Part shown: positions 1 to 64,000 of the stretch, one piece after another
Position numbering within the stretch: position 1 is the stretch's first letter
Layout: each line of letters begins with the position of its first letter
Assembly (NCBI GenBank): GCA_025451845.1
Contig: JANWJS010000020.1
Span: forward strand, 186,001-250,000
Reading direction: 5' to 3'
Origin: Steroidobacteraceae bacterium
GTDB lineage: Bacteria; Pseudomonadota; Gammaproteobacteria; Steroidobacterales; Steroidobacteraceae
Length of the DNA: 64,000 nt
Notes under the pieces: model-generated
What the model was told of the DNA's origin: nothing
Database searches by the model: none
The model's input: only the letters and a program-made list of their open reading frames with translations
Translations under genes and position numbers: made by a program

Positions 1-277
1 CCGTTTCCTCACCGCCCTCCTTGGCGACCGAGTTGATGTGATTGATGTCGGGGATGCTGGCGACAGCGGCTTCGATGCGGCGGACGATCTGGGTCTCGAC
101 CTCCTCGGGAGCGGCGCCGGGCTGGGTGATGTTCACCGACACCATCGGGTACGCGATCGGCGGGTTCAACGTGACCGGCAGCCTGACGAAAGCCACGATG
201 CCGGCGAACACCAGTACCGCGAACAGCACCATGGGCAATACCGGATGCCGGATGGCCCATGCCGAGATGTTCTTCAT
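1..277 (-). CDS. RND efflux transporter, inner-membrane pump subunit (N-terminal part only)
   Basis: Only the first 92 codons lie in the window; the gene runs off the left edge. The start reads MKNISAWAIRHPVLPMVLF, a typical RND pump opening: a short amphipathic segment, then a first membrane helix at about residues 12-30, then the N-terminal porter segment with the family pattern NITQPGAAPEEVE followed by a paired-helix stretch. RND pumps of this type (AcrB/MexB or CusA families) export drugs or other toxic compounds using the proton gradient. The start codon overlaps the stop of the adaptor gene by 4 nt (ATGA), so the two are translationally coupled. The substrate cannot be judged from this fragment. 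Confidence 0.9.
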   Translation of the reverse strand, partial: MKNISAWAIRHPVLPMVLFAVLVFAGIVAFVRLPVTLNPPIAYPMVSVNITQPGAAPEEVETQIVRRIEAAVASIPDINHINSVAKEGGEET

Positions 278-1458
278 GACTGCGGTGCTCCCTCTGACGC
301 GGCGTTCACCTTCTCCCCACTGTGCAGAAAGCCGCCGTCCATCGACACCACGCGCTCCCGTCCTGTCAAGCCCTGTGCGATTACGACGCCGGTGGGAATG
401 ACACTGCCCACGCGGACCTCACGCCGTTGCACTTCGCCGTCGCGGCCTATGACATACACAAACGATCCGGTGCTGTCCGCCATGACTGCAGTCTCCGGCA
501 GCACCGGCCGCTTCGCGTTCGCCAGCGTCACCGAGCTGCGCGCGAATGCGCCTGGCCGCAGCGCGGCGTTGGGCGTCAATGCGATGCGAACCTCGCCGAG
601 GCGGTTCTGCGGATCGATCACCGCACCGAGAAGCCAGATCCGTCCTGCGAACGGCTGCGGGTTGCCGATCAGATAGACGGATGCCGCCTGGCCCACCTTC
701 AGGTTCGCCATGTCCTGCTCCGCGACCTGACCGATCATCTCGACTTGGCCGGAATCTTCGAGGTCGAACAGCGGCGTGCCGCCGGAGCCCGCGATCTGAC
801 CCACCTCCGCATTGCGTGTGAGGACGATGCCATCGACGGGTGCGGCGATCCGCGTCAACGCGAGCTTCGCGCGCATGACCGCCAGCTGTGCGGCTACCAC
901 CTTGATGTTCGCCGCATCCATGATGGAGGCGGCCTGGAGCTTCTCGATGTCCTGGGCCGACAACCCGCCCGACGGGCCGACCGCCAGACCGCGCCGATAT
1001 TCCGCGGCCGAGAGAGCCGCCTGGGCGCGCGCCTGCTCGAGCGCGGCGCTCAACTGCGCGACCTGTGGTGCGAGCACCGAATCGTCGAGCTGCGCGAGCG
1101 CCTGGCCGCGCCGGACATGATCGCCTACCTGCACGTACACGGCGACGATCCGTCCCGTGTCTCCGGAGTTGCCGATCGGCAGCTCGTGGCGCGCTTCGAT
1201 CGTCCCGGTGAAGTTCACCTCGCTCGCAACCGGCTGCACGCCGGGCGTGACGACGCTGACCAGAGGAATGGAGGTACGGGTCGCAAGCGGCACGACGGCC
1301 TTTGGCGCCGACGCCTTGCTCATCCAGATCGCGGCCCCGACGGCGACCGCTATCGTGATACCCGCGGCACCGAGCACCCATTTCCGCCGCGCTCCGGTCC
1401 GTCCCGGATCGAACACCAGTACCTTGGATTCGGCTTCTTCTTGCAGTTGCGCGCCCAT
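274..1458 (-). CDS. RND efflux periplasmic adaptor subunit (HlyD/membrane-fusion family)
   Basis: A protein of 394 residues with one N-terminal membrane segment (about residues 29-47), then a lipoyl/barrel-sandwich half, an alpha-hairpin of about 70 residues rich in Ala/Gln/Glu, the second barrel half (APVDGIVLTRNAEVGQIAG) and a C-terminal membrane-proximal domain. This is the order expected for a membrane-fusion protein bridging an inner-membrane pump and an outer-membrane channel. I placed the start at 1458 because AGGAG lies 7 nt upstream; an in-frame start at 1545 would add 29 implausible residues. It lies 10 nt after the RDD gene and overlaps the pump gene. No outer-membrane channel gene is visible in the window. 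Confidence 0.9.
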   Translation of the reverse strand: MGAQLQEEAESKVLVFDPGRTGARRKWVLGAAGITIAVAVGAAIWMSKASAPKAVVPLATRTSIPLVSVVTPGVQPVASEVNFTGTIEARHELPIGNSGDTGRIVAVYVQVGDHVRRGQALAQLDDSVLAPQVAQLSAALEQARAQAALSAAEYRRGLAVGPSGGLSAQDIEKLQAASIMDAANIKVVAAQLAVMRAKLALTRIAAPVDGIVLTRNAEVGQIAGSGGTPLFDLEDSGQVEMIGQVAEQDMANLKVGQAASVYLIGNPQPFAGRIWLLGAVIDPQNRLGEVRIALTPNAALRPGAFARSSVTLANAKRPVLPETAVMADSTGSFVYVIGRDGEVQRREVRVGSVIPTGVVIAQGLTGRERVVSMDGGFLHSGEKVNAASEGAPQS

Positions 1459-1468
1459 TGAGAAACTC

Positions 1469-3088
1469 CTAAAGCAATCCCACACCCTTGGGCACCCGCA
1501 CGACCACCGTACCGGCGATCTTGTCGTGCCAGGCCTGATGCTCACGATCGACAGCGATCCAAATGAAACCCAACCCCGCGACCACGAGGGAGAGGAAGCA
1601 GCCGAGAGCGCGGATGATCGCGGTCCCCCAGTCGAGCGGACCGCCGCCGATGCGCACCACCTTGAGGTCGCAGACGATTCCGCCGACAGTCGTCCCCTTG
1701 ATCTTCCACATGATCGCGCCGTAAATCGCGAGCAGCAGCAGCAGCCCGCTGGACCCGTGGTGCAACAGCCAACCGAGCGCGACGGCGACGAGAATGAAAT
1801 CGATCAGCAGCGCCAGCATCCGAATCCAGAATCCGGCACGAGGCAGCGTCGCCACATCGAGGAGCGCGTGTGCCGCGACGGCTGCACCCGTTCCGGGGGG
1901 CGGGGGCGGCGGCTCGACGCCGGCCTGTGCTCCCGGTGGTGCCATGCTTGCGGCCGCAATTGTACCCGACGGACCGGCAGCCCACGCGCCTGCAGTGGAC
2001 GCAGCGGCAGGCGATGCGCCGCTCGGGCCGCCTGCGGTCGCAGCGCCTGCCATTCCCGCGGATCCGCCGGCGGCGGGCTTCGCGGGCGGCGGTCTGATGG
2101 CGAGCAACAGAGCGTAGATCACGGCGCCGAAGCCGAACACACCCAGGAGCACGTACACGAAGAAGCCGAGTATCGGAACCATGTAGAGCGCGAGTGCGAT
2201 GATGCCGCCGACGAGCACGTCGAGCACGGGTTGCGAAGCGGCCTCGGTTTTGCCAAGCCGCAGGCACCGGCCGCCGAGCCAAGCGAGCGCAACCACACGG
2301 CCGAAGATCCCCGCGCAGAACAATGCGATCCAGAAAAGCGGAATCACGGCGATGCCGACCACCGTGATCAGGAGCGCCAACAACACCACCGGCACGAGCA
2401 GCACCACGATGATGGTGGCGAGGATCGACGGGCCGGGATGCTTCTCCAGCGTCTGCACGCAGCGCCGCACACCGTCATGAAACACTGCCGCTATCAGCAG
2501 ATAGATGACGAGCGTGCCGAGCGCCAGCCACCATGCCCAACCGATAGCGAGAGTGGGGGCGAGCGGCCGGCCCCACAGGAGGCAATTCCGGAACCAGGCG
2601 TGCAGCCCCTCGATATCGCCGACCACCCCGGAAAGGACGCTGGAGGTGCCACCCGCCACCACTGCGGTGGGACTTCGTTCCAGATTTCCCAGGACTTCCG
2701 TGACCGCACCACCGATAACAGCCTGCGGTCCGAGCTTCACACTCCCCAACACCGCGACAACGTCGCCATTGACCTTGCCGTTGATGTAGACGTTACCCAG
2801 CACGGCCACGGCTCCGCCGCTACCGACGGTTCCGTTGACGGTGACATCGCCCATCACGGCTACGGCGTCATCGGACACATTCCCGTCCACGTTGCTGTTG
2901 CCCATGACCGCGACCACTTCCTGAGCGCTCTCACCGGCGGGCAGGTAGGAGTCGTGTCCGACGGAGACGATCTGACGATCACTCTGGGATGCCGAGGCAT
3001 CGCTGTCCTGCGCCCGGGCCTGAGGCAAGCAGGCGCAGAGGCTTGCGATTAGCGCGCAGGCCACCAGCCGGCGAAGGAAGTTCTTCAT
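1469..3088 (-). CDS. Bactofilin-like / RDD-domain membrane protein
   Basis: 539 residues with an unusual composite layout. A signal peptide (MKNFLRRLVACALIASLCAC) is followed by a repetitive beta segment (about residues 40-130) built of turns such as VVAVMGNSNVDGNV and VAVLGNVYINGKV, which resembles the beta-solenoid of bactofilins and polymer-forming proteins. Then come about five membrane helices, an Ala/Pro/Gly-rich linker ending in a hexaproline run, and a C-terminal RDD domain (about residues 400-535; RDD proteins are small membrane domains of uncertain, possibly transport, function). The start overlaps the previous stop (ATGA at 3088-3085). It sits between a putative anti-sigma protein and an RND adaptor, suggesting an envelope-stress role; that is inference. 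Confidence 0.8.
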   Translation of the reverse strand: MKNFLRRLVACALIASLCACLPQARAQDSDASASQSDRQIVSVGHDSYLPAGESAQEVVAVMGNSNVDGNVSDDAVAVMGDVTVNGTVGSGGAVAVLGNVYINGKVNGDVVAVLGSVKLGPQAVIGGAVTEVLGNLERSPTAVVAGGTSSVLSGVVGDIEGLHAWFRNCLLWGRPLAPTLAIGWAWWLALGTLVIYLLIAAVFHDGVRRCVQTLEKHPGPSILATIIVVLLVPVVLLALLITVVGIAVIPLFWIALFCAGIFGRVVALAWLGGRCLRLGKTEAASQPVLDVLVGGIIALALYMVPILGFFVYVLLGVFGFGAVIYALLLAIRPPPAKPAAGGSAGMAGAATAGGPSGASPAAASTAGAWAAGPSGTIAAASMAPPGAQAGVEPPPPPPGTGAAVAAHALLDVATLPRAGFWIRMLALLIDFILVAVALGWLLHHGSSGLLLLLAIYGAIMWKIKGTTVGGIVCDLKVVRIGGGPLDWGTAIIRALGCFLSLVVAGLGFIWIAVDREHQAWHDKIAGTVVVRVPKGVGLL

Positions 3089-3576
3089 GTCACGTGAACC
3101 TTGGAATATTCCGGTCGGGGGAACAGCAGCGAGTAGCCGACCGCGATGAGCGCGAAGAGGGCGGCATAGAGAGTGGCGGTGGCGATGAAGCCGCCGAGGA
3201 GCCACTCGCGTGGAATGCTCTGAACGATATGAGTGGTGAGCGCGCCCAGCGATGAGACGGTGTGTCCGGCGTCCCTGATCGTTGCGAGCGGGCCCGCTAT
3301 CCGCGAGCGAGTCGCCGACACCAGATGTGCCGCCAGCCACAGTGACAAAATCCATACGGCGGGCACGGAAACGGCGCAGATCGCGATGACCGGGACACGC
3401 ACGGAGGCCGGCCAGGTCGCGATGCCGCGGCGCCACCATGGCAGCCGCGCCCGGGCCGCGAGCTCGCCCAGCACACGGGTTTCAAGCGAGGCCGGCGCCC
3501 GGCGCAGAGGCTGATCCCGCAGCGCTTGACTCACCAGGCGCTCGAGCTTCTCGTCAATGGGGTCGCGTGAGCTCAT
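3085..3576 (-). CDS. Small two-helix membrane protein, possible anti-sigma factor
   Basis: 163 residues. The N-terminus (about residues 1-50) is cytoplasmic and charged (DEKLERLVSQALRDQP), followed by a membrane helix at about residues 58-80, a periplasmic segment and a second helix near residues 125-150. Its start overlaps the stop of the ECF sigma gene by 4 nt (ATGA at 3576-3573), the usual arrangement for a sigma factor and its membrane anti-sigma. No zinc-binding ZAS motif (HxxxCxxC) is present and I do not recognise a named family, so the anti-sigma role rests on position and topology only. Confidence 0.7.
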   Translation of the reverse strand: MSSRDPIDEKLERLVSQALRDQPLRRAPASLETRVLGELAARARLPWWRRGIATWPASVRVPVIAICAVSVPAVWILSLWLAAHLVSATRSRIAGPLATIRDAGHTVSSLGALTTHIVQSIPREWLLGGFIATATLYAALFALIAVGYSLLFPRPEYSKVHVT

Positions 3577-4181
3577 GGGTGCACACTCCGCGGGGCAGAG
3601 GGATTGCGGCGCCGGTCATCCGGCGTACCGAGGCCGCCTTGGGCGAGGAGGCCCGCCATGGCGATTCTTCCACGGAGAATGTCGGTCTTGACCTTGGCGA
3701 GGGAGATGCCCAGCCGGTCAGCGATGTCCTGGTACGGCATCTCCTCGTAATGATACAGCACGAGCGGAACGCGCTGATGGTCGGGCAGACGCTCCAGAGC
3801 CTGCTCCACCCGTGCCCGCCGCTCGTCGGTCTCCAACTCCGTGAACACGGTATCGAACACGCCCGCGGCGGAATCGATCTCCTCCTCGCGGCTGTCATCG
3901 GAAAACACCTCCGAGAAGAGGCGCCAGCGCTTGCGGTGGCGGGTCAGATAGTTGAGGGTCAGATTGGTGGCGACGGTCTTCAGCCACCCGCCGGCCTTGG
4001 GGCTGGAGCTCAGGTTGTCGAAGCTCTCATAGGCGCGCAGGAAGACTTCCTGGCTGATGTCCTCAGCCTGAGCCGGGTTGGCCGTCAGCCTGACGGCGGT
4101 CGAGAAAACCATGTCCTGATAGGCGCGCATGAACGCTGCGAACTCATTCGGGTCGGTGGGCCGGGGGCTTGCCAATTGCAC
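3573..4181 (-). CDS. ECF-type RNA polymerase sigma factor (sigma-70 family)
   Basis: 202 residues. Region 2 is clear (AYQDMVFSTAVRLTANPAQA, then EDISQEVFLRAYESF, the DNA-melting and -10-binding part), as is region 4 (LERLPDHQRVPLVLYHYEEM, then PYQDIADRLGISLAKVKTDI, a helix-turn-helix that reads the -35 element); there is no region 1.1 or 3. This is the group 4 (ECF) layout. The start is a GTG at 4181 without an evident ribosome-binding site. It heads an operon with a small membrane protein, a bactofilin/RDD protein and an RND adaptor and pump, so the sigma factor probably controls an envelope-stress or efflux response including its own operon. Confidence 0.9.
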   Translation of the reverse strand: MQLASPRPTDPNEFAAFMRAYQDMVFSTAVRLTANPAQAEDISQEVFLRAYESFDNLSSSPKAGGWLKTVATNLTLNYLTRHRKRWRLFSEVFSDDSREEEIDSAAGVFDTVFTELETDERRARVEQALERLPDHQRVPLVLYHYEEMPYQDIADRLGISLAKVKTDILRGRIAMAGLLAQGGLGTPDDRRRNPSAPRSVHP

Positions 4182-4200
4182 GGGTGTGTCATCGTTTGAG

Positions 4201-4231
4201 GCAAGAACACGGCGGGCGCCGAAAAGTTACA
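4201..4231 (-). promoter_or_regulatory. Candidate ECF-type autoregulated promoter
   Basis: Reading the minus strand, TGTAACTTTT (4231-4222) precedes GTGTTC (4210-4205), with 15 nt between GTAAC and GTGTTC. AAC-containing -35 elements with a GT/TC-rich -10 at this spacing are typical of ECF sigma targets, and the element lies 20-50 nt upstream of the sigma gene. Match judged by eye only. Confidence 0.35.
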
Positions 4232-4344
4232 GCCCTGAAGCGCCGCCTCCATAGGTGCCGGGGACGCGGCTAAGGCTACCCCACGGAGCGGGCCGGCGTC
4301 CGGGCGGCCCCGGGCCGGCGCGCTCAGAGGACAGCGAAACGCGC

Positions 4345-6042
4345 TCAGGCGCTCTCGGCCCGTCCGGAGAGCTCCCCCACGAGGTCTGCCGCCCCGACGC
4401 CGAGCCGTGCAGCCGCGCTCAGCACCGCGAGGACGGAAGCCGTGATTATGTTCGAATGGATGCCCACCCCGAAGCGTGTGCCGGCGGTGCCGGCGCGAGC
4501 GGCTTCCACGATCGCCAGAGCCGAGGCGTCTGCCCCCCGACCGAGGGAGCGCTCCTCATAGGAGTCGATCCGCAGGGCCAGCCCGAGCGCATCGACCGTC
4601 GCCGCGATCGGGCCGTTGCCCTTGCCGCGCAAGCGGATCCAGGGCCCGCCGGCCTGCAGCTCGAGCTCGATTCCCTGCACGGCGCCCCCGATCTCGAACA
4701 AATGGTGATCGACGTACCCGAGTCCGGTCGCCGCGCGCAGATAGGTCGCCTGAAAGAGCGACCAGAGCTCGGCCGAGGCGATTTCCTTCTCCGCCGCGTC
4801 GGCGCGCGCCTGGACCACCGTGCCGAACTCGACCTGCATCCGCCGGGGCATCACGACGCCGTGGTCGCGCTCGAGCAGATACGCGATCCCGCCCTTGCCG
4901 GACTGGCTGTTGACCCGAATCACGCTGTCGTAGGAGCGCCCGAGATCCGCGGGATCGATGGGTAGATACGGCACCTCCCAGCGCCCCGCCGGATCCTGCG
5001 CCGCGAGGCCCTTCTTGATCGCGTCCTGGTGGGAGCCCGAAAAGGCCGTGAACACCAGGTCGCCGGCGTACGGATGCCGCGGGTGAAGGGCCAAGCCCGT
5101 GCATTCCTCCGCAACGCGCGCGATGGAGTTGATGTCGGAGAAATCGAGCCGCGGATCGATTCCCTGCGAATAGAGATTCAACGCCAGAGTCACGAGGTCG
5201 ACGTTGCCGCAGCGCTCACCGTTGCCGAAGAGACAACCTTCGATCCGTTGCGCTCCGGCCATCAGAGCGAGCTCCGCCGCGGCGACGCCCGTGCCGCGGT
5301 CGTTGTGCGGGTGCACCGAGAGGGTCACGTGCTCACGGCCCTCGAGGTTGCGATGCATCCACTCGATCTGGTCGGCGAAGACGTTCGGTGTCGCGCACTC
5401 CACCGTGTTGGGAAGGTTGAGAATCACCGGCCGGCCGGGTCCGGCGCCCCAGGCGCGCATCGCCGTGTGGCAGGCCTCCAGCGAGACTTCGAGCTCCGTG
5501 GCGGAGAACGTCTCGGGCGAGTATTCCAGGAGCCACTCGGTTCCCGGCTCACGTGCGGTGAGCTCGCGCAGGAAGCGGACCTGCCGGTCGATGAGCTGCA
5601 TCACCTCGCGCACGCTCATGCCGAAGACGAGCCGGCGCCAGGCCGGAGCGGTGGCGTTGTAAACGTGCACGATTGCGCGTCTTGCGCCGCGCAGGCTCGC
5701 GACCGTGCGCTCGATCAGATCCTCCCTGGCCTGTGTCAGCACCATCGGTATGACGTCCGCGGGAATCCTGTCCTCCTCGATGAGCGCGCGAGTGACCTCG
5801 AAGTCCAACTGCGACGCCGATGGGAATCCGACCTCGATGTGCTTGAAGCCGATCGCGAGCAGGACTTCGAACAGGCGTAGCTTACGGCCCTTGCCCATGG
5901 GCTCGAACAGGGCCTGATTGCCGTCCCGCAGGTCGGTGCTGCACCAGATGGGCGCCTGGTCGGTGCGGCGCGACGGCCACTGGCGGTCCGGCAGGGCGAC
6001 GGGCGGGAATGCCCGGTACTTGGCGGCAGGGTCGATGAGCAT
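4345..6042 (-). CDS. leuA: 2-isopropylmalate synthase
   Basis: 565 residues, the longer (yeast/actinobacterial-type) form of the enzyme that condenses acetyl-CoA with 2-oxoisovalerate in the first committed step of leucine synthesis. The HMGL-like TIM barrel carries the metal and substrate motifs WCSTDLRDGNQAL near residue 35 and SVHPHNDRGTG near residue 245, with GNGERCGNVDL near 275. The C-terminal 150 residues form the LeuA regulatory domain that binds leucine for feedback inhibition (IRLRGKGNGPIAATVDAL). It stands alone on its strand, 119 nt downstream of a leucine-rich leader peptide and an attenuator hairpin, so expression is probably set by leucyl-tRNA supply as well as by enzyme feedback. 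Confidence 0.96.
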   Translation of the reverse strand: MLIDPAAKYRAFPPVALPDRQWPSRRTDQAPIWCSTDLRDGNQALFEPMGKGRKLRLFEVLLAIGFKHIEVGFPSASQLDFEVTRALIEEDRIPADVIPMVLTQAREDLIERTVASLRGARRAIVHVYNATAPAWRRLVFGMSVREVMQLIDRQVRFLRELTAREPGTEWLLEYSPETFSATELEVSLEACHTAMRAWGAGPGRPVILNLPNTVECATPNVFADQIEWMHRNLEGREHVTLSVHPHNDRGTGVAAAELALMAGAQRIEGCLFGNGERCGNVDLVTLALNLYSQGIDPRLDFSDINSIARVAEECTGLALHPRHPYAGDLVFTAFSGSHQDAIKKGLAAQDPAGRWEVPYLPIDPADLGRSYDSVIRVNSQSGKGGIAYLLERDHGVVMPRRMQVEFGTVVQARADAAEKEIASAELWSLFQATYLRAATGLGYVDHHLFEIGGAVQGIELELQAGGPWIRLRGKGNGPIAATVDALGLALRIDSYEERSLGRGADASALAIVEAARAGTAGTRFGVGIHSNIITASVLAVLSAAARLGVGAADLVGELSGRAESA

Positions 6043-6080
6043 GAGGGTTCCCTTGCGCGCGGCGCGAGGCGCCGGCGCGG

Positions 6081-6116
6081 TCGAATCAAAGAGAGAGGCT
6101 TCCCCGGTCCCCGGGG
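6081..6116 (-). terminator. Leucine attenuator hairpin upstream of leuA
   Basis: On the minus strand CCCCGG (6116-6111), loop GGA, CCGGGG (6107-6102) form a perfect 6-bp GC stem, followed by a pyrimidine-rich run (CCTCTCTCTTT). It lies about 45 nt after the stop of the Leu-rich leader peptide and about 40 nt before leuA, the expected place for a transcription attenuator. The U-tract is interrupted by C residues, so efficiency is uncertain. Confidence 0.55.
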
Positions 6117-6161
6117 CAGTGAGAGTCCAGTCTTGTTGGCGCCGACTGGTGGCGCGTTGGG

Positions 6162-6257
6162 TTATTGCGCCGGGCGGCGCAGCAGCAGAGCGAGCAGCGA
6201 CGGCCGCAGGCGGGTGCGGGTCGCAAGAAGTGTCGCTGTGCCGGGCAGGAGTGCCAT
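6162..6257 (-). CDS. leuL: Leucine operon leader peptide
   Basis: A 31-codon reading frame (ATG at 6257, TAA at 6164-6162) with ten leucine codons. They include two Leu pairs early (residues 3-4 and 10-11) and the cluster LLALLL at residues 21-26; the remainder is mainly Ala, Arg, Thr and Pro. Leucine at one third of a short peptide immediately upstream of leuA, with a GC hairpin following, is the signature of ribosome-stalling attenuation as in the enterobacterial leuABCD operon. When leucyl-tRNA is scarce the ribosome would stall in the Leu cluster and prevent the terminator from forming. The start has no ribosome-binding site and lies almost at the predicted transcription start, so translation may be leaderless. 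The function is inferred from composition and position. Confidence 0.75.
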   Translation of the reverse strand: MALLPGTATLLATRTRLRPSLLALLLRRPAQ

Positions 6258-6264
6258 CCCGGTC

Positions 6265-6293
6265 AAGCTAACACAGCGATAACTGCCACGCAA
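6265..6293 (-). promoter_or_regulatory. Predicted sigma-70 promoter of the leuL-leuA transcript
   Basis: On the minus strand TTGCGT (6293-6288) is followed after 17 nt by TAGCTT (6270-6265). A start about 7 nt downstream would fall at or next to the ATG of the leader peptide (6257). It begins immediately after the end of the upstream MarR-GNAT gene. Match judged by eye. Confidence 0.45.
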
Positions 6294-6299
6294 GGATGC

Positions 6300-7241
6300 T
6301 CACCTCTTGTCGCCAACATATAGCATGTAGACGTCGCTGCGCTCGTAGTGGGACGGCTCCGGACGTGACGCACGCACGAAACCGGCGGACTCGTAGAGGG
6401 TGATCGCAGGCGTCAGCTTGCTGTTGCTCTCGAGGAAGAGCTCGCGCGCACCGCGCGAGCGGTACTGTGCGATGAGGGCCTCGATGAGCTTGCGCCCGAT
6501 GCCGAGTCCCTGATGACCGGGCGTCACCGCCATCTTGGAGAGCTCGTAGCGCCCGTTCCCCGCATGGAGCAGCGCGCCCGTGCCGACGATGGCGCCGCGG
6601 TAGCGGGCGAGGAAGATGGCGCCACCGCTGCGCACGATGCGCAATGGTTTCGACAGCACTTGCTCGTCGATGGGCTCGGCGCGGAAGTATTTCTCCAGCC
6701 ATTCTATGTTGAGCCGCTTGAAGTCGGCGGCGTAGCGCGGCTCGAATGGAATGATCGCGACGGCGGCCGCGTCCTCGAGCCGGGTGCGGATTCGAGCTGC
6801 GAAGCCCCGCGTGTCCAGCGCCTGGTCCATGGCCGTCAGGTGTTGCGAAACCGGGTGGTCGGCCTCGAGATCGCCCACGGCAGCGACGATGGCCTTCCAG
6901 ACCGGCTCCAGGCGGGCCATGACGCTGCGGCCGCGTGGCGACAGCGAGAGCAGCCGCCGCCTGTCGTCACGGGGATCGAGTGATTCCCGCACGACGCGGT
7001 GGCGCAAGAGCTTGCGGCTCATCTGGCTCACCGCGGGATGGGTCTGACCCAGCCGCTGCGCCAGCTCCGAAATTCCCAGCCTGCCGTGATCGCGCAGCAA
7101 AAAAAGGATCGGGAAGCAGCGCGACGGCAGATCGACTCCGGCGCTGCGATAGACCTCATCGACGCCGGCGTAGAGCGACTCGCTCACCTTACGCAGCCGC
7201 GAGCCGAGCAGGAGTGAGCCATAGTCGTGCAAGGATGTCAT
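6300..7241 (-). CDS. MarR-type regulator fused to a GNAT acetyltransferase
   Basis: 313 residues from the ATG at 7241, chosen for the GGGAGGA ribosome-binding site just upstream. Residues about 1-145 form a MarR winged helix (GRLGISELAQRLGQTHPAVS, then MSRKLLRHRVVRESLDPRDD, with the family's DxRxxR wing). Residues about 160-313 are a GNAT N-acetyltransferase with the acetyl-CoA loop HQGLGIGRKLIEAL and the late motif TLYESAGF. Such fusions are known; the acetyl-group acceptor and inducer are unknown. A perfect 20-bp palindrome lies inside its own promoter, so it most likely represses itself. It is followed by leuL/leuA on the same strand, but that unit has its own predicted promoter. Confidence 0.9.
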   Translation of the reverse strand: MTSLHDYGSLLLGSRLRKVSESLYAGVDEVYRSAGVDLPSRCFPILFLLRDHGRLGISELAQRLGQTHPAVSQMSRKLLRHRVVRESLDPRDDRRRLLSLSPRGRSVMARLEPVWKAIVAAVGDLEADHPVSQHLTAMDQALDTRGFAARIRTRLEDAAAVAIIPFEPRYAADFKRLNIEWLEKYFRAEPIDEQVLSKPLRIVRSGGAIFLARYRGAIVGTGALLHAGNGRYELSKMAVTPGHQGLGIGRKLIEALIAQYRSRGARELFLESNSKLTPAITLYESAGFVRASRPEPSHYERSDVYMLYVGDKR

Positions 7242-7265
7242 GCGGTCCTCCCGTGAGCCGGTCGG

Positions 7266-7295
7266 ACTATATCCGTAAGCGCTTACGGATCGCAA
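7266..7295 (-). promoter_or_regulatory. MarR-GNAT promoter with embedded 20-bp palindromic operator
   Basis: ATCCGTAAGCGCTTACGGAT at 7271-7290 is a perfect 20-bp palindrome. On the minus strand it fills the gap between a -35-like TTGCGA (7295-7290) and a -10-like TATAGT (7271-7266), 18 nt apart, about 25 nt upstream of the MarR-GNAT start. An operator between the two promoter boxes is the normal arrangement for a MarR self-repressor. Confidence 0.7.
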
Positions 7296-7370
7296 TCCCC
7301 GGGGACACGAGCCCGCTGCAGCCGGCGTCGGCGCTGATCAGGTGGGCCGTTGATGAGGCGATTGCCCAGC

Positions 7371-8126
7371 CTACAGCCCACCTCCGACGTCGAGCACGGA
7401 GGCCGTCACGTAGGAGGCGGCATCGCTCAGCAGCCACACGATGGCTGCGGCGATCTCCTCCGGCCTGCCGGCTCTGCCGAGCGGAGTGGCAGCTCCTAAC
7501 TTGCGCGCCCTGTCGGGATCGCCTGTCGTGGCGTGAATCTCGGTCTCGATCAGGCCCGGTCTGATCGAATTGACACGGACGCCCTCGGGCCCAAGCTCCT
7601 TGCCGAGCCCGATGGCCAGCGTATCGAGAGCGGCCTTGGAGCCGGCGTAATCGACGTATGTCCCCGGCGAGCCGTACCGCGCGGCGCCGGACGACACGAG
7701 AACCACGGAGCCGCCCTTGCCGCCACGGCTTCGCGACAGCGCCCGCGCTGCCTCGCGCGCGCAGAGGTATGCGCCGAGGACATTGACCTGAAACATTTTT
7801 TGCAGGCGCTCCGCGGTCATGTCCGCGAGCTGCATGGCAGGCGCAGTGATGCCGGCGTTGACGACAACGCCCTGGAGCGGTCCAAGATCGGCTTGCGCCG
7901 TTGCGAACATCGCCACGACGTCCGCCTCCTCCGAGACATCACCTCGAACAGTGATTGCGCGCGCGCCCCGCTTCCGTACTTGCGCTGCCGTTTCTGCGGC
8001 AGCTCGAGCGTCGTGCCGATAGTTGATGGCAACGGACCATCCGCGCTCCGCAGCGAGCAAGGCCACGGCTCGCCCGATACCCCGCGACCCGCCGGTAATC
8101 AACACCGTTTCCATGCAGCTCGCCAT
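7371..8126 (-). CDS. SDR family NAD(P)-dependent oxidoreductase
   Basis: 251 residues. The N-terminus has the nucleotide-binding motif TGGSRGIGRA, NAG appears near residue 90 (VVVNAGITAP), and the catalytic Ser and Tyr-x3-Lys are in VLVSSGAARYGSPGTYVDYA and YAGSKAALD. The C-terminal GRAGRPEEIAAAIVWLLSD and final VLDVGGG are typical of classical short-chain dehydrogenases of the FabG/glucose-dehydrogenase type. The substrate is unknown. An alternative ATG four codons in (8114) fits the motif spacing equally well and neither start has a strong ribosome-binding site. It lies upstream of the MarR-GNAT gene on the same strand, with an 80-nt gap holding that gene's promoter. Confidence 0.85.
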   Translation of the reverse strand: MASCMETVLITGGSRGIGRAVALLAAERGWSVAINYRHDARAAAETAAQVRKRGARAITVRGDVSEEADVVAMFATAQADLGPLQGVVVNAGITAPAMQLADMTAERLQKMFQVNVLGAYLCAREAARALSRSRGGKGGSVVLVSSGAARYGSPGTYVDYAGSKAALDTLAIGLGKELGPEGVRVNSIRPGLIETEIHATTGDPDRARKLGAATPLGRAGRPEEIAAAIVWLLSDAASYVTASVLDVGGGL

Positions 8127-8245
8127 AGCTCAGGGCTCTTGATGTGAATTCTACGTCGTTTGCGGCCAACGACATCCGGGATGAGGCGGACGGTTCGATT
8201 GGCAGCGAAGCGTCGTCGTGCGGGGCATGGTAACGTAAGCTACGC

Positions 8246-9286
8246 ATGCACCCCTCGATCGTACGCCCTCGGGCCAAACCGCGCCGCAGCTTGATGCCGC
8301 GAGCGATCTTGTGCGCGATCGGTATCGGCGCGAGCGCGATGGCCGCAGCGACATCGGAGACTGGAGTGGCGCTCCGGGAATCGCTGGACGATGCCTGGTG
8401 GACGGGTCCGTTGCTGGCACCCAATGCGGCGACGTTGCCGCAGGGCCACTGGCTGCTCGAGCCCTACGTCTACGACGTCATGCCTTACGGCCATTTCGAC
8501 TCGAATGGAACGCTGCGCAGCACAGGCGCGGCACACGATATCGGGTCGCAGTCTTACATCGAGTATGGTCTGGTGGATAGGGTTACGCTGGGCCTCATAC
8601 CGCGCCTCGGGCTGCGCGAATCGAGCGCGGGACAGGACTCATCGGGATTGACCGTTGGTGATACCACTTTGCAGAGTGCGTTCGGCCTGACGCAGTTTCG
8701 GCTCGGTAGCTGGATACCCGCGACCTCTCTCGTGATCGGAGAGACTTTTCCGACAGGGAAGTACGATCGACTGGACGGCCGGACCGATGGTGCCCTCGGC
8801 AGCGGCGCCTACTCGACCACGGTATCACTGTATTCGCAGACCTATCTCTGGATGCCCAACGGACGCATTCTCCGCGGGCGCCTCGATGTGTCCTATCAAG
8901 TATCGCGGTGGGCGTCGGTACGTGGCCTGAGTGTCTACGGCACCTCGGGCGGCTTCAACGGAAGTGCGCACCCGGGCTCGAGCTTCGTTGGCGACCTGGC
9001 TTTCGAGTACAGCGTCACGCAAGAGTGGGTGGTCGCGACGGACGTGAATTGGGAGCACGACAGCAATACACGAGTAGAGGGAGGTTATATGCCGAATATG
9101 ACTTCAGCCTCTCCCCCATACGTGGTGCAGGACTCCGGGTCGGACGACCTGCTGTACCTGGCCCCTGCAATCGAATACAACTGGAGTGCCAGGATGGGCG
9201 TCATCGCCGGAGCGCGAGTCGCAGCCGCGGGACGCAACGTCTCGGCGACGGTGACCCCCGTAGCGGCCATCAACATGGTGTTCTGA
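8246..9286 (+). CDS. Outer-membrane beta-barrel protein, phenol-degradation (MetA)-like family
   Basis: 346 residues with a signal peptide (MPRAILCAIGIGASAMAAAT, perhaps starting at the internal Met 17). The mature part is a series of amphipathic beta strands with aromatic girdles (WLLEPYVYDVMPYGHF, YIEYGLVDRVTLGLIPRLGL, YSTTVSLYSQTYLWM) and ends in phenylalanine, as outer-membrane barrels do. The pattern resembles proteins annotated as transporters of the MetA pathway of phenol degradation; family assignment is from recall, not a search. It stands alone, divergent from the SDR gene with 119 nt between them. Confidence 0.7.
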   Translation: MHPSIVRPRAKPRRSLMPRAILCAIGIGASAMAAATSETGVALRESLDDAWWTGPLLAPNAATLPQGHWLLEPYVYDVMPYGHFDSNGTLRSTGAAHDIGSQSYIEYGLVDRVTLGLIPRLGLRESSAGQDSSGLTVGDTTLQSAFGLTQFRLGSWIPATSLVIGETFPTGKYDRLDGRTDGALGSGAYSTTVSLYSQTYLWMPNGRILRGRLDVSYQVSRWASVRGLSVYGTSGGFNGSAHPGSSFVGDLAFEYSVTQEWVVATDVNWEHDSNTRVEGGYMPNMTSASPPYVVQDSGSDDLLYLAPAIEYNWSARMGVIAGARVAAAGRNVSATVTPVAAINMVF

Positions 9287-9305
9287 GGAACGGCGCCCGC
9301 GCCGA

Positions 9306-9818
9306 TCAGGTCGCGGCGGCAATGGCCGCCAGTTTGGCGACGGTGTTCATGTTGCGTGCTGTACCGGTCGCGGCGCAGGGTATCACCAACTTCGAGTCCG
9401 CGATGCCGTCCGGGTATGCAACGTAGATCTCGCGTGTGCCGAGGGCGAGCAATTCGGAACGCTTTCCTCTGACCTCCCCCAGGGCGCCTGCTGGAGGCGC
9501 CTCATCGAGGAAGATCGTGACGGTGCGGTGGGATGGCACGGACCGGAAGGGGTTTGCGGCCAGCGCTGCCGCCATTTCCTCGGCGGAGCGGACCAGAACG
9601 CCAACTGGCTTGCCCGCGTAATCGGCCAGGCGCTCTTCGAGGAGCGCCTTGATCTTTCGCTCCCGCAGCCGGCTGCTGAACACTGCGTTCCCCGATGCGA
9701 TGTAGGTCCGCGCCCGCTCGAATCCCAACTCTGCGCACATCTTCACGAGAGTGGCCATCGGCAGTTTGCCGGTGCCGCCGACATTGACCGCGCGAAGCAA
9801 AGCGACGTGTGTGCCCAT
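9306..9818 (-). CDS. DUF1697 family protein
   Basis: 170 residues from the ATG at 9818, whose product begins MGTHVALLRAVNVGGTGKLP, the conserved opening of DUF1697 proteins; upstream in-frame starts would add up to 20 atypical residues. Other family features are the ARTYIASGNAVF segment near residue 38 and a C-terminal TGTARNMNTVAKLA. The family has a two-domain alpha/beta fold and no established biochemical role. It converges with the outer-membrane protein gene, with 19 nt between the stops. Confidence 0.85.
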   Translation of the reverse strand: MGTHVALLRAVNVGGTGKLPMATLVKMCAELGFERARTYIASGNAVFSSRLRERKIKALLEERLADYAGKPVGVLVRSAEEMAAALAANPFRSVPSHRTVTIFLDEAPPAGALGEVRGKRSELLALGTREIYVAYPDGIADSKLVIPCAATGTARNMNTVAKLAAIAAAT

Positions 9819-10040
9819 GTCCACCCGACTCAGATGGCTATGGGCACTCATCGTATAATGGAAACCGTGCGACAGCACGATAGCTGGAAGGAATGCCGCG
9901 TAGGGTCAGACGATCCGGCGGCCGAGGGAACCTCCGTGAGCTTCCCGTCTGCGACGGCCTCGGTAGGAGGATCTGCGGTCACGCCGCATTTCGGCGCTCG
10001 AGGCTGCAGTCCAGGCGATCTGGTCAGGCCCCGGGTCTTT

Positions 10041-10124
10041 GTCCGGCCTGCGGGCACGGTAATGCCGATCGGGCTGGGCAGCGGCCTGCCCATCGGGGTG
10101 CAGATCATCCGGGATTTGCTTGAG
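10041..10124 (+). pseudogene. Possible remnant of an amidase C-terminus
   Basis: In the 415-nt gap between the DUF1697 gene and the tRNA, one plus-strand frame reads PAGTVMPIGLGSGLPIGVQI, close to the conserved C-terminal segment of amidase-signature enzymes (proline-rich turn, then GLPxGVQ). No amidase Ser-Ser-Lys catalytic region is visible nearby, so if real it is a short decayed fragment. The rest of 9819-10233 shows no gene, apart from a -10-like TACAAT at 10217-10222 ahead of the tRNA. Confidence 0.4.
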
Positions 10125-10233
10125 GCACCACGAGCTGCGACGGAGGCTGATTCTCACCACGTGGGCCTGCCGGGCATTGCCGAGCTGCAGGCGAGCGCAA
10201 ATAGCGGCGCAATTGCTACAATCATTGCGCATT

Positions 10234-10585
10234 GGGCCTGTAGCACAGCGGTTAGTGCAGGGGACTCATCGAAAAGGGTGCCTGTGCGCGGAAACGTGCA
10301 CAGTGGACGGGATGAATTCAGGGGAACCTTCGAGCTGCGGACTCGCGAGTCCCGCTCATGGCAATCCTGAGCCGAGCCGGCGGTACACCGCTGGAAGGTG
10401 CAGAGACTACCTGAGGGCTCCAGTGCCCTTAATGACAGGCAGGAGCATCCCGCACCCACACGGACGCAGCGAGCCGCAGATCGAGCGGCGCGCTCCGTTC
10501 GCGGGTGAAGAGATAGTCCACTCCCGGCGGAAACGTCGGGGCAGAGTGAATCCCTTGGTCGTAGGTTCGAATCCTACCGGGCCCA
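10234..10585 (+). tRNA. ileX: tRNA-Ile(CAU), interrupted by a group I intron
   Basis: The 5' exon is 10234-10269 and the 3' exon 10549-10585. Joined, they give a 73-nt cloverleaf: acceptor GGGCCTG/CGGGCCC (one G-U pair), D stem GCAC/GTGC, anticodon stem GGGGA/TCCCT around the loop CTCATAA, T arm GTAGG-TTCGAAT-CCTAC, discriminator A. CCA is not encoded. The CAU anticodon could be Met or Ile, but the acceptor and the TGGTCG variable/T region match the lysidine-type tRNA-Ile(CAU) (E. coli ileX/ileY) rather than elongator Met. This tRNA reads AUA codons after TilS modifies C34. The intron follows the last anticodon base. A -10-like TACAAT lies 12 nt upstream. Confidence 0.93.
10270..10548 (+). 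ncRNA. Self-splicing group I intron in the tRNA-Ile anticodon loop
   Basis: 279 nt between exon base T10269 (the U of CAU) and A10549; it ends in G as group I introns must. Core elements are visible: a P4/J-type segment ATGGCAATCCTGAGCCGAGC (from 10358), the R element GTGCAGAGACTA (10398-10409) and the S element AAGAGATAGTCC (10508-10519), whose ACTA/TAGT parts pair to form P7, the guanosine site. The internal guide GTG at about 10278-10280 can pair with exon CAU with a G-U wobble at the splice site. The Azoarcus intron occupies the same tRNA at the same position and has the same CAU/GUG logic, suggesting subgroup IC3. No homing endonuclease frame is present, so mobility would need help in trans. 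Confidence 0.93.
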
Positions 10586-10775
10586 GACTCGACCTCAATT
10601 TGCAGATCAGAGGAGCGCCAGAGCGTAGTGCCGCCTCCTTCGGGCGGGGCGCGGGCACGTTTGTCGCTAGGTCTCTGGGCGCAGGTCCGCGCCGGGCGCT
10701 GGGCTTGCCTCACGCGTGATCCGGCGCGGGCGGAGGATCCGCTTTCCCCCGGTCGCGCTCACGATAAGGCAGTTG

Positions 10776-13661
10776 ATGGCCAGCCGGAGACTTTCCACCT
10801 ATCGCGCCAAGCGCGACTTCAGCCGCACGGCGGAACCGTCTGGCAGCGGCACTGTGGCCCGCTCGGCGCATCTGCGTTTCGTCATCCAGAAGCACGCGGC
10901 CCGCCGGCTGCACTATGACCTGCGGCTGGAGCTCAATGGCGTGTTCAAGTCGTGGGCGGTGACCCGGGGACCGTCGCTCGATCCGGCCGACAAACGCCTG
11001 GCCGTCGAGGTCGAGGATCATCCTCTCGCATACGGCGACTTCGAGGGCACGATTGCGCAAGGGCAGTATGGGGGCGGGACCGTGCAGATCTGGGACCGGG
11101 GCTTTTGGGAGCCACAAGTCAAAGGTAGCGCGGCTCAGGCCTTGGCAGCGGGGGAGCTGAAGCTGACCCTCGCGGGTGAGCGGATGCGCGGCGGTTGGGT
11201 GCTCGTGCGGCTGCGCAACTCGCGGTCGGGAAAGCGTCCGAGCTGGCTACTCATCAAGCATCGCGACGAGTACGCGCGCCGGGGTGACGGCATGCTCCTC
11301 GAGGAAAAGGACCGGTCGGTGGCCTCGGGCCGAACGATGGAGGACATCGCGGCCGGCCGTGGCCGCGGACCCGAACGTTTCATCACATCGGGAGGCAAAG
11401 CCGGGCAGGCCAATGCAGTATGGCATTCCAACGCAGCGCCCGATCCGGCCGCCGGCGGCATCGCGTCCCGAGTGAATACGCGCGTGGCGGCGAAGGGCCG
11501 CCGGCCGCCAACATCCAAATCGAGTGAGGGCGGCAAGTCGCGCGCGCACGGTCCCCAGGGCCGCGGCGAGGCTCGCGGTGGCACCCCAGCCCGCGGCGCT
11601 CGCGCTCCCGTGCCGAAGTTCATCGAGCCGGCGCTGTGCCGGTTGTTGCCGCGGCCGCCGGAGGGCGACGACTGGGTGCACGAGATCAAGCTCGACGGCT
11701 ATCGGCTGCAGCTTCGGGTGGAAGGCGGCCGCGCGGTGTTGTCGACGCGCAAGGGACTCGACTGGACGGGGCGATTCGCCGCGATTGCCCGCGCGGCCGC
11801 GGCTTTGCCGGATTGTCTCGTCGACGGCGAGGCAGTGGCGCTCAACCGCAACGGCGTGTCCGACTTCTCGGCCCTGCAGGCGGCGCTTTCGGAGGGACGC
11901 GACTCGGAGCTGATACTCTTTGCGTTCGATCTCATGTTTCTCGCGGGTCGGGACCTGCGGTCGTTGCCGCTCGATCAGCGCAAGGAAGAGCTGGGCAGAG
12001 TGTTGCAATCCCTGCCGAAAGCGAGCCGCGCCCGGCTGCGATATCTCGAGCATTTCACCACCCCGGGCAAGGCGGTCCTCGAGTCCGCCTGCCGTCTGTC
12101 GCTGGAGGGAGTGATTTCAAAACGCATCGATGCGCCCTATGATTCGGGGCGGACCGGAAGCTGGACGAAATCGAAGTGTCGCGCCGGCCACGAGGTGGTG
12201 ATCGGCGGTTGGACGTCGGAGAGCGGCAACTTGAGCTCGCTCATCGCCGGCGTGTACCGCGAGGAACGCCTCATTCCCGTGGGGCGCATCGGCACCGGCT
12301 TCAGTGCCGCGAAAGTGCGGCAGCTGCTGCCGCGGCTGAAGAAGTTGGCGAGCAACGCGAATCCCTTCGGCGAGCGCGTGCCGGTACCCTCGGGCCGGCA
12401 CATCCATTGGCTGAAGCCGCAGCTCGTCGCGGAGATCGAATTCGCGGGCTGGACGGACGGCGGCAACATCCGCCAGGCGGCGTTCAAGGGACTGCGCGAG
12501 GATAAGCCTGCTAAAGAGGTGCGCGCGGAGACGCCGGCACCGCTGGCGGGCGCGGAATCCAACGTACAGATTGCTTCCCCCAGCATGTCGACCCGGGCGT
12601 CGGCCCACGTACGCGCGAAACGGGCCCCTCGCAAGGGAAGACGCGCATCGGATCACGGGTTACAGGAGACAACGCGCTCAGCCGGACCGATACTCGGCGT
12701 TGCCATTTCCAATCCCGACAAGGTGCTGTGGCCGGACGCGGGCGATGGACGTCCCGTCACCAAGCGCGAATTCGCTGAATACCTCGCGTCCGTCGGCGAA
12801 TGGCTGCTGCCGCACATCGAAGGCAGACCCTGCTCCCTCGTCCGTTGCCCGGACGGAATCGGAGGGCAGCGGTTCTTTCAACGCCACGCCATGCCTGGGC
12901 TTTCCAATCTGATCAGCCTCGCGCGCGTGTCCGGAGAAGGCAAACCCTACGTCCAGGTCGATCGCATCGAAGGGCTCGCCGCGCTCGCGCAGATTGCGGC
13001 GCTCGAGCTGCATCCGTGGAACTGCGCTCCCCAGCAGCCGGAGGTCCCCGCGCGGCTGGTGTTCGACCTCGATCCTGCGCCGGATGTCGGCTATGAGACG
13101 GTGATCGAGGCAGCGCGCGAGTTGCGTGAGCGGCTCGAGCAGCTGGGCCTGGAGAGTTTTCTGAAGACGACCGGGGGCAAGGGACTGCACGTCGTGACAC
13201 CTTTCACACAGCCCCGCAGCAGAGCGCTCGACTGGGCGTTGGTGAAGTCCTTCGCGCGGGAACTCTGCGCGCGGATGGCGGCGGACAGTCCGCAGCGATA
13301 CGTCATCAACATGGCCAAGCGCGTCCGGACCGGCCGGATATTCCTCGACTATCTGCGCAATGATCGCACGGCCACCGCCGTGGCGCCGCTCTCCGCGCGA
13401 GCGCGCGAAGGGGCGCCGGTGTCCATGCCCCTCACCTGGGCGCAGGCTCGGGCAGGGCTCGATCCGGGAAAGTTCACGATCCGCACCGCGCAGGCACTGT
13501 TGGAACGCAGCGGCGCCTGGGACCGGTACGCCAAGTCCTCGCGGCCGCTGCTGCCAGCCATCGAGAAGCTGGCGGGTCGTGCGCCGGGGCGGCGCGCAGG
13601 CGGCCAGTCTCGCACCCGGGGCCTCGCGCGAGCCGAGTCGCGGACGGGCGCGTCTTCATGA
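10776..13661 (+). CDS. ligD: DNA ligase D (phosphoesterase-ligase-polymerase)
   Basis: 961 residues from the ATG at 10776 (AAGG 9 nt upstream). Three modules appear in the order 3'-phosphoesterase (about residues 20-190, with HAARRLHYDLRLEL carrying the catalytic His/Asp/Arg), ATP-dependent ligase (about 285-590, nucleotidyl-accepting Lys305 in EIKLDGYR), and a C-terminal primase-like polymerase (about 640-930, metal-binding VFDLDPAPD). A low-complexity Lys/Arg/Gly/Ala linker joins the first two modules. LigD repairs double-strand breaks by non-homologous end joining together with Ku; no ku gene is present in this window. The gene lies alone between the tRNA and the hybrid kinase. Confidence 0.95.
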   Translation: MASRRLSTYRAKRDFSRTAEPSGSGTVARSAHLRFVIQKHAARRLHYDLRLELNGVFKSWAVTRGPSLDPADKRLAVEVEDHPLAYGDFEGTIAQGQYGGGTVQIWDRGFWEPQVKGSAAQALAAGELKLTLAGERMRGGWVLVRLRNSRSGKRPSWLLIKHRDEYARRGDGMLLEEKDRSVASGRTMEDIAAGRGRGPERFITSGGKAGQANAVWHSNAAPDPAAGGIASRVNTRVAAKGRRPPTSKSSEGGKSRAHGPQGRGEARGGTPARGARAPVPKFIEPALCRLLPRPPEGDDWVHEIKLDGYRLQLRVEGGRAVLSTRKGLDWTGRFAAIARAAAALPDCLVDGEAVALNRNGVSDFSALQAALSEGRDSELILFAFDLMFLAGRDLRSLPLDQRKEELGRVLQSLPKASRARLRYLEHFTTPGKAVLESACRLSLEGVISKRIDAPYDSGRTGSWTKSKCRAGHEVVIGGWTSESGNLSSLIAGVYREERLIPVGRIGTGFSAAKVRQLLPRLKKLASNANPFGERVPVPSGRHIHWLKPQLVAEIEFAGWTDGGNIRQAAFKGLREDKPAKEVRAETPAPLAGAESNVQIASPSMSTRASAHVRAKRAPRKGRRASDHGLQETTRSAGPILGVAISNPDKVLWPDAGDGRPVTKREFAEYLASVGEWLLPHIEGRPCSLVRCPDGIGGQRFFQRHAMPGLSNLISLARVSGEGKPYVQVDRIEGLAALAQIAALELHPWNCAPQQPEVPARLVFDLDPAPDVGYETVIEAARELRERLEQLGLESFLKTTGGKGLHVVTPFTQPRSRALDWALVKSFARELCARMAADSPQRYVINMAKRVRTGRIFLDYLRNDRTATAVAPLSARAREGAPVSMPLTWAQARAGLDPGKFTIRTAQALLERSGAWDRYAKSSRPLLPAIEKLAGRAPGRRAGGQSRTRGLARAESRTGASS

Positions 13662-13707
13662 CCCGATCGGGGTGCCACGCGAGTCGAGAGTTTTGTATGC
13701 TGTCAGC

Positions 13708-16350
13708 ATGCCGGCAAATGATGATGAAAAAGCGTCTGGAATGAACGTCGTCGATCTCACTCACAAGCTCGCGCCGGCCACGAGCTGGCAGGAGGCCGGC
13801 GAGCGCGAACACTTCGTGCACTTCTACGAGCAGGAATCGGCACTGCTGCAAAGTCTCACGGAATTCCTGCAACACGGGCTCGAGACGGGTGCCGGCGCCG
13901 CGGTCATCGCAACTGCGACTCACTTGGAACAGCTGGAGCGAGAGCTGCGCAGCCGTGGCGTGGATGTGACGGCGGCAAAAGAGCGGCAACAGCTGGTCGT
14001 GTTGGAGGCTTCCGAGACGCTCTCCCGGGTCATGTGTCGAGGCGCGCCACAATGGAGTCTCTTCCTGGACGTGTTGGGCCCTATCATCGCAGAGCTGCGA
14101 CGGCGCTACCCGCGCGTGATTGCCTTCGGCGAGATGGTGGCCCTGCTGTGGCGCGAGGGCCACCACCAGGCCGCCCTACAGCTCGAGGAGCTGTGGAAAG
14201 AGCTCGGGGAGCGCGAGCACTTCTCGCTCTACTGTGCCTATCCGCTGCCGAAGGAGGCCAGCGCGGCCGATCTGAGCGATTTTGAGAGGGTGTGCTCGCA
14301 CCATAGCCGAGTGATCTCCGCAGAGAGCTCTATCAAGTCCGGCCCGCAGGCGCGCCTGCAGCTCATCGCGCAGCTGCAGCAAAAGGCACGCGCCCTCGAG
14401 TGGGAAGTCCAGCGGCGCATCCTCGTGGAGCGCGCGCTCGCCGAGCGCGACCGGGAGCTCACAGACTTCCTCGAGAACGCCCTCGAGGGCCTGCTCAAGG
14501 TCGGGCCCGACGGCAGGGTGTTCTGGGTCAACCGCGCCGGCCTCGCACTATTGGGTTGTGGGGACACCGAGGCCGTGGGCCGGTCGATCGAGGATTTTCA
14601 TCTCGACCCGGGCGATGCACGGGACTCGCTCCGGCGGCTGCTTGCGGGCGAGACGCTGCGCGACCACGCAACCGTGCTGCGCCGCGACGACGGGTCATTC
14701 CGGCACGTTTGCATTGCGGCCAACGCCCAGTGGGATGCGGGCAAGCTGATTCATAGCCGCTGGTTCGTCCGCGATATCACCCACGAGCGGCTGGCGGAGA
14801 GCGCGCGTGCGCATCTCGCCGCCATCGTCGAGTATTCCGATGACGCCATCGTGAGCAAGACCCTCGAGGGCACCATCCGCTCCTGGAACAGAGCCGCGGA
14901 GCGGCTGTTCGGCCATACCGCGGAGGAGGCAGTAGGGCAGCCCGTCACGCTGATCATCCCTGCGGAGCGTGAGTCGGAGGAGAACGAGATCCTGGAGAGG
15001 CTGCGCCGCGGCGAGCGCATCGAGCACTTCGAGACCGTGCGGGTCGCCAAGAGCGGCCGGCGCATCGATGTCTCGCTCACGATCTCCCCGATCCGCAACG
15101 CGCAGGGGGTGATCGTCGGCGCCTCGAAAGTCGCCCGCGACATCAGCGAGAAAAAGGCCTCGGAGCAGGCCCAACGGCGCACGATCGGCGAGCTCAAGCG
15201 CGCTGAAGAGGCGCTGCGTGAAGCCGACCGGCGCAAGGACGAGTTCCTCGCCGTGTTGGCGCACGAGCTGCGCAACCCGTTGGCGCCGATCCGTTACGCC
15301 GTGGCCATGGCGCGAAAGGCGTCCGGACGCGAGGCCGCGCGGCTGCAGGCGCAGGGCATCATCGAGCGTCAGGTCGCGCACATGAGCCGGCTGCTGGACG
15401 ACCTTCTCGACGTTTCCCGCATCACGCGCGGCATCCTCACCCTGCGGTGCTCGCCCGTCGATCTTGCCGCGGTCGTGGCCACTGCGCAGGAGGCGGCGCG
15501 GCCGCTGATCGAGGCCCACGGCCACAGCCTCATGGTGAAGCTGCCGGAGAAACCGACCCGGCTGGTCGCCGACCCGGTGCGGCTCGCGCAGGTGCTCGCG
15601 AACCTCCTCATCAACGCCGCCAAGTACACCGATGCCGGCGGCCATATCGAGCTCGAAGCCAGATGCGAGAGCGACGCGCTGGTCGTCGTGGTCCGGGACA
15701 ACGGCATCGGCATCTCGGCGGAGATGATGCCAAGGTTGTTCATTCTTTTTGCGCAGGGCTCACCCGCGCTGGAGCGCTCCGAGGGCGGGCTCGGCATCGG
15801 CCTCTCGCTGGTGCGTGGATTGGTGGAGCTGCATGGCGGCACGGTGGGCGCGCACAGCAAAGGTGTCGGGCAGGGGAGCGAGTTCATGGTGCGGCTCCCA
15901 ATCGGCGACCCCGGCCGCGCCGCAGACGCGGATGAGGCGGGCGCGCCGCCGGCACGCGCTGCGGCGAGCGCGCTGCGGCTGCTCGTTGCCGATGACAATC
16001 GTGATAGCGCTGCGACTTGCGCCGCTTTCCTGGAGGCGTCCGGTCATCAGGTCAGCGTCGCTCATACGGGCCGCGAGGCTTTCGATCTGGCCTGCAAGCT
16101 GGAGCCCGATGGGCTCCTTCTCGACATCGGGATGCCAGAGCTCAATGGCTATCAGCTCGCGCAGCGCATCCGCGGCACGACCTGGGGGCAGCGTGCCTTG
16201 CTGATCGCCATCTCGGGCTGGGGCCAGGAGCACGACAAGCGGCGCGCGCTGGCGGCCGGCTTCGACCAGCACCTCACCAAGCCCATCGACCCGAATGGCC
16301 TCGAAGCGCTGCTGCAGCGTGCGGCGGGTTCGGCAGGGGCCAATCCATGA
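13708..16350 (+). CDS. MEDS-PAS-PAS hybrid histidine kinase with C-terminal receiver
   Basis: 880 residues. The order is: a MEDS sensory domain (about residues 25-195, [20 protein letters not shown]), a coiled coil, two PAS domains (about 245-365 and 370-490), a HisKA dimerisation helix with phospho-acceptor His in [20 protein letters not shown], an HATPase_c domain ([25 protein letters not shown]), and a receiver domain (about 755-875) with the acceptor Asp in [10 protein letters not shown] and Lys in HLTKPID. The first three modules have no membrane helix, so it should be cytoplasmic. MEDS domains were described in DcmR-like sensors of one-carbon compounds. An alternative start is the ATG at 13741. 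No partner response regulator is adjacent. Confidence 0.9.
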
Positions 16351-16352
16351 AG

Positions 16353-16381
16353 CATGGACACAGGCAGCTGCCTGTGCCATG
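16353..16381 (+). terminator. Long palindrome after the hybrid kinase gene
   Basis: CATGG, one bulged A, then CACAGGCAG meeting CTGCCTGTG with no loop, then CCATG: a near-perfect 28-nt palindrome beginning 2 nt after the kinase stop codon. It has no T-run, so it may be a Rho-assisted end or an mRNA-stabilising hairpin. The remaining gap to 16545 shows nothing else recognisable. Confidence 0.35.
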
Positions 16382-16545
16382 GGCGTACTGAAGCTGCGCC
16401 CAGGCCGGAAATACTGGCCTTAGGTCCGCGCGATGGGGCAAAATCGGCGGCAGCGGCCAAACGACAGTGCCCCGGCAGCCGCCTCCGCCACACCAGCTGC
16501 CGGTCCGGGGATCCGTCGCAAACGAATAATCAGCTGAGGAACGAT

Positions 16546-16764
16546 ATGGCTACCAAGCTCGACAAGACCCTGAAGCGCGAGATCGACGTGGACGGCAAGG
16601 CCTACATGCTGGCCATCTCCCCGGAGGGTCTGAAGCTCACCGAGAAGGGGCGACGCAAGGGGCAAGAGCTCAGCTGGAAGGGCTTGCTCAATGGCCAGTC
16701 CGCGGCGCCGAGCGCCGCCGGCGCGGGGGTGGAGGCGGAAGCGGAAGCCGCTGCCGAAGAGTAG
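16546..16764 (+). CDS. Small conserved hypothetical protein
   Basis: 72 residues starting MATKLDKTLKREIDVDGKAY, with GAGG 8 nt upstream of the ATG. The first 45 residues are charged and look like a small beta-rich fold (YMLAISPEGLKLTEKGRRKG); the tail is low-complexity Ala/Glu. I recall similar short proteins in proteobacteria but know no function. It lies between the hybrid kinase and the convergent Lrp gene and may have its own promoter. Confidence 0.75.
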   Translation: MATKLDKTLKREIDVDGKAYMLAISPEGLKLTEKGRRKGQELSWKGLLNGQSAAPSAAGAGVEAEAEAAAEE

Positions 16765-16868
16765 GCAGGCGCCTCGCCAAGCGTACCGGGCACATGGAAA
16801 GTGCCAGCCGCCGCACGCGGCGAGGCGTGAGCAATAGCCGCGCGTCCGCTCGCCGCCGCACGTCCGCC

Positions 16869-17321
16869 TCAGCGGATACAACCGCTGAGAGGCGCTCGGA
16901 GCTTGATGGTCTTCATGCAGACGGTCGTCTCCAGCTTCTGCACCCCGGGCATGCGCCGGATCTCCATCCGCAGCAGCTGATCGAGATCCGCGATTTCCCC
17001 GACTAACACGTGCATCAGGTAATCCGCCTGACCGGCGGTCGTGAAGCACTGCAAGACGGAGGGGTGGCTGGCCGCGGCCGCTTCGAACTCCGCGTGCCGG
17101 GCCGCATTGATGGTTACGTGCACGAATGCATGAACCCGCAGGCCGAGGCTCCCGGCGTCGAGCTCCGTGCGGTAACCGCGGATCAATCCGCGGCGCTCGA
17201 GCTCCCGCACCCGCTGCCAACAGGGCGTCTTCGAGAGCCCCACCTGCTGGCCGAGCTCGGCGAAAGAGATGCGTGCATCGTCTTCGAGCACGCGCACGAT
17301 TTCGTGATCGATGGGGTCCAT
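16869..17321 (-). CDS. Lrp/AsnC family transcriptional regulator
   Basis: 150 residues from the ATG at 17321. Residues about 3-60 hold the AsnC-type helix-turn-helix (VLEDDARISFAELGQQVGLS followed by KTPCWQRVRELERRGLI). Residues about 65-145 are the RAM ligand-binding domain (VHAFVHVTI, YLMHVLVGEIADLDQLL, VQKLETTVCMKTIK). Such proteins bind amino acids and act as octamers. Neighbours give no clear target. A 31-nt copy of the dispersed repeat lies about 90 nt upstream, oriented toward this start. Confidence 0.92.
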   Translation of the reverse strand: MDPIDHEIVRVLEDDARISFAELGQQVGLSKTPCWQRVRELERRGLIRGYRTELDAGSLGLRVHAFVHVTINAARHAEFEAAAASHPSVLQCFTTAGQADYLMHVLVGEIADLDQLLRMEIRRMPGVQKLETTVCMKTIKLRAPLSGCIR

Positions 17322-17408
17322 GGTCCAGGGCGTTCTGCGACTCAAGCTTCCGCCAGGCCACTGTTCTACGCGCCGCGGCAATGGGAGTCCACTAGGGCGA
17401 GCGAGTGG

Positions 17409-17439
17409 CCGCCGCCATGGACGGTCAGTGGCACGGTCC
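17409..17439 (-). repeat. Dispersed repeat, partial copy D
   Basis: Read on the minus strand, 31 nt match the leading part of the repeats at 51040 and 32155-32247: GGACCGTGCCACTGACC, then GTCCATGGCGGCGG, with about four differences from the 51040 copy. The hairpin-forming part of the element is absent. It lies upstream of, and is oriented toward, the Lrp gene at 16869-17321. Confidence 0.55.
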
Positions 17440-17485
17440 GGAAGTGGAGGACTACAATCGTGCCGATGGCGACGGATGATCTGAA

Positions 17486-17767
17486 ATGAGCAGCGGGCGG
17501 GCGAACGAGAAGAGCCTGCGCGAGTTGCTGGCGCGCGTGCGCGAGCGGCTCGGCCATGCCCGTGCCCTGGACCCGGACTCACGGGAGCATCTTTCGGCGG
17601 TGGTGAGTGACATCGACCAGGCGCTCGGCGGCACCAGCACGCGCGAGGCCGCGAGCGCACATGCGCCGAGGCTCGAGTTGATGGCGGTGCGCTTCGAGGC
17701 GGATCACCCCGGGCTTGCCGAGGTGATCCGCGAAGTGATCGATGCCCTGGCGAGGGCGGGCATCTGA
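17486..17767 (+). CDS. DUF4404 family protein
   Basis: 93 residues, entirely helical in appearance: NEKSLRELLARVRERLGHAR, then a second helix of a typical DUF4404 pattern (LELMAVRFEADHPGLAEVIR) and a short C-terminal helix. The family consists of short cytoplasmic proteins of unknown function. It is transcribed alone, converging on rpoD with 38 nt between the stops. Confidence 0.8.
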   Translation: MSSGRANEKSLRELLARVRERLGHARALDPDSREHLSAVVSDIDQALGGTSTREAASAHAPRLELMAVRFEADHPGLAEVIREVIDALARAGI

Positions 17768-17805
17768 GTTGACCGGGGGACGGCCGCCCGCACTCCGTAG
17801 AGGGA

Positions 17806-19938
<2,133 letters not shown>

Positions 19939-20059
19939 GAGTACCGGGGGGTTTGGCGGTAGGCTGTCGATCCCCTATTTGCTGGCGGCGGCGGGCCAAC
20001 TCAAGGGGCGCCAAATAAAGCGTGCGATTCTATTAGACCCTATCGGAAATACCAAATTT

Positions 20060-21949
20060 TCATCTGTTCGCCGGCCTGTCCGGGCTGATCTTTCGGCTGG
20101 CGCGTTTTCCTATAAGTACCTGAAATTCCTGACGTTCTTCGGCAGTGAGCCCGGTGAGGCCCGCGGCGCGAATCCTGGCCTCGAGCGCTTCCAGGCGCCG
20201 TTCCACGGCCTGATCGGCGAGCTTCCCCAGGGCGGCCTTGAGCTCGAGAGCCGCTGCTTGGGCGTCCCCCAGCACTTCCTCACGCTCGAGCAGCCTTCCG
20301 AGATGCTCTCCCCCGCTTCTGTCGGCCCAACGCTCCAGGACTTGAGCGGGAACTGAGAGCGGGCGCTCGCGCAGGTCATCCAACAGCTCGCGCAGCAGGT
20401 CGATTCCCGGCTCGGCGCACGTGTTGAGTCCCGCGCGCTCCGCGCCGTTGATGGAGCCGGCAATCGACGGGAATCTCACCAGGCGCGCGATGGCCTGGCG
20501 CACGAGGCTGCCACGCCCGGCGCTGAGGCGTGCGCGGCCCTTCTCAGCCCGCGCCTGCGATGTCGACGCGTCAGCGCTGCCGGCGGTAGACCCAGCGCCG
20601 GCGGCCGGTGCAGTCGTACCGCGAGCAGGCATTGAGCTCGTGCCCGCCCAGATCTCCTGCAGCCGCTCGCCCGCCAGTCCCACGACCTCGGCCACTCTCG
20701 CGGTGAGGAGCTCCCGATAGACGCCCTGCGGCACTTTGGCGACGAGCGGCCGCGCGCTTTCGGCAAACCGCGCCCGCCCGTCGGCATGGCTGAGCTCCGT
20801 TTGCTCGGACAATTCCCGCACCAGGTATTCGGATAGCGGCAGCGTGGACTCGAGGCGCCGCTCGAAGGCCTCGCGGCCCTCTTCGCCCACGAGCGTGTCC
20901 GGATCTTGGCCCTCGGGCAGGAAGAGGAAGCGGATCTCGCGCCCCTCGCGCGCTTCCGGCAGGGCATGTTGCAGGGCGCGCCACGCTGCTGCGCGCCCGG
21001 CGCGGTCGCCGTCGAAAGCAAACACCACTTCTCGCACGAGGCGAAAAATGCGTCGGAAGTGCTCGGGTGTGGTGGCCGTGCCGAGAGTCGCGACCGCGTA
21101 CGGGATACCGGCCTGGTGGAGACGAACGGCGTCCATATACCCTTCGACGACCAACAGGCGCTCGAGGTTGGTGCGCGAGCGCCGGGTCTCGTACAAAGCG
21201 TAGAGCTCGCGGCCCTTGTGGAAAAGGACCATCTCCGGGGAGTTGAGATACTTCGGCTCGCCGCGATCGATCACCCGACCGCCGAAGGCGATCACGCGGC
21301 CGCGCACGTCCCGGATGGGGAACATGATGCGATCGCGGAAACGGTCGTAATACCGGTCGCCGTCACGCATCCCGCCCGACGAGGTGCGGCCGGCATCGCG
21401 CTCGATGATGAGGCCGACGTCGGCGAGCGCGCGCCGCTGCGCTTCGTCCGTACCGAAGCATTTCAGCACGGCGTTCCAGGAGTCCGGCGCATAGCCGATG
21501 CCGAACTGCGCGAGGGTGTCGGAAGTCAGGCCGCGGCGCGTCAGGTATTCGCGCGCGCGCACATCCCGCGACAGCGCCTCGGCATAGAACCTTGCCACGC
21601 GCGCCATGAGCTCATGGAGCTTCTCCGAATCGTGCGTCGCGCCAGGCGTGCCGCCGCCTTCCTGCGGCACCTCGAGACCGAGCCGGCCCGCCAGCTCCTC
21701 GACGGCCTCAGGGAAGGCCATGCGGTCGTGCTCCATGAGGAAGCGCAGCACGGTGCCGTGCGCGCCGCAGCCGAAGCAGTGGTAGAACTGCTTCTCGGGG
21801 CTGACCCAGAAGGAGGCGGTTTTCTCGTTGTGGAACGGGCAGCAGGCCTTGTACTCGCGGCCGGCTTTCTTCAGCTGCACGCGCGAGCCGATCACCTCCA
21901 CGATGTCCGCGCGGGCGATCAGCTCGTCGATGAAGCTCTGCGGGATGAT
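20060..21949 (-). CDS. dnaG: DNA primase; unusual translation start
   Basis: About 629 residues. The zinc finger (CPFHNEKTASFWVS, then FYHCFGCGAHG), the TOPRIM catalytic core (LLVVEGYMDAVRLHQAGIPY, VVFAFDGDRAGRAA) and a C-terminal DnaB-interacting helical domain are all present; the enzyme makes RNA primers at the replication fork. The first conventional start in frame is a GTG at 21901, but the conserved family N-terminus continues upstream of it as IPQSFIDELIARADIV. Upstream of that there are only two ATC codons (21949 and 21946) and a stop five codons further on (TAG at 21961-21959). I therefore place the start at the ATC at 21949, giving M-I-P-Q-S-F; AUC initiation or a sequence error are both possible. 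Confidence 0.93.
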   Translation of the reverse strand: MIPQSFIDELIARADIVEVIGSRVQLKKAGREYKACCPFHNEKTASFWVSPEKQFYHCFGCGAHGTVLRFLMEHDRMAFPEAVEELAGRLGLEVPQEGGGTPGATHDSEKLHELMARVARFYAEALSRDVRAREYLTRRGLTSDTLAQFGIGYAPDSWNAVLKCFGTDEAQRRALADVGLIIERDAGRTSSGGMRDGDRYYDRFRDRIMFPIRDVRGRVIAFGGRVIDRGEPKYLNSPEMVLFHKGRELYALYETRRSRTNLERLLVVEGYMDAVRLHQAGIPYAVATLGTATTPEHFRRIFRLVREVVFAFDGDRAGRAAAWRALQHALPEAREGREIRFLFLPEGQDPDTLVGEEGREAFERRLESTLPLSEYLVRELSEQTELSHADGRARFAESARPLVAKVPQGVYRELLTARVAEVVGLAGERLQEIWAGTSSMPARGTTAPAAGAGSTAGSADASTSQARAEKGRARLSAGRGSLVRQAIARLVRFPSIAGSINGAERAGLNTCAEPGIDLLRELLDDLRERPLSVPAQVLERWADRSGGEHLGRLLEREEVLGDAQAAALELKAALGKLADQAVERRLEALEARIRAAGLTGLTAEERQEFQVLIGKRASRKISPDRPANR

Positions 21950-22004
21950 GGGCGGATTCTACTGCTACTACGGGCCCGTGGGACTCGCAATGGTCACGAA
22001 GCTG

Positions 22005-22032
22005 GGCCGCAAAAGTCGCGCAGTTTGCGGCC
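22005..22032 (-). other. Hairpin between yqeY and dnaG
   Basis: On the minus strand GGCCGCAAA (22032-22024) pairs with TTTGCGGCC (22013-22005), a perfect 9-bp stem with a 10-nt loop, about 55 nt upstream of dnaG. There is no U-run after it. In E. coli a partial terminator between rpsU and dnaG sets the low primase level; this hairpin could play that part, but that is inference. Confidence 0.4.
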
Positions 22033-22080
22033 GGTAGGCGATTTCCGCCCAAGGCACCGCAGGCGACTTTTTCCGAGTGA

Positions 22081-22539
22081 CTACCGGCCCGGGCTCTGCG
22101 CCAGCTTCTCCTTCACGCGGGCGCTGACGGCCCCCATGTCGGCGCGCCCCTGCGCCTGGGACTTCACCAGCGCCATGACCTTGCCCATGTCCTTGGCCGA
22201 GGTCGCGCCGCTCGCGGCGATGGCGCTGGCAATCAGGGTGTCGAGCTCCGCATCGCTCATCCGCGCGGGCAGATAGCCTTCGAGGACGGCGACTTCAGCG
22301 TTGTACTTGGCGACGAGGTCGGCGCGGCCGCCGGCCTGGAACTGGGTGATCGCCTCCTTGCTCTGCTTGATCATCTTCTCCAGCACCGCGAGCACCTGGG
22401 CGTCATCGAGCGTGATGCGCTCGTCGACTTCGCGTTGCTTGATGGCGGCGAGCGCCAGACGGATGGTGCCGAGACGCTCCTTCTCGCGCCCGCGCATGGC
22501 GTTCTTCATGTCCTCCGTGATGCGTTCCTTGAGGGTCAT
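22081..22539 (-). CDS. yqeY: GatB/YqeY domain protein
   Basis: 152 residues beginning MTLKERITEDMKNAMRGREK. The helical YqeY fold is seen throughout (IKQREVDERITLDDAQVLAV, then LEKMIKQSKEAITQFQAGGR and the C-terminal ASGATSAKDMGKVMALVKSQ). It resembles the tail of the GatB amidotransferase subunit and is thought to bind tRNA; its exact role is unknown. Its place between rpsU and dnaG is the usual gammaproteobacterial order, with a 22-nt gap from rpsU. Confidence 0.95.
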   Translation of the reverse strand: MTLKERITEDMKNAMRGREKERLGTIRLALAAIKQREVDERITLDDAQVLAVLEKMIKQSKEAITQFQAGGRADLVAKYNAEVAVLEGYLPARMSDAELDTLIASAIAASGATSAKDMGKVMALVKSQAQGRADMGAVSARVKEKLAQSPGR

Positions 22540-22561
22540 GCCGCCACTCTCCGGTTCAGGA

Positions 22562-22771
22562 TCAGCGGGAGGCGCGCATGCCCTCGCGCGAGATACGCTT
22601 CATGTGCCGCTTGATGGCGGCTGCCTTCTTGCGTTTCCGCTCCTGGGTCGGCTTCTCGTAGAATTCCCGCCGACGCAGCTCGGTGAGAATGCCGGCCTTC
22701 TCGCAGGCGCGCTTGAAACGCCGCAAGGCGGCATCGAAGTACTCATTCTCACGGATACGGACGCTCGGCAT
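22562..22771 (-). CDS. rpsU: 30S ribosomal protein S21
   Basis: 69 residues beginning [20 protein letters not shown] and ending in a very basic tail ([20 protein letters not shown]), the standard S21 length and pattern. S21 sits near the anti-Shine-Dalgarno region of 16S rRNA and supports initiation. The start has GAGG 6 nt upstream. It is the first gene of the rpsU-yqeY-dnaG-rpoD operon and diverges from tsaD with 70 nt between the starts. Confidence 0.98.
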
Positions 22772-22841
22772 CGAAACCTCAGGGCCTTGGGGGGAGTAAG
22801 GGACGACCGGAAAAACGGGCGCGCAATTCTAGTTGAGGCTC

Positions 22842-23924
22842 ATGACAAAGGCAAAAGAACCGCTCCGCGTGCTCGCAATCGAGTCATCCTGCGACGAGAG
22901 TGCGGCGGCTGTCCTGGACGAGTCCCGGGGCCTGCTGGCCCACGAGCTCTACAGCCAGGTGGAGCTGCACCGGATCTATGGGGGCGTCGTTCCGGAACTG
23001 GCTTCCCGCGATCACGTGCGCCGGCTCCTGCCCCTTGTGCGGCAGGCCTTGGACCGCGCCGGCACGGCTGCGGCGCAGCTCACGGGCGTGGCCTTCACGG
23101 CCGGTCCGGGGTTGATCGGGGCCTTGCTCACGGGGGCGGCCCTGGCGCGCAGCCTGGCCTATGCCTGGGACGTGCCCGCGATAGGGGTCCACCATCTGGA
23201 GGGGCATCTGCTGGCGCCGCTGCTCGAACCGGAGCCGCCCCCCTTTCCGCACGTGGCGCTGCTCGTCTCGGGCGGACATACCCAGCTCATCGAGGTGCGG
23301 GGCATCGGCGATTATGAGGTTCTCGGCGATACCCGCGACGATGCCGCGGGCGAGGCCTTCGACAAGACGGCAAAGCTCCTGGGGTTGCCCTATCCCGGCG
23401 GGCCGGAGCTGGCGCGCCTGGCGCAAAGCGGTACGCCGGGAGCTTGCCGGTATCCGCGACCCATGCTCGACCGGCCCGGCCTCGAGCTCAGTTTCTCGGG
23501 CCTGAAGACGGCGGTGCTGCATTCTCTGCGCGGGCGGGAGCTGACGCCGAAGCTGCGGGCCGACGTCGCCCGCGGTGTCGAGGAGGCGATCGTCGGCACG
23601 CTCGCCGCCAAGGCGGTGCGGGCGCTCGACAGCACCGGCCTGGAGACGCTGGTGGTTTCCGGGGGCGTCAGCGCGAACCAGCACCTGCGTGCGACCCTCA
23701 CCGAAACCGTCGGCCGGCGAGGCGGCCGTGTGTACTATCCCCGCCTCGAGTTCTGCACCGACAACGCGGCGATGATCGCCATGGCGGGCCTCGCCCGGCT
23801 GCGGGCCGGGGAGCACGACAGCCTGGCGATCCAGCCACGCGCGCAGTGGTCCCTCGAGACGCTCACCGCAGTGCCTTTACAACCCAACGCGGCGGCCGCG
23901 GCCGCACGACTCCTCCACCCATGA
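22842..23924 (+). CDS. tsaD: tRNA N6-threonylcarbamoyladenosine transferase subunit TsaD
   Basis: 360 residues from the ATG at 22842 (GAGG 6 nt upstream; a TTG three codons earlier is less likely). The Kae1/TsaD features are [12 protein letters not shown] at the N-terminus, the metal-binding [11 protein letters not shown] near residue 110, [12 protein letters not shown], and [12 protein letters not shown] near 270. With TsaB and TsaE it transfers the threonylcarbamoyl group to A37 of ANN-reading tRNAs; the tRNA-Ile in this window would be a substrate. It overlaps folB by 4 nt (ATGA at 23921). Confidence 0.97.
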
Positions 23925-24322
23925 ACCCGACCCGATCCGACGACCGCATCTTCCTGCGCGGCCTGACTGCCGAGTGCCTCATCGGCTTCATCGAGTGGGA
24001 GCGGCGCGTCAAGCAGACCGTCGTAGTCGACCTCGAGCTGCCGGTCGACTGCCGCCGCGCCTCGATCAGCGATGACGTCGCTGACACGGTGGATTACAAG
24101 CGAGTCGCCAAGCGGGTGCTGGCCTACATCGAGGCGTCGGAGTTCAAGCTGGTCGAGACCCTGGCACATCGGCTGGCCTTGCTGCTGCTCGAGGAGTTCG
24201 GGCTGGCGTGGGTGCGCATCTCCCTCAACAAGCCCGGCGCGATCCGCAACTCGCGCGATGTCGGCGTCGTCATCGAGCGCAACCACGCCGACCTCACCGC
24301 GGCCGCCGCCGCCCGCATTTGA
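23921..24322 (+). CDS. folB: Dihydroneopterin aldolase
   Basis: 133 residues, the usual length. The family pattern is [19 protein letters not shown] near the N-terminus (substrate-binding Glu), [17 protein letters not shown] in the middle, and the catalytic Lys within [13 protein letters not shown]. It cleaves 7,8-dihydroneopterin in folate synthesis. The start overlaps the tsaD stop, and folK follows after 12 nt, so tsaD-folB-folK form one transcription unit. Confidence 0.95.
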
Positions 24323-24334
24323 CGCCATAACCCC

Positions 24335-24820
24335 ATGCCCCAGGTGTATGTCGCCGCCGGCAGCAACATCGCGCCCGAGCGGCATCTCGCCATGGCCGTG
24401 CGGGAGCTCGAGCGCCAATTCCCCGGCGTGCGCTTCTCACCCTGGTATCGCAACCGGGCGGTGGGGTTCGCGGGAGAGGACTTCATCAACTTCGCCGCCG
24501 GCTTTGCGACGGAGCGCCCCGTGACCGAGGTGCTGCAGATCCTGCATGCCATCGAGGCACTCTGCGGCCGGCCGCGTGAAGCGCCGCGCTGGGCGCCCCG
24601 GTCCATGGACCTGGATGTGCTCCTCTACGGCGACCTGGTGTGTCAGGAGCCGCACCTCAAGCTGCCACGCCCCGACCTGTTGAAACGGGCCTACATGCTC
24701 GGCCCGCTGGCGGAGCTCGCGCCCGATCTCGTGCATCCCACCGAGCGGCAGACCATCGGGGAGCTGTGGCGGCGCTTCGATCGCGCGGCGCACCCGCTGG
24801 TGCCAGTGCGTGCCGGCTGA
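24335..24820 (+). CDS. folK: 2-amino-4-hydroxy-6-hydroxymethyldihydropteridine diphosphokinase
   Basis: 161 residues. It begins with the HPPK pattern VYVAAGSNIAPERHL and carries the signature WAPRSMDLDVLLYGD (Mg/ATP-binding Asp pair) and LKLPRPDLLKRAYMLGPLAE. It moves pyrophosphate from ATP to the pterin, the step after FolB. It ends 23 nt before the convergent pteridine-reductase gene, which keeps three pterin enzymes together. Confidence 0.96.
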   Translation: MPQVYVAAGSNIAPERHLAMAVRELERQFPGVRFSPWYRNRAVGFAGEDFINFAAGFATERPVTEVLQILHAIEALCGRPREAPRWAPRSMDLDVLLYGDLVCQEPHLKLPRPDLLKRAYMLGPLAELAPDLVHPTERQTIGELWRRFDRAAHPLVPVRAG

Positions 24821-24843
24821 GCAGGCACAGGATGTGGACAACT

Positions 24844-25620
24844 CTACCAGCCGATGCTCCTGCCGCCGTCAACCGCGAGAATCTGGCCGCTGACGAAAGG
24901 CGCTTCGGCGGCGAAGAAAAGCACGGCGCGGGCGACGTCCTCGGCCGACCCGATGCGCTTCAGCGCCGTGCGCTCGATGATCTCGTCACGCAGGGCCGTG
25001 TCCACTCCGTCTTCCGGCCACATGACCGGTCCGGGCGCGATCGCGTTGACGCGCACCTGCGGGCCGAGCTCCCGCGCGAGCGATTTCGTCAGCATGATGA
25101 GGCCGGCTTTCGCGATGCAGTACACCGGATGGCGGCGCAAGGGGCGCATGCCGTGAATGTCGGCGAGATTGACGATGAGACCGCCGCGCTGGCGGAGCGC
25201 GGCGGCGACGCCCTGCGCCAGGAAGAGCGGCGCCTTGAGATTGGTGCCGATCAGATCGTTCCAGTCGTCCTCGTCGATGTCCCCCAGCGGGGTCGGATAG
25301 AACGACGAGGCATTGTTGACCAGGATATCGAGGCCGCCGAAGGCTGTTACGGCGCTGTGCGCCAGCTCCGTGACCGCGGCGCCGTCGAGGAGATCGCATT
25401 GCACAAGCGTTGCGGAGCCCGCCCTGATGCTGTTCAGGTCGCCAGCCAGGGCGTTCGCTTCCTCCGCGGAGCTGCGGTAGTGCAGCACCACGCTGGCACC
25501 GGCCGCGTGCAAGGTTCGTGCGGTAACGGCGCCCACGCGGCGCGCGGCACCGGTAATCAGCGCGGCTTTGCCGGCAAGAGGCGCGGGGTTTGCGGTGTCG
25601 GTGACGGCTGGGTTTGGCAT
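24844..25620 (-). CDS. Pteridine reductase (FolM/PTR1-like SDR)
   Basis: 258 residues. It is a short-chain dehydrogenase whose cofactor motif is TGAARRVG, the TGxxxRxG form that separates pteridine reductases from other SDRs. The usual catalytic Ser position holds Asp (NLADIHG), with Tyr and Lys in YCIAKAG, as in PTR1. NNASSFYPTPLGDI is also family-like. It should reduce dihydrobiopterin or dihydromonapterin with NADPH. It lies opposite folB-folK, which supports a pterin role, and diverges from the methyltransferase gene with 14 nt between the starts. Confidence 0.85.
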   Translation of the reverse strand: MPNPAVTDTANPAPLAGKAALITGAARRVGAVTARTLHAAGASVVLHYRSSAEEANALAGDLNSIRAGSATLVQCDLLDGAAVTELAHSAVTAFGGLDILVNNASSFYPTPLGDIDEDDWNDLIGTNLKAPLFLAQGVAAALRQRGGLIVNLADIHGMRPLRRHPVYCIAKAGLIMLTKSLARELGPQVRVNAIAPGPVMWPEDGVDTALRDEIIERTALKRIGSAEDVARAVLFFAAEAPFVSGQILAVDGGRSIGW

Positions 25621-25634
25621 GAGATCCCTAGATT

Positions 25635-26825
25635 ATGATGCCGGCGCTGTCACCGGAAGAAGAAGCGCACTCGCGCGCCGCCACCGCGCTGATTCAGGAG
25701 CGGGTCCGCGCAGCGGGCGGCTGGCTGCCATTCGAGCAATTCATGGAGCTCGCGCTCTATGCGCCCGGGCTCGGCTACTACAGCGCGGGCAGCGTCAAGC
25801 TCGGTCCCGGCGGCGACTTCGTCACCGCGCCGGAGGTATCCGACCTCTTCAGCCGCTGCGTGGCGCGCCAATGCGCCCAGGTCCTCGGCGAGGCCGGGGA
25901 GATTCTCGAGGTCGGCGCAGGCACCGGGCGCATGGCCGCGGTCATTCTCGAGAGCCTCGCGTCGCTCGGGAAGCTCCCCGTGCGCTATGCCATCCTGGAG
26001 GTGAGCGCAGACCTCGCCGAGCGGCAGAGAGAGCGGTTGGGAAAACTGCCGCGCGAGCTGCGGGAGCGGGTGGTGTGGCTCGATCGCCTGCCGGAGCGGC
26101 CGCTCGATGGCGTGATCCTGGCGAACGAGGTGCTGGATGCGCTGCCATGCCGGCGTTTTGCGCTGCACGCGGGCGCCATACGCGAGTTGGGAGTGGCGCT
26201 CGATGTTGAGCTCCCTGGCGAGAGCGGAGCACTCGTTGCGGCTCAGAGGCTCGTCGAGCGCGCGGCAGAGCCGGACCCGGCGCTCGCGAGCGCCTGTGCC
26301 GAGCTGCTCGGCGAGCTGCCGGCGCCGCTGCCGGACGGCTATTCGTCGGAGCTCTGTCTGCGGGTCGCGCCGTGGATCGCCGGCATCGCGGATCGTCTCG
26401 ATCGCGGGCTGCTGCTTCTCTTCGACTACGGCTTGCCTCGGGCGCACTATTATCATCCGCAGCGTGTCGCCGGCACCTTGCGCTGTCATTTCAAGCAACG
26501 GGCGCATGACGATCCCTACGGCAACATCGGCGTGCAGGACATCACCGCCTGGGTCGACTTCACGCGGGTGGCGGGGGCGGCGGTGGATAGCGGGTTGGAG
26601 GTCGCCGGTTTTTGCACGCAGGCTGCCTTTCTCCTGGCGACAGGCGTGGAGCAACTCGTCGCGGAGTCCGCCGAGACGCAAGAGCACGCGCGGCTCGCGG
26701 GGCAGGCGCGCCGGCTGCTGTTGCCCGGAGAGATGGGCGAGGCTTTCAAGGTGATGGCGCTGACCCGGGAATGCGATGTCGCGCTCGAGGGGTTCGCGCT
26801 ACAGGATCTGCGGCCGTCGTTGTAA
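25635..26825 (+). CDS. SAM-dependent methyltransferase, MidA/NDUFAF7 family
   Basis: 396 residues (or 395 from the second ATG). The family pattern is FEQFMELALYAPGLGYYSAG near the N-terminus, then FVTAPEVSDLFSRCVARQCA, the SAM-binding loop ILEVGAGTGRMAAV, and ILANEVLDALPCRRF. The eukaryotic homologue NDUFAF7 methylates an arginine of a complex I subunit; the bacterial role is not settled. Its last 80 nt overlap the 3' end of the convergent lipoprotein gene. Confidence 0.9.
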   Translation: MMPALSPEEEAHSRAATALIQERVRAAGGWLPFEQFMELALYAPGLGYYSAGSVKLGPGGDFVTAPEVSDLFSRCVARQCAQVLGEAGEILEVGAGTGRMAAVILESLASLGKLPVRYAILEVSADLAERQRERLGKLPRELRERVVWLDRLPERPLDGVILANEVLDALPCRRFALHAGAIRELGVALDVELPGESGALVAAQRLVERAAEPDPALASACAELLGELPAPLPDGYSSELCLRVAPWIAGIADRLDRGLLLLFDYGLPRAHYYHPQRVAGTLRCHFKQRAHDDPYGNIGVQDITAWVDFTRVAGAAVDSGLEVAGFCTQAAFLLATGVEQLVAESAETQEHARLAGQARRLLLPGEMGEAFKVMALTRECDVALEGFALQDLRPSL

Positions 26826-27879
26826 GAGAGCCGCAGAGCTGGGCGTCTCGCGTTGCCGCCGGTCCCCGTGCCAGCTCGCGCGCCGCGTCGTAGAACCGCG
26901 GCAGGTCGCCGTTCTGTTGCCGCAAGAGGCGCTCGAAGCCCGGGACGCAGTCGTAATAAGTGCCCACCGAAGCCAGGTCCGCGTTGTTGAGTCCGTTCGC
27001 GATCCAGTGGTCGTAGAGCGGCGCGCGGACTGCGAGCCGGCGCTCCAGCGCGTGGATGTCGGCGGCCAGGTCGGCAAAGACCTGCCGCTTGCGCAGCAGC
27101 TTCTTTTCGCGTGGAGCCTGCGATCCGTAAACCGCTGCCAACCGATCTCGGGCATGTCGCAGCAGCGCAATGAACTGCTGGTCATCGATGTGCTGCCGGG
27201 CCAATGCCTCGACGCGGGCGGACTGGCCTTTGTATTCGAGCCAGCGCTTGAGCCCCTCTTCCTCCACCGTCACCGCGAAGGCCTCATCGAACCGCGAGTC
27301 ATCGGTCACGTAGAGCAGCTGGTGGGCGAGCTCGTGAAAGATCATGGCCGCGAGCTCTTCGCTCCCATAGCGCATCATCGTGCTCATCACCGGGTCGGGC
27401 AGCTTGCCGAGAGTGGAGTACGCGGGCACGCCCTCGATCACGACGTCATAACCGCGCCGCTTCAGTCCGGCGGCGCAGGCTCGGGCGCGATCCTCACTGA
27501 AGTAGCCCCGGTAGGCCACACAGCCGGCGATGGGAAAGCACCATTGCTTCGGCTGCACCGAGAGCTCACGTGCGGCAACGACGTTCCATAGGACGTAGGG
27601 ACGGTCGATCTTGACGTACGTGCGATAGCTGTCGTTGTCCGGCAGATGCAGCGCGCGCGACGCGAAATCGCGGGCTTTGCGGACTTCGGCGAGCTCGCGG
27701 ATCAGCGGCTCGGACGTTTGGGGGTCGTCGATCACTTGCACGATCGGCTTGCGTGCGTGCATGACGTGCCATTCACCGCCGGCTGCCTGCATCAGATACA
27801 TCGTGCTGGTGCACCCAGCGAGCGCGCCGAGCAGCACGGCGGCGACCGCCAGCGGCGCAGTCTTGCCTGCGGTGCGCAT
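26746..27879 (-). CDS. Predicted aminopeptidase-like lipoprotein (HExxH)
   Basis: 377 residues from the ATG at 27879. The signal peptide ends in the lipobox LAGC at residues 19-22, so the protein is probably a lipoprotein. The zinc-protease motif HELAHQ appears in AMIFHELAHQLLYVTDDS, followed by FDEAFAVTVEEEG with the third-ligand Glu. This matches the proteins called predicted aminopeptidases (COG4324), whose substrate is unknown. An in-frame ATG at 27921 would add 14 residues. The C-terminal 26 codons run antisense through the end of the methyltransferase gene. Confidence 0.8.
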   Translation of the reverse strand: MRTAGKTAPLAVAAVLLGALAGCTSTMYLMQAAGGEWHVMHARKPIVQVIDDPQTSEPLIRELAEVRKARDFASRALHLPDNDSYRTYVKIDRPYVLWNVVAARELSVQPKQWCFPIAGCVAYRGYFSEDRARACAAGLKRRGYDVVIEGVPAYSTLGKLPDPVMSTMMRYGSEELAAMIFHELAHQLLYVTDDSRFDEAFAVTVEEEGLKRWLEYKGQSARVEALARQHIDDQQFIALLRHARDRLAAVYGSQAPREKKLLRKRQVFADLAADIHALERRLAVRAPLYDHWIANGLNNADLASVGTYYDCVPGFERLLRQQNGDLPRFYDAARELARGPAATRDAQLCGSLTTTAADPVARTPRARHRIPGSAPSP

Positions 27880-27901
27880 TACTTGCGGCGGCGCCTTCTG
27901 A

Positions 27902-27918
27902 TTAACCTTTTTGGTTAA
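27902..27918. promoter_or_regulatory. Inverted repeat in the cca / lipoprotein divergent region
   Basis: TTAACC-TTTTT-GGTTAA, a 6-bp perfect inverted repeat with a 5-nt AT spacer, sits in the 51-nt gap between the two divergent starts. It could be an operator, or simply part of the coding start if the lipoprotein begins at 27921. Confidence 0.3.
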
Positions 27919-27930
27919 CATGTGCGCATT

Positions 27931-29145
27931 ATGCAGGTGTATTTGGTTGGTGGTGCCGTGAGGGACAAGCTGCTTGGGCGTCCCGTGAAGGAGCGCGACT
28001 GGGTGGTGGTCGGGGCCTCGCCGGAAGAGCTCGAGCGCCAGGGGTTCGTCCCCGTCGGACGCGAGTTCCCGGTCTTCCTGCATCCGCGGACTCATGAGGA
28101 ATATGCGCTCGCCCGTCTCGAGTGCAAAGTAGCTCCCGGGTACCGTGGGTTCACCACCCAGTTCTCGCCCGACGTGACCCTGGAAGAGGATTTGCGCCGC
28201 CGCGATCTCACCATCAACGCGATGGCGGAGACTTCGGCAGGCGAGATCGTCGATCCGTACGGTGGGCGCCGCGACCTCGAGGCACGGCTGCTTCGGCACG
28301 TGTCGGACAGCTTCATCGAGGACCCTGTGCGAGTCCTGCGCGTAGCTCGCTTCGCCGCGCGGTATGCGGCGCTCGGGTTTCGTGTGGCGGAGGAAACCGT
28401 CGCATTGATGCGTAGGATGACCGACTCTGGAGAGCTCACGGCGCTCGTACCGGAGCGCGTCTGGCAAGAGACCGAGCGTGCACTGGGCGAGTCCCGTCCA
28501 GACGTCTTCTTCGAGACGCTACACGAGTGCGGCGCCCTGCAAGTCATCTTCCCCGAGCTCGCCGCTCTTTTTGGCGTGCCGCAACCGCCCCGCTGGCATC
28601 CGGAAGTAGACACCGGTGTGCATGTCATGCTGGCGTTACGCTATGCGGCTGACACCGGCGCCGCCACGGCGGTGCGATTTGCCGTCCTGATGCACGACCT
28701 CGGCAAAGCGCTGACCGCTCCGGACCACTGGCCGAGCCACCGCGGGCACGAGGAAGCCGGCGTGCCGGTCATCGAGGCGCTCTGTGCGCGGCTCAAAGTG
28801 CCGAACGCCTTCAGGGATCTTGCGGTGCTCACCGCGCGGCATCATGCCGTCGTCCACCGCGCGGCGGAGCTGCGGGCGACTACTGTGTTGAAACTCTTCG
28901 AGGCTACCGATGCGTTCCGCCGCCCGGAGCGCTTCGAGGAGATGCTCGCGGCGTGCGAGGCGGACGCGCGCGGACGCGCTGGTCTCGAAGACAAACCCTA
29001 TCTGCAGCGCGGCTACCTGCGCCGCGCGCGGGCCGCGGCGGCGGCGGTGAGCCTGGACGAAAATGAGCGTCAGGGGCTCGTGGGGGCAGCGATCGGAGAG
29101 CGTATCCGCGAGAAGCGGCTGGCAGCACTCAAGTCCTCACTCTGA
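27931..29145 (+). CDS. cca: Multifunctional CCA tRNA nucleotidyltransferase (with HD domain)
   Basis: 404 residues from the ATG at 27931, giving the standard start [17 protein letters not shown]. The class II nucleotidyltransferase core has the catalytic Asp pair near residues 21-23 and [12 protein letters not shown]; the neck and body follow ([20 protein letters not shown]). The C-terminal third is an HD phosphohydrolase domain ([29 protein letters not shown]). It adds or repairs the 3' CCA of tRNAs, which this organism needs since the tRNA-Ile gene above does not encode CCA. Confidence 0.97.
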
Positions 29146-29211
29146 GGGGTCGATCGGCATCGAGTCCGCGACGAGGTGTGGCTGCGAGCCGTGCGGAAGG
29201 GCTACGGAAAA

Positions 29212-30162
29212 CTACTGTTCAATGGTCTTGCGGGCGGCATCGAGCTCGCTCGGCGCGGTGAACGGGCCCAGATAGAACGGCAGCACTGCCATCATGGAGT
29301 GCGGCGAGATTCCCAGCCGCGCGAGACCATCCCGGGTGCAGAGGCTGTCGATGGTGAGCGAGCGGAAGTTGTCCAGTGAGAACGGCTTCCCAGGAACCAG
29401 GCCGAGAGCCGCCCCCTGCAGGCGGCCGAGCACATCCGGGAGCCGCAGGATGCGGCAGGGGAGCTGGGCGACGGCCGCGGTCGTGCGCACGAGCTCCTCG
29501 AGTGTCAGGATCTCCGGGCCGCAGAGCTCGTACGTCTCGCCGAAGCTCCCGCGGTCGTCCAGGGCGCGGACGAACGCGTCCGCGACATCCCCAACATAGA
29601 CCGGCGCGAAGCGCGCCTGCGAGCGTGCAAGCGGCAGAAACCCCGCCGGCAGGCGCAGCAGCGCGGCGAAGCGGTTGGTGAGCGAGTCGCGCGGGCCGAA
29701 GATCACCGAGGGGCGGAAGATCGTGAAATCGAGGTGCGCAGCTGCGGCGCGGATGAGGGCCTCCGCCTCCCCCTTCGACCGCAGATAGCGGCTCGGCCCG
29801 CGTTCCCGATCCGCTGCGGCCGCGCTCATCTGCAGTAGACGCCGGACCTTCGAACCGCGCGCGGCGGCAATGAGCTTCGCGGCAAGCTCCGTATGCACGT
29901 GGCGGAAAGACGACCGGCCGCTCCCGTTGAGGATGCCGACAAGATTGACCACCGCATCCATACCGGCGAGAAGCTGGCCGAGGGTACGGGGGTCGTGCAC
30001 GTTCGCGGTCACGAGCTCGACCGTCGAGAGAACCTTGAGGTGCTGGCCATGGGCGGGGCTGCGTGTCGGTACACGCACCCAGTAACCCGCGCGCACCAGG
30101 CGCGTGATCAGCTCCGTGCCGACGAAGCCTGTGCCACCCAGCACGCAGATATTCGATGTCAT
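29212..30162 (-). CDS. NAD(P)H-binding protein, complex I NDUFA9-like SDR
   Basis: 316 residues from the ATG at 30162, one base after the stop of the htrA gene. It begins NICVLGGTGFVGTELITRLV (extended-SDR nucleotide-binding motif), has VNLVGILNGSGRSSFRHVHT near residue 80 and a long C-terminal lobe. The pattern is that of atypical SDRs related to the mitochondrial complex I assembly subunit NDUFA9, often annotated as nucleoside-diphosphate-sugar epimerases. The SDR catalytic Tyr-x3-Lys is replaced by a YLRSKGEAE segment. Coupling to htrA suggests an envelope-related role, by inference. Confidence 0.85.
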   Translation of the reverse strand: MTSNICVLGGTGFVGTELITRLVRAGYWVRVPTRSPAHGQHLKVLSTVELVTANVHDPRTLGQLLAGMDAVVNLVGILNGSGRSSFRHVHTELAAKLIAAARGSKVRRLLQMSAAAADRERGPSRYLRSKGEAEALIRAAAAHLDFTIFRPSVIFGPRDSLTNRFAALLRLPAGFLPLARSQARFAPVYVGDVADAFVRALDDRGSFGETYELCGPEILTLEELVRTTAAVAQLPCRILRLPDVLGRLQGAALGLVPGKPFSLDNFRSLTIDSLCTRDGLARLGISPHSMMAVLPFYLGPFTAPSELDAARKTIEQ

Positions 30163-30163
30163 G

Positions 30164-31345
30164 TCACTGCGGGAGTGCGCTGGGCGATCGGCCGAGACCG
30201 GCGCCCGAAGGGCGCGGGGCCCGCGCGGCAGCGTGTGCCGGCGTGCGGGGGAGAGTGTCGGCGAGGGTGGCGTGACGCCGCTGCCGCCGGCCGTCGCGCA
30301 GCAGATCGATGCTGACTCCATCGCCAACGCGCAGCAATTCGATCGCGGTGCGCAGGTCGGTGTTGGATCCGACGCGGTGGCCTTCTATGGCGGTGACCAC
30401 ATCGCCTGCGCGCACACCGGCCTTCTCGGCCGGCGAGCCGGGGATCACCTGCGTCACGATGCCGCCTGCCGCCTCGTGCAGCCCGAGCGAGCGCGCTACC
30501 GCGGGCGTGACTGCGTAGAGGCTGATGCCGAGCTGGCCGCGGTGCACCGCACCATGCTCGATGAGCTGGCGCATCACGCGCCTGGCGGTGTTGACCGGGA
30601 TGGCGAATCCGATGCCGATGTTGTCGCCGCTGGCGGAGAGGAGCGCTGTGTTGACGCCGACCAGCTCGCCCTCGAGGTCCACCAGGGCGCCGCCCGAGTT
30701 GCCGGGATTGATGGAGGCATCGGTCTGGATGTAGTTCTCGTAGTCATCCGGGCTGAACCCGGAGCGTTTGAGGCCGCTGACTATTCCCGAGGTCACGGAG
30801 TGCGGCAGCCCGAACGGATTGCCGATCGCCACCACGAAGTCTCCTACCGCGAGCCTGGCGGAATCGCCCAGCCGGATCTGCCTGAGGCCGGCCGCCGTGA
30901 CCTGCACCACCGCAATGTCGGAGGGCGGATCGGCGCCGATGACTCTGGCGTTGAGATTGCGCCCGTCCTGCAGCGTGACGGTGATGCTCGTGGCGTGATC
31001 CACCACGTGGGCGTTGGTGAGAATGTAACCGTGCTTGGCATCGACGATCACGCCTGAGCCGGCGGCCGCGAAGGGCTGCTCGTCGGCGCTTTGTCCCAAG
31101 GGGCCGTGGAAGAAGCGGTTGTAGAAGGGGTCTTCGCGCAGCGGATCGTTGGCGCCGCCGTCCGGCGTGATGCCCCGGATGGCGATGGTGACCACCGCGG
31201 GGGACACCTTGCGGATCATCGGTGCGAGCGATGGAACCCGCGTGCCGCTCACTGCGGCGGGCATGGCCGCGGAGGCAGCCGCGAAGGGCATCCCTCCCGC
31301 GACCGCGGCCAGCACTGCGGTACAGGCAAGATCCCGGGGGCGCAT
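30164..31345 (-). CDS. Periplasmic serine protease, DegP/DegQ (HtrA) family, one PDZ domain
   Basis: 393 residues with a signal peptide (cleavage likely after ASA near residue 26). The trypsin-like domain has the catalytic His113 (NAHVVD), Asp143 (PSDIAVV) and Ser217 (NPGNSGG). One PDZ domain follows (about 275-365; GIVTQVIPGSPAEKAGVRAG), then a Pro/Ala/Arg-rich tail. With one PDZ domain it resembles DegS in layout, but the N-terminus looks cleavable rather than a membrane anchor. It degrades or refolds damaged envelope proteins. It is followed at 1 nt by the NDUFA9-like gene and lies downstream of hsp20 on the same strand. Confidence 0.93.
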   Translation of the reverse strand: MRPRDLACTAVLAAVAGGMPFAAASAAMPAAVSGTRVPSLAPMIRKVSPAVVTIAIRGITPDGGANDPLREDPFYNRFFHGPLGQSADEQPFAAAGSGVIVDAKHGYILTNAHVVDHATSITVTLQDGRNLNARVIGADPPSDIAVVQVTAAGLRQIRLGDSARLAVGDFVVAIGNPFGLPHSVTSGIVSGLKRSGFSPDDYENYIQTDASINPGNSGGALVDLEGELVGVNTALLSASGDNIGIGFAIPVNTARRVMRQLIEHGAVHRGQLGISLYAVTPAVARSLGLHEAAGGIVTQVIPGSPAEKAGVRAGDVVTAIEGHRVGSNTDLRTAIELLRVGDGVSIDLLRDGRRQRRHATLADTLPRTPAHAAARAPRPSGAGLGRSPSALPQ

Positions 31346-31426
31346 GCGAATTTCCGGTTACGGAGCCGCCATTCTACAAGCCCGCGCGCCTCGGACGAAG
31401 CGCGGCTTGGATTTATCCATCAAAGC

Positions 31427-31461
31427 GGCGGTCTGCCGCGCTTTTGGCGCAGCAGACCGCC
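31427..31461 (-). terminator. Strong hairpin between hsp20 and htrA
   Basis: GGCGGTCTGC (31427-31436) pairs with GCAGACCGCC (31452-31461), and the loop itself holds a 4-bp GCGC/GCGC stem. It begins about 33 nt after the hsp20 stop. Only a short T-run (GCTTTGATG on the minus strand) follows, so it may end hsp20 transcription partially. Confidence 0.5.
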
Positions 31462-31494
31462 GGCTGTCAGCTTGGGGACCGGCCCGTGCGAGGC

Positions 31495-31926
31495 TCAGGC
31501 CGCCGCGACCTCGATGCGCCGCGGCTGGAGCTTGGGCTGCTTCGGAATCGTCACCTCGAGCACGCCCTGCGTGTGCTTGGCGCTGATCGCCTCGAGATTG
31601 GCGCTCTCCGGGAGGGTGAAGCGTCGCAGGAATTTGCCACTGCGGCGCTCGAGGCGCCGGTAAGCGCTCGACCCTTCCTGCGTGCGCACCTGCCGCTCGC
31701 CGCGGATCGTCAGAACACCCTTCTCGGCGGTGATCTCGATGTCCTTCGGCTCCACGCCGGGGACGTCAACCAACACCGCGAAGCGCTCCGGCTCCTCGTG
31801 GACGTCGACATTCGGAATCCACCAGGCGCCGTCGGACTCGCCGGCGTCGGCCGCAGAGAATGCCTCATCGAGATGCCGATGCAGGCGGTTGACGAGCGAC
31901 CAGGGCTCGTAGCGAAGAATGGTCAT
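31495..31926 (-). CDS. Hsp20 / alpha-crystallin family small heat-shock protein
   Basis: 143 residues from the ATG at 31926, with GGAGG 9 nt upstream. The alpha-crystallin domain spans about residues 38-130: VPGVEPKDIEITAEKGVLTI, RRFTLPESANLEAISAKHTQ, then GVLEVTIPK, and the C-terminal I-x-I/V-type motif is replaced by QPRRIEV. It should be an ATP-independent holdase for unfolding proteins. A sigma-32-like promoter and two tandem 93-nt repeats lie upstream. Confidence 0.95.
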   Translation of the reverse strand: MTILRYEPWSLVNRLHRHLDEAFSAADAGESDGAWWIPNVDVHEEPERFAVLVDVPGVEPKDIEITAEKGVLTIRGERQVRTQEGSSAYRRLERRSGKFLRRFTLPESANLEAISAKHTQGVLEVTIPKQPKLQPRRIEVAAA

Positions 31927-31986
31927 GTTGCAAACCTCCAAGTGAAAGGATGTCGGCCTGTGGGCCTCACTCTGTCGTTGGAAGCG

Positions 31987-32014
31987 ATTTGCGGGCGCGC
32001 GGGAAAGTTTCAAG
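31987..32014 (-). promoter_or_regulatory. Candidate heat-shock (sigma-32) promoter of hsp20
   Basis: On the minus strand CTTGAAA (32014-32008) matches the sigma-32 -35 consensus exactly; CCCGCAAAT (31995-31987) lies 12 nt further on, near the position of the CCCCAT-type -10. The implied leader is about 55 nt. The -10 match is imperfect. Confidence 0.5.
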
Positions 32015-32045
32015 TGTGAGTTGGGTGAGGGCGGTGTATTTATCG

Positions 32046-32138
32046 AGGACACTTAACGTGTCCTCGATCCGCCCGAACGCCCGCGCACGGATGCGCGGGC
32101 CGGGGGCCCCGCCTCCAGGGATGGTCAGTGGCACGGCC
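32046..32138 (-). repeat. 93-nt repeat, copy A (tandem with copy B)
   Basis: Identical over 93 nt to copy B (offset 109 nt). Read on the minus strand it starts GGCCGTGCCACTGACC and contains a GC hairpin (CCCGCGCA-TCCG-TGCGCGGG). It ends in an inverted repeat that, with flanking bases, is ATCGAGGACAC/GTGTCCTCGAT, an 11-bp perfect stem around a 5-nt loop (32042-32068). It is oriented toward hsp20, 120 nt from its start. Confidence 0.85.
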
Positions 32139-32154
32139 TGCGACGTATCTATCC

Positions 32155-32247
32155 AGGACACTTAACGTGTCCTCGATCCGCCCGAACGCCCGCGCACGGA
32201 TGCGCGGGCCGGGGGCCCCGCCTCCAGGGATGGTCAGTGGCACGGCC
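32155..32247 (-). repeat. 93-nt repeat, copy B (tandem with copy A)
   Basis: Identical to copy A by visual comparison; the joining segments (GTATTTATC and GTATCTATC) also agree, so the duplicated unit is about 109 nt. Its left arm differs outside the core (CCAGGACAC instead of CGAGGACAC), which shortens the terminal stem. The first 57 nt read on the minus strand agree at 54 positions with the copy in front of htpG. Confidence 0.85.
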
Positions 32248-32325
32248 CTGCCCGGGTCCGAGCTTTGAGCGCGGCCGCAACCGCGGCGTGTGAGCATGCT
32301 GTGCAGAACGTGTGCATCGCCTGGG

Positions 32326-32339
32326 CACAAGATATTGGG
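32326..32339. promoter_or_regulatory. NrdR-box-like site 1 upstream of nrdJ
   Basis: CACAAGATATTGGG agrees with the NrdR-box pattern CACWATATATWGTG at 12 of 14 positions. Its partner lies 177 nt downstream. NrdR represses ribonucleotide reductase genes through paired boxes; the wide spacing is atypical. Confidence 0.45.
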
Positions 32340-32502
32340 TTTACCGCGCCTTGAAAAAGAGACGTCCGGCAAAATCTTATGGTAGGTCTGTCACGGCCCG
32401 CATTGCTGCAAGCTATTGTTTTTACAGGCTGTATTTTGCCGACTGAAATATGTCCGGGAATCTTGACGCCTGCCGGGGTGCTCATTAGGCTCTGTATCCC
32501 GA

Positions 32503-32516
32503 CACAAGATCTTGTG
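32503..32516. promoter_or_regulatory. NrdR-box-like site 2 upstream of nrdJ
   Basis: CACAAGATCTTGTG is a perfect 14-bp palindrome and agrees with the NrdR-box pattern at 12 of 14 positions. It lies 172 nt upstream of the nrdJa start. The rest of the 32248-32688 gap shows no gene and no B12-box-like riboswitch signature that I could find. Confidence 0.55.
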
Positions 32517-32688
32517 CCCGCGAGGCGGTCCACGAGATTGCGCGTTCGGGGAGGTTCAGGGGGTTTCCGGCTGCGAGAGCAGCGTGCAGGCAATCCCGGT
32601 ACGCGTCGCTCCGCTAAGTTTGCGCGGAGCCGTATCCCCTGTGATCCGTAGAGCAGGCGTGCTAAGACAATCGGAGCGCCGCGGACAC

Positions 32689-34836
32689 ATGAATACCGTC
32701 GTGAAGATCGTGCCAAAGGATATCGATGCCATTCCGTTCCAGGAGGCATCGCTCGACATCTGGGACAAGAAATACCGCCTCACCGCCAAAGACGGTACGC
32801 CCATCGACAAGACGATGGACGACACGTACAAGCGTGTCGCGCGCGCCCTGGCCGATGTCGAGCGTGAAGAAGCGCGCGAGCACTGGAACGAGCGCTTTCT
32901 CTGGGCGTTGCGCCGCGGTGCCATTCCGGCCGGCCGCGTGACTTCCAACGCCGGCGCGTTGGAGCACAAGCCCGCGACCTCGACGATCAATTGCACGGTG
33001 TCGGGAACGATCCGCGACTCGATGGATGACATCCTGCGCAAGGTTCACGAAGCCGGCCTGACACTCAAGGCGGGCTGTGGCATCGGCTACGAGCATTCGA
33101 CGCTGCGGCCGCGCGGCGCCTATGTGTCGGGCGCCGGCGCCTACACGTCGGGTCCGCTGTCGTTCATGGATATCTACGACAAGATGTGCTTCACGGTTTC
33201 CTCGGCCGGCGGCCGCCGCGGCGCGCAGATGGGCACGTTCGACGTCGGGCACCCGGATGCCATGGAGTTCATCCGTGCCAAGCGGGAGAGCGGCAGACTG
33301 CGGCAGTTCAACCTGTCGCTGCTCATCACCGATGAGTTCATGGCTGCGGTGCGCGAGAACCAGGAGTGGAAGCTCGCATTCCCGCTCACCAGCGCGGAGA
33401 TTGAGGGTGAGCAGCCCGATCTCACCGACAGCGCCAAATTCGTCTGGCGCGAATGGCCGATACACGACGGCTACGTCGTGAACGAGGAAGGCCTGGTCGC
33501 CTGCAGGGTGTACAAAACCCTGCCGGCGCGGCGCATGTGGGACGTCATCATGACGTCGACCTATGATTTCGCGGAGCCGGGCTTCATCCTCATCGATCGC
33601 GTCAATGAGATGAACAACAACTGGTGGTGCGAGAACATCCGCGCCACCAACCCTTGCGGCGAACAGCCATTGCCGCCGTATGGCTCGTGCCTGTTGGGAT
33701 CAGTCAACCTGACACGATTTGTCAGGGAGCCGTTCACCGATCGGGCGAAGTTCGACTGGAACGAGTACCGCGAGGTGGTGAAGGTCTTCACGCGCATGCT
33801 CGACAACGTGGTGGAGATCAACGGCCTGCCGCTCGAGAAGCAGCGCGAGGAGATCATGCGCAAGCGCCGCCACGGCATGGGCTATCTCGGGCTTGGCAGC
33901 ACCATGACGCTGCTGCGCATGAAGTACGGCTCGCCGGAGTCGATCCGCTTCACCGAGGAGGTCTCGCGCGAGATGGCGCTCGCAGGTTGGGAAGCGGGGC
34001 TCGAGCTGGCGCGGGAGAAGGGCCCGGCGCCGATCATGAACGAGGGGTTCAAGGTCACCAGGGAGATGCTGCGCAAGCGTCCCGAGATGGCCCGCGACGG
34101 TTGGAAGCCCGGCGACAAGATCCCGGGCCGCATCCTGCACGCGAAGTACAGCCGCTACATGCAACGGGTCGCGGAGGTCGCGCCGAAGCTGGTCGAGGAT
34201 CTGGCCGAAACCGGCTGCCGGTTCACCCATCACACCTCGATCGCGCCCACCGGCACGATCTCGCTGTCGCTCGCCAACAACGCATCGAACGGCATCGAGC
34301 CTTCGTTCGCGCACTATTACTTCCGCAACGTGATTCGGGGCGGCAAGAAGACGAAGGAGAAGGTGGACGTCTACTCCTTCGAGCTGCTGGCCTATCGTGA
34401 TCTGATGAACCCGAAGGCGAAGCCCGACGCCACCGCGGAGAGCGAGAAGCTTCCGGATTACTTTATCGCCTCAGAGGACGTCATTCCGACGCAGCATGTG
34501 GACGTACAGGCCGCGGCGCAGAGATGGGTGGACTCTTCCATCTCGAAGACAGCAAACGTGCCGACGAACTTCCCGTATGAGAAGTTCAAGGACATTTATC
34601 TCTACGCGCACGAGAAGGGCCTCAAGGGCTGCACGACATTCCGGTTCAATCCAGAAGCGTTCCAAGGCGTGCTGGTGAAAGAGCAGGACCTGAAGAACAC
34701 GATCTACAAGTTCACGCTCGAGGATGGCTCGGTCGTGGAGGCGCGTGGCGACGAAGAGATCGAGTACGACGGCGAGCTGCACACCGCGGCAAATTTGTTT
34801 GACGCGATCAAGGACGGCTACTATGGACGCTACTAA
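32689..34836 (+). CDS. nrdJ: Adenosylcobalamin-dependent (class II) ribonucleotide reductase, catalytic subunit NrdJa
   Basis: 715 residues from the ATG at 32689. It has the ten-stranded barrel pattern of class II reductases: TSTINCTVSGTIRDSMDDIL (first redox Cys), GCGIGYEHSTLRPRGAYVSG, NPCGEQPLPPYGSCLLGSVN (active-site Cys and the Asn/Glu pair), GYLGLGSTMTLLRMKYGSPE, IAPTGTISLSLANNASNGIE, and GLKGCTTFRFNPEAF near the C-terminus. It converts ribonucleotides to deoxyribonucleotides using vitamin B12 coenzyme without oxygen. The C-terminal CxxC tail is missing and is supplied by the next gene, a split arrangement known from Pseudomonas nrdJa/nrdJb. Confidence 0.95.
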   Translation: MNTVVKIVPKDIDAIPFQEASLDIWDKKYRLTAKDGTPIDKTMDDTYKRVARALADVEREEAREHWNERFLWALRRGAIPAGRVTSNAGALEHKPATSTINCTVSGTIRDSMDDILRKVHEAGLTLKAGCGIGYEHSTLRPRGAYVSGAGAYTSGPLSFMDIYDKMCFTVSSAGGRRGAQMGTFDVGHPDAMEFIRAKRESGRLRQFNLSLLITDEFMAAVRENQEWKLAFPLTSAEIEGEQPDLTDSAKFVWREWPIHDGYVVNEEGLVACRVYKTLPARRMWDVIMTSTYDFAEPGFILIDRVNEMNNNWWCENIRATNPCGEQPLPPYGSCLLGSVNLTRFVREPFTDRAKFDWNEYREVVKVFTRMLDNVVEINGLPLEKQREEIMRKRRHGMGYLGLGSTMTLLRMKYGSPESIRFTEEVSREMALAGWEAGLELAREKGPAPIMNEGFKVTREMLRKRPEMARDGWKPGDKIPGRILHAKYSRYMQRVAEVAPKLVEDLAETGCRFTHHTSIAPTGTISLSLANNASNGIEPSFAHYYFRNVIRGGKKTKEKVDVYSFELLAYRDLMNPKAKPDATAESEKLPDYFIASEDVIPTQHVDVQAAAQRWVDSSISKTANVPTNFPYEKFKDIYLYAHEKGLKGCTTFRFNPEAFQGVLVKEQDLKNTIYKFTLEDGSVVEARGDEEIEYDGELHTAANLFDAIKDGYYGRY

Positions 34837-34893
34837 CGACGTTGTGATGCAACGCCTGCGGCCCCGTATACCGCATTGACCGGAACTCACATC

Positions 34894-35634
34894 ATGACCA
34901 TCAAGATCGACCGCAAGATCGTGAAGTACCAGGTCCAGAAGCCCGAGGACAAGGCCGCCACGGCAGCGGCGCAAGCCCCGAAGGCTTCCGGAGCGCCTAC
35001 CGAGGAAGTCGTTCGCGACAAGCACGGTCACATGGCGAAAGTCATCCGGATGCACGAGAAGCTCGAGCGTCCGGAGGTACTTATCGGCTCGACATACAAG
35101 ATCAAGACGCCGATCTCGGATCACGCGATGTACGTGACCATCAATGACATCGTGCTCAACGAAGATACGGAGTACGAGCAGCGCCGGCCGTTCGAGATCT
35201 TCATCAATTCCAAGAACCTCGATCACTTCCAATGGATCGTGGCGCTGACGCGAATCATCTCGGCGGTGTTCCGCAAGGGCGGCGACACCACCTTCCTGGT
35301 CGATGAGCTGAAGGCGGTCTTCGATCCCCGCGGTGGCTACTGGCAGCCGGGAGGCAAGTTCATGCCCTCCATCATTGCGGAGCTGGGCCACGTCATCGAG
35401 AAGCACCTGCAGACCATCGGCCTCATGCGCAAGCCGGTGCTCGATCCACACCAGCAGAAGCTGGTGGACGAGAAGCGAGCGGAATTCGAAGCGCGCGCGA
35501 AACAGGCGGATGCGTTCGCCAAGGCGCACTTCCCGGAAGGGGCGCAGCTCTGCGGGAAGTGCAGCACGGCCGCCGTGGTCATGATGGACGGTTGCATGAC
35601 CTGCCTCAATTGCGGCGACTCCAAGTGCGGCTAG
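34894..35634 (+). CDS. Class II ribonucleotide reductase C-terminal subunit NrdJb
   Basis: 246 residues from the ATG at 34894. The middle holds the TSCPD-type domain (RRPFEIFINSKNLDHFQWIV, followed by ALTRIISAVFRKGGDTTFLV), found at the end of unsplit NrdJ proteins. The last 30 residues are Cys-rich (LCGKCSTAAVVMMDGCMTCL, NCGDSKCG), the swinging redox tail that reduces the active-site disulfide and may bind zinc. It follows nrdJa after 57 nt and both must be expressed for activity. Confidence 0.9.
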   Translation: MTIKIDRKIVKYQVQKPEDKAATAAAQAPKASGAPTEEVVRDKHGHMAKVIRMHEKLERPEVLIGSTYKIKTPISDHAMYVTINDIVLNEDTEYEQRRPFEIFINSKNLDHFQWIVALTRIISAVFRKGGDTTFLVDELKAVFDPRGGYWQPGGKFMPSIIAELGHVIEKHLQTIGLMRKPVLDPHQQKLVDEKRAEFEARAKQADAFAKAHFPEGAQLCGKCSTAAVVMMDGCMTCLNCGDSKCG

Positions 35635-35916
35635 CCGACTGCAGCTGATGGGGAGCTCGAGGCGCAAGCGGGTCTGCGGGGTCACCGGCAGCGGCCGGTG
35701 CGTGCCGCCGAGCCGGTGGCGAGCCTCGTTGGGTGGCTCATTGGGCGGCGAGAGCGTGCCGTATCGCTATTGGCAGTCTGTCTGCTGCTGCTCCCGTCGG
35801 TGCTGCAAGCCGGGAATGACGGCGTTCGCGAGTTGCGGCTCAAAGACCGCGCACGCCGGCTCCTGAATTTCGGCGCGGTCAGGCTGCCCGCGCATCCATG
35901 CTCTGGTGAAATGGCT
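35635..35916. other. Gap between nrdJb and the EthD gene
   Basis: 282 nt between two convergent genes. A plus-strand frame here has a hydrophobic stretch (SLLAVCLLLLPSVLQ), but it continues antisense through the EthD gene and has no ribosome-binding site, so I do not call it. No T-run terminator is seen. Confidence 0.4.
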
Positions 35917-36231
35917 CTAGCCGACGACGACGTCGCTGATCTGTATGACGGGCTGCAGGTCCGTGTACTTGGGAATGTCGCCCAGAATCTCGCTGGCGTG
36001 CGGACCGAAGCCCGCCTCGAACGCCGCGACCGAATCGCAGAGCAGATGACACATCGCGACATAGGTGGGGGCCGTGCCGGGTGCACCGCCCGCGAGGCCC
36101 TTGTCGACGGTGTAGGACCGGCACTTGTCGCCCATCAGGCGCTGCACCATCGGCATGTGCCGGTCGCGGTAGTAGTCGTGGTCGAACCGGGCACCGGGCT
36201 TGTTGGGATACATCACGCTGACTTTGATCAT
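35917..36231 (-). CDS. EthD family protein
   Basis: 104 residues, a single dimeric alpha+beta barrel (ferredoxin-like) domain: MIKVSVMYPNKPGARFDHDY with the family's DHDYYRDRHMPMV pattern, and a C-terminal TDLQPVIQISDVVVG. EthD-like proteins accompany monooxygenase or decarboxylase systems, but their reaction is mostly unknown. It is 36 nt downstream of an Lrp regulator on the same strand, opposite a catabolic-looking operon, so it probably belongs to that system. Confidence 0.9.
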   Translation of the reverse strand: MIKVSVMYPNKPGARFDHDYYRDRHMPMVQRLMGDKCRSYTVDKGLAGGAPGTAPTYVAMCHLLCDSVAAFEAGFGPHASEILGDIPKYTDLQPVIQISDVVVG

Positions 36232-36267
36232 CGTGCTCTCCGCGGGTGATCGCGATTTCGCCTCAGT

Positions 36268-36762
36268 CTACAACGCCAACGGCCGCGCGATCTCGCGCAA
36301 GATGAAGATCGAGCGCGCCTGTCTCACGCCTGGAACACGGTAGAGCTTCTCCCGCAGGAAGTGCTCGTAGTCAGCCGTGCTCGAGGCCGCGACCCGAAGG
36401 TAGTAATCGAAGTCGCCGGCGACCAGCGAAGCTTCGATGACCTGGGGCATGCGCTCGATTGCCGCCTCGAACCCTTGAAGAACGTCGCCGGTATGCTTTT
36501 GCTTATCGACCGTTACCTCGACCACGACCGTCTCCGGAAGGCCGATGGCGGCGCGGTCGATGATGGCCGTATAGCCCTTGATGACACCACTCTCTTCAAG
36601 AGCGCGCACGCGCGTCCAGCAGGCGGATGCGGAAAGCCCGATGCGGCGCGCCAGATCCGTATTCGAGAGCCTGCCGTCGCGGGACAGCTCGGTCAGGATA
36701 CGGTGATCGACTTCATCGAGCCGGTGAGGCGCGGCCGGGGTGGCGACGCTGGGAGTGCTCAT
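36268..36762 (-). CDS. Lrp/AsnC family regulator, divergent from the TonB-receptor operon
   Basis: 164 residues from the ATG at 36762. The helix-turn-helix is LSRDGRLSNTDLARRIGLSA followed by SACWTRVRALEESGVIKGYT, and the RAM domain has VVVEVTVDKQKHTGDVLQGF and AGDFDYYLRVAASSTADYEH. It should sense an amino acid or related metabolite. The 195-nt divergent gap to the TonB receptor contains two short inverted repeats, suggesting that it controls both itself and the receptor operon. It is cotranscribed with the EthD-like gene. Confidence 0.93.
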   Translation of the reverse strand: MSTPSVATPAAPHRLDEVDHRILTELSRDGRLSNTDLARRIGLSASACWTRVRALEESGVIKGYTAIIDRAAIGLPETVVVEVTVDKQKHTGDVLQGFEAAIERMPQVIEASLVAGDFDYYLRVAASSTADYEHFLREKLYRVPGVRQARSIFILREIARPLAL

Positions 36763-36818
36763 GCCTGCATCCGATAGTGATGGAGACAGAAGAAAATACC
36801 ACGAAACGCTCATATTGC

Positions 36819-36901
36819 AGAAGATCCATTCTCGAACGGCCGCGCTCAGTCCCGCGTTTGAAAGCACATTCGATCAGCCGCGCACTAGGATTTTGTGAAA
36901 T
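36819..36901. promoter_or_regulatory. Divergent control region between lrp and the TonB-receptor operon
   Basis: The gap is locally AT-richer than its surroundings and has two short inverted repeats: AGAA-6-TTCT at 36819-36832 and ATTT-TGTG-AAAT at 36890-36901. Half-sites of this kind are common for AsnC/Lrp proteins. Assignment rests on position and symmetry only. Confidence 0.35.
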
Positions 36902-36957
36902 AGCGTGCGCGCGCCCGTGGATCGGCAGGGGTGGCGTGCGCCGCAAGGGGGCAACCG

Positions 36958-39372
36958 ATGTCCAAGAAAAATCCGATCGGCAGGCCGGCAATCCGCGGGT
37001 TCCCGGCTTTATGCATGGCACTCTGCTGCGCCCAAGCGGCGGCGGCAAACCCCGGTCCAGCCGTCCAGCCGGCGGCGGACAGTGGTCCCACCCTGCAGGA
37101 AGTGGTGGTCACCGCCGAGACCTACACTTCCACGGCCCAGAGCACGCCCATCAGTATTTCCGCCCTGACGGGCAGTGAGCTCGAGGGCCGGGGCATCGGC
37201 TCGCTCGAGGCCATTGCCCGCGACGTACCCGGTCTCTCGATGCGCAGCTCCGGCCCGGGTCAGAGCGAGTTCGAGGCCCGCGGCATCGCCTCGAACGGCG
37301 GCAACTCGCCGACCGTAGGCTTCTATCTGGGCGACGTTCCACTCTCGCCGCCTGCCATGGGACAGGTCGGCAAGGTGGTCATCGACCCGAATCTGTACGA
37401 CCTCGACCGCATCGAAGTGCTGCGCGGGCCACAGGGGACGCTTTACGGAGCCAGCTCGATGGGCGGCACCATCAAGCTCATTCCCCATCCGCCTGCGTTG
37501 AACAGCATCACGGGCTCCGCGGACGCCACGCTCTCTCACACCGACGGCGGCGGCGCCAACGGCGGCGCGGACGGGATGTTCAACTACTCGACAAGCGACT
37601 ACTGGGCGATCCGCGGGGTGCTCTCGGACGGTTACCGCAGCGGTTGGATCAGCCGCACGGTGCTCAATCCCTTCCCCGCGGATGTGCTCGCGCCCAACGG
37701 TCCGCCCTTTACCCGGGGCAACGTACTCACCGCGCCGGTACAGAGCATCGTGCCTGGCGTGAACATCGATCGGCAGCTCTCCGGCCGCCTCGAGATGCTC
37801 ATCCAGCCGAACCCGAACCTGCACATCAATCTGCTGGCGCTCGGCCAGCTCATGAATCTCGGCGGCTACGACGAGTTCGACCTGCCGCCTGGCCCCGACT
37901 ATCAGACGCATTACCAGCCTTATCCGGTCGGCGAAAAGATCCACGACCGCGTGAGCTTCTTTTCCGCGACGGTCGTGGCGAATCTGGGCTTCGCCGATCT
38001 GACGAGTGCCACCGGCTACTTCGACCGCCGGTCCTGGCAGATCCAGGACGCCTCGGAGGCGACTTCCTGGACGCTGGAGTCTTTCCTGGTGCCGCCGGCG
38101 GAAATGGCCGCAGTCGGCATGCCAACCTACATCGATACGCCGATCTACGAGGCGGAGCCGGAGCATCAGATCAGCGAGGAGATTCGGCTCAACTCCGCGG
38201 GAAGCTCCACGCTGCACTGGGTAGCGGGGCTCTTCTACAGCAAGCTCAATTCCGCCTTCGTCGAGCAGCAGAATGCCCCCTATATCGCGCAGCTGTCGCA
38301 GTTTCTGTCGCCGCCGATGAACAACCCCACGGGCCTCACCTTCGGCATCAACAATCTGTACCAGATCTCCCAGAAGGCGGCGTTCGCGGACGCGTCCTGG
38401 CAATTGATGCCCACGTTCAAGCTCGAGGGGGGCCTGCGCTGGTTCCGCTACGACACCTCCGCCTTCAACAACGAGTGGGGTTATTTCTTCACCCCGCAGG
38501 CGGCGCCGCTCGCCAATCCCCCCGGGAACTTCTCTTCAGCAAGTGGCGTGATCCCACGCGTCGACTTTGCATGGCTGCCGAGCCGCAATCTCACGACGTA
38601 CCTCTCAGCCTCCAAGGGATTCCGTCCCGGCGGGGCGAATATGACGATCCCGCTCACCGCCTGTCCGCTGGGCGGGCCGGCCTCGTTCGACCCCGACACG
38701 GTATGGGACTACGAGGCCGGTGAGAAAGCGCTGCTCGCCGGGAACCGCGTCAGGTTGAATGCAGACGTGTACTACATCAAGTGGAGCAAGGTGCAGCAGA
38801 CTGCACTGCTCTCCTGCGGCACGCAGTACACGACCAACGCCGGCGACGGGCGCAGCTACGGACCCGAGATCGATCTGGCTGCGAGGGTCACCGACGAGTG
38901 GACGATTTTCCTCTCCGGCTCCTGGACCAAGGCCGACATCACCAGCCCGAATGCCAACTACGAGAGCTCGCTGGGAAACGCGGGATTCAGCTTTCCCACC
39001 TGCTCCGTCGGCGGCTCGTGCAGCAGCATACCGATCCTGAACGTACCGAAGGAGACCGCCAGCGCCGCCATCGAGTATGCGCGGCCGCTCGGGACCATGA
39101 CCTTGACCGCTCGACTCGACGGGACCTATACGGGCTCGTCCTGGGACGAGGCGTTCTCGGTGATCGAGCTTCCCGGCTACGCCATGGCGAACTTCCGCCT
39201 CGGACTGAGTGCGGAGCGCTGGACGGGCGCGCTGTTCGTCACCAACCTCACCAACAAGGTGCCCTGGGTCTCGGCGAACAACACGAGCTTCAGCTTCAAC
39301 ATCGGGCCGCTGACGCGGATCTCGACGCTGCAGCCGATGACCATCGGCACGCAGTGGAGCTACCACTTCTGA
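36958..39372 (+). CDS. TonB-dependent outer-membrane receptor
   Basis: 804 residues from the ATG at 36958 (AAGGGGG upstream). The signal peptide ends near AQAAA (residue 30). The TonB box region is LQEVVVTAETYTS, followed by the plug domain (about 50-165; LEAIARDVPGLSMRSSGPGQ, RIEVLRGPQGTLYGASSMGG) and a 22-strand barrel ending in SYHF with C-terminal Phe. It imports a substrate across the outer membrane using TonB energy. The strain has a tonB gene at the right edge of the window. It is the first gene of a seven-gene operon whose enzymes suggest an aromatic or amino-acid-derived ligand rather than a siderophore; that is inference. Confidence 0.95.
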   Translation: MSKKNPIGRPAIRGFPALCMALCCAQAAAANPGPAVQPAADSGPTLQEVVVTAETYTSTAQSTPISISALTGSELEGRGIGSLEAIARDVPGLSMRSSGPGQSEFEARGIASNGGNSPTVGFYLGDVPLSPPAMGQVGKVVIDPNLYDLDRIEVLRGPQGTLYGASSMGGTIKLIPHPPALNSITGSADATLSHTDGGGANGGADGMFNYSTSDYWAIRGVLSDGYRSGWISRTVLNPFPADVLAPNGPPFTRGNVLTAPVQSIVPGVNIDRQLSGRLEMLIQPNPNLHINLLALGQLMNLGGYDEFDLPPGPDYQTHYQPYPVGEKIHDRVSFFSATVVANLGFADLTSATGYFDRRSWQIQDASEATSWTLESFLVPPAEMAAVGMPTYIDTPIYEAEPEHQISEEIRLNSAGSSTLHWVAGLFYSKLNSAFVEQQNAPYIAQLSQFLSPPMNNPTGLTFGINNLYQISQKAAFADASWQLMPTFKLEGGLRWFRYDTSAFNNEWGYFFTPQAAPLANPPGNFSSASGVIPRVDFAWLPSRNLTTYLSASKGFRPGGANMTIPLTACPLGGPASFDPDTVWDYEAGEKALLAGNRVRLNADVYYIKWSKVQQTALLSCGTQYTTNAGDGRSYGPEIDLAARVTDEWTIFLSGSWTKADITSPNANYESSLGNAGFSFPTCSVGGSCSSIPILNVPKETASAAIEYARPLGTMTLTARLDGTYTGSSWDEAFSVIELPGYAMANFRLGLSAERWTGALFVTNLTNKVPWVSANNTSFSFNIGPLTRISTLQPMTIGTQWSYHF

Positions 39373-39384
39373 GGAGCAGGAACC

Positions 39385-40269
39385 ATGACGACGCGGCCTC
39401 GCAAACTGGGAATCGCGCTCATCGCACTGGCGCTCGCCTACGCGTCACTGGATGGCCCTTCCGCGGCTTACGCCGCGCCGGCGCCAGCTTCAATGCGCAC
39501 AGTAACTCTCGGGGACTCGCGTGCGGATGCGCTGTGGTCGATTTACGAACGCGTGCTCGCCCGCGCGCGCTATGTTGACCTGACGCACACCTTCGGGCCC
39601 GACACGCCGCATTGGAAGGGCTTCGGCGCGATGACGGTGCGATCCCTTTACACCATTCCCAAGGATGGCTTTCAAGTCGACCAGTACACGCACGTCGGCC
39701 AGTGGGGCACGCATGTGGATGCGCCTTGCCATTTCCACCTGGGCCTCAAGTGCGTCGACCAGATCTCACCCAAGGACATGCTGCTGCCGCTCGTGGTGCT
39801 CGACGTGCATGAAAAGGTGGCGCGGGATCCCGACTACCGCATCAGCATGGGCGATGTGCGCTCGTGGGAGAGCCGCCATGGCCGCATTCCCGCGCATGCC
39901 TTCGTCGCGATGCGCACCGATTGGTCGAAGCGCTGGCCCAACCAGGATGCGATGCAGAATCGCGACGCCAAGGGCGTGGGCCATTACCCGGCGTGGAGCC
40001 TGCCGGTCCTGAAATTTCTGCTGCTGCAGCGGCATGTCGCCGCGATCGGTCACGAGACGACGGATACCGACGGCGGCATCGGGGCTTCCCGCGATGATTA
40101 CTCGCTGGAATCCTACGTCCTCGGCACCAACCACTATCAGATCGAGATGCTCGCGGATCTGGATGAGGTGCCGGAGGCGGGCGCGCTGGTGATGGTGACC
40201 TTTCCGAAGCCCGGTCACGGCACCGGCTTTCCGGCTCGCGTCATCGCGATCGTTCCCGCCGGGGAATGA
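39385..40269 (+). CDS. Exported cyclase-family metal hydrolase (kynurenine formamidase-like)
   Basis: 294 residues with a signal peptide (IALIALALAYASLDG, cleavage likely near AYAAP, residue 31), so it should act in the periplasm. The family metal motif HxGTHxDxPxHF is present as QWGTHVDAPCHF, with the first His replaced by Gln. Further support comes from VDLTHTFGPDTPHWKGFG and AIGHETTDTDGGIGASRD. The family includes kynurenine formamidase, isatin hydrolase and polyketide cyclases, which open or close amide or lactone bonds. It follows the receptor gene by 12 nt and is followed by a CMD-family gene after 1 nt. Confidence 0.88.
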   Translation: MTTRPRKLGIALIALALAYASLDGPSAAYAAPAPASMRTVTLGDSRADALWSIYERVLARARYVDLTHTFGPDTPHWKGFGAMTVRSLYTIPKDGFQVDQYTHVGQWGTHVDAPCHFHLGLKCVDQISPKDMLLPLVVLDVHEKVARDPDYRISMGDVRSWESRHGRIPAHAFVAMRTDWSKRWPNQDAMQNRDAKGVGHYPAWSLPVLKFLLLQRHVAAIGHETTDTDGGIGASRDDYSLESYVLGTNHYQIEMLADLDEVPEAGALVMVTFPKPGHGTGFPARVIAIVPAGE

Positions 40270-40270
40270 C

Positions 40271-40672
40271 ATGGGCGCGCAACGCGATCCCATCGAATAC
40301 GCCGACGCCTCGGCCGAGGTGCGCGCGGTGTACGACGACATCATGGCGACCCGCCGTGTCGACTGGGTCAACAACTTCTGGAAGGTTCTCGCCCACGATC
40401 CGCCGACCCTGCGGCGCCTATGGGGCAACCTCAGGGAGGTCATGGCGCCCGGCGCGCTCGATCCGCTCACCAAGGAGCTGCTGTATCTCGCGGTGAGCGT
40501 CACCAACGGCTGCCGCTACTGCATCGCCTCCCATGGCGCCAGCGCGCGCAACAAAGGCATGACCGAGCAGCAGCTCTCCGAGCTGATGGCCGTCATCGGG
40601 CTGGCCAATGAGACCAACCGACTCGCAACCGGCTATGACGTTCCGGTGGATGCGAGATTCACCGCAAGCTGA
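40271..40672 (+). CDS. Carboxymuconolactone decarboxylase family protein (AhpD-like)
   Basis: 133 residues, the usual single-domain size. The AhpD/CMD core is LTKELLYLAVSVTNGCRYCI followed by ASHGASARNKGMTEQQLSEL, with the CxxC-(x3)-H active site typical of peroxidase-like members rather than true decarboxylases. It could handle a peroxide or reactive intermediate of the pathway. The start lies 1 nt after the cyclase stop, so the two are tightly coupled. Confidence 0.9.
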   Translation: MGAQRDPIEYADASAEVRAVYDDIMATRRVDWVNNFWKVLAHDPPTLRRLWGNLREVMAPGALDPLTKELLYLAVSVTNGCRYCIASHGASARNKGMTEQQLSELMAVIGLANETNRLATGYDVPVDARFTAS

Positions 40673-40686
40673 CTCAGGAAACCGCC

Positions 40687-41067
40687 ATGACACCGAGTAC
40701 CGGGACACTCGTTCGCCACTATCGCTGGGAGGACATGCCCGCCGAGCCGCTGAAGAAAGGGCTCAGCCGCAAGCTGATCACCGGCGAGCGCATGATGATC
40801 GCGCACGTGTATTTCAAGAGCGGTGAGGAAGTCCCGCGCCATTCGCACGATAACGAGCAGCTGACCTACATCCTGAGCGGGGCGCTGCACTTCTGGTTCG
40901 GTGCTGAGGGCGAGCAGGAAATCACCGTACGGGCGGGCGAGGTGGTGGTGATCCCCTCCCACGTGCCGCATCGGGCGGTGGCCCTCGAAGACACCTTGGA
41001 CGTCGACGTGTTCTGTCCGCCACGTCAGGACTGGCTGTCCGGCACAGACGCCTATCTACGAGGCTGA
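40687..41067 (+). CDS. Cupin domain protein
   Basis: 126 residues forming one cupin barrel. Motif 1 is PRHSHDNEQLTYILSG (two His and a Glu/Gln metal set) and motif 2 is GEVVVIPSHVPHRAVAL with the third His. Small cupins in catabolic clusters serve as dioxygenases, isomerases or sensors; nothing here decides which. It ends one base before the aminotransferase start. Confidence 0.9.
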   Translation: MTPSTGTLVRHYRWEDMPAEPLKKGLSRKLITGERMMIAHVYFKSGEEVPRHSHDNEQLTYILSGALHFWFGAEGEQEITVRAGEVVVIPSHVPHRAVALEDTLDVDVFCPPRQDWLSGTDAYLRG

Positions 41068-42132
41068 ATGGACGCGTACGACACCGATCCGGGAGTCGCC
41101 GCGGCGGTTGCAAGCTTCAATCTGCCGGAGCACCTGGGCTTCGGACAGATCAACGCGCCGGTGATGTTCGACGCCGAGTGGCGTAACGGGGAGTGGCAGC
41201 GGGGGCGTCTGCTGCCCTATGGTCCGATCGAGGTGTGGCCGGGCTCACGCGCGCTGCAATATGCCGAGCTGGTCTTCGAGGGACTCAAGGCGTACCGGGT
41301 CGGACGCAGCCGGCCCAATCTCTTTCGTGCCGAGGCGAACTGCAGGCGGATGATCCGCTCGGCAACGCGCCTGTCCATGCCTGCGGTACCCGAGGCGCTT
41401 TTCTTCCAGGGCATTGGCGCGGTCGTGCGCGCGTGCAGCGACATCATGCCGACGCAATCGGGACGCTCGCTCTATCTGCGGCCGTTCATCTTCGGCAGCG
41501 AGAGCGGCTACATGCTGCGCAATTCGCGCACTTTCCGCTTCATGGTCATCGCGAATCCCGTCGAGCCCTACGCCTCGGGTGCGATGGAGGTTGCGATCGA
41601 GCGCGCGGATGTGCGCGCGGCGGCTGGTGGCCTCGGCGAGGCGAAGGCGTCCGCCAACTACGCTGCTTCCCTACGTGCTTCCACTGCGGCTGTAGTCTCT
41701 GGACGGACGATTGCCCTGTGGCTGGATGGCGCCGAGCACCGCTACCTGCAGGAGCTCTCGGGAATGAACATCTTTACCGTGCTCGATGGAGAGCTGCATA
41801 CGCCGGAGCTCGACGGCGCCATCCTGCCCGGGATTACGCGCGACTCGCTGCTGACGCTGGCCAGGAGCCTCGGTTACAAAGCGCACGAGCGCCGGATACC
41901 CCTCGATGAGGTGCTCGAAGGCATCGACAGCGGGCGCTGCAGCGAGCTCTTCGCCTGCGGTACGGCCGCGGTCGTCAGCCCGGTCGCCCTGCTGGCGGAA
42001 GGCGACGGGCGCGAATACAGGCTGCAGAAGACCGATGCGGTCGCGAAGCATCTGCGCGAGTCGCTGCTGGCGATCCAGGAGCGGCGGGCTCCCGATCCCC
42101 TCGGCTGGACGCAAGAGCTGACATTCGCCTGA
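41068..42132 (+). CDS. Branched-chain-type (class IV) aminotransferase
   Basis: 354 residues, a fold-type IV PLP enzyme. The PLP Lys is in GLGEAKASANYAASL (family form GxxxAKxxxNYAAS); PGSRALQYAELVFEGLKAYR, ELSGMNIFTVLDGELHTP and ILPGITRDSLLTLA match eukaryote-like branched-chain aminotransferases (IlvE type II). In this operon it may deaminate a specific amino acid rather than serve general Leu/Ile/Val synthesis, because it directly abuts the cupin gene and lies 23 nt before a quinone-oxidoreductase gene. Substrate preference is inference. Confidence 0.92.
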   Translation: MDAYDTDPGVAAAVASFNLPEHLGFGQINAPVMFDAEWRNGEWQRGRLLPYGPIEVWPGSRALQYAELVFEGLKAYRVGRSRPNLFRAEANCRRMIRSATRLSMPAVPEALFFQGIGAVVRACSDIMPTQSGRSLYLRPFIFGSESGYMLRNSRTFRFMVIANPVEPYASGAMEVAIERADVRAAAGGLGEAKASANYAASLRASTAAVVSGRTIALWLDGAEHRYLQELSGMNIFTVLDGELHTPELDGAILPGITRDSLLTLARSLGYKAHERRIPLDEVLEGIDSGRCSELFACGTAAVVSPVALLAEGDGREYRLQKTDAVAKHLRESLLAIQERRAPDPLGWTQELTFA

Positions 42133-42155
42133 CCAGGCGCGCCGGGGCCGAAATC

Positions 42156-43130
42156 ATGAGCTACGCGATCGTACTTCGAGAGACCGGTGGTCCGGAAAAG
42201 CTGCGCTACGAGCAGGTGGACGTCCCCGATCCCGGGCCCGGCGAGCTGCAAATCCGCCACACGGCCATCGGCGTCAACTTCCATGACACTTACGTGCGCT
42301 CCGGCCTCTACGACACGCTGCAGCTACCGGGTATCCCCGGTCTGGAAGCGGCCGCCGTGGTCGAGAAACTGGGCGCCGGAGTGCGTGGATTCGCAGTCGG
42401 CGAGCGGATCGCCTACATCGACGAGTCGTACGGAGCGTATTCGCAGAGGCGCCTCCTTCCGGCTCTGCTCGCGCTGCGCCTGCCGGACGGCGTCTCGGAT
42501 GAAGCCGCCGCAAGTCTCACCATCAAGGGCTTCACCGCATGCATGCTGCTGCGCAAGGTCCACGCCGTGCGCGCGGGCGAGACGCTGTTGATCCATGCCG
42601 CTGCGGGCGGAGTAGGGCAGCCTCTGGTCAGGTGGGCCAAGCATCTGGGGGCGACGGTCATCGCGACCGTGGGCTCCGAGGAGAAGGCCCAGATCGCACG
42701 CGAATGCGGAGCTGACCACGTCATCCTGTATCGCCGCGAAAGCTTCGTCGACCGCGTCGCCCAGATCACGGGCGGCCAGGGAGTGGGGGTCGCGTATGAC
42801 TCCGTGGGCGCGGACACCTTCTCAGGATCGCTGGACTGCCTGGACTACCAGGGGACGCTGGTCAACTTCGGACAATCCTCCGGCCCGGTGCCGCCGTTCG
42901 CCGTCTCGCGGCTGGCGGCGAAGTCGAACGCGATCGTGCGACCCATGCTGTTCCACTACATCCGCGGCCGGGCCGCGCTCGAGGCAGTATTCTCCGAAAG
43001 CGTCGAGGCGATCGAGAAAGGCATCATTCGCCCGCAGATTGGACTGCGCGTGCCGCTGTCCGGCGCCGCGGAAGCACACGTGCGGCTGGAGTCGCGGTCC
43101 ACGACGGGGCAGATAGTGCTCGTGCCGTGA
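42156..43130 (+). CDS. Quinone oxidoreductase (zinc-independent MDR family)
   Basis: 324 residues. The N-terminal GroES-like part has VNFHDTYVRSGLYDTLQLPG and PGLEAAAVVEKLGAGVRGFA; the Rossmann part has the NADPH motif HAAAGGVGQPLVRWAKHLGA and AYDSVGADTFSGSLDCL. The zinc-binding Cys/His residues of alcohol dehydrogenases are absent, as in Qor. It should reduce a quinone or enone using NADPH. Its stop overlaps the GTG start of the permease by 3 nt, showing cotranscription. Confidence 0.93.
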   Translation: MSYAIVLRETGGPEKLRYEQVDVPDPGPGELQIRHTAIGVNFHDTYVRSGLYDTLQLPGIPGLEAAAVVEKLGAGVRGFAVGERIAYIDESYGAYSQRRLLPALLALRLPDGVSDEAAASLTIKGFTACMLLRKVHAVRAGETLLIHAAAGGVGQPLVRWAKHLGATVIATVGSEEKAQIARECGADHVILYRRESFVDRVAQITGGQGVGVAYDSVGADTFSGSLDCLDYQGTLVNFGQSSGPVPPFAVSRLAAKSNAIVRPMLFHYIRGRAALEAVFSESVEAIEKGIIRPQIGLRVPLSGAAEAHVRLESRSTTGQIVLVP

Positions 43131-44593
43131 GTGTCGAGCGGCACGTGGCGCAAACAGTTCCGGCCGCACCACCCGCCCCCGGGCGGGACGACAGCTCTCT
43201 CGGCTCGCCGCCGGAGCTCAAGCGGACGCTCTCGGTGGTCGGCCTGACCGCCTTCGGAATCGGCTCCATCATCGGGACGGGGATCTTCGTGCTGACAGGC
43301 ACCGCCGCGGCCAATCAGGCCGGCCCCGCTTTGGTACTGTCGTTCGTGCTTGCCGGCTGCGGCTGCGCGCTCACGGCACTCTGCTACGCGGAGCTCGCTG
43401 CGATGATCCCTGTGTCGGGAAGCGCGTACTCCTACGCGCACGCGGCGTTCGGCGAGATCATTGCCTGGTTCATCGGCTGGAACCTCGTCCTGGAGTACAC
43501 CTTCTCGGTCGCGACCGTCTCGGTGGGTTGGTCGGGCTACGTCGCGAGTCTGTTGGCGCAGTTCGGCCTGCATTTGCCGCCTGCGCTCGCGCAGGCGCCC
43601 TTCGATCGCGGCATCGGCGCTTTTGCCATCGTGACCACGGGCGCCTGGTTGAACGTTCCGGCGGTGCTCATCGTCGCTGCGATCGCCGCCCTATGCTACG
43701 TCGGCATCCGCGAGTCCTCCGGTACGAACACCATCATCGTCGCCCTCAAAATCGCGGTGATCGTGCTCTTCATTCTCGCCGGGGTGAGCTACATCCATCC
43801 CGTCCATTGGCACCCGTTCATCCCGCCGAATTCCGGGCATTTCGGGCATTTCGGCTGGAGCGGTGTCGTCGCCGGCGCGGGCGTGATCGTCTTCTCCTAC
43901 ATCGGATTCGATACGATCTCGACCTGCGCGCAGGAGGCGAAGCGTCCCGATCGCGATCTGCCGCTCAGCATTCTCGCCAGTCTCGGAATCTGCTCCGTGC
44001 TGTACATGGCCACCGTCGTGGTGCTAACCGGCATGGTTTCATACCGGGACTTGAATGTCGCGGCGCCCGTGGCGCTGGCGCTCGACCGCTACTCCGGGCT
44101 GCGCTGGCTCGGCGTGCCCGTGAAGCTCGGCGCGATCCTGGGCATGACCTCGACCATGCTGGTCATGACCATCGGGCAGGCGCGGATCTTCATGAGGATG
44201 GGCGCCGACGGGCTGTTGCCGCCGTGGTTCTCCCGCATTCATCCCAGATTCAAGACGCCCGCGAACGGGACTTGGGTGACTGGTCTCGGGGCCGCGATCA
44301 TCGGCGGCCTGTTCCCTGTCAGAATTCTCGGCGAGCTGGTGTCGATCGGCACGCTGCTCGCCTTCATCACCGTCTGCGTCGGCGTCCTCTACCTGCGTCG
44401 GAAGCAGCCGGACCTGCCGCGTCCCTTCAGGGTCCCGTGGCCCAAGTTCACCTGCATCGGTGGCGCACTGGCCTGCGCGGGCATGATCCTGGCCCTCCCG
44501 CGCGACACCTGGATCCGTCTCATCGTCTGGACGGCGATCGGCTTCCTGATCTACGGCTTCTACGGCCGCCGCCATTCAGCCCGAATCCGCTGA
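43127..44593 (+). CDS. Amino-acid permease, APC superfamily (cationic amino-acid transporter-like)
   Basis: 488 residues with 12-13 membrane helices. The first helix carries TAFGIGSIIGTGIFVLTG, the unwound substrate-binding motif of APC transporters; later features are VIVFSYIGFDTISTCAQEAK and FMRMGADGLLPPWFSRIHPR. The layout resembles the CAT (YfnA/CtrA) subfamily that imports amino acids with protons. It starts with GTG at 43127 inside the stop of the oxidoreductase gene and closes the operon. Having both an outer-membrane receptor and an inner-membrane amino-acid permease in one operon suggests a dedicated import path. Confidence 0.93.
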   Translation: MSVERHVAQTVPAAPPAPGRDDSSLGSPPELKRTLSVVGLTAFGIGSIIGTGIFVLTGTAAANQAGPALVLSFVLAGCGCALTALCYAELAAMIPVSGSAYSYAHAAFGEIIAWFIGWNLVLEYTFSVATVSVGWSGYVASLLAQFGLHLPPALAQAPFDRGIGAFAIVTTGAWLNVPAVLIVAAIAALCYVGIRESSGTNTIIVALKIAVIVLFILAGVSYIHPVHWHPFIPPNSGHFGHFGWSGVVAGAGVIVFSYIGFDTISTCAQEAKRPDRDLPLSILASLGICSVLYMATVVVLTGMVSYRDLNVAAPVALALDRYSGLRWLGVPVKLGAILGMTSTMLVMTIGQARIFMRMGADGLLPPWFSRIHPRFKTPANGTWVTGLGAAIIGGLFPVRILGELVSIGTLLAFITVCVGVLYLRRKQPDLPRPFRVPWPKFTCIGGALACAGMILALPRDTWIRLIVWTAIGFLIYGFYGRRHSARIR

Positions 44594-44641
44594 CCCGAGA
44601 CCCGCAATCGAAGCTCGCGACGTGCGAAAGCAAATAATGAA

Positions 44642-44668
44642 GCGGGCCAGGGCCGCTCCCTGGCCCGC
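44642..44668 (+). terminator. GC-rich hairpin after the permease operon
   Basis: GCGGGCCAGGG (44642-44652) and CCCTGGCCCGC (44658-44668) form a perfect 11-bp stem with a 5-nt loop, 48 nt after the permease stop. No T-run follows, so it may act with Rho or protect the mRNA end. Confidence 0.45.
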
Positions 44669-44696
44669 GAGATGAATCCTGTCACTGGGCTGGCCC

Positions 44697-44728
44697 GCGC
44701 AAAGCGGCAGGATTGCCGCACTTTGCGC
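44697..44728. other. Second hairpin in the post-operon region
   Basis: GCGCAAAG/CTTTGCGC enclose an inner CGGCA-GGAT-TGCCG hairpin, giving 13 bp in two stacked stems with a 2-nt bulge. It lies between the operon-end hairpin and the minus-strand terminator. Confidence 0.4.
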
Positions 44729-44741
44729 CAGCAGGGACGCA

Positions 44742-44773
44742 GAAAAAAAAGAACCCCGCCAGGGAGGCGGGGT
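44742..44773 (-). terminator. Strong intrinsic terminator on the minus strand
   Basis: On the minus strand ACCCCGCC-TCCCT-GGCGGGGT (44773-44753) is an 8-bp GC stem followed directly by TCTTTTTTTT (44751-44742). This is a textbook Rho-independent terminator for a leftward transcript, yet no recognised gene lies upstream of it on that strand within 45205. Confidence 0.8.
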
Positions 44774-45205
44774 GGTCTATCGGTCGCTTGCTTGTGTGGA
44801 GGAGTGTCGTTTTTTTTCTTCAAGGGACACAGTGCTGGAAGTGCGCTATCCCGCGCTTAATCCGGCCCGTGCTTTCTTCGTATGCGTCTAGCTGCTTCCT
44901 TCCGGACCGCTTATCGGCCCTTCGTGATGGGATACAAGCAACGCGCGTGCCAGCGCGTCTGTGACCCGCTCCGATATGACATGTTGCAACTGCGACGCGG
45001 TTCAATTGTGACGTAGTGCGCGTTGTGAGAAGTTATCGGCCCTCCGGACAGACGCCAGCCGCTACCCGATTGGAGCCCGAAAAGGGCAAAGATCGCGCCG
45101 ATGTCAAATTCCTCGACACTCGGGCGGCCGCGGCGGCGCCCCGCCCGGACGGTCAACCTGCAAGTTATTGAAATTATAGTGCTTCCTTTACGGGACAATG
45201 TGTAA
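44774..45205. other. Unassigned region with a possible leftward transcript
   Basis: 432 nt without a convincing gene. On the minus strand there is an exact TATAAT (45178-45173), the 18-mer GGTCCGGAAGGAAGCAGC (about 44908-44891) identical to the tetraloop region of E. coli 4.5S SRP RNA, and the strong terminator at its left end. The flanking bases do not give the symmetric internal loop and long hairpin of a true SRP RNA when folded by hand, so I do not call ffs. GGGCCGATAA occurs twice on the minus strand (45042-45033 and 44920-44911). On the plus strand TATAGT at 45175-45180 could be the -10 of the transglycosylase gene. Confidence 0.4.
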
Positions 45206-47335
45206 ATGAACTCGACACAGGGGCCGCGCGCCTCGCGGAACTGGGGCTGGCTGTGGGCGGTGCTGCTGTTGCCGCTCGCCATCGCGCGCGCGCCGGCGGG
45301 GGATATGGCGCTGCCCTATCCCCCGCAACTGCAGCGCGACGTGAGTTTCTGGGTGCGTGTCTACACTCAGATCGATACCAACTCCGGCTTTCTGCACGAT
45401 CAATACAATCTCGCCGTCGTCTACGACACGGTGCACTTCCCGCCGGACAGCTCGCGGCGGGCGCGCGAGCGGATCGTGAACGGCGCTCGCGACCACTACG
45501 CCGCGGAGCTGCGCCGGATCGCCTCGGGCAAGGGGCCGCTGTCGTCCGAAGACGAGCGCATCAAGGCACTCTGGGGCGCGGCGGGCACGCCCGAGCGGCT
45601 GCTCGAGGCAACGGACGACATCCGCTTTCAGCTCGGCCAGTCGAACCGCTTCAAGGAGGGCCTGATCCGCTCCGGCGCCTGGCAGCAGGACATCGCGCGT
45701 GCCCTGCGGGACGAAGGGCTGCCTCCCGAGCTCGCCGCCCTGCCGCTCGTCGAGTCCTCCTACAATTCGCGCGCTTACTCGAAGGTCGGCGCCGCGGGGC
45801 TCTGGCAGTTCATGCCCTCGACCGGGCGACGCTTCATGCGGATCGATCGTGCGGTGGATAACCGCATGGACCCGTTCGCCGCTACCGATGCCGCGGCCCA
45901 ACTGCTCGCCTACAACCACCGCATCCTCGGTACCTGGCCGCTGGCGCTGACCGCCTATAACCATGGGGTGGCGGGCGTGCGCCGCGCCGTGGAGACGCTC
46001 GGCACGACGGATATCGTCACGATAGTACGGAACTATCAGAGCCGCACGTTCGGCTTCGCCTCGCGCAACTTCTACGTCTCATTTCTCGCGGCCCTGAAGA
46101 TCGACCGTGATCCGCAGAAGTACTTCGGCGCGATCACGCCGCTCCGGGAGGAGCGCTTCCGCGAAGTGAGGGTACCGGCGTACGTCGGTATCGGACCGCT
46201 CGAGCGGGCGCTGGACATCGACAGCGAGACGCTGCACGACCTCAATCCCGCTCTGCGGCCCGCCGTCTGGCGGGGCAGGCGTGCGGTTCCACGGGGGTAT
46301 CACTTGCGGCTGCCGCTCGACACCCCGATGCTGACCGCCGCAGTGCTGGCGAAACGACTGGGCTCCCAGACGCAGACGCTGCTGGCGAGTGCTGCCGCGT
46401 CTCGCGCGGCGAGCGGCCGATCCCGGCTGGCGACGACCGGTGCGCGCCTCGTGGCTGCGGTCATGAACCCCGCGCATGCGGCCACCGCGGCGCCGGCCGT
46501 CGCATCGGCAACGCCAGTCGTTGCTTCGGCGATGCCGCCTTATTACTCGCGGGTCGCGCTTGCTTCCTCTTCGGCCATGTCTACCACCACTCCCGCGGGC
46601 TTGGCTTCCGCCCCCACGAACCGTTCCGAGGGTAATGCTTTGCCGGAGGGCGCGCCCCAATTCGGCATCGGCAGCCAGCGCCTGCTCGACTTCCACCACC
46701 GCATCGATGGCGCGGTGCCCGATACAGGCGGCGAACCTGACTCTACGCTCATGACCCCGGCGCGACCCGGTGCCATCCCGGCCGGCTCCGACGATGCCGC
46801 CGGCGATGATGAAGGCGAGCAGCCGGTATCCGCCGCTCAAGCGGATGAGGTGAGCCCGTCCCTGGGGCCGACCGACGGCTCCACGCAGAGCGCCGATCCC
46901 ACCGACTATTCCGTCGGGCACAATGGAACCATTGAAGTCGCGGCGGCGGAGACCCTGGGACACTACGCGGACTGGCTCGGCCTCCGGGCCGCCGACTTGC
47001 GGCGCATCAACCATATGAGGTTCGGCCGGCCCGTGATCGTCGGGCACCGCATCCGCCTCGACTTCCGCCGCGTGCCGCCGGGCGAGTTCGAGGCGCGGCG
47101 CCGCGAGTATCACCAGGCGCTGGAAGCGAGCTACTTCGCGGCGCACCGTATCGTGGGGACCGAGCAGTACGTCGCCGAGCGCGGTGATTCGTTGTGGACT
47201 CTGACGCGGCGCTTCGCGCAATTGCCGCTGTGGCTGCTGCGTGAGTACAACCCGGATACCGATTTCGCGGACCTTCGTCCGGGCACGCAATTGGTCGTGC
47301 CGCGCATCGAAGAGGTGTCCGCGAGCGCCGACTGA
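45206..47335 (+). CDS. Lytic transglycosylase with LysM domains (MltD-like)
   Basis: 709 residues with an N-terminal hydrophobic signal (WLWAVLLLPLAIARA). The SLT/goose-lysozyme-like domain spans about residues 165-290: LPLVESSYNSRAYSKVGAAG with catalytic Glu183, LWQFMPSTGRRF, and WPLALTAYNHGVAGVRRAVE. A linker of about 140 residues rich in Ala/Ser/Thr follows, and the C-terminal 150 residues contain LysM-type peptidoglycan-binding segments (ETLGHYADWLGLRAADLRRI; RGDSLWTLTRRFAQLPLWLL). It cleaves the glycan strand of peptidoglycan. There is no lipobox Cys, unlike E. coli MltD. An L,D-transpeptidase gene follows after 44 nt. Confidence 0.92.
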   Translation: MNSTQGPRASRNWGWLWAVLLLPLAIARAPAGDMALPYPPQLQRDVSFWVRVYTQIDTNSGFLHDQYNLAVVYDTVHFPPDSSRRARERIVNGARDHYAAELRRIASGKGPLSSEDERIKALWGAAGTPERLLEATDDIRFQLGQSNRFKEGLIRSGAWQQDIARALRDEGLPPELAALPLVESSYNSRAYSKVGAAGLWQFMPSTGRRFMRIDRAVDNRMDPFAATDAAAQLLAYNHRILGTWPLALTAYNHGVAGVRRAVETLGTTDIVTIVRNYQSRTFGFASRNFYVSFLAALKIDRDPQKYFGAITPLREERFREVRVPAYVGIGPLERALDIDSETLHDLNPALRPAVWRGRRAVPRGYHLRLPLDTPMLTAAVLAKRLGSQTQTLLASAAASRAASGRSRLATTGARLVAAVMNPAHAATAAPAVASATPVVASAMPPYYSRVALASSSAMSTTTPAGLASAPTNRSEGNALPEGAPQFGIGSQRLLDFHHRIDGAVPDTGGEPDSTLMTPARPGAIPAGSDDAAGDDEGEQPVSAAQADEVSPSLGPTDGSTQSADPTDYSVGHNGTIEVAAAETLGHYADWLGLRAADLRRINHMRFGRPVIVGHRIRLDFRRVPPGEFEARRREYHQALEASYFAAHRIVGTEQYVAERGDSLWTLTRRFAQLPLWLLREYNPDTDFADLRPGTQLVVPRIEEVSASAD

Positions 47336-47379
47336 GACTGCCAAGCTCGAAACTGCGCGGACACCCCTATAATTCAGCC

Positions 47380-47997
47380 ATGTCATTGTCGAGAGCGATT
47401 TTCGCCGCCGTCCTGCTCGGCTGCGGGCTGACGGCGGCGGGTGCGAAGACCCCCGTCGCGGCGCCGGCCACGGCGATTGCGGCGGCGTCGGTCACGGTCA
47501 GCCTGCCCACGACGATGCAACCGGCCGCGCAGCAGGCCCCCCGCGTCACGCTGCTGCCTTCGCCCGGACTGCCGCAGGTCAATCGACTGGTCGTGAGAAA
47601 GGCGCAGCGCCGCCTCTATCTCATGGACGGCGACAAAATCGTCCGCTCGTACAAAATAGCGCTCGGCCTCGAGCCGGTGGGGCCGAAAGAGCGCGACGGG
47701 GACTTTCGCACACCGGAAGGCTGGTACCGGCTGGCGCGCCGCAACCCGCGGAGCGATTACTTCCTGTCGATCCAGATCTCCTACCCCAACGTCCAGGACT
47801 TCCAGCGCGCACACGTGCATCACTGGCAGACCGGCGGCTCGATCATGATCCACGGGCTGCCAAACCGCCTGAAGAACTCGCCCTGGTATTACCAGCATAA
47901 TGACTGGACCGACGGCTGCATCGCCGTCTCCGATGCTGACATGGTGGAGATCTGGCTTCTCACTCACGACGGCACGCCGATCGAAATCCTCCCGTAG
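47380..47997 (+). CDS. L,D-transpeptidase (YkuD family)
   Basis: 205 residues with a signal peptide (FAAVLLGCGLTAAGA). The YkuD catalytic domain begins at about residue 68 (NRLVVRKAQRRLYLMDGDKI) and ends with the active site: His158 in SIMIHGLPNRL and Cys180 in TDGCIAVSDADM. It forms 3-3 peptidoglycan cross-links or attaches proteins to the wall in the periplasm. It lies between a lytic transglycosylase and ppnN, with only 2 nt before the latter. Confidence 0.93.
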   Translation: MSLSRAIFAAVLLGCGLTAAGAKTPVAAPATAIAAASVTVSLPTTMQPAAQQAPRVTLLPSPGLPQVNRLVVRKAQRRLYLMDGDKIVRSYKIALGLEPVGPKERDGDFRTPEGWYRLARRNPRSDYFLSIQISYPNVQDFQRAHVHHWQTGGSIMIHGLPNRLKNSPWYYQHNDWTDGCIAVSDADMVEIWLLTHDGTPIEILP

Positions 47998-47999
47998 AG

Positions 48000-49385
48000 A
48001 TGGAAACCAGCGTCGTCGTCCCCGAGTTCATCGACGCGCGGGTCGGTCCGCGCGGCAGTCTGGAGAACCTATCCCAGGCGGAGATCGGCAAGCTGCTCGA
48101 CTCCGGGCAGGGCGGGCTCTATCCGCTCTTTCGCAAGTGCGCGCTCGCCGTGCTCAACAGCGGCGCCGACACCGATGACGCCAAGGAGATCTTCGACCGC
48201 TACCGCGACTTCGAGATCCGCATCGTGCGCCACACGTGGAGCGTCAAGCTGGAGGTCCACAACGCTCCGGCCTCGGCTTTCGTCGATGGCCAGATGATCC
48301 GCGGCATCAAGGAGCATCTCTTCGCCGTGCTGCGCGACGTGGTGTTCATCGCGAATGAGATCCTGGCGAGCGGCCGGTTCGATCTCGCCGACTCCGCAGC
48401 CATCACCAATGCGGTGTTTCACGTCCTGCGTAACTCACGCCTGCTCGACTACAAGGCGCGGCCGAATCTGGTCGTGTGCTGGGGCGGGCACTCGATCGGC
48501 GCGGAGGAGTACAAGTACAGCAAGCGCGTCGGCTACGAGATGGGGCTGCGCGGCCTCGATGTCTGCACCGGCTGCGGGCCGGGCGCCATGAAGGGCCCGA
48601 TGAAGGGCGCCACCATCGGCCACGCCAAGCAGCGCATCGAGCACGGGCGGTATATCGGCATCACCGAGCCCGGAATCATCGCGGCCGAGCCGCCCAACCC
48701 CATCGTGAACCAGCTGGTCATCCTGCCGGACATCGAGAAGCGCCTCGAAGCCTTCGTGCGCTTCGCGCATGGCATCGTGGTGTTTCCCGGCGGTGCCGGC
48801 ACCGCCGAGGAGATCCTCTATCTGCTCGGCATCCTTCTCGATCCCGCGAACCAGCAGCAGCCCCTGCCGGTCGTGCTGAGCGGCCCGCGCGAGAGCGCCG
48901 CGTACTTCGAGCACATCAGCCGCTTCATCGCGAGCACGCTGGGTGAAGCGGCGGCGCAGCGCCTGAACGTGATCATCGACGATCCTGCCGAGGTCGGGCG
49001 CCGCATGGTGCGCGGCATCGAGGCGGTGCGCGAGTTTCGCCGCGCGCACAGCGATTCTTACAACTTCAACTGGCTGCTCTCGATCCAGCCGGAGTTCCAG
49101 CGACCCTTCGAGGTCACGCACGAGTCGATGCGCGCCCTCGAGCTCCATCGTGGCCAGCCGGTGCATCACCTCGCGGCGAATCTGCGCCGCGCCTTCTCCG
49201 GAATCGTGACCGGCAACGTCAAGGAGCACGGCATCCAGGCGATCGAGCGCCGCGGGCCGTACGAGCTCGCCGGCGACCGCGGCATCATGCAGCCGCTCGA
49301 CGAGCTGCTCGCCGCCTTCGTCACGCAGCGGCGCATGAAGCTGCCTGGCACCGAATATCGCCCCGTCTACCGCCTCGTAGCCTAG
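48000..49385 (+). CDS. ppnN: Pyrimidine/purine nucleotide 5'-monophosphate nucleosidase
   Basis: 461 residues, the full length of PpnN (YgdH). The central LOG-like Rossmann domain has VVCWGGHSIGAEEYKYSKRV, CTGCGPGAMKGPMKGATIGH and the catalytic GGAGTAEEILYLLGILLDP; the N- and C-terminal regions match PpnN, whose E. coli form is activated by (p)ppGpp. It hydrolyses nucleoside monophosphates to base and ribose 5-phosphate. The start is 2 nt after the L,D-transpeptidase stop. Confidence 0.93.
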   Translation: METSVVVPEFIDARVGPRGSLENLSQAEIGKLLDSGQGGLYPLFRKCALAVLNSGADTDDAKEIFDRYRDFEIRIVRHTWSVKLEVHNAPASAFVDGQMIRGIKEHLFAVLRDVVFIANEILASGRFDLADSAAITNAVFHVLRNSRLLDYKARPNLVVCWGGHSIGAEEYKYSKRVGYEMGLRGLDVCTGCGPGAMKGPMKGATIGHAKQRIEHGRYIGITEPGIIAAEPPNPIVNQLVILPDIEKRLEAFVRFAHGIVVFPGGAGTAEEILYLLGILLDPANQQQPLPVVLSGPRESAAYFEHISRFIASTLGEAAAQRLNVIIDDPAEVGRRMVRGIEAVREFRRAHSDSYNFNWLLSIQPEFQRPFEVTHESMRALELHRGQPVHHLAANLRRAFSGIVTGNVKEHGIQAIERRGPYELAGDRGIMQPLDELLAAFVTQRRMKLPGTEYRPVYRLVA

Positions 49386-49426
49386 CCAGCGGCGAAGCTG
49401 TTGCCGCGCACTCCGGCCGGCGCGTG

Positions 49427-49456
49427 ACATAACGCGCGGCTGCTACATAACGCGCG
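49427..49456 (+). repeat. Pair of 12-nt direct repeats after ppnN
   Basis: ACATAACGCGCG occurs at 49427-49438 and 49445-49456, 18 nt apart (start to start), in the 173-nt gap before the next small gene. It may be a regulator-binding pair or a chance duplication. Confidence 0.4.
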
Positions 49457-49558
49457 CCCAATGCGAAAACTGTAGGCAACGGGCGACATGCTTGTGAACC
49501 AGTTCCCCGCTTGCCGCGGCCAAAAGCCGTACGCTGCGGAAAAGGTCAAGGTGCTTTC

Positions 49559-49849
49559 ATGAGCTCAACCGACAGGAGCCGCGGCAACGTGCCCGGCAAG
49601 CAGCAAAAGGACCCGCCCTCCACCGGGCCGGCCACCGCCGGCGCGGCCGAGCCGTACCCGGACTGGCTCGACCGCGTGCAACGCGCGCGCGGGCGCCATG
49701 CCGCGATCACGCGCAACCTCAACACCTGGTCGAGCTACAAGAACTGGGCCGACCGCATGCGAGAGTCCTTTGGGGACGAGGAGCCGCAGGCGGACGCTGC
49801 GCCGCGCGGGACGGGGACCGGGCGCGCGATCAAGTCCCCAAGCCGCTAG
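49559..49849 (+). CDS. Small hypothetical protein
   Basis: 96 residues from the ATG at 49559 (AAGG 9 nt upstream). The first 35 residues are low-complexity and polar; the middle is helical and Trp/Arg-rich (YPDWLDRVQRARGRHAAITR, then NLNTWSSYKNWADRMRESF). I recognise no family. It converges on the parA-like gene with 12 nt between the stops. Confidence 0.65.
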   Translation: MSSTDRSRGNVPGKQQKDPPSTGPATAGAAEPYPDWLDRVQRARGRHAAITRNLNTWSSYKNWADRMRESFGDEEPQADAAPRGTGTGRAIKSPSR

Positions 49850-49861
49850 CCCCAACCGGCG

Positions 49862-50581
49862 TTACGCGCCGGGCCCGGCGGGCCGAGGGTCAGGAGGGTC
49901 CGAACAACCGCCGCAGGCGACTTCGGGCCGATGGACCACAGGCTCCAGCCACTCGATCAGCGGCCGCCACTCCTCCAGGTCCTGCCTGACGATATAGGTC
50001 TTCATCTCGTGCACGCCGGTGCCGAGCTCCGCGGCGCGCAGGTAGTTCTGTGAGTCGCGCAGCGTCGCCACGATGGGAATCCCGAGCGTCTGCAGGAAGC
50101 GGATGAGTGACTGATAGGTGAGGGTGTTGCGGCGGATGCGGTTGGCGACGACGCCGATGCGATTGTCATCGCGGCGGATCTTCGCCACCAGCAGCAGGTC
50201 GCGGATGCAGCGTGAACAGGCGTGAATGTCGATATCGGAGGGCAGCACCGGCACGATGATCTTGTTGGCATCACGCGTCAGCTCCGGCAACTCGTTCGCT
50301 TCGACGGCCGCCGGCGTGTCGACGATCACGTGCGTCGAAAAATCCGGCACGCGCAGCTGGAACGTTCGCGTGGTTCGCGGGTCTTTCTCGAACGCGTTGA
50401 TGAAATGAATCGGCGGCAGCTCCGGCGGGCGCTTGCGCACCCAGCGGAGGGAGGAGCCTTGCGGATCGAAATCCATCAAAACCGGCTTTTGCTGCCGCGA
50501 CGCGAAGTAGCTCGCGAGGTTGGTCGCAATGGTCGTCTTGCCCGAGCCCCCCTTCGGGTTGAGAACGACGATGCGATTCAT
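49862..50581 (-). CDS. ParA/MinD family ATPase (orphan)
   Basis: 239 residues. The deviant Walker A motif is PKGGSGKTTIATNLA near the N-terminus; DFDPQGSSLRWV and VIVDTPAAVEANELPE are the A' and B motifs. These ATPases position chromosomes, plasmids or protein complexes. No parB or centromere-like repeats lie nearby, so it is probably an orphan of the kind that places chemoreceptors, cellulose synthases or other assemblies. It diverges from a small gene at 50735. Confidence 0.9.
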   Translation of the reverse strand: MNRIVVLNPKGGSGKTTIATNLASYFASRQQKPVLMDFDPQGSSLRWVRKRPPELPPIHFINAFEKDPRTTRTFQLRVPDFSTHVIVDTPAAVEANELPELTRDANKIIVPVLPSDIDIHACSRCIRDLLLVAKIRRDDNRIGVVANRIRRNTLTYQSLIRFLQTLGIPIVATLRDSQNYLRAAELGTGVHEMKTYIVRQDLEEWRPLIEWLEPVVHRPEVACGGCSDPPDPRPAGPGA

Positions 50582-50734
50582 GCTGGCACTATTTTTTCTG
50601 AACGCGCACTGAACGGACCGGGGCCAAGCCTACGCACCGCCCTGCGGTCCCGCAAGCCGGGCAGGTCGCAAGTCTGGCCGATTGTGAAACTCCGCACGAC
50701 AACACCCGGCTGCGCCGGGTAGAGTTGGGTCGGC

Positions 50735-50968
50735 ATGGAATTCCTTCTGCATTTTTGGGACGAGCTGGACGATGCGGCGGGTGCCTGTCGCCACGTCGCG
50801 ACCACTGCGATCGCAGAGGCTGCGGCCCTGTCGACGCCGCTCCTCGCCTGGGGCTCCGCGCTCGGTGTCGGGCTGCTCGCCCCGCAGCTTCGGGTCAATG
50901 CCGCGCTTCTCGCCGGCAGCGTCACCTGCCTCGAGCTCTACCGCCGCCTGCTGCGCCTGCCGGGCTGA
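50735..50968 (+). CDS. Small hypothetical protein with a hydrophobic centre
   Basis: 77 residues beginning MEFLLHFWDELDDAAGACRH. The central part is hydrophobic (LSTPLLAWGSALGVGLLAPQ), possibly one membrane segment, and the C-terminus is LELYRRLLRLPG. No recognised family and no strong ribosome-binding site; codon use fits the neighbours. Confidence 0.55.
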   Translation: MEFLLHFWDELDDAAGACRHVATTAIAEAAALSTPLLAWGSALGVGLLAPQLRVNAALLAGSVTCLELYRRLLRLPG

Positions 50969-51039
50969 GGCCCGTCGCGCGGACAGTCTCGCGCGCTCTT
51001 GAAAAACGAGCGCCGCTCCCCTAAACAGCGTACTCCAGA

Positions 51040-51123
51040 GGCCGTGCCACTCACCGTCCCTGGCGGCGGGGCCCCCGGCCCGCGCATCCGTGCGCGAGTG
51101 GCCGGCCGGAGCGAGGACCCTTA
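51040..51123 (+). repeat. Dispersed repeat, copy C, immediately upstream of htpG
   Basis: The first 57 nt (51040-51096) agree with copies A/B (read on the minus strand) at 54 positions. They begin GGCCGTGCCACT and include a GC hairpin with arms CCCGCGCA and TGCGCG. The next 15 nt diverge in sequence but keep length, and CGAGGAC(A/C)C then matches again, followed by TTA. The element ends about 15 nt before the htpG start and is oriented toward it. Confidence 0.8.
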
Positions 51124-51138
51124 GAGCGGAGCGCCAGC

Positions 51139-53058
51139 ATGTCGAGTCCCGATCACGTCACGCCTTCTACGGCCGACCGGCAGACACACGGGTTTCAGGC
51201 CGAGGTCCGCGAGCTGCTGAAGCTCATGATCCATTCCCTGTACAGCCACAGGGAGATCTTCCTGCGCGAGCTCATCTCCAACGCCTCGGACGCCAACGAC
51301 CGGCTGCGCTTCGCGGCCATTGGCGAGCCCGCGCTGCTGGCGAGCGACCCGGAGCTCGAGATTCGCGTGGAAGCGGACCAGGCCGCGGGCACGCTCAGCA
51401 TCACCGACAACGGCATCGGCATGACGCGCGAGGAGGCGGTGGCCAACCTCGGCACCATCGCGCGCTCCGGCACCGCGGAGTTCTTTCGCGGCCTCTCCGG
51501 GGATCAGCAGAAGGACTCGCAGCTCATCGGGCAGTTCGGCGTCGGCTTTTACTCGGCGTTCATCGTGGCGGACCGCGTGGAGGTGCTGTCACGCCAGGCC
51601 GGGCTCCCCGCGGAAAGCGGCGTGCACTGGGAATCGAGCGCTGACGGTGAGTTCACCGTGGGGACTGTGACGCGCCCGCAGCGCGGCACGACGGTCAAGC
51701 TGCACTTGAAGCCCGAGGCGAAGGAGTTCGCCGATCCGTTTCGTCTGCGCGCCCTGATTCGCCGCTATTCCGACCACATTGCCTTCCCGGTGCGGATGCG
51801 CAAAGAAGGCGAAGCGTCGCTGGAATTCGAAGCCGTCAACCAGGCTAAGGCGCTGTGGACGCGACCGCGCGCGGAAATCACGGATGAGGAATATCGCCAG
51901 TTCTACCAGCATCTCGCGCACGACTTCACCGACCCCCTCGCCTGGAGTCACAACCGCGTAGAGGGCAAGCGCGAGTACACCAGCCTGCTGTACCTTCCGG
52001 GGCGGGCCCCGTTCGATCTGTGGCAACGGGATGCCGCTCATGGACTGAAGCTTTACGTGCGGCGCGTCTTCATCATGGACGACGCGGAGCAGTTCCTTCC
52101 GACCTATCTACGCTTCGTCAAAGGCGTCGTCGATTCGAGCGATCTGCCCCTCAACGTCTCGCGCGAGCTCCTGCAACAGGAGCCGGAGGTCGAGGCGATC
52201 CGTAGCGGCCTCACCAAGCGCGTCCTCGACATGCTGACGAAGCTCGTCAAGGAGGAGCCGGAGAAGTACGCCGGCTTCTGGAAGGAGTTCGGCGCGGTGC
52301 TGAAGGAAGGGGTGGCACAGGATGCGGCCAATCGGCCCACGCTGCTGCAGCTCATGAGATTCGCCAGCACCCACGATGCCGGCAACGAGCCTGTGGTGAG
52401 CCTGGCGCAGTACGCGGAGCGGATGAAGCCGGGTCAGGACAAGATCTATTACATCACCGCCGAGAGCGCCGCGGCGGCGCGTGCCAGCCCTTATATCGAG
52501 CGGCTGGCGCAACGAGGGCTGGAAGTGTTGCTGCTTTCCGAGCGCATCGACGAGTGGGTGATGGGACAGATCGATGCCTTCGAGGGCAAGCACTTCAAGG
52601 ACGCCGCGCGCGGCGACCTCGAGCTCGGGACGCTCGAGAGCGAAGCCGACCGCAAGCGCCACGACGAGGAGTTGAAGGAAAGCAAGGGGCTGCTCAAGCG
52701 GGTGAAGGACGCGATCGGCGACCGGGTCCTCGAGGTGCGGGTCAGCTCGCGCCTGGCCGACTCGCCGGCGTGTCTGGTGCTGGGCGAGCACGATCTCGGG
52801 GCCGGCATGCGCAAGATTCTCGCGGCCGCGGGCCAGCAGGTTCCGGAATCCAAGCCGATACTCGAGCTCAATGTGGGGCACCCGCTGGTGAAGCATCTCG
52901 AGGGCCTCGCCGACAGCGAGCGCTTCAAGGAGCTGTCGCTCCTCCTCTTCGAGCAGGCGGAGCTCGCGGAAGGCAGCCAGCTCGGCAACCCGGCCGAGTT
53001 CGTCCAGCGCCTCAATCGGCTTCTCGTGGAGCTCACCGCCGCGCAATCGGCGTCATGA
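51139..53058 (+). CDS. htpG: Molecular chaperone HtpG (Hsp90)
   Basis: 639 residues. The GHKL ATP-binding domain is at the N-terminus ([60 protein letters not shown]), followed by the middle client-binding domain ([35 protein letters not shown]) and the dimerisation domain. It remodels client proteins under heat and other stress. The 170 nt upstream hold a repeat element also found upstream of hsp20. Its stop overlaps the next start (ATGA at 53055). Confidence 0.98.
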
Positions 53059-53768
53059 AACCGCCGCGCGCGGAGCGCGTCAGGATTGCCGGTCCCACTG
53101 GCGATATCGAGGCGCTCGTCGAGACGCCGGCTGAGGACGGTACCACTGACGGCGCGCGGTTCGGTGTGGCTTGCCATCCTCACCCTCTCTACGGCGGTAC
53201 GCTCGACAACAAGGTTGTCTACACACTGGCACGGGCCTTCGTAGAACTGGGCGTCCCTGCCATCCGCTTCAACTTCCGCGGCGTTGGCGCCAGTGCCGGC
53301 AGCTACGACGGGGGCCGCGGCGAGACCGCGGATGCGCTCGCCGTGGTTGAGTACGGCCGCCAGCGCTGGCCGGGCGCCTCGTTGTGGCTGGCGGGATTCT
53401 CATTCGGAGGTGCCGTTGCAGTGGGCGCGGCAGCACAGGCTCGGCCGGAAAAGCTGGTCACGGTCGCGCCGGGCATCACCCGCGTCGCGATGGACGGCGT
53501 TGACTCACCCGCATGTCCCTGGCTCATCGTACAGGGCGATGCCGACGATGTAATCGAGCCGGCCGCGGTGCTCGAGTGGGCGGGACGGCAGTCCAGGGCG
53601 CCCGACGTGCGCCTGCTGCCCGGGGCCGGGCACTTCTTCCACGGGCGGCTGCACGAGCTGCGTGCGGTGGTCCTGGAGTTCCTGGGGCCCCAAAAGAACC
53701 CCGTGCAACTGCAAGTCGGTGAGCGTCCCGAGGCCGTCCCCGGAACGCGAGGTCAAGAGCGGTCCTAG
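53055..53768 (+). CDS. Alpha/beta hydrolase (CocE/YfhR-like short hydrolase)
   Basis: 237 residues starting inside the htpG stop. The alpha/beta-hydrolase pattern is [20 protein letters not shown] (oxyanion strand), [20 protein letters not shown], the nucleophile elbow [13 protein letters not shown] with catalytic Ser, then [10 protein letters not shown] with Asp and [14 protein letters not shown] with His. Close relatives are annotated as alpha/beta hydrolases of unknown substrate. A bidirectional terminator follows at 53817-53854. Confidence 0.9.
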
Positions 53769-53816
53769 GGCCGCGCTGGCGCAAGTCGCCGGGAGCGATT
53801 TGCGCCAATCAAAAAT

Positions 53817-53854
53817 AAAGCCCGAAGGACCGTCGAGCGGCCGCTTCGGGCTTT
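53817..53854. terminator. Bidirectional terminator between the hydrolase and HU genes
   Basis: AAAGCCCGAAG (53817-53827) and CTTCGGGCTTT (53844-53854) form an 11-bp perfect stem whose ends are A-rich on one side and T-rich on the other, so it can stop both converging transcripts. A second hairpin (GGCGCAA/TTGCGCC with an inner TCGC/GCGA) lies just before it at 53778-53806. Confidence 0.8.
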
Positions 53855-53878
53855 GGAAATCCTAGCAAGCTCGATCGA

Positions 53879-54193
53879 TTACGAGTTCACCATCGCCTTC
53901 AGGCTCTTCAACGGCATCACGCGGACCTTCTTGCTGGCCGGCTTTGCCTTGAACATCATCTTCTCGCCGGTGAAGGGGTTGATTCCCTCACGGGCCTTCG
54001 TCGCGGGCTTCTTCACGACCTTCATCTTCAGCAGGCCGGGCATGGTGAACAGACCATTGCTCTTCAGGCTCTTCTTGATCACGCCGCTCAGCGAGTCGAA
54101 CACGCCGCCGATCTGCTTGCGCGACAGCCCCGTGTCTTTGGAGATTTGAGTCAGGACTTCCGACTTGGTCGGAGCGCCACCCTTTTTCGCCAT
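53879..54193 (-). CDS. HU family DNA-binding protein
   Basis: 104 residues. The bacterial histone-like fold is complete: helix-turn helices at the N-terminus (TKSEVLTQISKDTGLSRKQI), the beta-arm (VVKKPATKAREGINPFTGEK) and a short C-terminal helix. It is slightly longer than HU-alpha/beta (90 residues) with a Lys-rich character. It bends and compacts DNA. It stands alone, separated from yggT by a 211-nt gap. Confidence 0.93.
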   Translation of the reverse strand: MAKKGGAPTKSEVLTQISKDTGLSRKQIGGVFDSLSGVIKKSLKSNGLFTMPGLLKMKVVKKPATKAREGINPFTGEKMMFKAKPASKKVRVMPLKSLKAMVNS

Positions 54194-54343
54194 ATTGCGC
54201 TACTCCTCGATATTTAATGGTTTGTGAGCGCGCTGTGCTGCAGTCGCGCTATGAATCGCGGCGGAAAATAGCACATGCGCGCGCCTGCGCAATAGCTTTT
54301 TTCGTGCAACCCAGCGCTGAAATGGCTTTTTTTTAAGGGTTTC

Positions 54344-54369
54344 CTGCGACTCTCGTTGCGGAGTCGCAG
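54344..54369 (-). other. Hairpin between yggT and the HU gene
   Basis: CTGCGACTC (54344-54352) pairs with GAGTCGCAG (54361-54369), a perfect 9-bp stem with an 8-nt loop, 35 nt after the yggT stop. The bases that follow on the minus strand are not T-rich, so it is not a classical intrinsic terminator. The rest of the gap shows nothing else. Confidence 0.4.
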
Positions 54370-54404
54370 CTAAGCGCTTGGTTTCGAGGGGCGAAGACGC
54401 GATC

Positions 54405-54950
54405 TCACCACGCGAAAAAAGCCGGCCGGGCAAGGAAGTAGAGGATCACTTGGATGGCCAGGCACGCCCAGAGCGGTGACAGGTCGATGCCCGCGACACC
54501 GGGAATGATCCTGCGAAAAGGCCCCAGGACGGGCTCGCAGAGGCTCGCCAGCACGGATTGCAGCGGCGAGTATCCGCCCGGAGCGACCAGGCTGAGCAGC
54601 GCGTAGACGATGATCGCCCAGAAGTAGATCCACAGCACCGCGTACGCGACTGTCAGCACGACCTGCTGAATCCAGATGAGCCCGTCGGCCGGAAAGCTCT
54701 CAAACGCGAAGCCCACCGCAACCAGGATGGAGGCGACGATCGCCACCGCGACGACGGTCGCGGTATCGAGCTTGCGAATCGGCGGCAGGATGCGCCGCAA
54801 AGGAATGACGAGCGGATTGGTCAGGCGGACGATCGCCTGGCAGATCGGGTTGCGAAAATCTGCCCGCACCAACTGCAGCAGCAGGCGCATGAGCACCACG
54901 AACAAGGCGAGCGAGAGCAACTCGCTGAGGATGATTGCCAGTAGCGTCAT
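54405..54950 (-). CDS. yggT: YggT family membrane protein
   Basis: 181 residues with two tandem YggT modules of about 85 residues, each a pair of hydrophobic helices with a conserved R-R-I/L-P segment: NPLVIPLRRILPPI in the first and CEPVLGPFRRIIPGV in the second. The family is linked to osmotic tolerance and membrane integrity, without a known mechanism. It overlaps proC by 4 nt. Confidence 0.93.
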   Translation of the reverse strand: MTLLAIILSELLSLALFVVLMRLLLQLVRADFRNPICQAIVRLTNPLVIPLRRILPPIRKLDTATVVAVAIVASILVAVGFAFESFPADGLIWIQQVVLTVAYAVLWIYFWAIIVYALLSLVAPGGYSPLQSVLASLCEPVLGPFRRIIPGVAGIDLSPLWACLAIQVILYFLARPAFFAW

Positions 54951-55765
54951 TTCTTGGCCTGCTCCGCGAGCTCCCGGCTGCGGCGTGTCGCCGCCTCGAC
55001 CGCGCGGCCGATGAGCTCGTTGAATCCCGCGGCCTGCAGGATGCGCAATGCCGCTTCCGTGGTGCCGCCCTTCGATGTCACTTCCGCACGCAGCCGTGCG
55101 AGATCGCCGTCGCCACTTTGCGCGAGCAGTCCCGCGCCACGCAATGTCGCAATCGATAAACGCAGCGCCGTCTGCGCCGGCAGACCGAGGTCCGCGCCGG
55201 CCTTTGCCATCGCTTCCGCGAAGAGGAAGAAATAAGCGGGGCCGCTACCCGAAAGCGCCGTCACCACATCGAGCGCATCCTCCGTTGCAACCCAGACGAC
55301 TTCGCCCACGGATTGCATGATCTGGGCCGCCAGCGCGCGGCTGGAAGCGTCGACCTCCGGGGGGGCGAACAAGCCGGTCATCCCGGCGCCCACGAGCGCC
55401 GGCCTGTTGGGCATGGCGCGGATGACCGGGACGCCGGCGCCGCACCAGGTCCGCAGCGCTTCGATCCTGACGCCCGCGGCGACCGAGAGAACCACGGGGT
55501 GGCGTTGCTGCAGTTCCGTAGCGAGCGGCGCGAGTACGGTGCCGGCGTGGTAGGGCTTAACGGCGAGCACGACGAGGTTGGCCTTGCGGATGGCGGCGGC
55601 ATTGTCCGGCGTGGCTGTGATCCCGAGTTCCCGGGAGAGCGCCGCGCGGGCGGCGTCCTCGCTTTCGCCGACGGCGATCTGCTCCGGCCGCATGCCGTGG
55701 CGCAAGAGACCCCCGATGAGCGCGCGCCCCATGTTGCCGCCGCCCAGGACCGTCAGCTGTAGCAT
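54947..55765 (-). CDS. proC: Pyrroline-5-carboxylate reductase
   Basis: 272 residues. The N-terminal Rossmann motif is VLGGGNMGRALIGGLLRHGM; VLAVKPYHAGTVL follows, and the C-terminal signature is ALSGSGPAYFFLFAEAMAKA and TSKGGTTEAALRILQAAGF. It makes proline from pyrroline-5-carboxylate using NAD(P)H. It lies between yggS (175 nt upstream) and yggT, a conserved order in proteobacteria. Confidence 0.97.
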   Translation of the reverse strand: MLQLTVLGGGNMGRALIGGLLRHGMRPEQIAVGESEDAARAALSRELGITATPDNAAAIRKANLVVLAVKPYHAGTVLAPLATELQQRHPVVLSVAAGVRIEALRTWCGAGVPVIRAMPNRPALVGAGMTGLFAPPEVDASSRALAAQIMQSVGEVVWVATEDALDVVTALSGSGPAYFFLFAEAMAKAGADLGLPAQTALRLSIATLRGAGLLAQSGDGDLARLRAEVTSKGGTTEAALRILQAAGFNELIGRAVEAATRRSRELAEQAKK

Positions 55766-55940
55766 CGCATCCGACTCGCGTTGCAGGGATCATGGCGCGG
55801 CACCGCCGGCACCGAAGCCGATGGCCGACAAACGCGCAGGAGCGTGTTTGAACGACCGAAGGTCCGCCCGAGCGGTGCCGTCCAGCGATGGAGCGGCATA
55901 AACACGCCCGCAGGCCGGCTTTTTCCATTGAGGAGAGGGC

Positions 55941-56666
55941 TCATGGCGGGATTGTACCGGGTGGGCTTGCCCCGGCGCGCGGGCCGAAGAGCGCGGTGCC
56001 GATCCGCACCAGGGTTGCCCCTTCCTGGATCGCTGCCTCGAAATCGCCACTCATCCCCATGGACAGTGTGTCGAGACCGAGACTCCCCGCATTCAGGGAG
56101 TCCTCGAGCGTCCTGAGCCTGGCGAACCACTCGCGCTGCTGCCGTGGATCGGTCTCCTCGGGAGGGATGCACATGAGTCCGCGGAGCGCGAGGCGCGGCA
56201 GTGCCGCCACGGCGGCCGCGAGCGCCGGCGCATCCTCGGCCGGCACGCCCCCCTTGGCAGCCTCATCCGCGAGGTTCACCTGGATGCAGACGTTGAGCGC
56301 CGGCGCGTGATAGGGGCGCTGGGCGGCCAACCGCTCGGCGATCTTCAGGCGATCGACACCGTGCACCCAGGCGAAGTGCTCTGCGACCTGGCGCGTCTTG
56401 TTGGCCTGCAGGCGTCCGACGAAGTGCCAGGTGAGCGGAAGATCATTCAATGCCTCCAGCTTGCCGAGCGCCTCGGCAAGGTAGCTTTCCCCGACTTCGG
56501 ACACCCCCGCGGCAGCCGCCGCGCGGATCAGTTCCGGCGGCTGGCCCTTGGAAACCGCGAGGAGTGTGACCGAGTCGACATTCCGACCGGCGGCCAATGC
56601 GGCCGCCGCCATCCGGGTCCGCAGCGCATCGAGGCGCTCCGGTAAATTCTGCGAGGACCTTAACAT
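55941..56666 (-). CDS. YggS family pyridoxal-phosphate homeostasis protein
   Basis: 241 residues from the ATG at 56666. The PLP-binding Lys is in VTLLAVSKGQP near residue 38; GVSEVGESYLAEALGKLEAL, LPLTWHFVGRLQANKTRQV and the C-terminal SMGMSGDFEAAIQEGATLVR complete the YggS barrel signature. The family controls PLP and amino-acid balance without a defined catalytic reaction. It diverges from pilT with 126 nt between the starts. Confidence 0.93.
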   Translation of the reverse strand: MLRSSQNLPERLDALRTRMAAAALAAGRNVDSVTLLAVSKGQPPELIRAAAAAGVSEVGESYLAEALGKLEALNDLPLTWHFVGRLQANKTRQVAEHFAWVHGVDRLKIAERLAAQRPYHAPALNVCIQVNLADEAAKGGVPAEDAPALAAAVAALPRLALRGLMCIPPEETDPRQQREWFARLRTLEDSLNAGSLGLDTLSMGMSGDFEAAIQEGATLVRIGTALFGPRAGASPPGTIPP

Positions 56667-56792
56667 ATGGACGCCCAAACGCCTCCGTTATACTCCCGGG
56701 GGCTGCTCTGAACCCGTCGTCGCAGGCGGCGGGCCCCTCTGAGACCCGTCGTCACGACTGCGAGCACTCCAGGAAACCCCCAGGAAACCCCC

Positions 56793-57833
56793 ATGGCCGT
56801 CGACATCGCGCAATTGCTGGCGTTCGCCGTCAAGAACAAGGCATCGGACCTGCATCTGTCCTCCGGTGTCCCACCGATGATCCGTGTCGACGGTGACATG
56901 AAGCGGATCAACATGCCGTCGCTGACCCACAAGGAAGTGCACAGCATGGTGTACGACATCATGAACGATAAGCAACGGAAGGCGTACGAGGAGTTCTTCG
57001 AGACCGATTTCTCCTTCGAGATCCCCAAGCTCGCGCGCTTTCGCGTCAACGCCTTCAACCAGAACCGCGGCGCCGGCGCGGTGTTCCGCAACATTCCCTC
57101 GGAGATCATCTCACTCGATGATCTGGGGTCGCCGAAAATCTTCCGCGACCTGTGCATGCTGCCGCGCGGGCTGGTGCTCGTCACCGGACCCACGGGCTCC
57201 GGTAAGTCGACGACTCTCGCGGGCATGGTCAACCACTGCAACGACAACCGGCCCGACCATATCATCACCGTCGAGGATCCGATCGAGTTCGTGCACGAGT
57301 CCAAGCGCTGTCTGATCAACCAGCGCGAGGTGCATCGCGATACGCTCGGCTTCAGCGAGGCACTGCGGTCGGCTCTGCGCGAGGATCCGGACATCATCCT
57401 GGTCGGCGAAATGCGCGACCTGGAGACCATCCGTCTCGCCCTGACGGCCGCCGAGACCGGCCACCTGGTCTTCGGCACTCTGCATACGAGCTCCGCCGCC
57501 AAGACCATCGACCGCGTGGTCGATGTGTTCCCTGCGGCGGAGAAGGATATGGTGCGCTCCATGCTCTCGGAATCGCTGCGGGCGGTGATCTCACAGACGC
57601 TTCTCAAGCGCAACGGCGGCGGGCGGATCGCCGCGCACGAGATCATGATCGGCACCCCGGCGATCCGCAATCTGATCCGCGAGGGCAAGATTGCCCAGAT
57701 GTACTCCGCCATCCAGACCGGCCAGGCGTCGGGCATGCAGACGCTCGATCAGTGCCTGACCGAGCTCGTGACGAAGGGGGTCGTCAGCAAGGAGGAAGCG
57801 CGGTACAAAGCCCAAAACAAAGACGCGCTGTAA
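56793..57833 (+). CDS. pilT: Type IV pilus retraction ATPase PilT
   Basis: 346 residues, the standard PilT length. The N-terminal PAS-like domain is KNKASDLHLSSGVPPMIRVD; the RecA-like domain has Walker A GPTGSGKSTTLAGM, an Asp box in HIITVEDPIEFVH, Walker B ILVGEMRDLETIRLALTAAE and the His box HLVFGTLHTSSAAKTIDRVV. The C-terminal helix carries the AIRNLIREGK retraction motif. It forms the hexamer that disassembles pili and powers twitching. pilU follows 18 nt later. Confidence 0.97.
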   Translation: MAVDIAQLLAFAVKNKASDLHLSSGVPPMIRVDGDMKRINMPSLTHKEVHSMVYDIMNDKQRKAYEEFFETDFSFEIPKLARFRVNAFNQNRGAGAVFRNIPSEIISLDDLGSPKIFRDLCMLPRGLVLVTGPTGSGKSTTLAGMVNHCNDNRPDHIITVEDPIEFVHESKRCLINQREVHRDTLGFSEALRSALREDPDIILVGEMRDLETIRLALTAAETGHLVFGTLHTSSAAKTIDRVVDVFPAAEKDMVRSMLSESLRAVISQTLLKRNGGGRIAAHEIMIGTPAIRNLIREGKIAQMYSAIQTGQASGMQTLDQCLTELVTKGVVSKEEARYKAQNKDAL

Positions 57834-57851
57834 AGACGCGGAGGTCTCACC

Positions 57852-59006
57852 GTGGATCGCGATCAAGCAATCAAGCTGATGCAGGACCTCCTGCGTCGGA
57901 TGGTGGAGAAGAAGGCTTCCGACCTCTTCGTCACCGCCGGCTTCCCGCCCGCCATCAAGATCGACGGGGAGATCCGGCCGCAGAGCGAGCGCGCGCTGAC
58001 GCCCGAGCAGGCCGCCACGCTGGTGCGTGCCATCATGAATGATCGGCAGTCGCGGGAGTTCGACGCCACCAAGGAGTGCAACTTCGCCATTGCCCCACCG
58101 GGGATCGGCCGCTTCCGTGTCAGCGCCTTCGTGCAGCAGGGCGCCACGGGTTGTGTCATCCGGATGATCAACGCCAAGATCCCGAGCTTCGAGGAGCTCG
58201 ATCTGCCGCCGATCCTGAAGGAAGTCGTGCTGTCCAAGCGCGGCCTGGTCGTGGTGGTCGGCGGCACCGGCTCCGGCAAGTCGACGACGCTGGCGGCGAT
58301 GGTCGGCTATCGCAACGAGAAAACGCGCGGCCACATCGTCACCATCGAGGATCCTCTCGAGTACGTGCACCAGCACAAGGGCTGCGTCATCACCCACCGC
58401 GAGATCGGCGTTGACACCGATTCGTGGCACGCCGCCCTCAAGAACACCCTGCGTCAGGCCCCGGACGTCATCCTGATCGGTGAGATCCGCGACCGCGAGA
58501 CGATGGAGTACGGCATTCAATTCTCGGAGACCGGACACCTCGTGCTGGCGACGCTGCATGCGAACAACGCCAATCAGGCGCTGGACCGCATCGTCAACTT
58601 CTTCCCGGACGAGCGCAGGGCGCAGCTGCTGATGGACCTCTCGCTCAACATCCGGGCCTTCGTCTCGCAGCGTCTGGTCGCGCGCGAGGGCGGCTCGGGG
58701 CGCATCGCCTCCATGGAGATCATGCTGAACTCGCCGCTCATCCAGGATCTCATCTTCAAGGGCGAGGTGGCGAAGATCAAGGACGTCATGGCGCGCTCCA
58801 CGCGCCTCGGCATGAAGACCTTCGACCAGTCACTCTTCGAGCTCTACGAGACGGGCTTCATCTCCTATGAGGACGCGCTGCGCAACGCCGACTCGAAGAA
58901 CGAGCTGCGGCTGCGGATCAAGCTCGAGAGCAAGCGCGAGAACAAGGCCATCGACGATGGCGGCGTGCTGAAGATCGTCGAAGAAGAGGACGGCAGGCCG
59001 ATATGA
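57852..59006 (+). CDS. pilU: PilT/PilU family pilus ATPase PilU
   Basis: 384 residues. The region MVEKKASDLFVTAGFPPAIK, FVQQGATGCVIRMINAKIPS, Walker A GGTGSGKSTTLAAM, CVITHREIGVDTDSWHAALK, the Walker B part PDVILIGEIRDRETME and YEDALRNADSKNELRLRIKL are characteristic of PilU rather than PilT. PilU works with PilT to strengthen retraction. Its stop overlaps the start of a third ATPase gene by 4 nt (ATGA at 59003). Confidence 0.93.
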   Translation: MDRDQAIKLMQDLLRRMVEKKASDLFVTAGFPPAIKIDGEIRPQSERALTPEQAATLVRAIMNDRQSREFDATKECNFAIAPPGIGRFRVSAFVQQGATGCVIRMINAKIPSFEELDLPPILKEVVLSKRGLVVVVGGTGSGKSTTLAAMVGYRNEKTRGHIVTIEDPLEYVHQHKGCVITHREIGVDTDSWHAALKNTLRQAPDVILIGEIRDRETMEYGIQFSETGHLVLATLHANNANQALDRIVNFFPDERRAQLLMDLSLNIRAFVSQRLVAREGGSGRIASMEIMLNSPLIQDLIFKGEVAKIKDVMARSTRLGMKTFDQSLFELYETGFISYEDALRNADSKNELRLRIKLESKRENKAIDDGGVLKIVEEEDGRPI

Positions 59007-60184
59007 TCAAAGACGCCGCGGACCCGAAGCTGAGCGCCACGGGCGCGCACAGCTCCCTCGAGGCTACCGGCACCTTTGCCGCGCCGACGGCGGCGGCCGC
59101 CACTGCGGTCACCGGCCCCCACCCGCAGCTCAATACGAAGCCGCTCTTCAAGCTGATGGTGGAGAAGAAGGCTTCCGATCTTTTCTTCACCTGCAACGCA
59201 CCCATCAAGATCAAGATCGAGGGACAGATCTTCCCGGTGAACAAGCAGGTGTTGTCGCCCGAGACGGTGCGCCAGACCGCGTTGGCCCTGATGACCCCGG
59301 AGCAGCGCGAGCGGTTCGGGGCCGAGTACGAGATCGACTTTGCCATCTCGGAGCCGGGGCTCGGGCGCTTCCGGGTGAATGTGTTCCTGCAGCGCAGCTA
59401 TCCGGCGGTGGTGCTGCGCTACATCACGGCGGACATGCCGCGGCTCGATTCGCTCGGGCTGCCGGACGTGATCGGGGATCTGGCACTCCTCAAGCGCGGG
59501 CTCATCCTGGTCGTCGGCGCCACGGGCTCGGGCAAGTCGACGACCCTCGCGTCGATGATCAACCTGCGCAACGAGACCGCCTCGGATCACATCATCACCA
59601 TCGAGGACCCGATCGAATTCCTGCATGCCAACAAGCGCTCGATCATCAACCAGCGCGAGGTCGGGCTCGATACGAAATCTTACGCGCGGGCGCTGCGGGG
59701 GGCGATGCGCGCGGCGCCGGATGTGATCCTCATCGGCGAGGTGCGGGACCGGGAGAGCATGGAGGCGGCGATCAACCTCGCGGGCACCGGGCATCTGGTG
59801 CTGGCGACGCTGCACGCCAACAACTGCGCGGAGACCCTGGACCGCATCATCAACATGTTTACGCCGGAGCAGCACAAGCAGATCTTCCTCGACTTGTCAC
59901 AGTATCTGAAGGCGATCCTGGCGCAGCGGCTGGTCATGGGGAAGGACAGTCGGCGGGTGGCGGCCATGGAGGTGATGCTCAATACGCCGCATATGTCGGA
60001 GCTGGTGAAGAAGGGGGACGTGATCGGGATCAAGGAGGCGATCTCGGCCAGCAGCGAGCGCGGCATCCAGAGTTTTGACGTCGCGCTGCATGGGCTCTAC
60101 AAGGAGGGGCGGGTGGATATGGCGGAGGCCTTGGTCAACGCGGACTCGCGGGCCAACCTCGAAGCCAAGATCAACTTCGGGTAG
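59003..60184 (+). CDS. Third PilT/PilU-type ATPase
   Basis: 393 residues, a second PilU-like paralogue. After a 40-residue Ala/Thr-rich extension it has LMVEKKASDLFFTCNAPIKI, Walker A GATGSGKSTTLASM, Walker B ILIGEVRDRESMEAAIN and the His box GHLVLATLHANNCAETLDRI. The C-terminus (LVNADSRANLEAKINF) resembles PilU. All nucleotide-binding motifs are intact, so it is likely active. Three retraction ATPases in one operon is more than the usual pair; its separate role is unknown. A strong terminator follows. Confidence 0.92.
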   Translation: MIKDAADPKLSATGAHSSLEATGTFAAPTAAAATAVTGPHPQLNTKPLFKLMVEKKASDLFFTCNAPIKIKIEGQIFPVNKQVLSPETVRQTALALMTPEQRERFGAEYEIDFAISEPGLGRFRVNVFLQRSYPAVVLRYITADMPRLDSLGLPDVIGDLALLKRGLILVVGATGSGKSTTLASMINLRNETASDHIITIEDPIEFLHANKRSIINQREVGLDTKSYARALRGAMRAAPDVILIGEVRDRESMEAAINLAGTGHLVLATLHANNCAETLDRIINMFTPEQHKQIFLDLSQYLKAILAQRLVMGKDSRRVAAMEVMLNTPHMSELVKKGDVIGIKEAISASSERGIQSFDVALHGLYKEGRVDMAEALVNADSRANLEAKINFG

Positions 60185-60283
60185 AGAGTTGGAGAATCGA
60201 CGCGGGCAATTGCCAGCGGGCTGCCTGGGTGCTGACTGCTTGGGCGGCGGACCGTGGCGGCTCTCGATCCGCGAGCACATCGC

Positions 60284-60317
60284 AAAAGGGCCCCTTGGCC
60301 AAGGGACCCTTTTTTTC
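60284..60317 (+). terminator. Intrinsic terminator after the pil ATPase operon
   Basis: AAAAGGG, a mismatched C, CCCTTGG and the complementary CCAAGGG, A, CCCTTTT form a long stem ending in a run of seven T. The symmetric A/T ends also allow it to stop the convergent pyrK-like transcript whose stop codon is at 60326. Confidence 0.85.
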
Positions 60318-60325
60318 TGCGCTCG

Positions 60326-61240
60326 CTAGAACACTGTTAGCGCGTCGAATACCGGGCCGTCTACACAGACCCGTTTCATCGCGTCGCCTTCCGGCGTGCG
60401 CACCAGGACCGTGCAGCCGGCGCATCCGCCTACAGCGCAGGCCATGAACTCCTCGAGAGAGGCCTGACAGGGCACACCGTGGCGGCGCGCTACGGCGGCG
60501 GCGGCGGCCAACATGGGGGTGGGGCCGCAGGCAAAGAGCTCGACTTCGGCTAGTTGGGGCGGGCCCAGGGTGCGCAGCCACTCGTCGGCCAGCTCGGTGA
60601 CGAAACCCTCGTAGCAGCCCGGGAAGCCGGCGCGAGTGGCCAGGCGGCTGGCGATCCCCCACTCATCCAGCAGCGGCATGCAGGCTATGGTGGCGGCGGG
60701 CATGCCGGCTACCATGATGGCAGAGGGGCGGGTGCGGAACGGGAAGGGGATCTCGGAGCCCATCAATACCAGGGGTTTGTAGCGGTTCCCCTGAGACTCG
60801 CTTCCGCCAGGATGAGTGCCCCGGGAATTGCGCTGGTCACGGAGGCGTTCGGCCAGGAAGACCATGGGGGGAATGCCGACGCCGCCGCCTATCAGGATGG
60901 GGCGGGGGCGCTCGGGGCGGACGGCGAAGGGTTTGCCGATCGGGCCGATGATGCTGACGAGGTCGCCGGCCTTGCGCGCGGCGAGCGCGTGCAGGCCGGG
61001 GCCCAGGACTTTATAGAGGACCTCGATCCAACCCTGGGCCGCGTCGGCGCGCATGAGGGACAGCGGGCGGCGCATGGGGATGGCGGGGTCGCAAGTCAGA
61101 TGGACGAAGTTGCCGGGCTGCGCGCGGGCGGCGCAGGCGGGGGCGGCGAGGCGCAGCACGAATTGGTCGCCATCGTACGCCGTCTGTTTGACTACGCGTG
61201 CGTCCTCGAGGTGCAGCGTGCCGCGGGTCTCGCGGGTCAT
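60326..61240 (-). CDS. Dihydroorotate dehydrogenase electron-transfer subunit (PyrK-like)
   Basis: 304 residues. The FAD domain has IPMRRPLSLMRADAAQGWIE and VLYKVLGPGLHALAARKAGD; the NAD domain has ILIGGGVGIPPMVFLAERLR. The C-terminal [2Fe-2S] cluster motif is FMACAVGGCAGCTVLVR plus a further Cys in KRVCVDGPVF. PyrK passes electrons between NAD and class 1B dihydroorotate dehydrogenase (PyrD). No pyrD is in the window, but the overlap with pyrB (ATGA at 61240-61237) fixes it in pyrimidine synthesis. Confidence 0.88.
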   Translation of the reverse strand: MTRETRGTLHLEDARVVKQTAYDGDQFVLRLAAPACAARAQPGNFVHLTCDPAIPMRRPLSLMRADAAQGWIEVLYKVLGPGLHALAARKAGDLVSIIGPIGKPFAVRPERPRPILIGGGVGIPPMVFLAERLRDQRNSRGTHPGGSESQGNRYKPLVLMGSEIPFPFRTRPSAIMVAGMPAATIACMPLLDEWGIASRLATRAGFPGCYEGFVTELADEWLRTLGPPQLAEVELFACGPTPMLAAAAAVARRHGVPCQASLEEFMACAVGGCAGCTVLVRTPEGDAMKRVCVDGPVFDALTVF

Positions 61241-62193
61241 GCGCCCGTCCCGGCGGCCAACACTGCCTCGAGGACGGCCATACGGACGGCTACGCCGTTG
61301 CGTACCTGGTCGCGAATGACTGACTGGGGGCCATCGGCCACATCGGACGAAATCTCGATGCCGCGGTTCATCGGTTGGGGGTGCATGACGATCGCACCGG
61401 GCCGGGCGCCCGCCAGCCGTTCCGGGGTGAGCCCATATTTGGCGAAGTAACGGTCCGCATCCGGAAGGTTGGCGTGGCCCATGCGCTCCCTCTGGATGCG
61501 CAGCATCATCACGACATCGGCGTCCTTCAGACCAGTCTTGAGTGAGGTGTGGCGCGAGCAGCCGGCAAATTCTTCCGCCGCGGGCATCAGAGCAGGTGGC
61601 GCGACGATCCGCAGGTCCACGCAGCCGAGGGTGCGAAACGCATAATAGTCGGAGCGCGCGACGCGCGAGTGCCGGATATCGCCCACGATGGCGATGCTCA
61701 GGCCCTCGAGGCTCTTCTTGTGCTGCCGGACGGTTAACGCGTCCAGCAAGCCCTGTGTTGGATGGGATACGTGCGCTTCGCCGGCAGAGAGCACACTGAC
61801 GTGCGGGGCAACGTTCGCGGCGACCGAGGCGGGCACCCCGGCTTCGGCGTCACGAATCACCATCACGTCGACATGCATCGCCTGCAGCGTATACACCGTG
61901 TCGAGCATGCTCTCGCCTTTGACTCGGGAGGAGAGCTGGACTTCGAGATTGACGACATCGGCACCCAGGCGTTTCGCGGCGAGCTCGAACGACACGCGCG
62001 TTCGGGTGGACGGCTCGGTGAAGAGATTGGCGACCGTGCGCCCGGTGAGGGATTGGCTGACCGGCGGCCGTGCGCCGAGCGGACGCACGAATCCCTGCGC
62101 GCGATCCAGCAGCCGCTCGATCATGTCGCGCGACAATCCTTCGAGGGTGAGGAGGTGCCGCAGCGTTCCATCGGGCCGCAGTTGTTCTGTCAT
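61237..62193 (-). CDS. pyrB: Aspartate carbamoyltransferase, catalytic subunit
   Basis: 318 residues from the ATG at 62193, which overlaps the ruvX stop (ATGAC). The carbamoyl-phosphate site STRTRVSFELAAKRLGADVV and the aspartate site HPTQGLLDALTVRQ are present, as are RIQRERM and HPQPMNRGIEI. It catalyses the first committed step of pyrimidine synthesis. No pyrI regulatory subunit is adjacent, which agrees with the unregulated or PyrC-associated type found outside the enterobacteria. Confidence 0.97.
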   Translation of the reverse strand: MTEQLRPDGTLRHLLTLEGLSRDMIERLLDRAQGFVRPLGARPPVSQSLTGRTVANLFTEPSTRTRVSFELAAKRLGADVVNLEVQLSSRVKGESMLDTVYTLQAMHVDVMVIRDAEAGVPASVAANVAPHVSVLSAGEAHVSHPTQGLLDALTVRQHKKSLEGLSIAIVGDIRHSRVARSDYYAFRTLGCVDLRIVAPPALMPAAEEFAGCSRHTSLKTGLKDADVVMMLRIQRERMGHANLPDADRYFAKYGLTPERLAGARPGAIVMHPQPMNRGIEISSDVADGPQSVIRDQVRNGVAVRMAVLEAVLAAGTGA

Positions 62194-62642
62194 TGCAACG
62201 TTTCTCCGCTCTCGCCCGCGAGCCAACGCTCGAGGATGACCGCCGCCGCGGCGCTGTCGAGGTCCTCGCGCCGGATCCGCCGCCGTTCGCCCCTGGCGCG
62301 CCGCGCCTTGAGGGCCGTGCCCGCTTCCAGCGAGGACCAGCGCTCATCAACCATGCTGACGGGAAGCTTGAAGCGGCGCTCGAGCTCGTCGGCGAACCGG
62401 CGGGCTGCCGGAGCGAGCGCTCCCGGGGTGCCGTCGACATTATACGGTGCGCCCACGATGAGACGACGCGGTTTGAGCGCATCGACCTCACGCGCGATCG
62501 CCGGCCAGTCAGGGCCCGCGCGAGTGACGAGGGCGGCGGGGCGGGGCGCGGCTGTGGCAGTCAGCGTGTCGCCCGCCGCGATGCCGATACGTTTGAGTCC
62601 GAAGTCAAAAGCGAGAACGGCCTCGACAGGCTTCTCAGGCAT
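62190..62642 (-). CDS. ruvX: Holliday junction resolvase-like / pre-16S rRNA nuclease YqgF
   Basis: 150 residues, RNase H-like. The first motif is LAFDFGLKRIGIAAGDTLTA with the catalytic Asp; then VGAPYNVDGTPGALAPAARR, VSMVDERWSSLEA and the final Asp in REDLDSAAAAVILE. YqgF trims the 5' end of 16S rRNA and was first proposed to resolve Holliday junctions. It overlaps yqgE by 8 nt and pyrB by 4 nt, so the unit is translated as one. Confidence 0.95.
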   Translation of the reverse strand: MPEKPVEAVLAFDFGLKRIGIAAGDTLTATAAPRPAALVTRAGPDWPAIAREVDALKPRRLIVGAPYNVDGTPGALAPAARRFADELERRFKLPVSMVDERWSSLEAGTALKARRARGERRRIRREDLDSAAAAVILERWLAGESGETLQ

Positions 62643-63255
62643 GCCCGGCGACCAGGCTCAGCCGGTCGACATCGATGCCGAGGAGCCGCCACGCGCCGAT
62701 CCAGCGCTCCTCGTACGGGAGCTCGAACACTACCCGCGCATCAACCGGGATCGAGGTCCACGCGTTCTCGCGCATCTCGCGCTCGAGCTGGCCGGACTCC
62801 CAGCCCGCGTAGCCGAGCGCGATGAAGGCATCGGTCGGTCCCTCGCCGCGAGCCATCGCGGCGAGCACGTCGCGTGAGGTCGTGACCTGAATGGTCTCCG
62901 ACACCTTGTGCGTGTGGTCCCACTGACCGCCCGGCCGGTGCAGCACAAAGCCGCGGTCGGTGTGCACGGGGCCGCCGCGCAGGACCGGCTGCGCCGCAAT
63001 GTGCTCCGTCGAGGGCTCGAGCTTCATCTGCGTCAGCACATCCGACAGCCGCATGGGCAACGGCTTGTTGAGAACGATGCCGAGAGCACCGCGATCGGTG
63101 TGCTCGCAGACCAGCGCCACGGTCTGCGCGAAGTTCGGATCGATGAGAGAGGGCATGGCGATCAGCAGGTGGTTCGTCAGACCGCCCCCCACCTCCTCAC
63201 CGTCGAGGAGCGATTCACCGCCCTCCGTCGCGCTCTCGCTGCTGTGCTCGCTCAT
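62635..63255 (-). CDS. YqgE/AlgH family protein
   Basis: 206 residues from the ATG at 63255 (GGGG upstream; a TTG at 63267 is less likely). The pattern LTNHLLIAMPSLIDPNFAQT, VALVCEHTDRGALGIVLNKP, VLRGGPVHTDRGFVLHRPGG and FIALGYAGWESGQLEREM is that of the YqgE family (UPF0301), of unknown function. It precedes ruvX and follows the tonB-like gene, as in many gammaproteobacteria. Confidence 0.95.
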   Translation of the reverse strand: MSEHSSESATEGGESLLDGEEVGGGLTNHLLIAMPSLIDPNFAQTVALVCEHTDRGALGIVLNKPLPMRLSDVLTQMKLEPSTEHIAAQPVLRGGPVHTDRGFVLHRPGGQWDHTHKVSETIQVTTSRDVLAAMARGEGPTDAFIALGYAGWESGQLEREMRENAWTSIPVDARVVFELPYEERWIGAWRLLGIDVDRLSLVAGHA

Positions 63256-63308
63256 AGTAAGCCCCAAGTATGCGGACGGAGCCCCGCGGGCTCAAGGAAC
63301 GGTGGCGC

Positions 63309-64000
63309 TCAAGGCGCCGCGGTCACCGATCCCGTGGACAGCCGTCCGCCGACGAACTGCCACTCATAAACGAAATTGAGGGTGCGGTAGTGCCGTGCCA
63401 GCTCCGGCGGGAAGGGATCGAAGGGGCTGGCGAGCCGCAAAATCGAGAGTGCGGCCTGATCGAGCTCCGGATCACCGCTCGAGCGCCGGATCGAGGCGTG
63501 ATCGAGGCGCCCGTCGGCGTCGATGGACACTTCGATGACCGGGCTCGCATTTGTGCCGGCCTGCCGCGCGGCCGCGGGGAAGTTCAGGGTGCCGATGCGC
63601 TCGACCTTCCCGCGCCAGGCGACCAAATACGGTGCGACGATGGAGGCGCGCGTATCCGGCGTCACCCAGAGCTCATCGCGCTTCGGGCCGCGCAGCTGCA
63701 CGGGTCCCTCGTCCTCCGGGCCATTCTGCGCGGAGGATTGCTGCTCGAGGAGCACGGGCTGCTCCGCAGCCGTTCCCGCGCTGCCCTGGTCAGTCATGTA
63801 CTGCACGATCGTGCTCCAGCCGGAAGTCGTGAGCACGCGCCGGTCGAGCGCGCCTGCCGCCTGTCCGCCCGCCGACAAGGCCGTGCCGTCCGGGGTCCCC
63901 TGCTGCGCCGGCAGGACCGGAGCCTGAGCGGGATTGCGGGGGGTGACTTCCTCGCGGGTGTTGCCGGAGCCCAGCTGCGTGCGCTGCGCGAGGTAAGTCG
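63309..64000 (-). CDS. TonB family energy transducer (C-terminal part; start outside the window)
   Basis: At least 229 residues are encoded; the frame is open to the right edge, so the N-terminal membrane anchor is outside. The C-terminal domain is the TonB fold: SIVAPYLVAWRGKVERIGTL, then VIEVSIDADGRLDHASIRRS and LDQAALSILRLASPFDPFPP. Upstream lies a Gln/Pro/Thr-rich linker containing YLAQRTQLGSGNTREEV, a pattern common in TonB-like proteins of this gene neighbourhood. It would transmit proton-motive force to outer-membrane receptors such as the one at 36958. Confidence 0.88.
   Translation of the reverse strand, partial: TYLAQRTQLGSGNTREEVTPRNPAQAPVLPAQQGTPDGTALSAGGQAAGALDRRVLTTSGWSTIVQYMTDQGSAGTAAEQPVLLEQQSSAQNGPEDEGPVQLRGPKRDELWVTPDTRASIVAPYLVAWRGKVERIGTLNFPAAARQAGTNASPVIEVSIDADGRLDHASIRRSSGDPELDQAALSILRLASPFDPFPPELARHYRTLNFVYEWQFVGGRLSTGSVTAAP

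Follow-up and report, generated by a model that had tools for sequence, protein, structure and literature searches.

In the window, by which we mean the whole 64,000-nucleotide stretch of DNA analyzed here, a tRNA-Ile(CAU) gene at positions 10234–10585 (+ strand) is interrupted after U36 by 279 nt, which raises the question of what the interruption is, to which known introns it is related, and how it came to be there. Our account as a whole, which we regard as highly probable, is that the precursor is spliced along the course predicted below, that the interruption belongs to a gammaproteobacterial lineage of group I introns marked by a P7.1 hairpin and distinct from the IC3 intron of Azoarcus, and that within the genus it has been passed on mostly by descent with several exact losses.

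A group I intron in the tRNA-Ile(CAU) gene

The interruption is matched by the Rfam group I model RF00028 over positions 10257–10540 (55.3 bits, E 2.7e-11), just ∼5 bits above the cut-off of 50, and nothing else in the 64 kb reaches an Rfam gathering score. The first-pass annotation, which had placed a 279-nt group I intron in the tRNA gene at 10234–10585 and had proposed a covariance-model search as the check, is borne out. The intron is more stable than all of 200 dinucleotide shuffles (z −4.21), and its unconstrained minimum-energy fold shows P2, P3, P4, P5, P6, P7.1, P8, and P9 (Table 1). P7 is missing from this fold because P3 and P7 form a pseudoknot; its two strands are able to pair, as had been proposed for the R and S elements, and the predicted pairing of the internal GUG guide with the CAU that ends the 5′ exon can likewise form. 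The group I marks present are the P3, P4, P6, P7 core, the U·G at the 5′ splice site, and the terminal G. A chance match was rejected, and at the level of sequence we consider the interrupted tRNA-Ile(CAU) gene with its group I intron to be confirmed as real and the class assignment to be beyond doubt.

Related introns were obtained from 164 pattern places and gave 146 unique sequences of 203–334 nt. A GTG, which on its own is often expected by chance in such a stretch, lies within the first 80 nt of all 146 and is part of GGTG in 140, while the terminal G found in 146 of 146 is no independent evidence because the extraction rule demanded it. None of them contains a homing endonuclease frame, the longest stop-free stretch in the 146 being 106 codons, in agreement with the earlier statement that the window intron has no endonuclease gene.

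ARAGORN reports no tRNA in the raw 64-kb window and a CAT tRNA in the joined exons (73 nt), which it labels Met as it does every CAT tRNA; that the tRNA is Ile2 is our own reading by eye, together with the identical uninterrupted genes of congeners. Among 58 genomes of the genus, 34 have an intron at the site (in one of these, G053, the gene is divided between two contigs), 16 have an uninterrupted gene, and in eight no tRNA-Ile 5′ half was detected. In 11 of the 16 congeners without the intron the 73-nt gene matches the joined exons of the window letter for letter, and in the other five it has one change; the exon letters are common to 26 of the 33 intron-bearing genus genes that were extracted (window included). 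The intron boundaries are fixed because these congeners hold exact empty sites, and the exons do join to a full tRNA, as had been claimed. TACAAT or a close variant was seen by eye at the same spacing in most of the intron-site congeners inspected. Adjoining the tRNA, positions 10716–13661 (+) hold a 981-codon frame that by eye is DNA ligase D-like.

Table 1. Features of the interrupted tRNA-Ile(CAU) gene in the window.
Feature	Positions	Strand	Basis
Candidate −10 promoter element TACAAT, 12 nt before the tRNA	10217–10222	+	By eye; putative
5′ exon of tRNA-Ile(CAU), last bases anticodon C34-A35-U36	10234–10269	+	Sequence; intron-less congeners
Group I intron, 279 nt, omega-G at 10548	10270–10548	+	RF00028; edges set by uninterrupted congeners
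Guide GUG, pairs with CAU 10267–10269 (P1; U36·G wobble at 5′ splice site)	10278–10280	+	Sequence; related introns
P2 hairpin, GAAA loop	10282–10303	+	RF00028 match; fold
P3 5′ strand GGGATG, partner 10446–10451	10309–10314	+	RF00028 match; fold
P4, TTCAGG 10317–10322 with CCTGAG 10366–10371, around P5 domain	10317–10371	+	RF00028 match; fold
P6 domain	10371–10399	+	RF00028 match; fold
P7 5′ strand GACTA, partner TAGTC 10514–10518 (guanosine-binding site)	10405–10409	+	RF00028 match; sequence
P7.1 hairpin, CCTG 10410–10413/CAGG 10436–10439 and AGGGC 10414–10418/GCCCT 10425–10429, one-sided internal loop TAATGA	10410–10439	+	Covariation; fold
P3 3′ strand CATCCC	10446–10451	+	RF00028 match; sequence
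P8 domain, CACCC 10453–10457/GGGTG 10503–10507, enlarged in the window's clade	10453–10507	+	RF00028 match; fold
P7 3′ strand TAGTC	10514–10518	+	RF00028 match; sequence
P9 hairpin, GAAA loop	10523–10540	+	RF00028 match; fold
3′ exon of tRNA-Ile(CAU) up to discriminator base A, no encoded CCA	10549–10585	+	Sequence; congeners

Following the established chemistry of group I introns, the precursor would fold so that P1 forms between the CAU of the 5′ exon and the guide GUG, a guanosine nucleotide docked in P7 would cut after U36, and the freed U36 would attack after the last intron G and so join the exons. To the joined tRNA a CCA would then be added, as it must be because the gene does not encode one, and TilS would convert C34 to lysidine, after which the tRNA would read AUA. 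It is along this course that we infer splicing, its chemistry, and a dependence on TilS in the cell. By ARAGORN, the tRNA-Lys(TTT), tRNA-Thr(TGT), and tRNA-Leu(TAG) genes of the same genome are likewise without an encoded CCA.

A P7.1 hairpin between P7 and P3

In the window intron a 30-nt stretch that reads CCTG-AGGGC-loop-GCCCT-TAATGA-CAGG lies between the GACTA strand of P7 and the 3′ strand of P3 and folds as a hairpin, P7.1. Among the 146 unique introns this stretch starts with CCTG in 132 and with GCGG in two, is absent from five, which are of the Azoarcus type, and has a different hairpin in seven, all from Burkholderiales except for one record without an order. The stretch was excised in 130 of the 146, of which 115 fit the motif and 15 do not, and all four outer and at least five inner pairs are present in 112 of the 115. 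In a set of 69 distinct sequences of equal length, drawn from 87 of the 146 introns, 99.8% of 621 cells are paired and five of the nine pairs have changed on both sides (44 cells in total). No shuffle in 500 was as high on four of five measures of covariation and six in 500 were as high on the fifth (pair types), and slid pairings reach at most 70%.

Azoarcus sp. BH72 has a group IC3 intron in its pre-tRNA-Ile, at the same insertion site and with a GUG guide. That the site is the same, as had been claimed, agrees with the Azoarcus-type relatives L061, L134, L145, and L278, which share it, and it is through such relatives that the comparison was made. The two kinds are alike in being group I introns in tRNA-Ile(CAU) with a CAU exon end, GAAA loops on P2 and P9, and no endonuclease gene, whereas the window intron has 279 nt, P7.1, and other letters in its P3/P4 core, and the Azoarcus-type relatives have 203–212 nt and no P7.1. 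Hence the likeness to Azoarcus drawn in the first-pass annotation stands for the tRNA and the site and does not extend to the hairpin and the core sequence. Plain identity is ruled out by P7.1 together with the core letters, which are CAAATTC with CCGAGC in the IC3-like and Azoarcus-type introns and GAATTCA with mostly CTGAGC in those of the P7.1 type. An IC3 intron would have no extension between P7 and P3 and a core that goes with those of tRNA-Leu and tRNA-Arg(CCU) introns; the window intron has the 30-nt covarying P7.1 and lies on the opposite side of a 100/100 branch from them. Because its P7.1 lies between P7 and P3, it departs from the IC3 pattern and has the mark of subgroup IA, with one hairpin only and no P7.2 seen.

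The td group IA2 ribozyme is described as resembling the Azoarcus ribozyme save for a P7.1/P7.2 extension between P7 and P3 (PMC4498298), and in the part of that account available the T4 td extension has the same placement as ours; the window intron differs in its one hairpin with an internal loop, its tRNA host, and its lack of an endonuclease. In the accessible text of the tRNAscan-SE 2.0 paper, a missing fMet or Ile2 gene in 36 bacterial genomes is explained by group I introns, the Ile2 cases being Acidovorax and Burkholderia (PMC8450103), and these introns are alike in hiding tRNA-Ile2 from tRNA finders; that text offers no structure and mentions no gammaproteobacteria in the narrow sense, and the Burkholderiales examples in the present set are of the Azoarcus type or a third P7.1 variant, unlike the window intron. 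Cyanobacterial tRNA-Leu(UAA) introns, according to the accessible text, are apparently old and vertically inherited (PMC4033280). With those of plastids they are IC3 introns and, like the window intron, group I introns of a tRNA anticodon loop, but they differ from it in the tRNA, in being without P7.1, and in the core letters. A search of the open-access literature, within the text accessible, found no account of a P7.1-bearing tRNA-Ile intron lineage, and as far as that literature shows the window would hold a group I intron at a known site with an architecture that is new for the site.

Lineage of the intron core

The core tree was built on core columns without P7.1 from the 51 of 70 chosen introns that passed the filter (one of the five Burkholderiales P7.1 variants and none of the GCGG type); it has several long branches, and the label IC3-like is given in it by resemblance. 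The 25 P7.1-type introns, which come from tRNA-Ile, tRNA-Lys(CUU), and tRNA-Arg(UCU), make up one side of the 100/100 branch, and the Azoarcus-type Ile introns group with the IC3-like tRNA-Leu and tRNA-Arg introns. A tree constrained to keep all tRNA-Ile introns in one clade is 22.75 log-likelihood units worse (AU p 0.061). We favor two arrivals at the same bond, one of the IC3 and one of the P7.1 type, which at this p value is not proven.

The alternative is that the Azoarcus-type and P7.1-type Ile introns descend from a single insertion at the site and that P7.1 was gained or lost later. The tRNA, the phosphodiester, and the GUG guide that they share would be explained by it, as would the intermediate-looking hairpins of Burkholderiales and Azonexus (L108, L274, and L073), and the AU test leaves the less likely single-clade tree unrejected; it is at odds with the unlike core signatures and with a best tree that parts the P7.1 Ile introns, along with those of tRNA-Lys(CUU) and tRNA-Arg(UCU), from the Azoarcus-type ones, and we hold one origin to be rather unlikely. 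Outside tRNA-Ile, P7.1 introns were seen in the same order and class in a tRNA-Lys(CUU) (L003, genome G075) and in an apparent tRNA-Arg(UCU) (L267, genome G518).

Distribution of the intron

The first-pass annotation had called such introns rare in gammaproteobacteria, which does not fit the 34 of 58 genomes of the genus or the even sample of the class, in which 24 of 369 genomes (own included), or ∼1 in 15, have C in place of A37. A tRNA-Ile 5′ half was found by pattern in 318 of the 369, and all 24 introns are of the window's P7.1 type. Where such a structurally distinct intron is present, as in these 24 genomes of the class, tRNA finders miss tRNA-Ile2. A pattern scan of genome contigs gave at least 119 stretches with the intron pattern, and the 102 introns extracted among the matches listed comprise 90 of the window's type, five of the Azoarcus type, and seven of another type. 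Among the matches listed, 61 records of which give no order, the window's type occurs in Lysobacterales, Steroidobacterales, Woeseiales, Chromatiales, Nevskiales, Acidiferrobacterales, Pseudomonadales, Rhodocyclales, and Candidatus Rariloculales, and named isolates that carry this kind of intron are Dyella mobilis, Dyella monticola, Luteimonas aestuarii, and Rhodanobacter fulvus. In a sample of the phylum, RF00028 has matches in 34 of 398 Pseudomonadota genomes, in part of which the host was read by eye, and counts by this model are lower bounds because the tRNA-Leu intron of the own genome escapes it.

The extraction left out 20 places, namely 11 at the end of the stored DNA, two that are uninterrupted with T at position 37 (L056 and L140), two with another anticodon-stem pair (L045 and L046), and five by the T-loop rule (L060, L091, L093, L112, and L158). 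The introns of L045 and L046 (genomes G081 and G068) were excised separately; they interrupt tRNA-Ile, measure 312 and 299 nt, and have an additional insert ahead of the guide. Three records that by title are Akkermansia (L060), Opitutia (L086), and Actinomycetes (L102) have tRNA-Ile introns of the proteobacterial type and are likely to be mis-binned contigs. Further RF00028 matches, at L011 (G030), L021 (G020), L041 (G069), L042 (G082), and L266 (G706), are not in tRNA genes and probably lie in protein-coding or phage genes.

Probable descent with loss, and possible transfer

Mapped onto an rpoB tree with 40 genomes, the presence or absence of the intron needs 11 changes, five of them among rows of the genus, against a shuffled mean of 13.1, with 78 and 85 of 500 shuffles as low; it is barely clustered and differs even between sister genomes (G035/G055 and G045/G003). 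Five genomes (G063, G066, G074, G075, and G083) were scored as intron-less for having no RF00028 tRNA-Ile intron, and in G066 and G074 the position-37 pattern agrees. The introns themselves follow their hosts, as shown by the correlation of intron with rpoB distances (Spearman 0.843 for 22 genomes and 0.474 for the 15 of the genus, with none of 2000 permutations as high), from which G051, misplaced on a long rpoB branch, was left out. All seven intron-bearing genomes of one rpoB clade sit in one intron clade (100/99) of 11 introns that have 277–281 nt and an enlarged P8. In the intron tree 11 of the 37 inner branches have good support, and the rpoB and intron trees do not agree on the base of the genus. 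Descent with exact loss fits best because the intron tree follows the host while presence and absence interleave, and from this we infer in which direction gain and loss went, the likeliest history in the genus being descent with several exact losses.

Between orders the picture is mixed. In a tree of 38 P7.1-type introns the 15 Lysobacterales rows need three changes against 12.0 when shuffled (0 of 500 shuffles as low), the five rows of the window's order need five (500 of 500 shuffles as low), and the three of Steroidobacterales need three; one-clade tests by order reject nothing in this tree (p 0.089, 0.438, and 0.441). Purely vertical descent between orders was not supported, the introns of the window's order being scattered, and older transfers are possible because the tree is mixed at this level.

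Frequent horizontal spread, for example through reverse splicing or exchange of the tRNA locus, would produce such a dispersal of the window order's introns among other orders, and it would also produce the mixture of presence and absence between sisters and a clustering on the rpoB tree that many shuffles equal. We nevertheless judge it unlikely, as it is opposed by the agreement of the intron and rpoB trees within the genus, by the seven carriers that share one intron clade, by the absence of an endonuclease frame, and by a tRNA context common to all genus copies. Descent with repeated exact loss remains the reading that we prefer for the genus, where sister species with and without the intron offer a natural gauge of what a ribozyme costs in an essential tRNA and of its loss.

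Reading of AUA codons in the cell

The proviso that another copy of the gene might exist is answered in part, in that no intact second tRNA-Ile(CAU) was found in the own genome (97.08% complete, 58 contigs) by RF00005, ARAGORN, or CTCATAA sites. RF00005 matches 40 places and ARAGORN gives 39 distinct genes, of which two are CAT tRNAs, both Met by sequence, and just two of the 83 CTCATAA sites fall in tRNA matches, these being the same two Met genes. The tRNA list is also without tRNA-Ile(GAU), tRNA-Ala(TGC), and tRNA-Cys, so the assembly has gaps and the absence of a second copy is limited to that extent. TilS is present (171 bits), and in 37 ORFs picked by a longest-ORF rule, each 600 bases or longer, AUA accounts for 41 of the 761 Ile codons and occurs at least once in 25 of the ORFs. 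Because AUA is used, TilS is present, and no second copy was found, reading of AUA in this cell seems to hang on the split gene.

The use of AUA with no other AUA-reading tRNA found also speaks against a decayed, non-splicing intron in a dead tRNA gene, which we consider very improbable: near as the RF00028 score is to the family cut-off, the core helices are all intact, the exons have the same sequence as uninterrupted genes of congeners, nine genus introns align at 89–91.5% over 274–282 nt and one at 86.5%, and changes in P7.1 are compensated across the wider family. We give almost no credence to an assembly or binning artefact, for although most relatives are metagenome-assembled and the odd-titled records (L060, L086, and L102) are probably mis-binned, the intron lies on a 280,719-base contig and the same kind is found in many independent assemblies and in the named isolates.

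A second intron and its meaning

The own genome also has, at L336 (G000:C44, ∼320, − strand), a tRNA-Leu(UAA) 5′ half, an IC3-like intron, and a 3′ half. The intron has the IC3-like letters GTCAAATTCGG, CCGAGC, GAGACTTGACGG, and AAAGTCC and was missed by RF00028 both in the search of the genome and in a permissive scan of the locus, so that we identify it by comparing its letters with those of the tRNA-Leu introns L047 and L048 of near relatives, which RF00028 does find.

We give an even chance to the wider proposal that the P7.1 introns are a second, undescribed lineage without endonucleases that settled independently on the exact tRNA-Ile(CAU) phosphodiester of the IC3 Azoarcus lineage, spread to tRNA-Lys(CUU) and tRNA-Arg(UCU), and persisted over several gammaproteobacterial orders, chiefly through descent and repeated exact loss, with some cells holding both lineages in two tRNAs (here Ile and Leu). 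If so, in cells with both lineages the reading of AUA and of UUA would both hang on ribozymes. Two unlike ribozymes with the same splicing task at the same bond represent a natural pair, and the cultured hosts (Dyella and Luteimonas) make the intron open to testing. Among alphaproteobacterial-looking and other Pseudomonadota (L272, L275–L280, L283–L291, and others), many IC3-like introns were seen in tRNA-Leu and tRNA-Arg(CCU).
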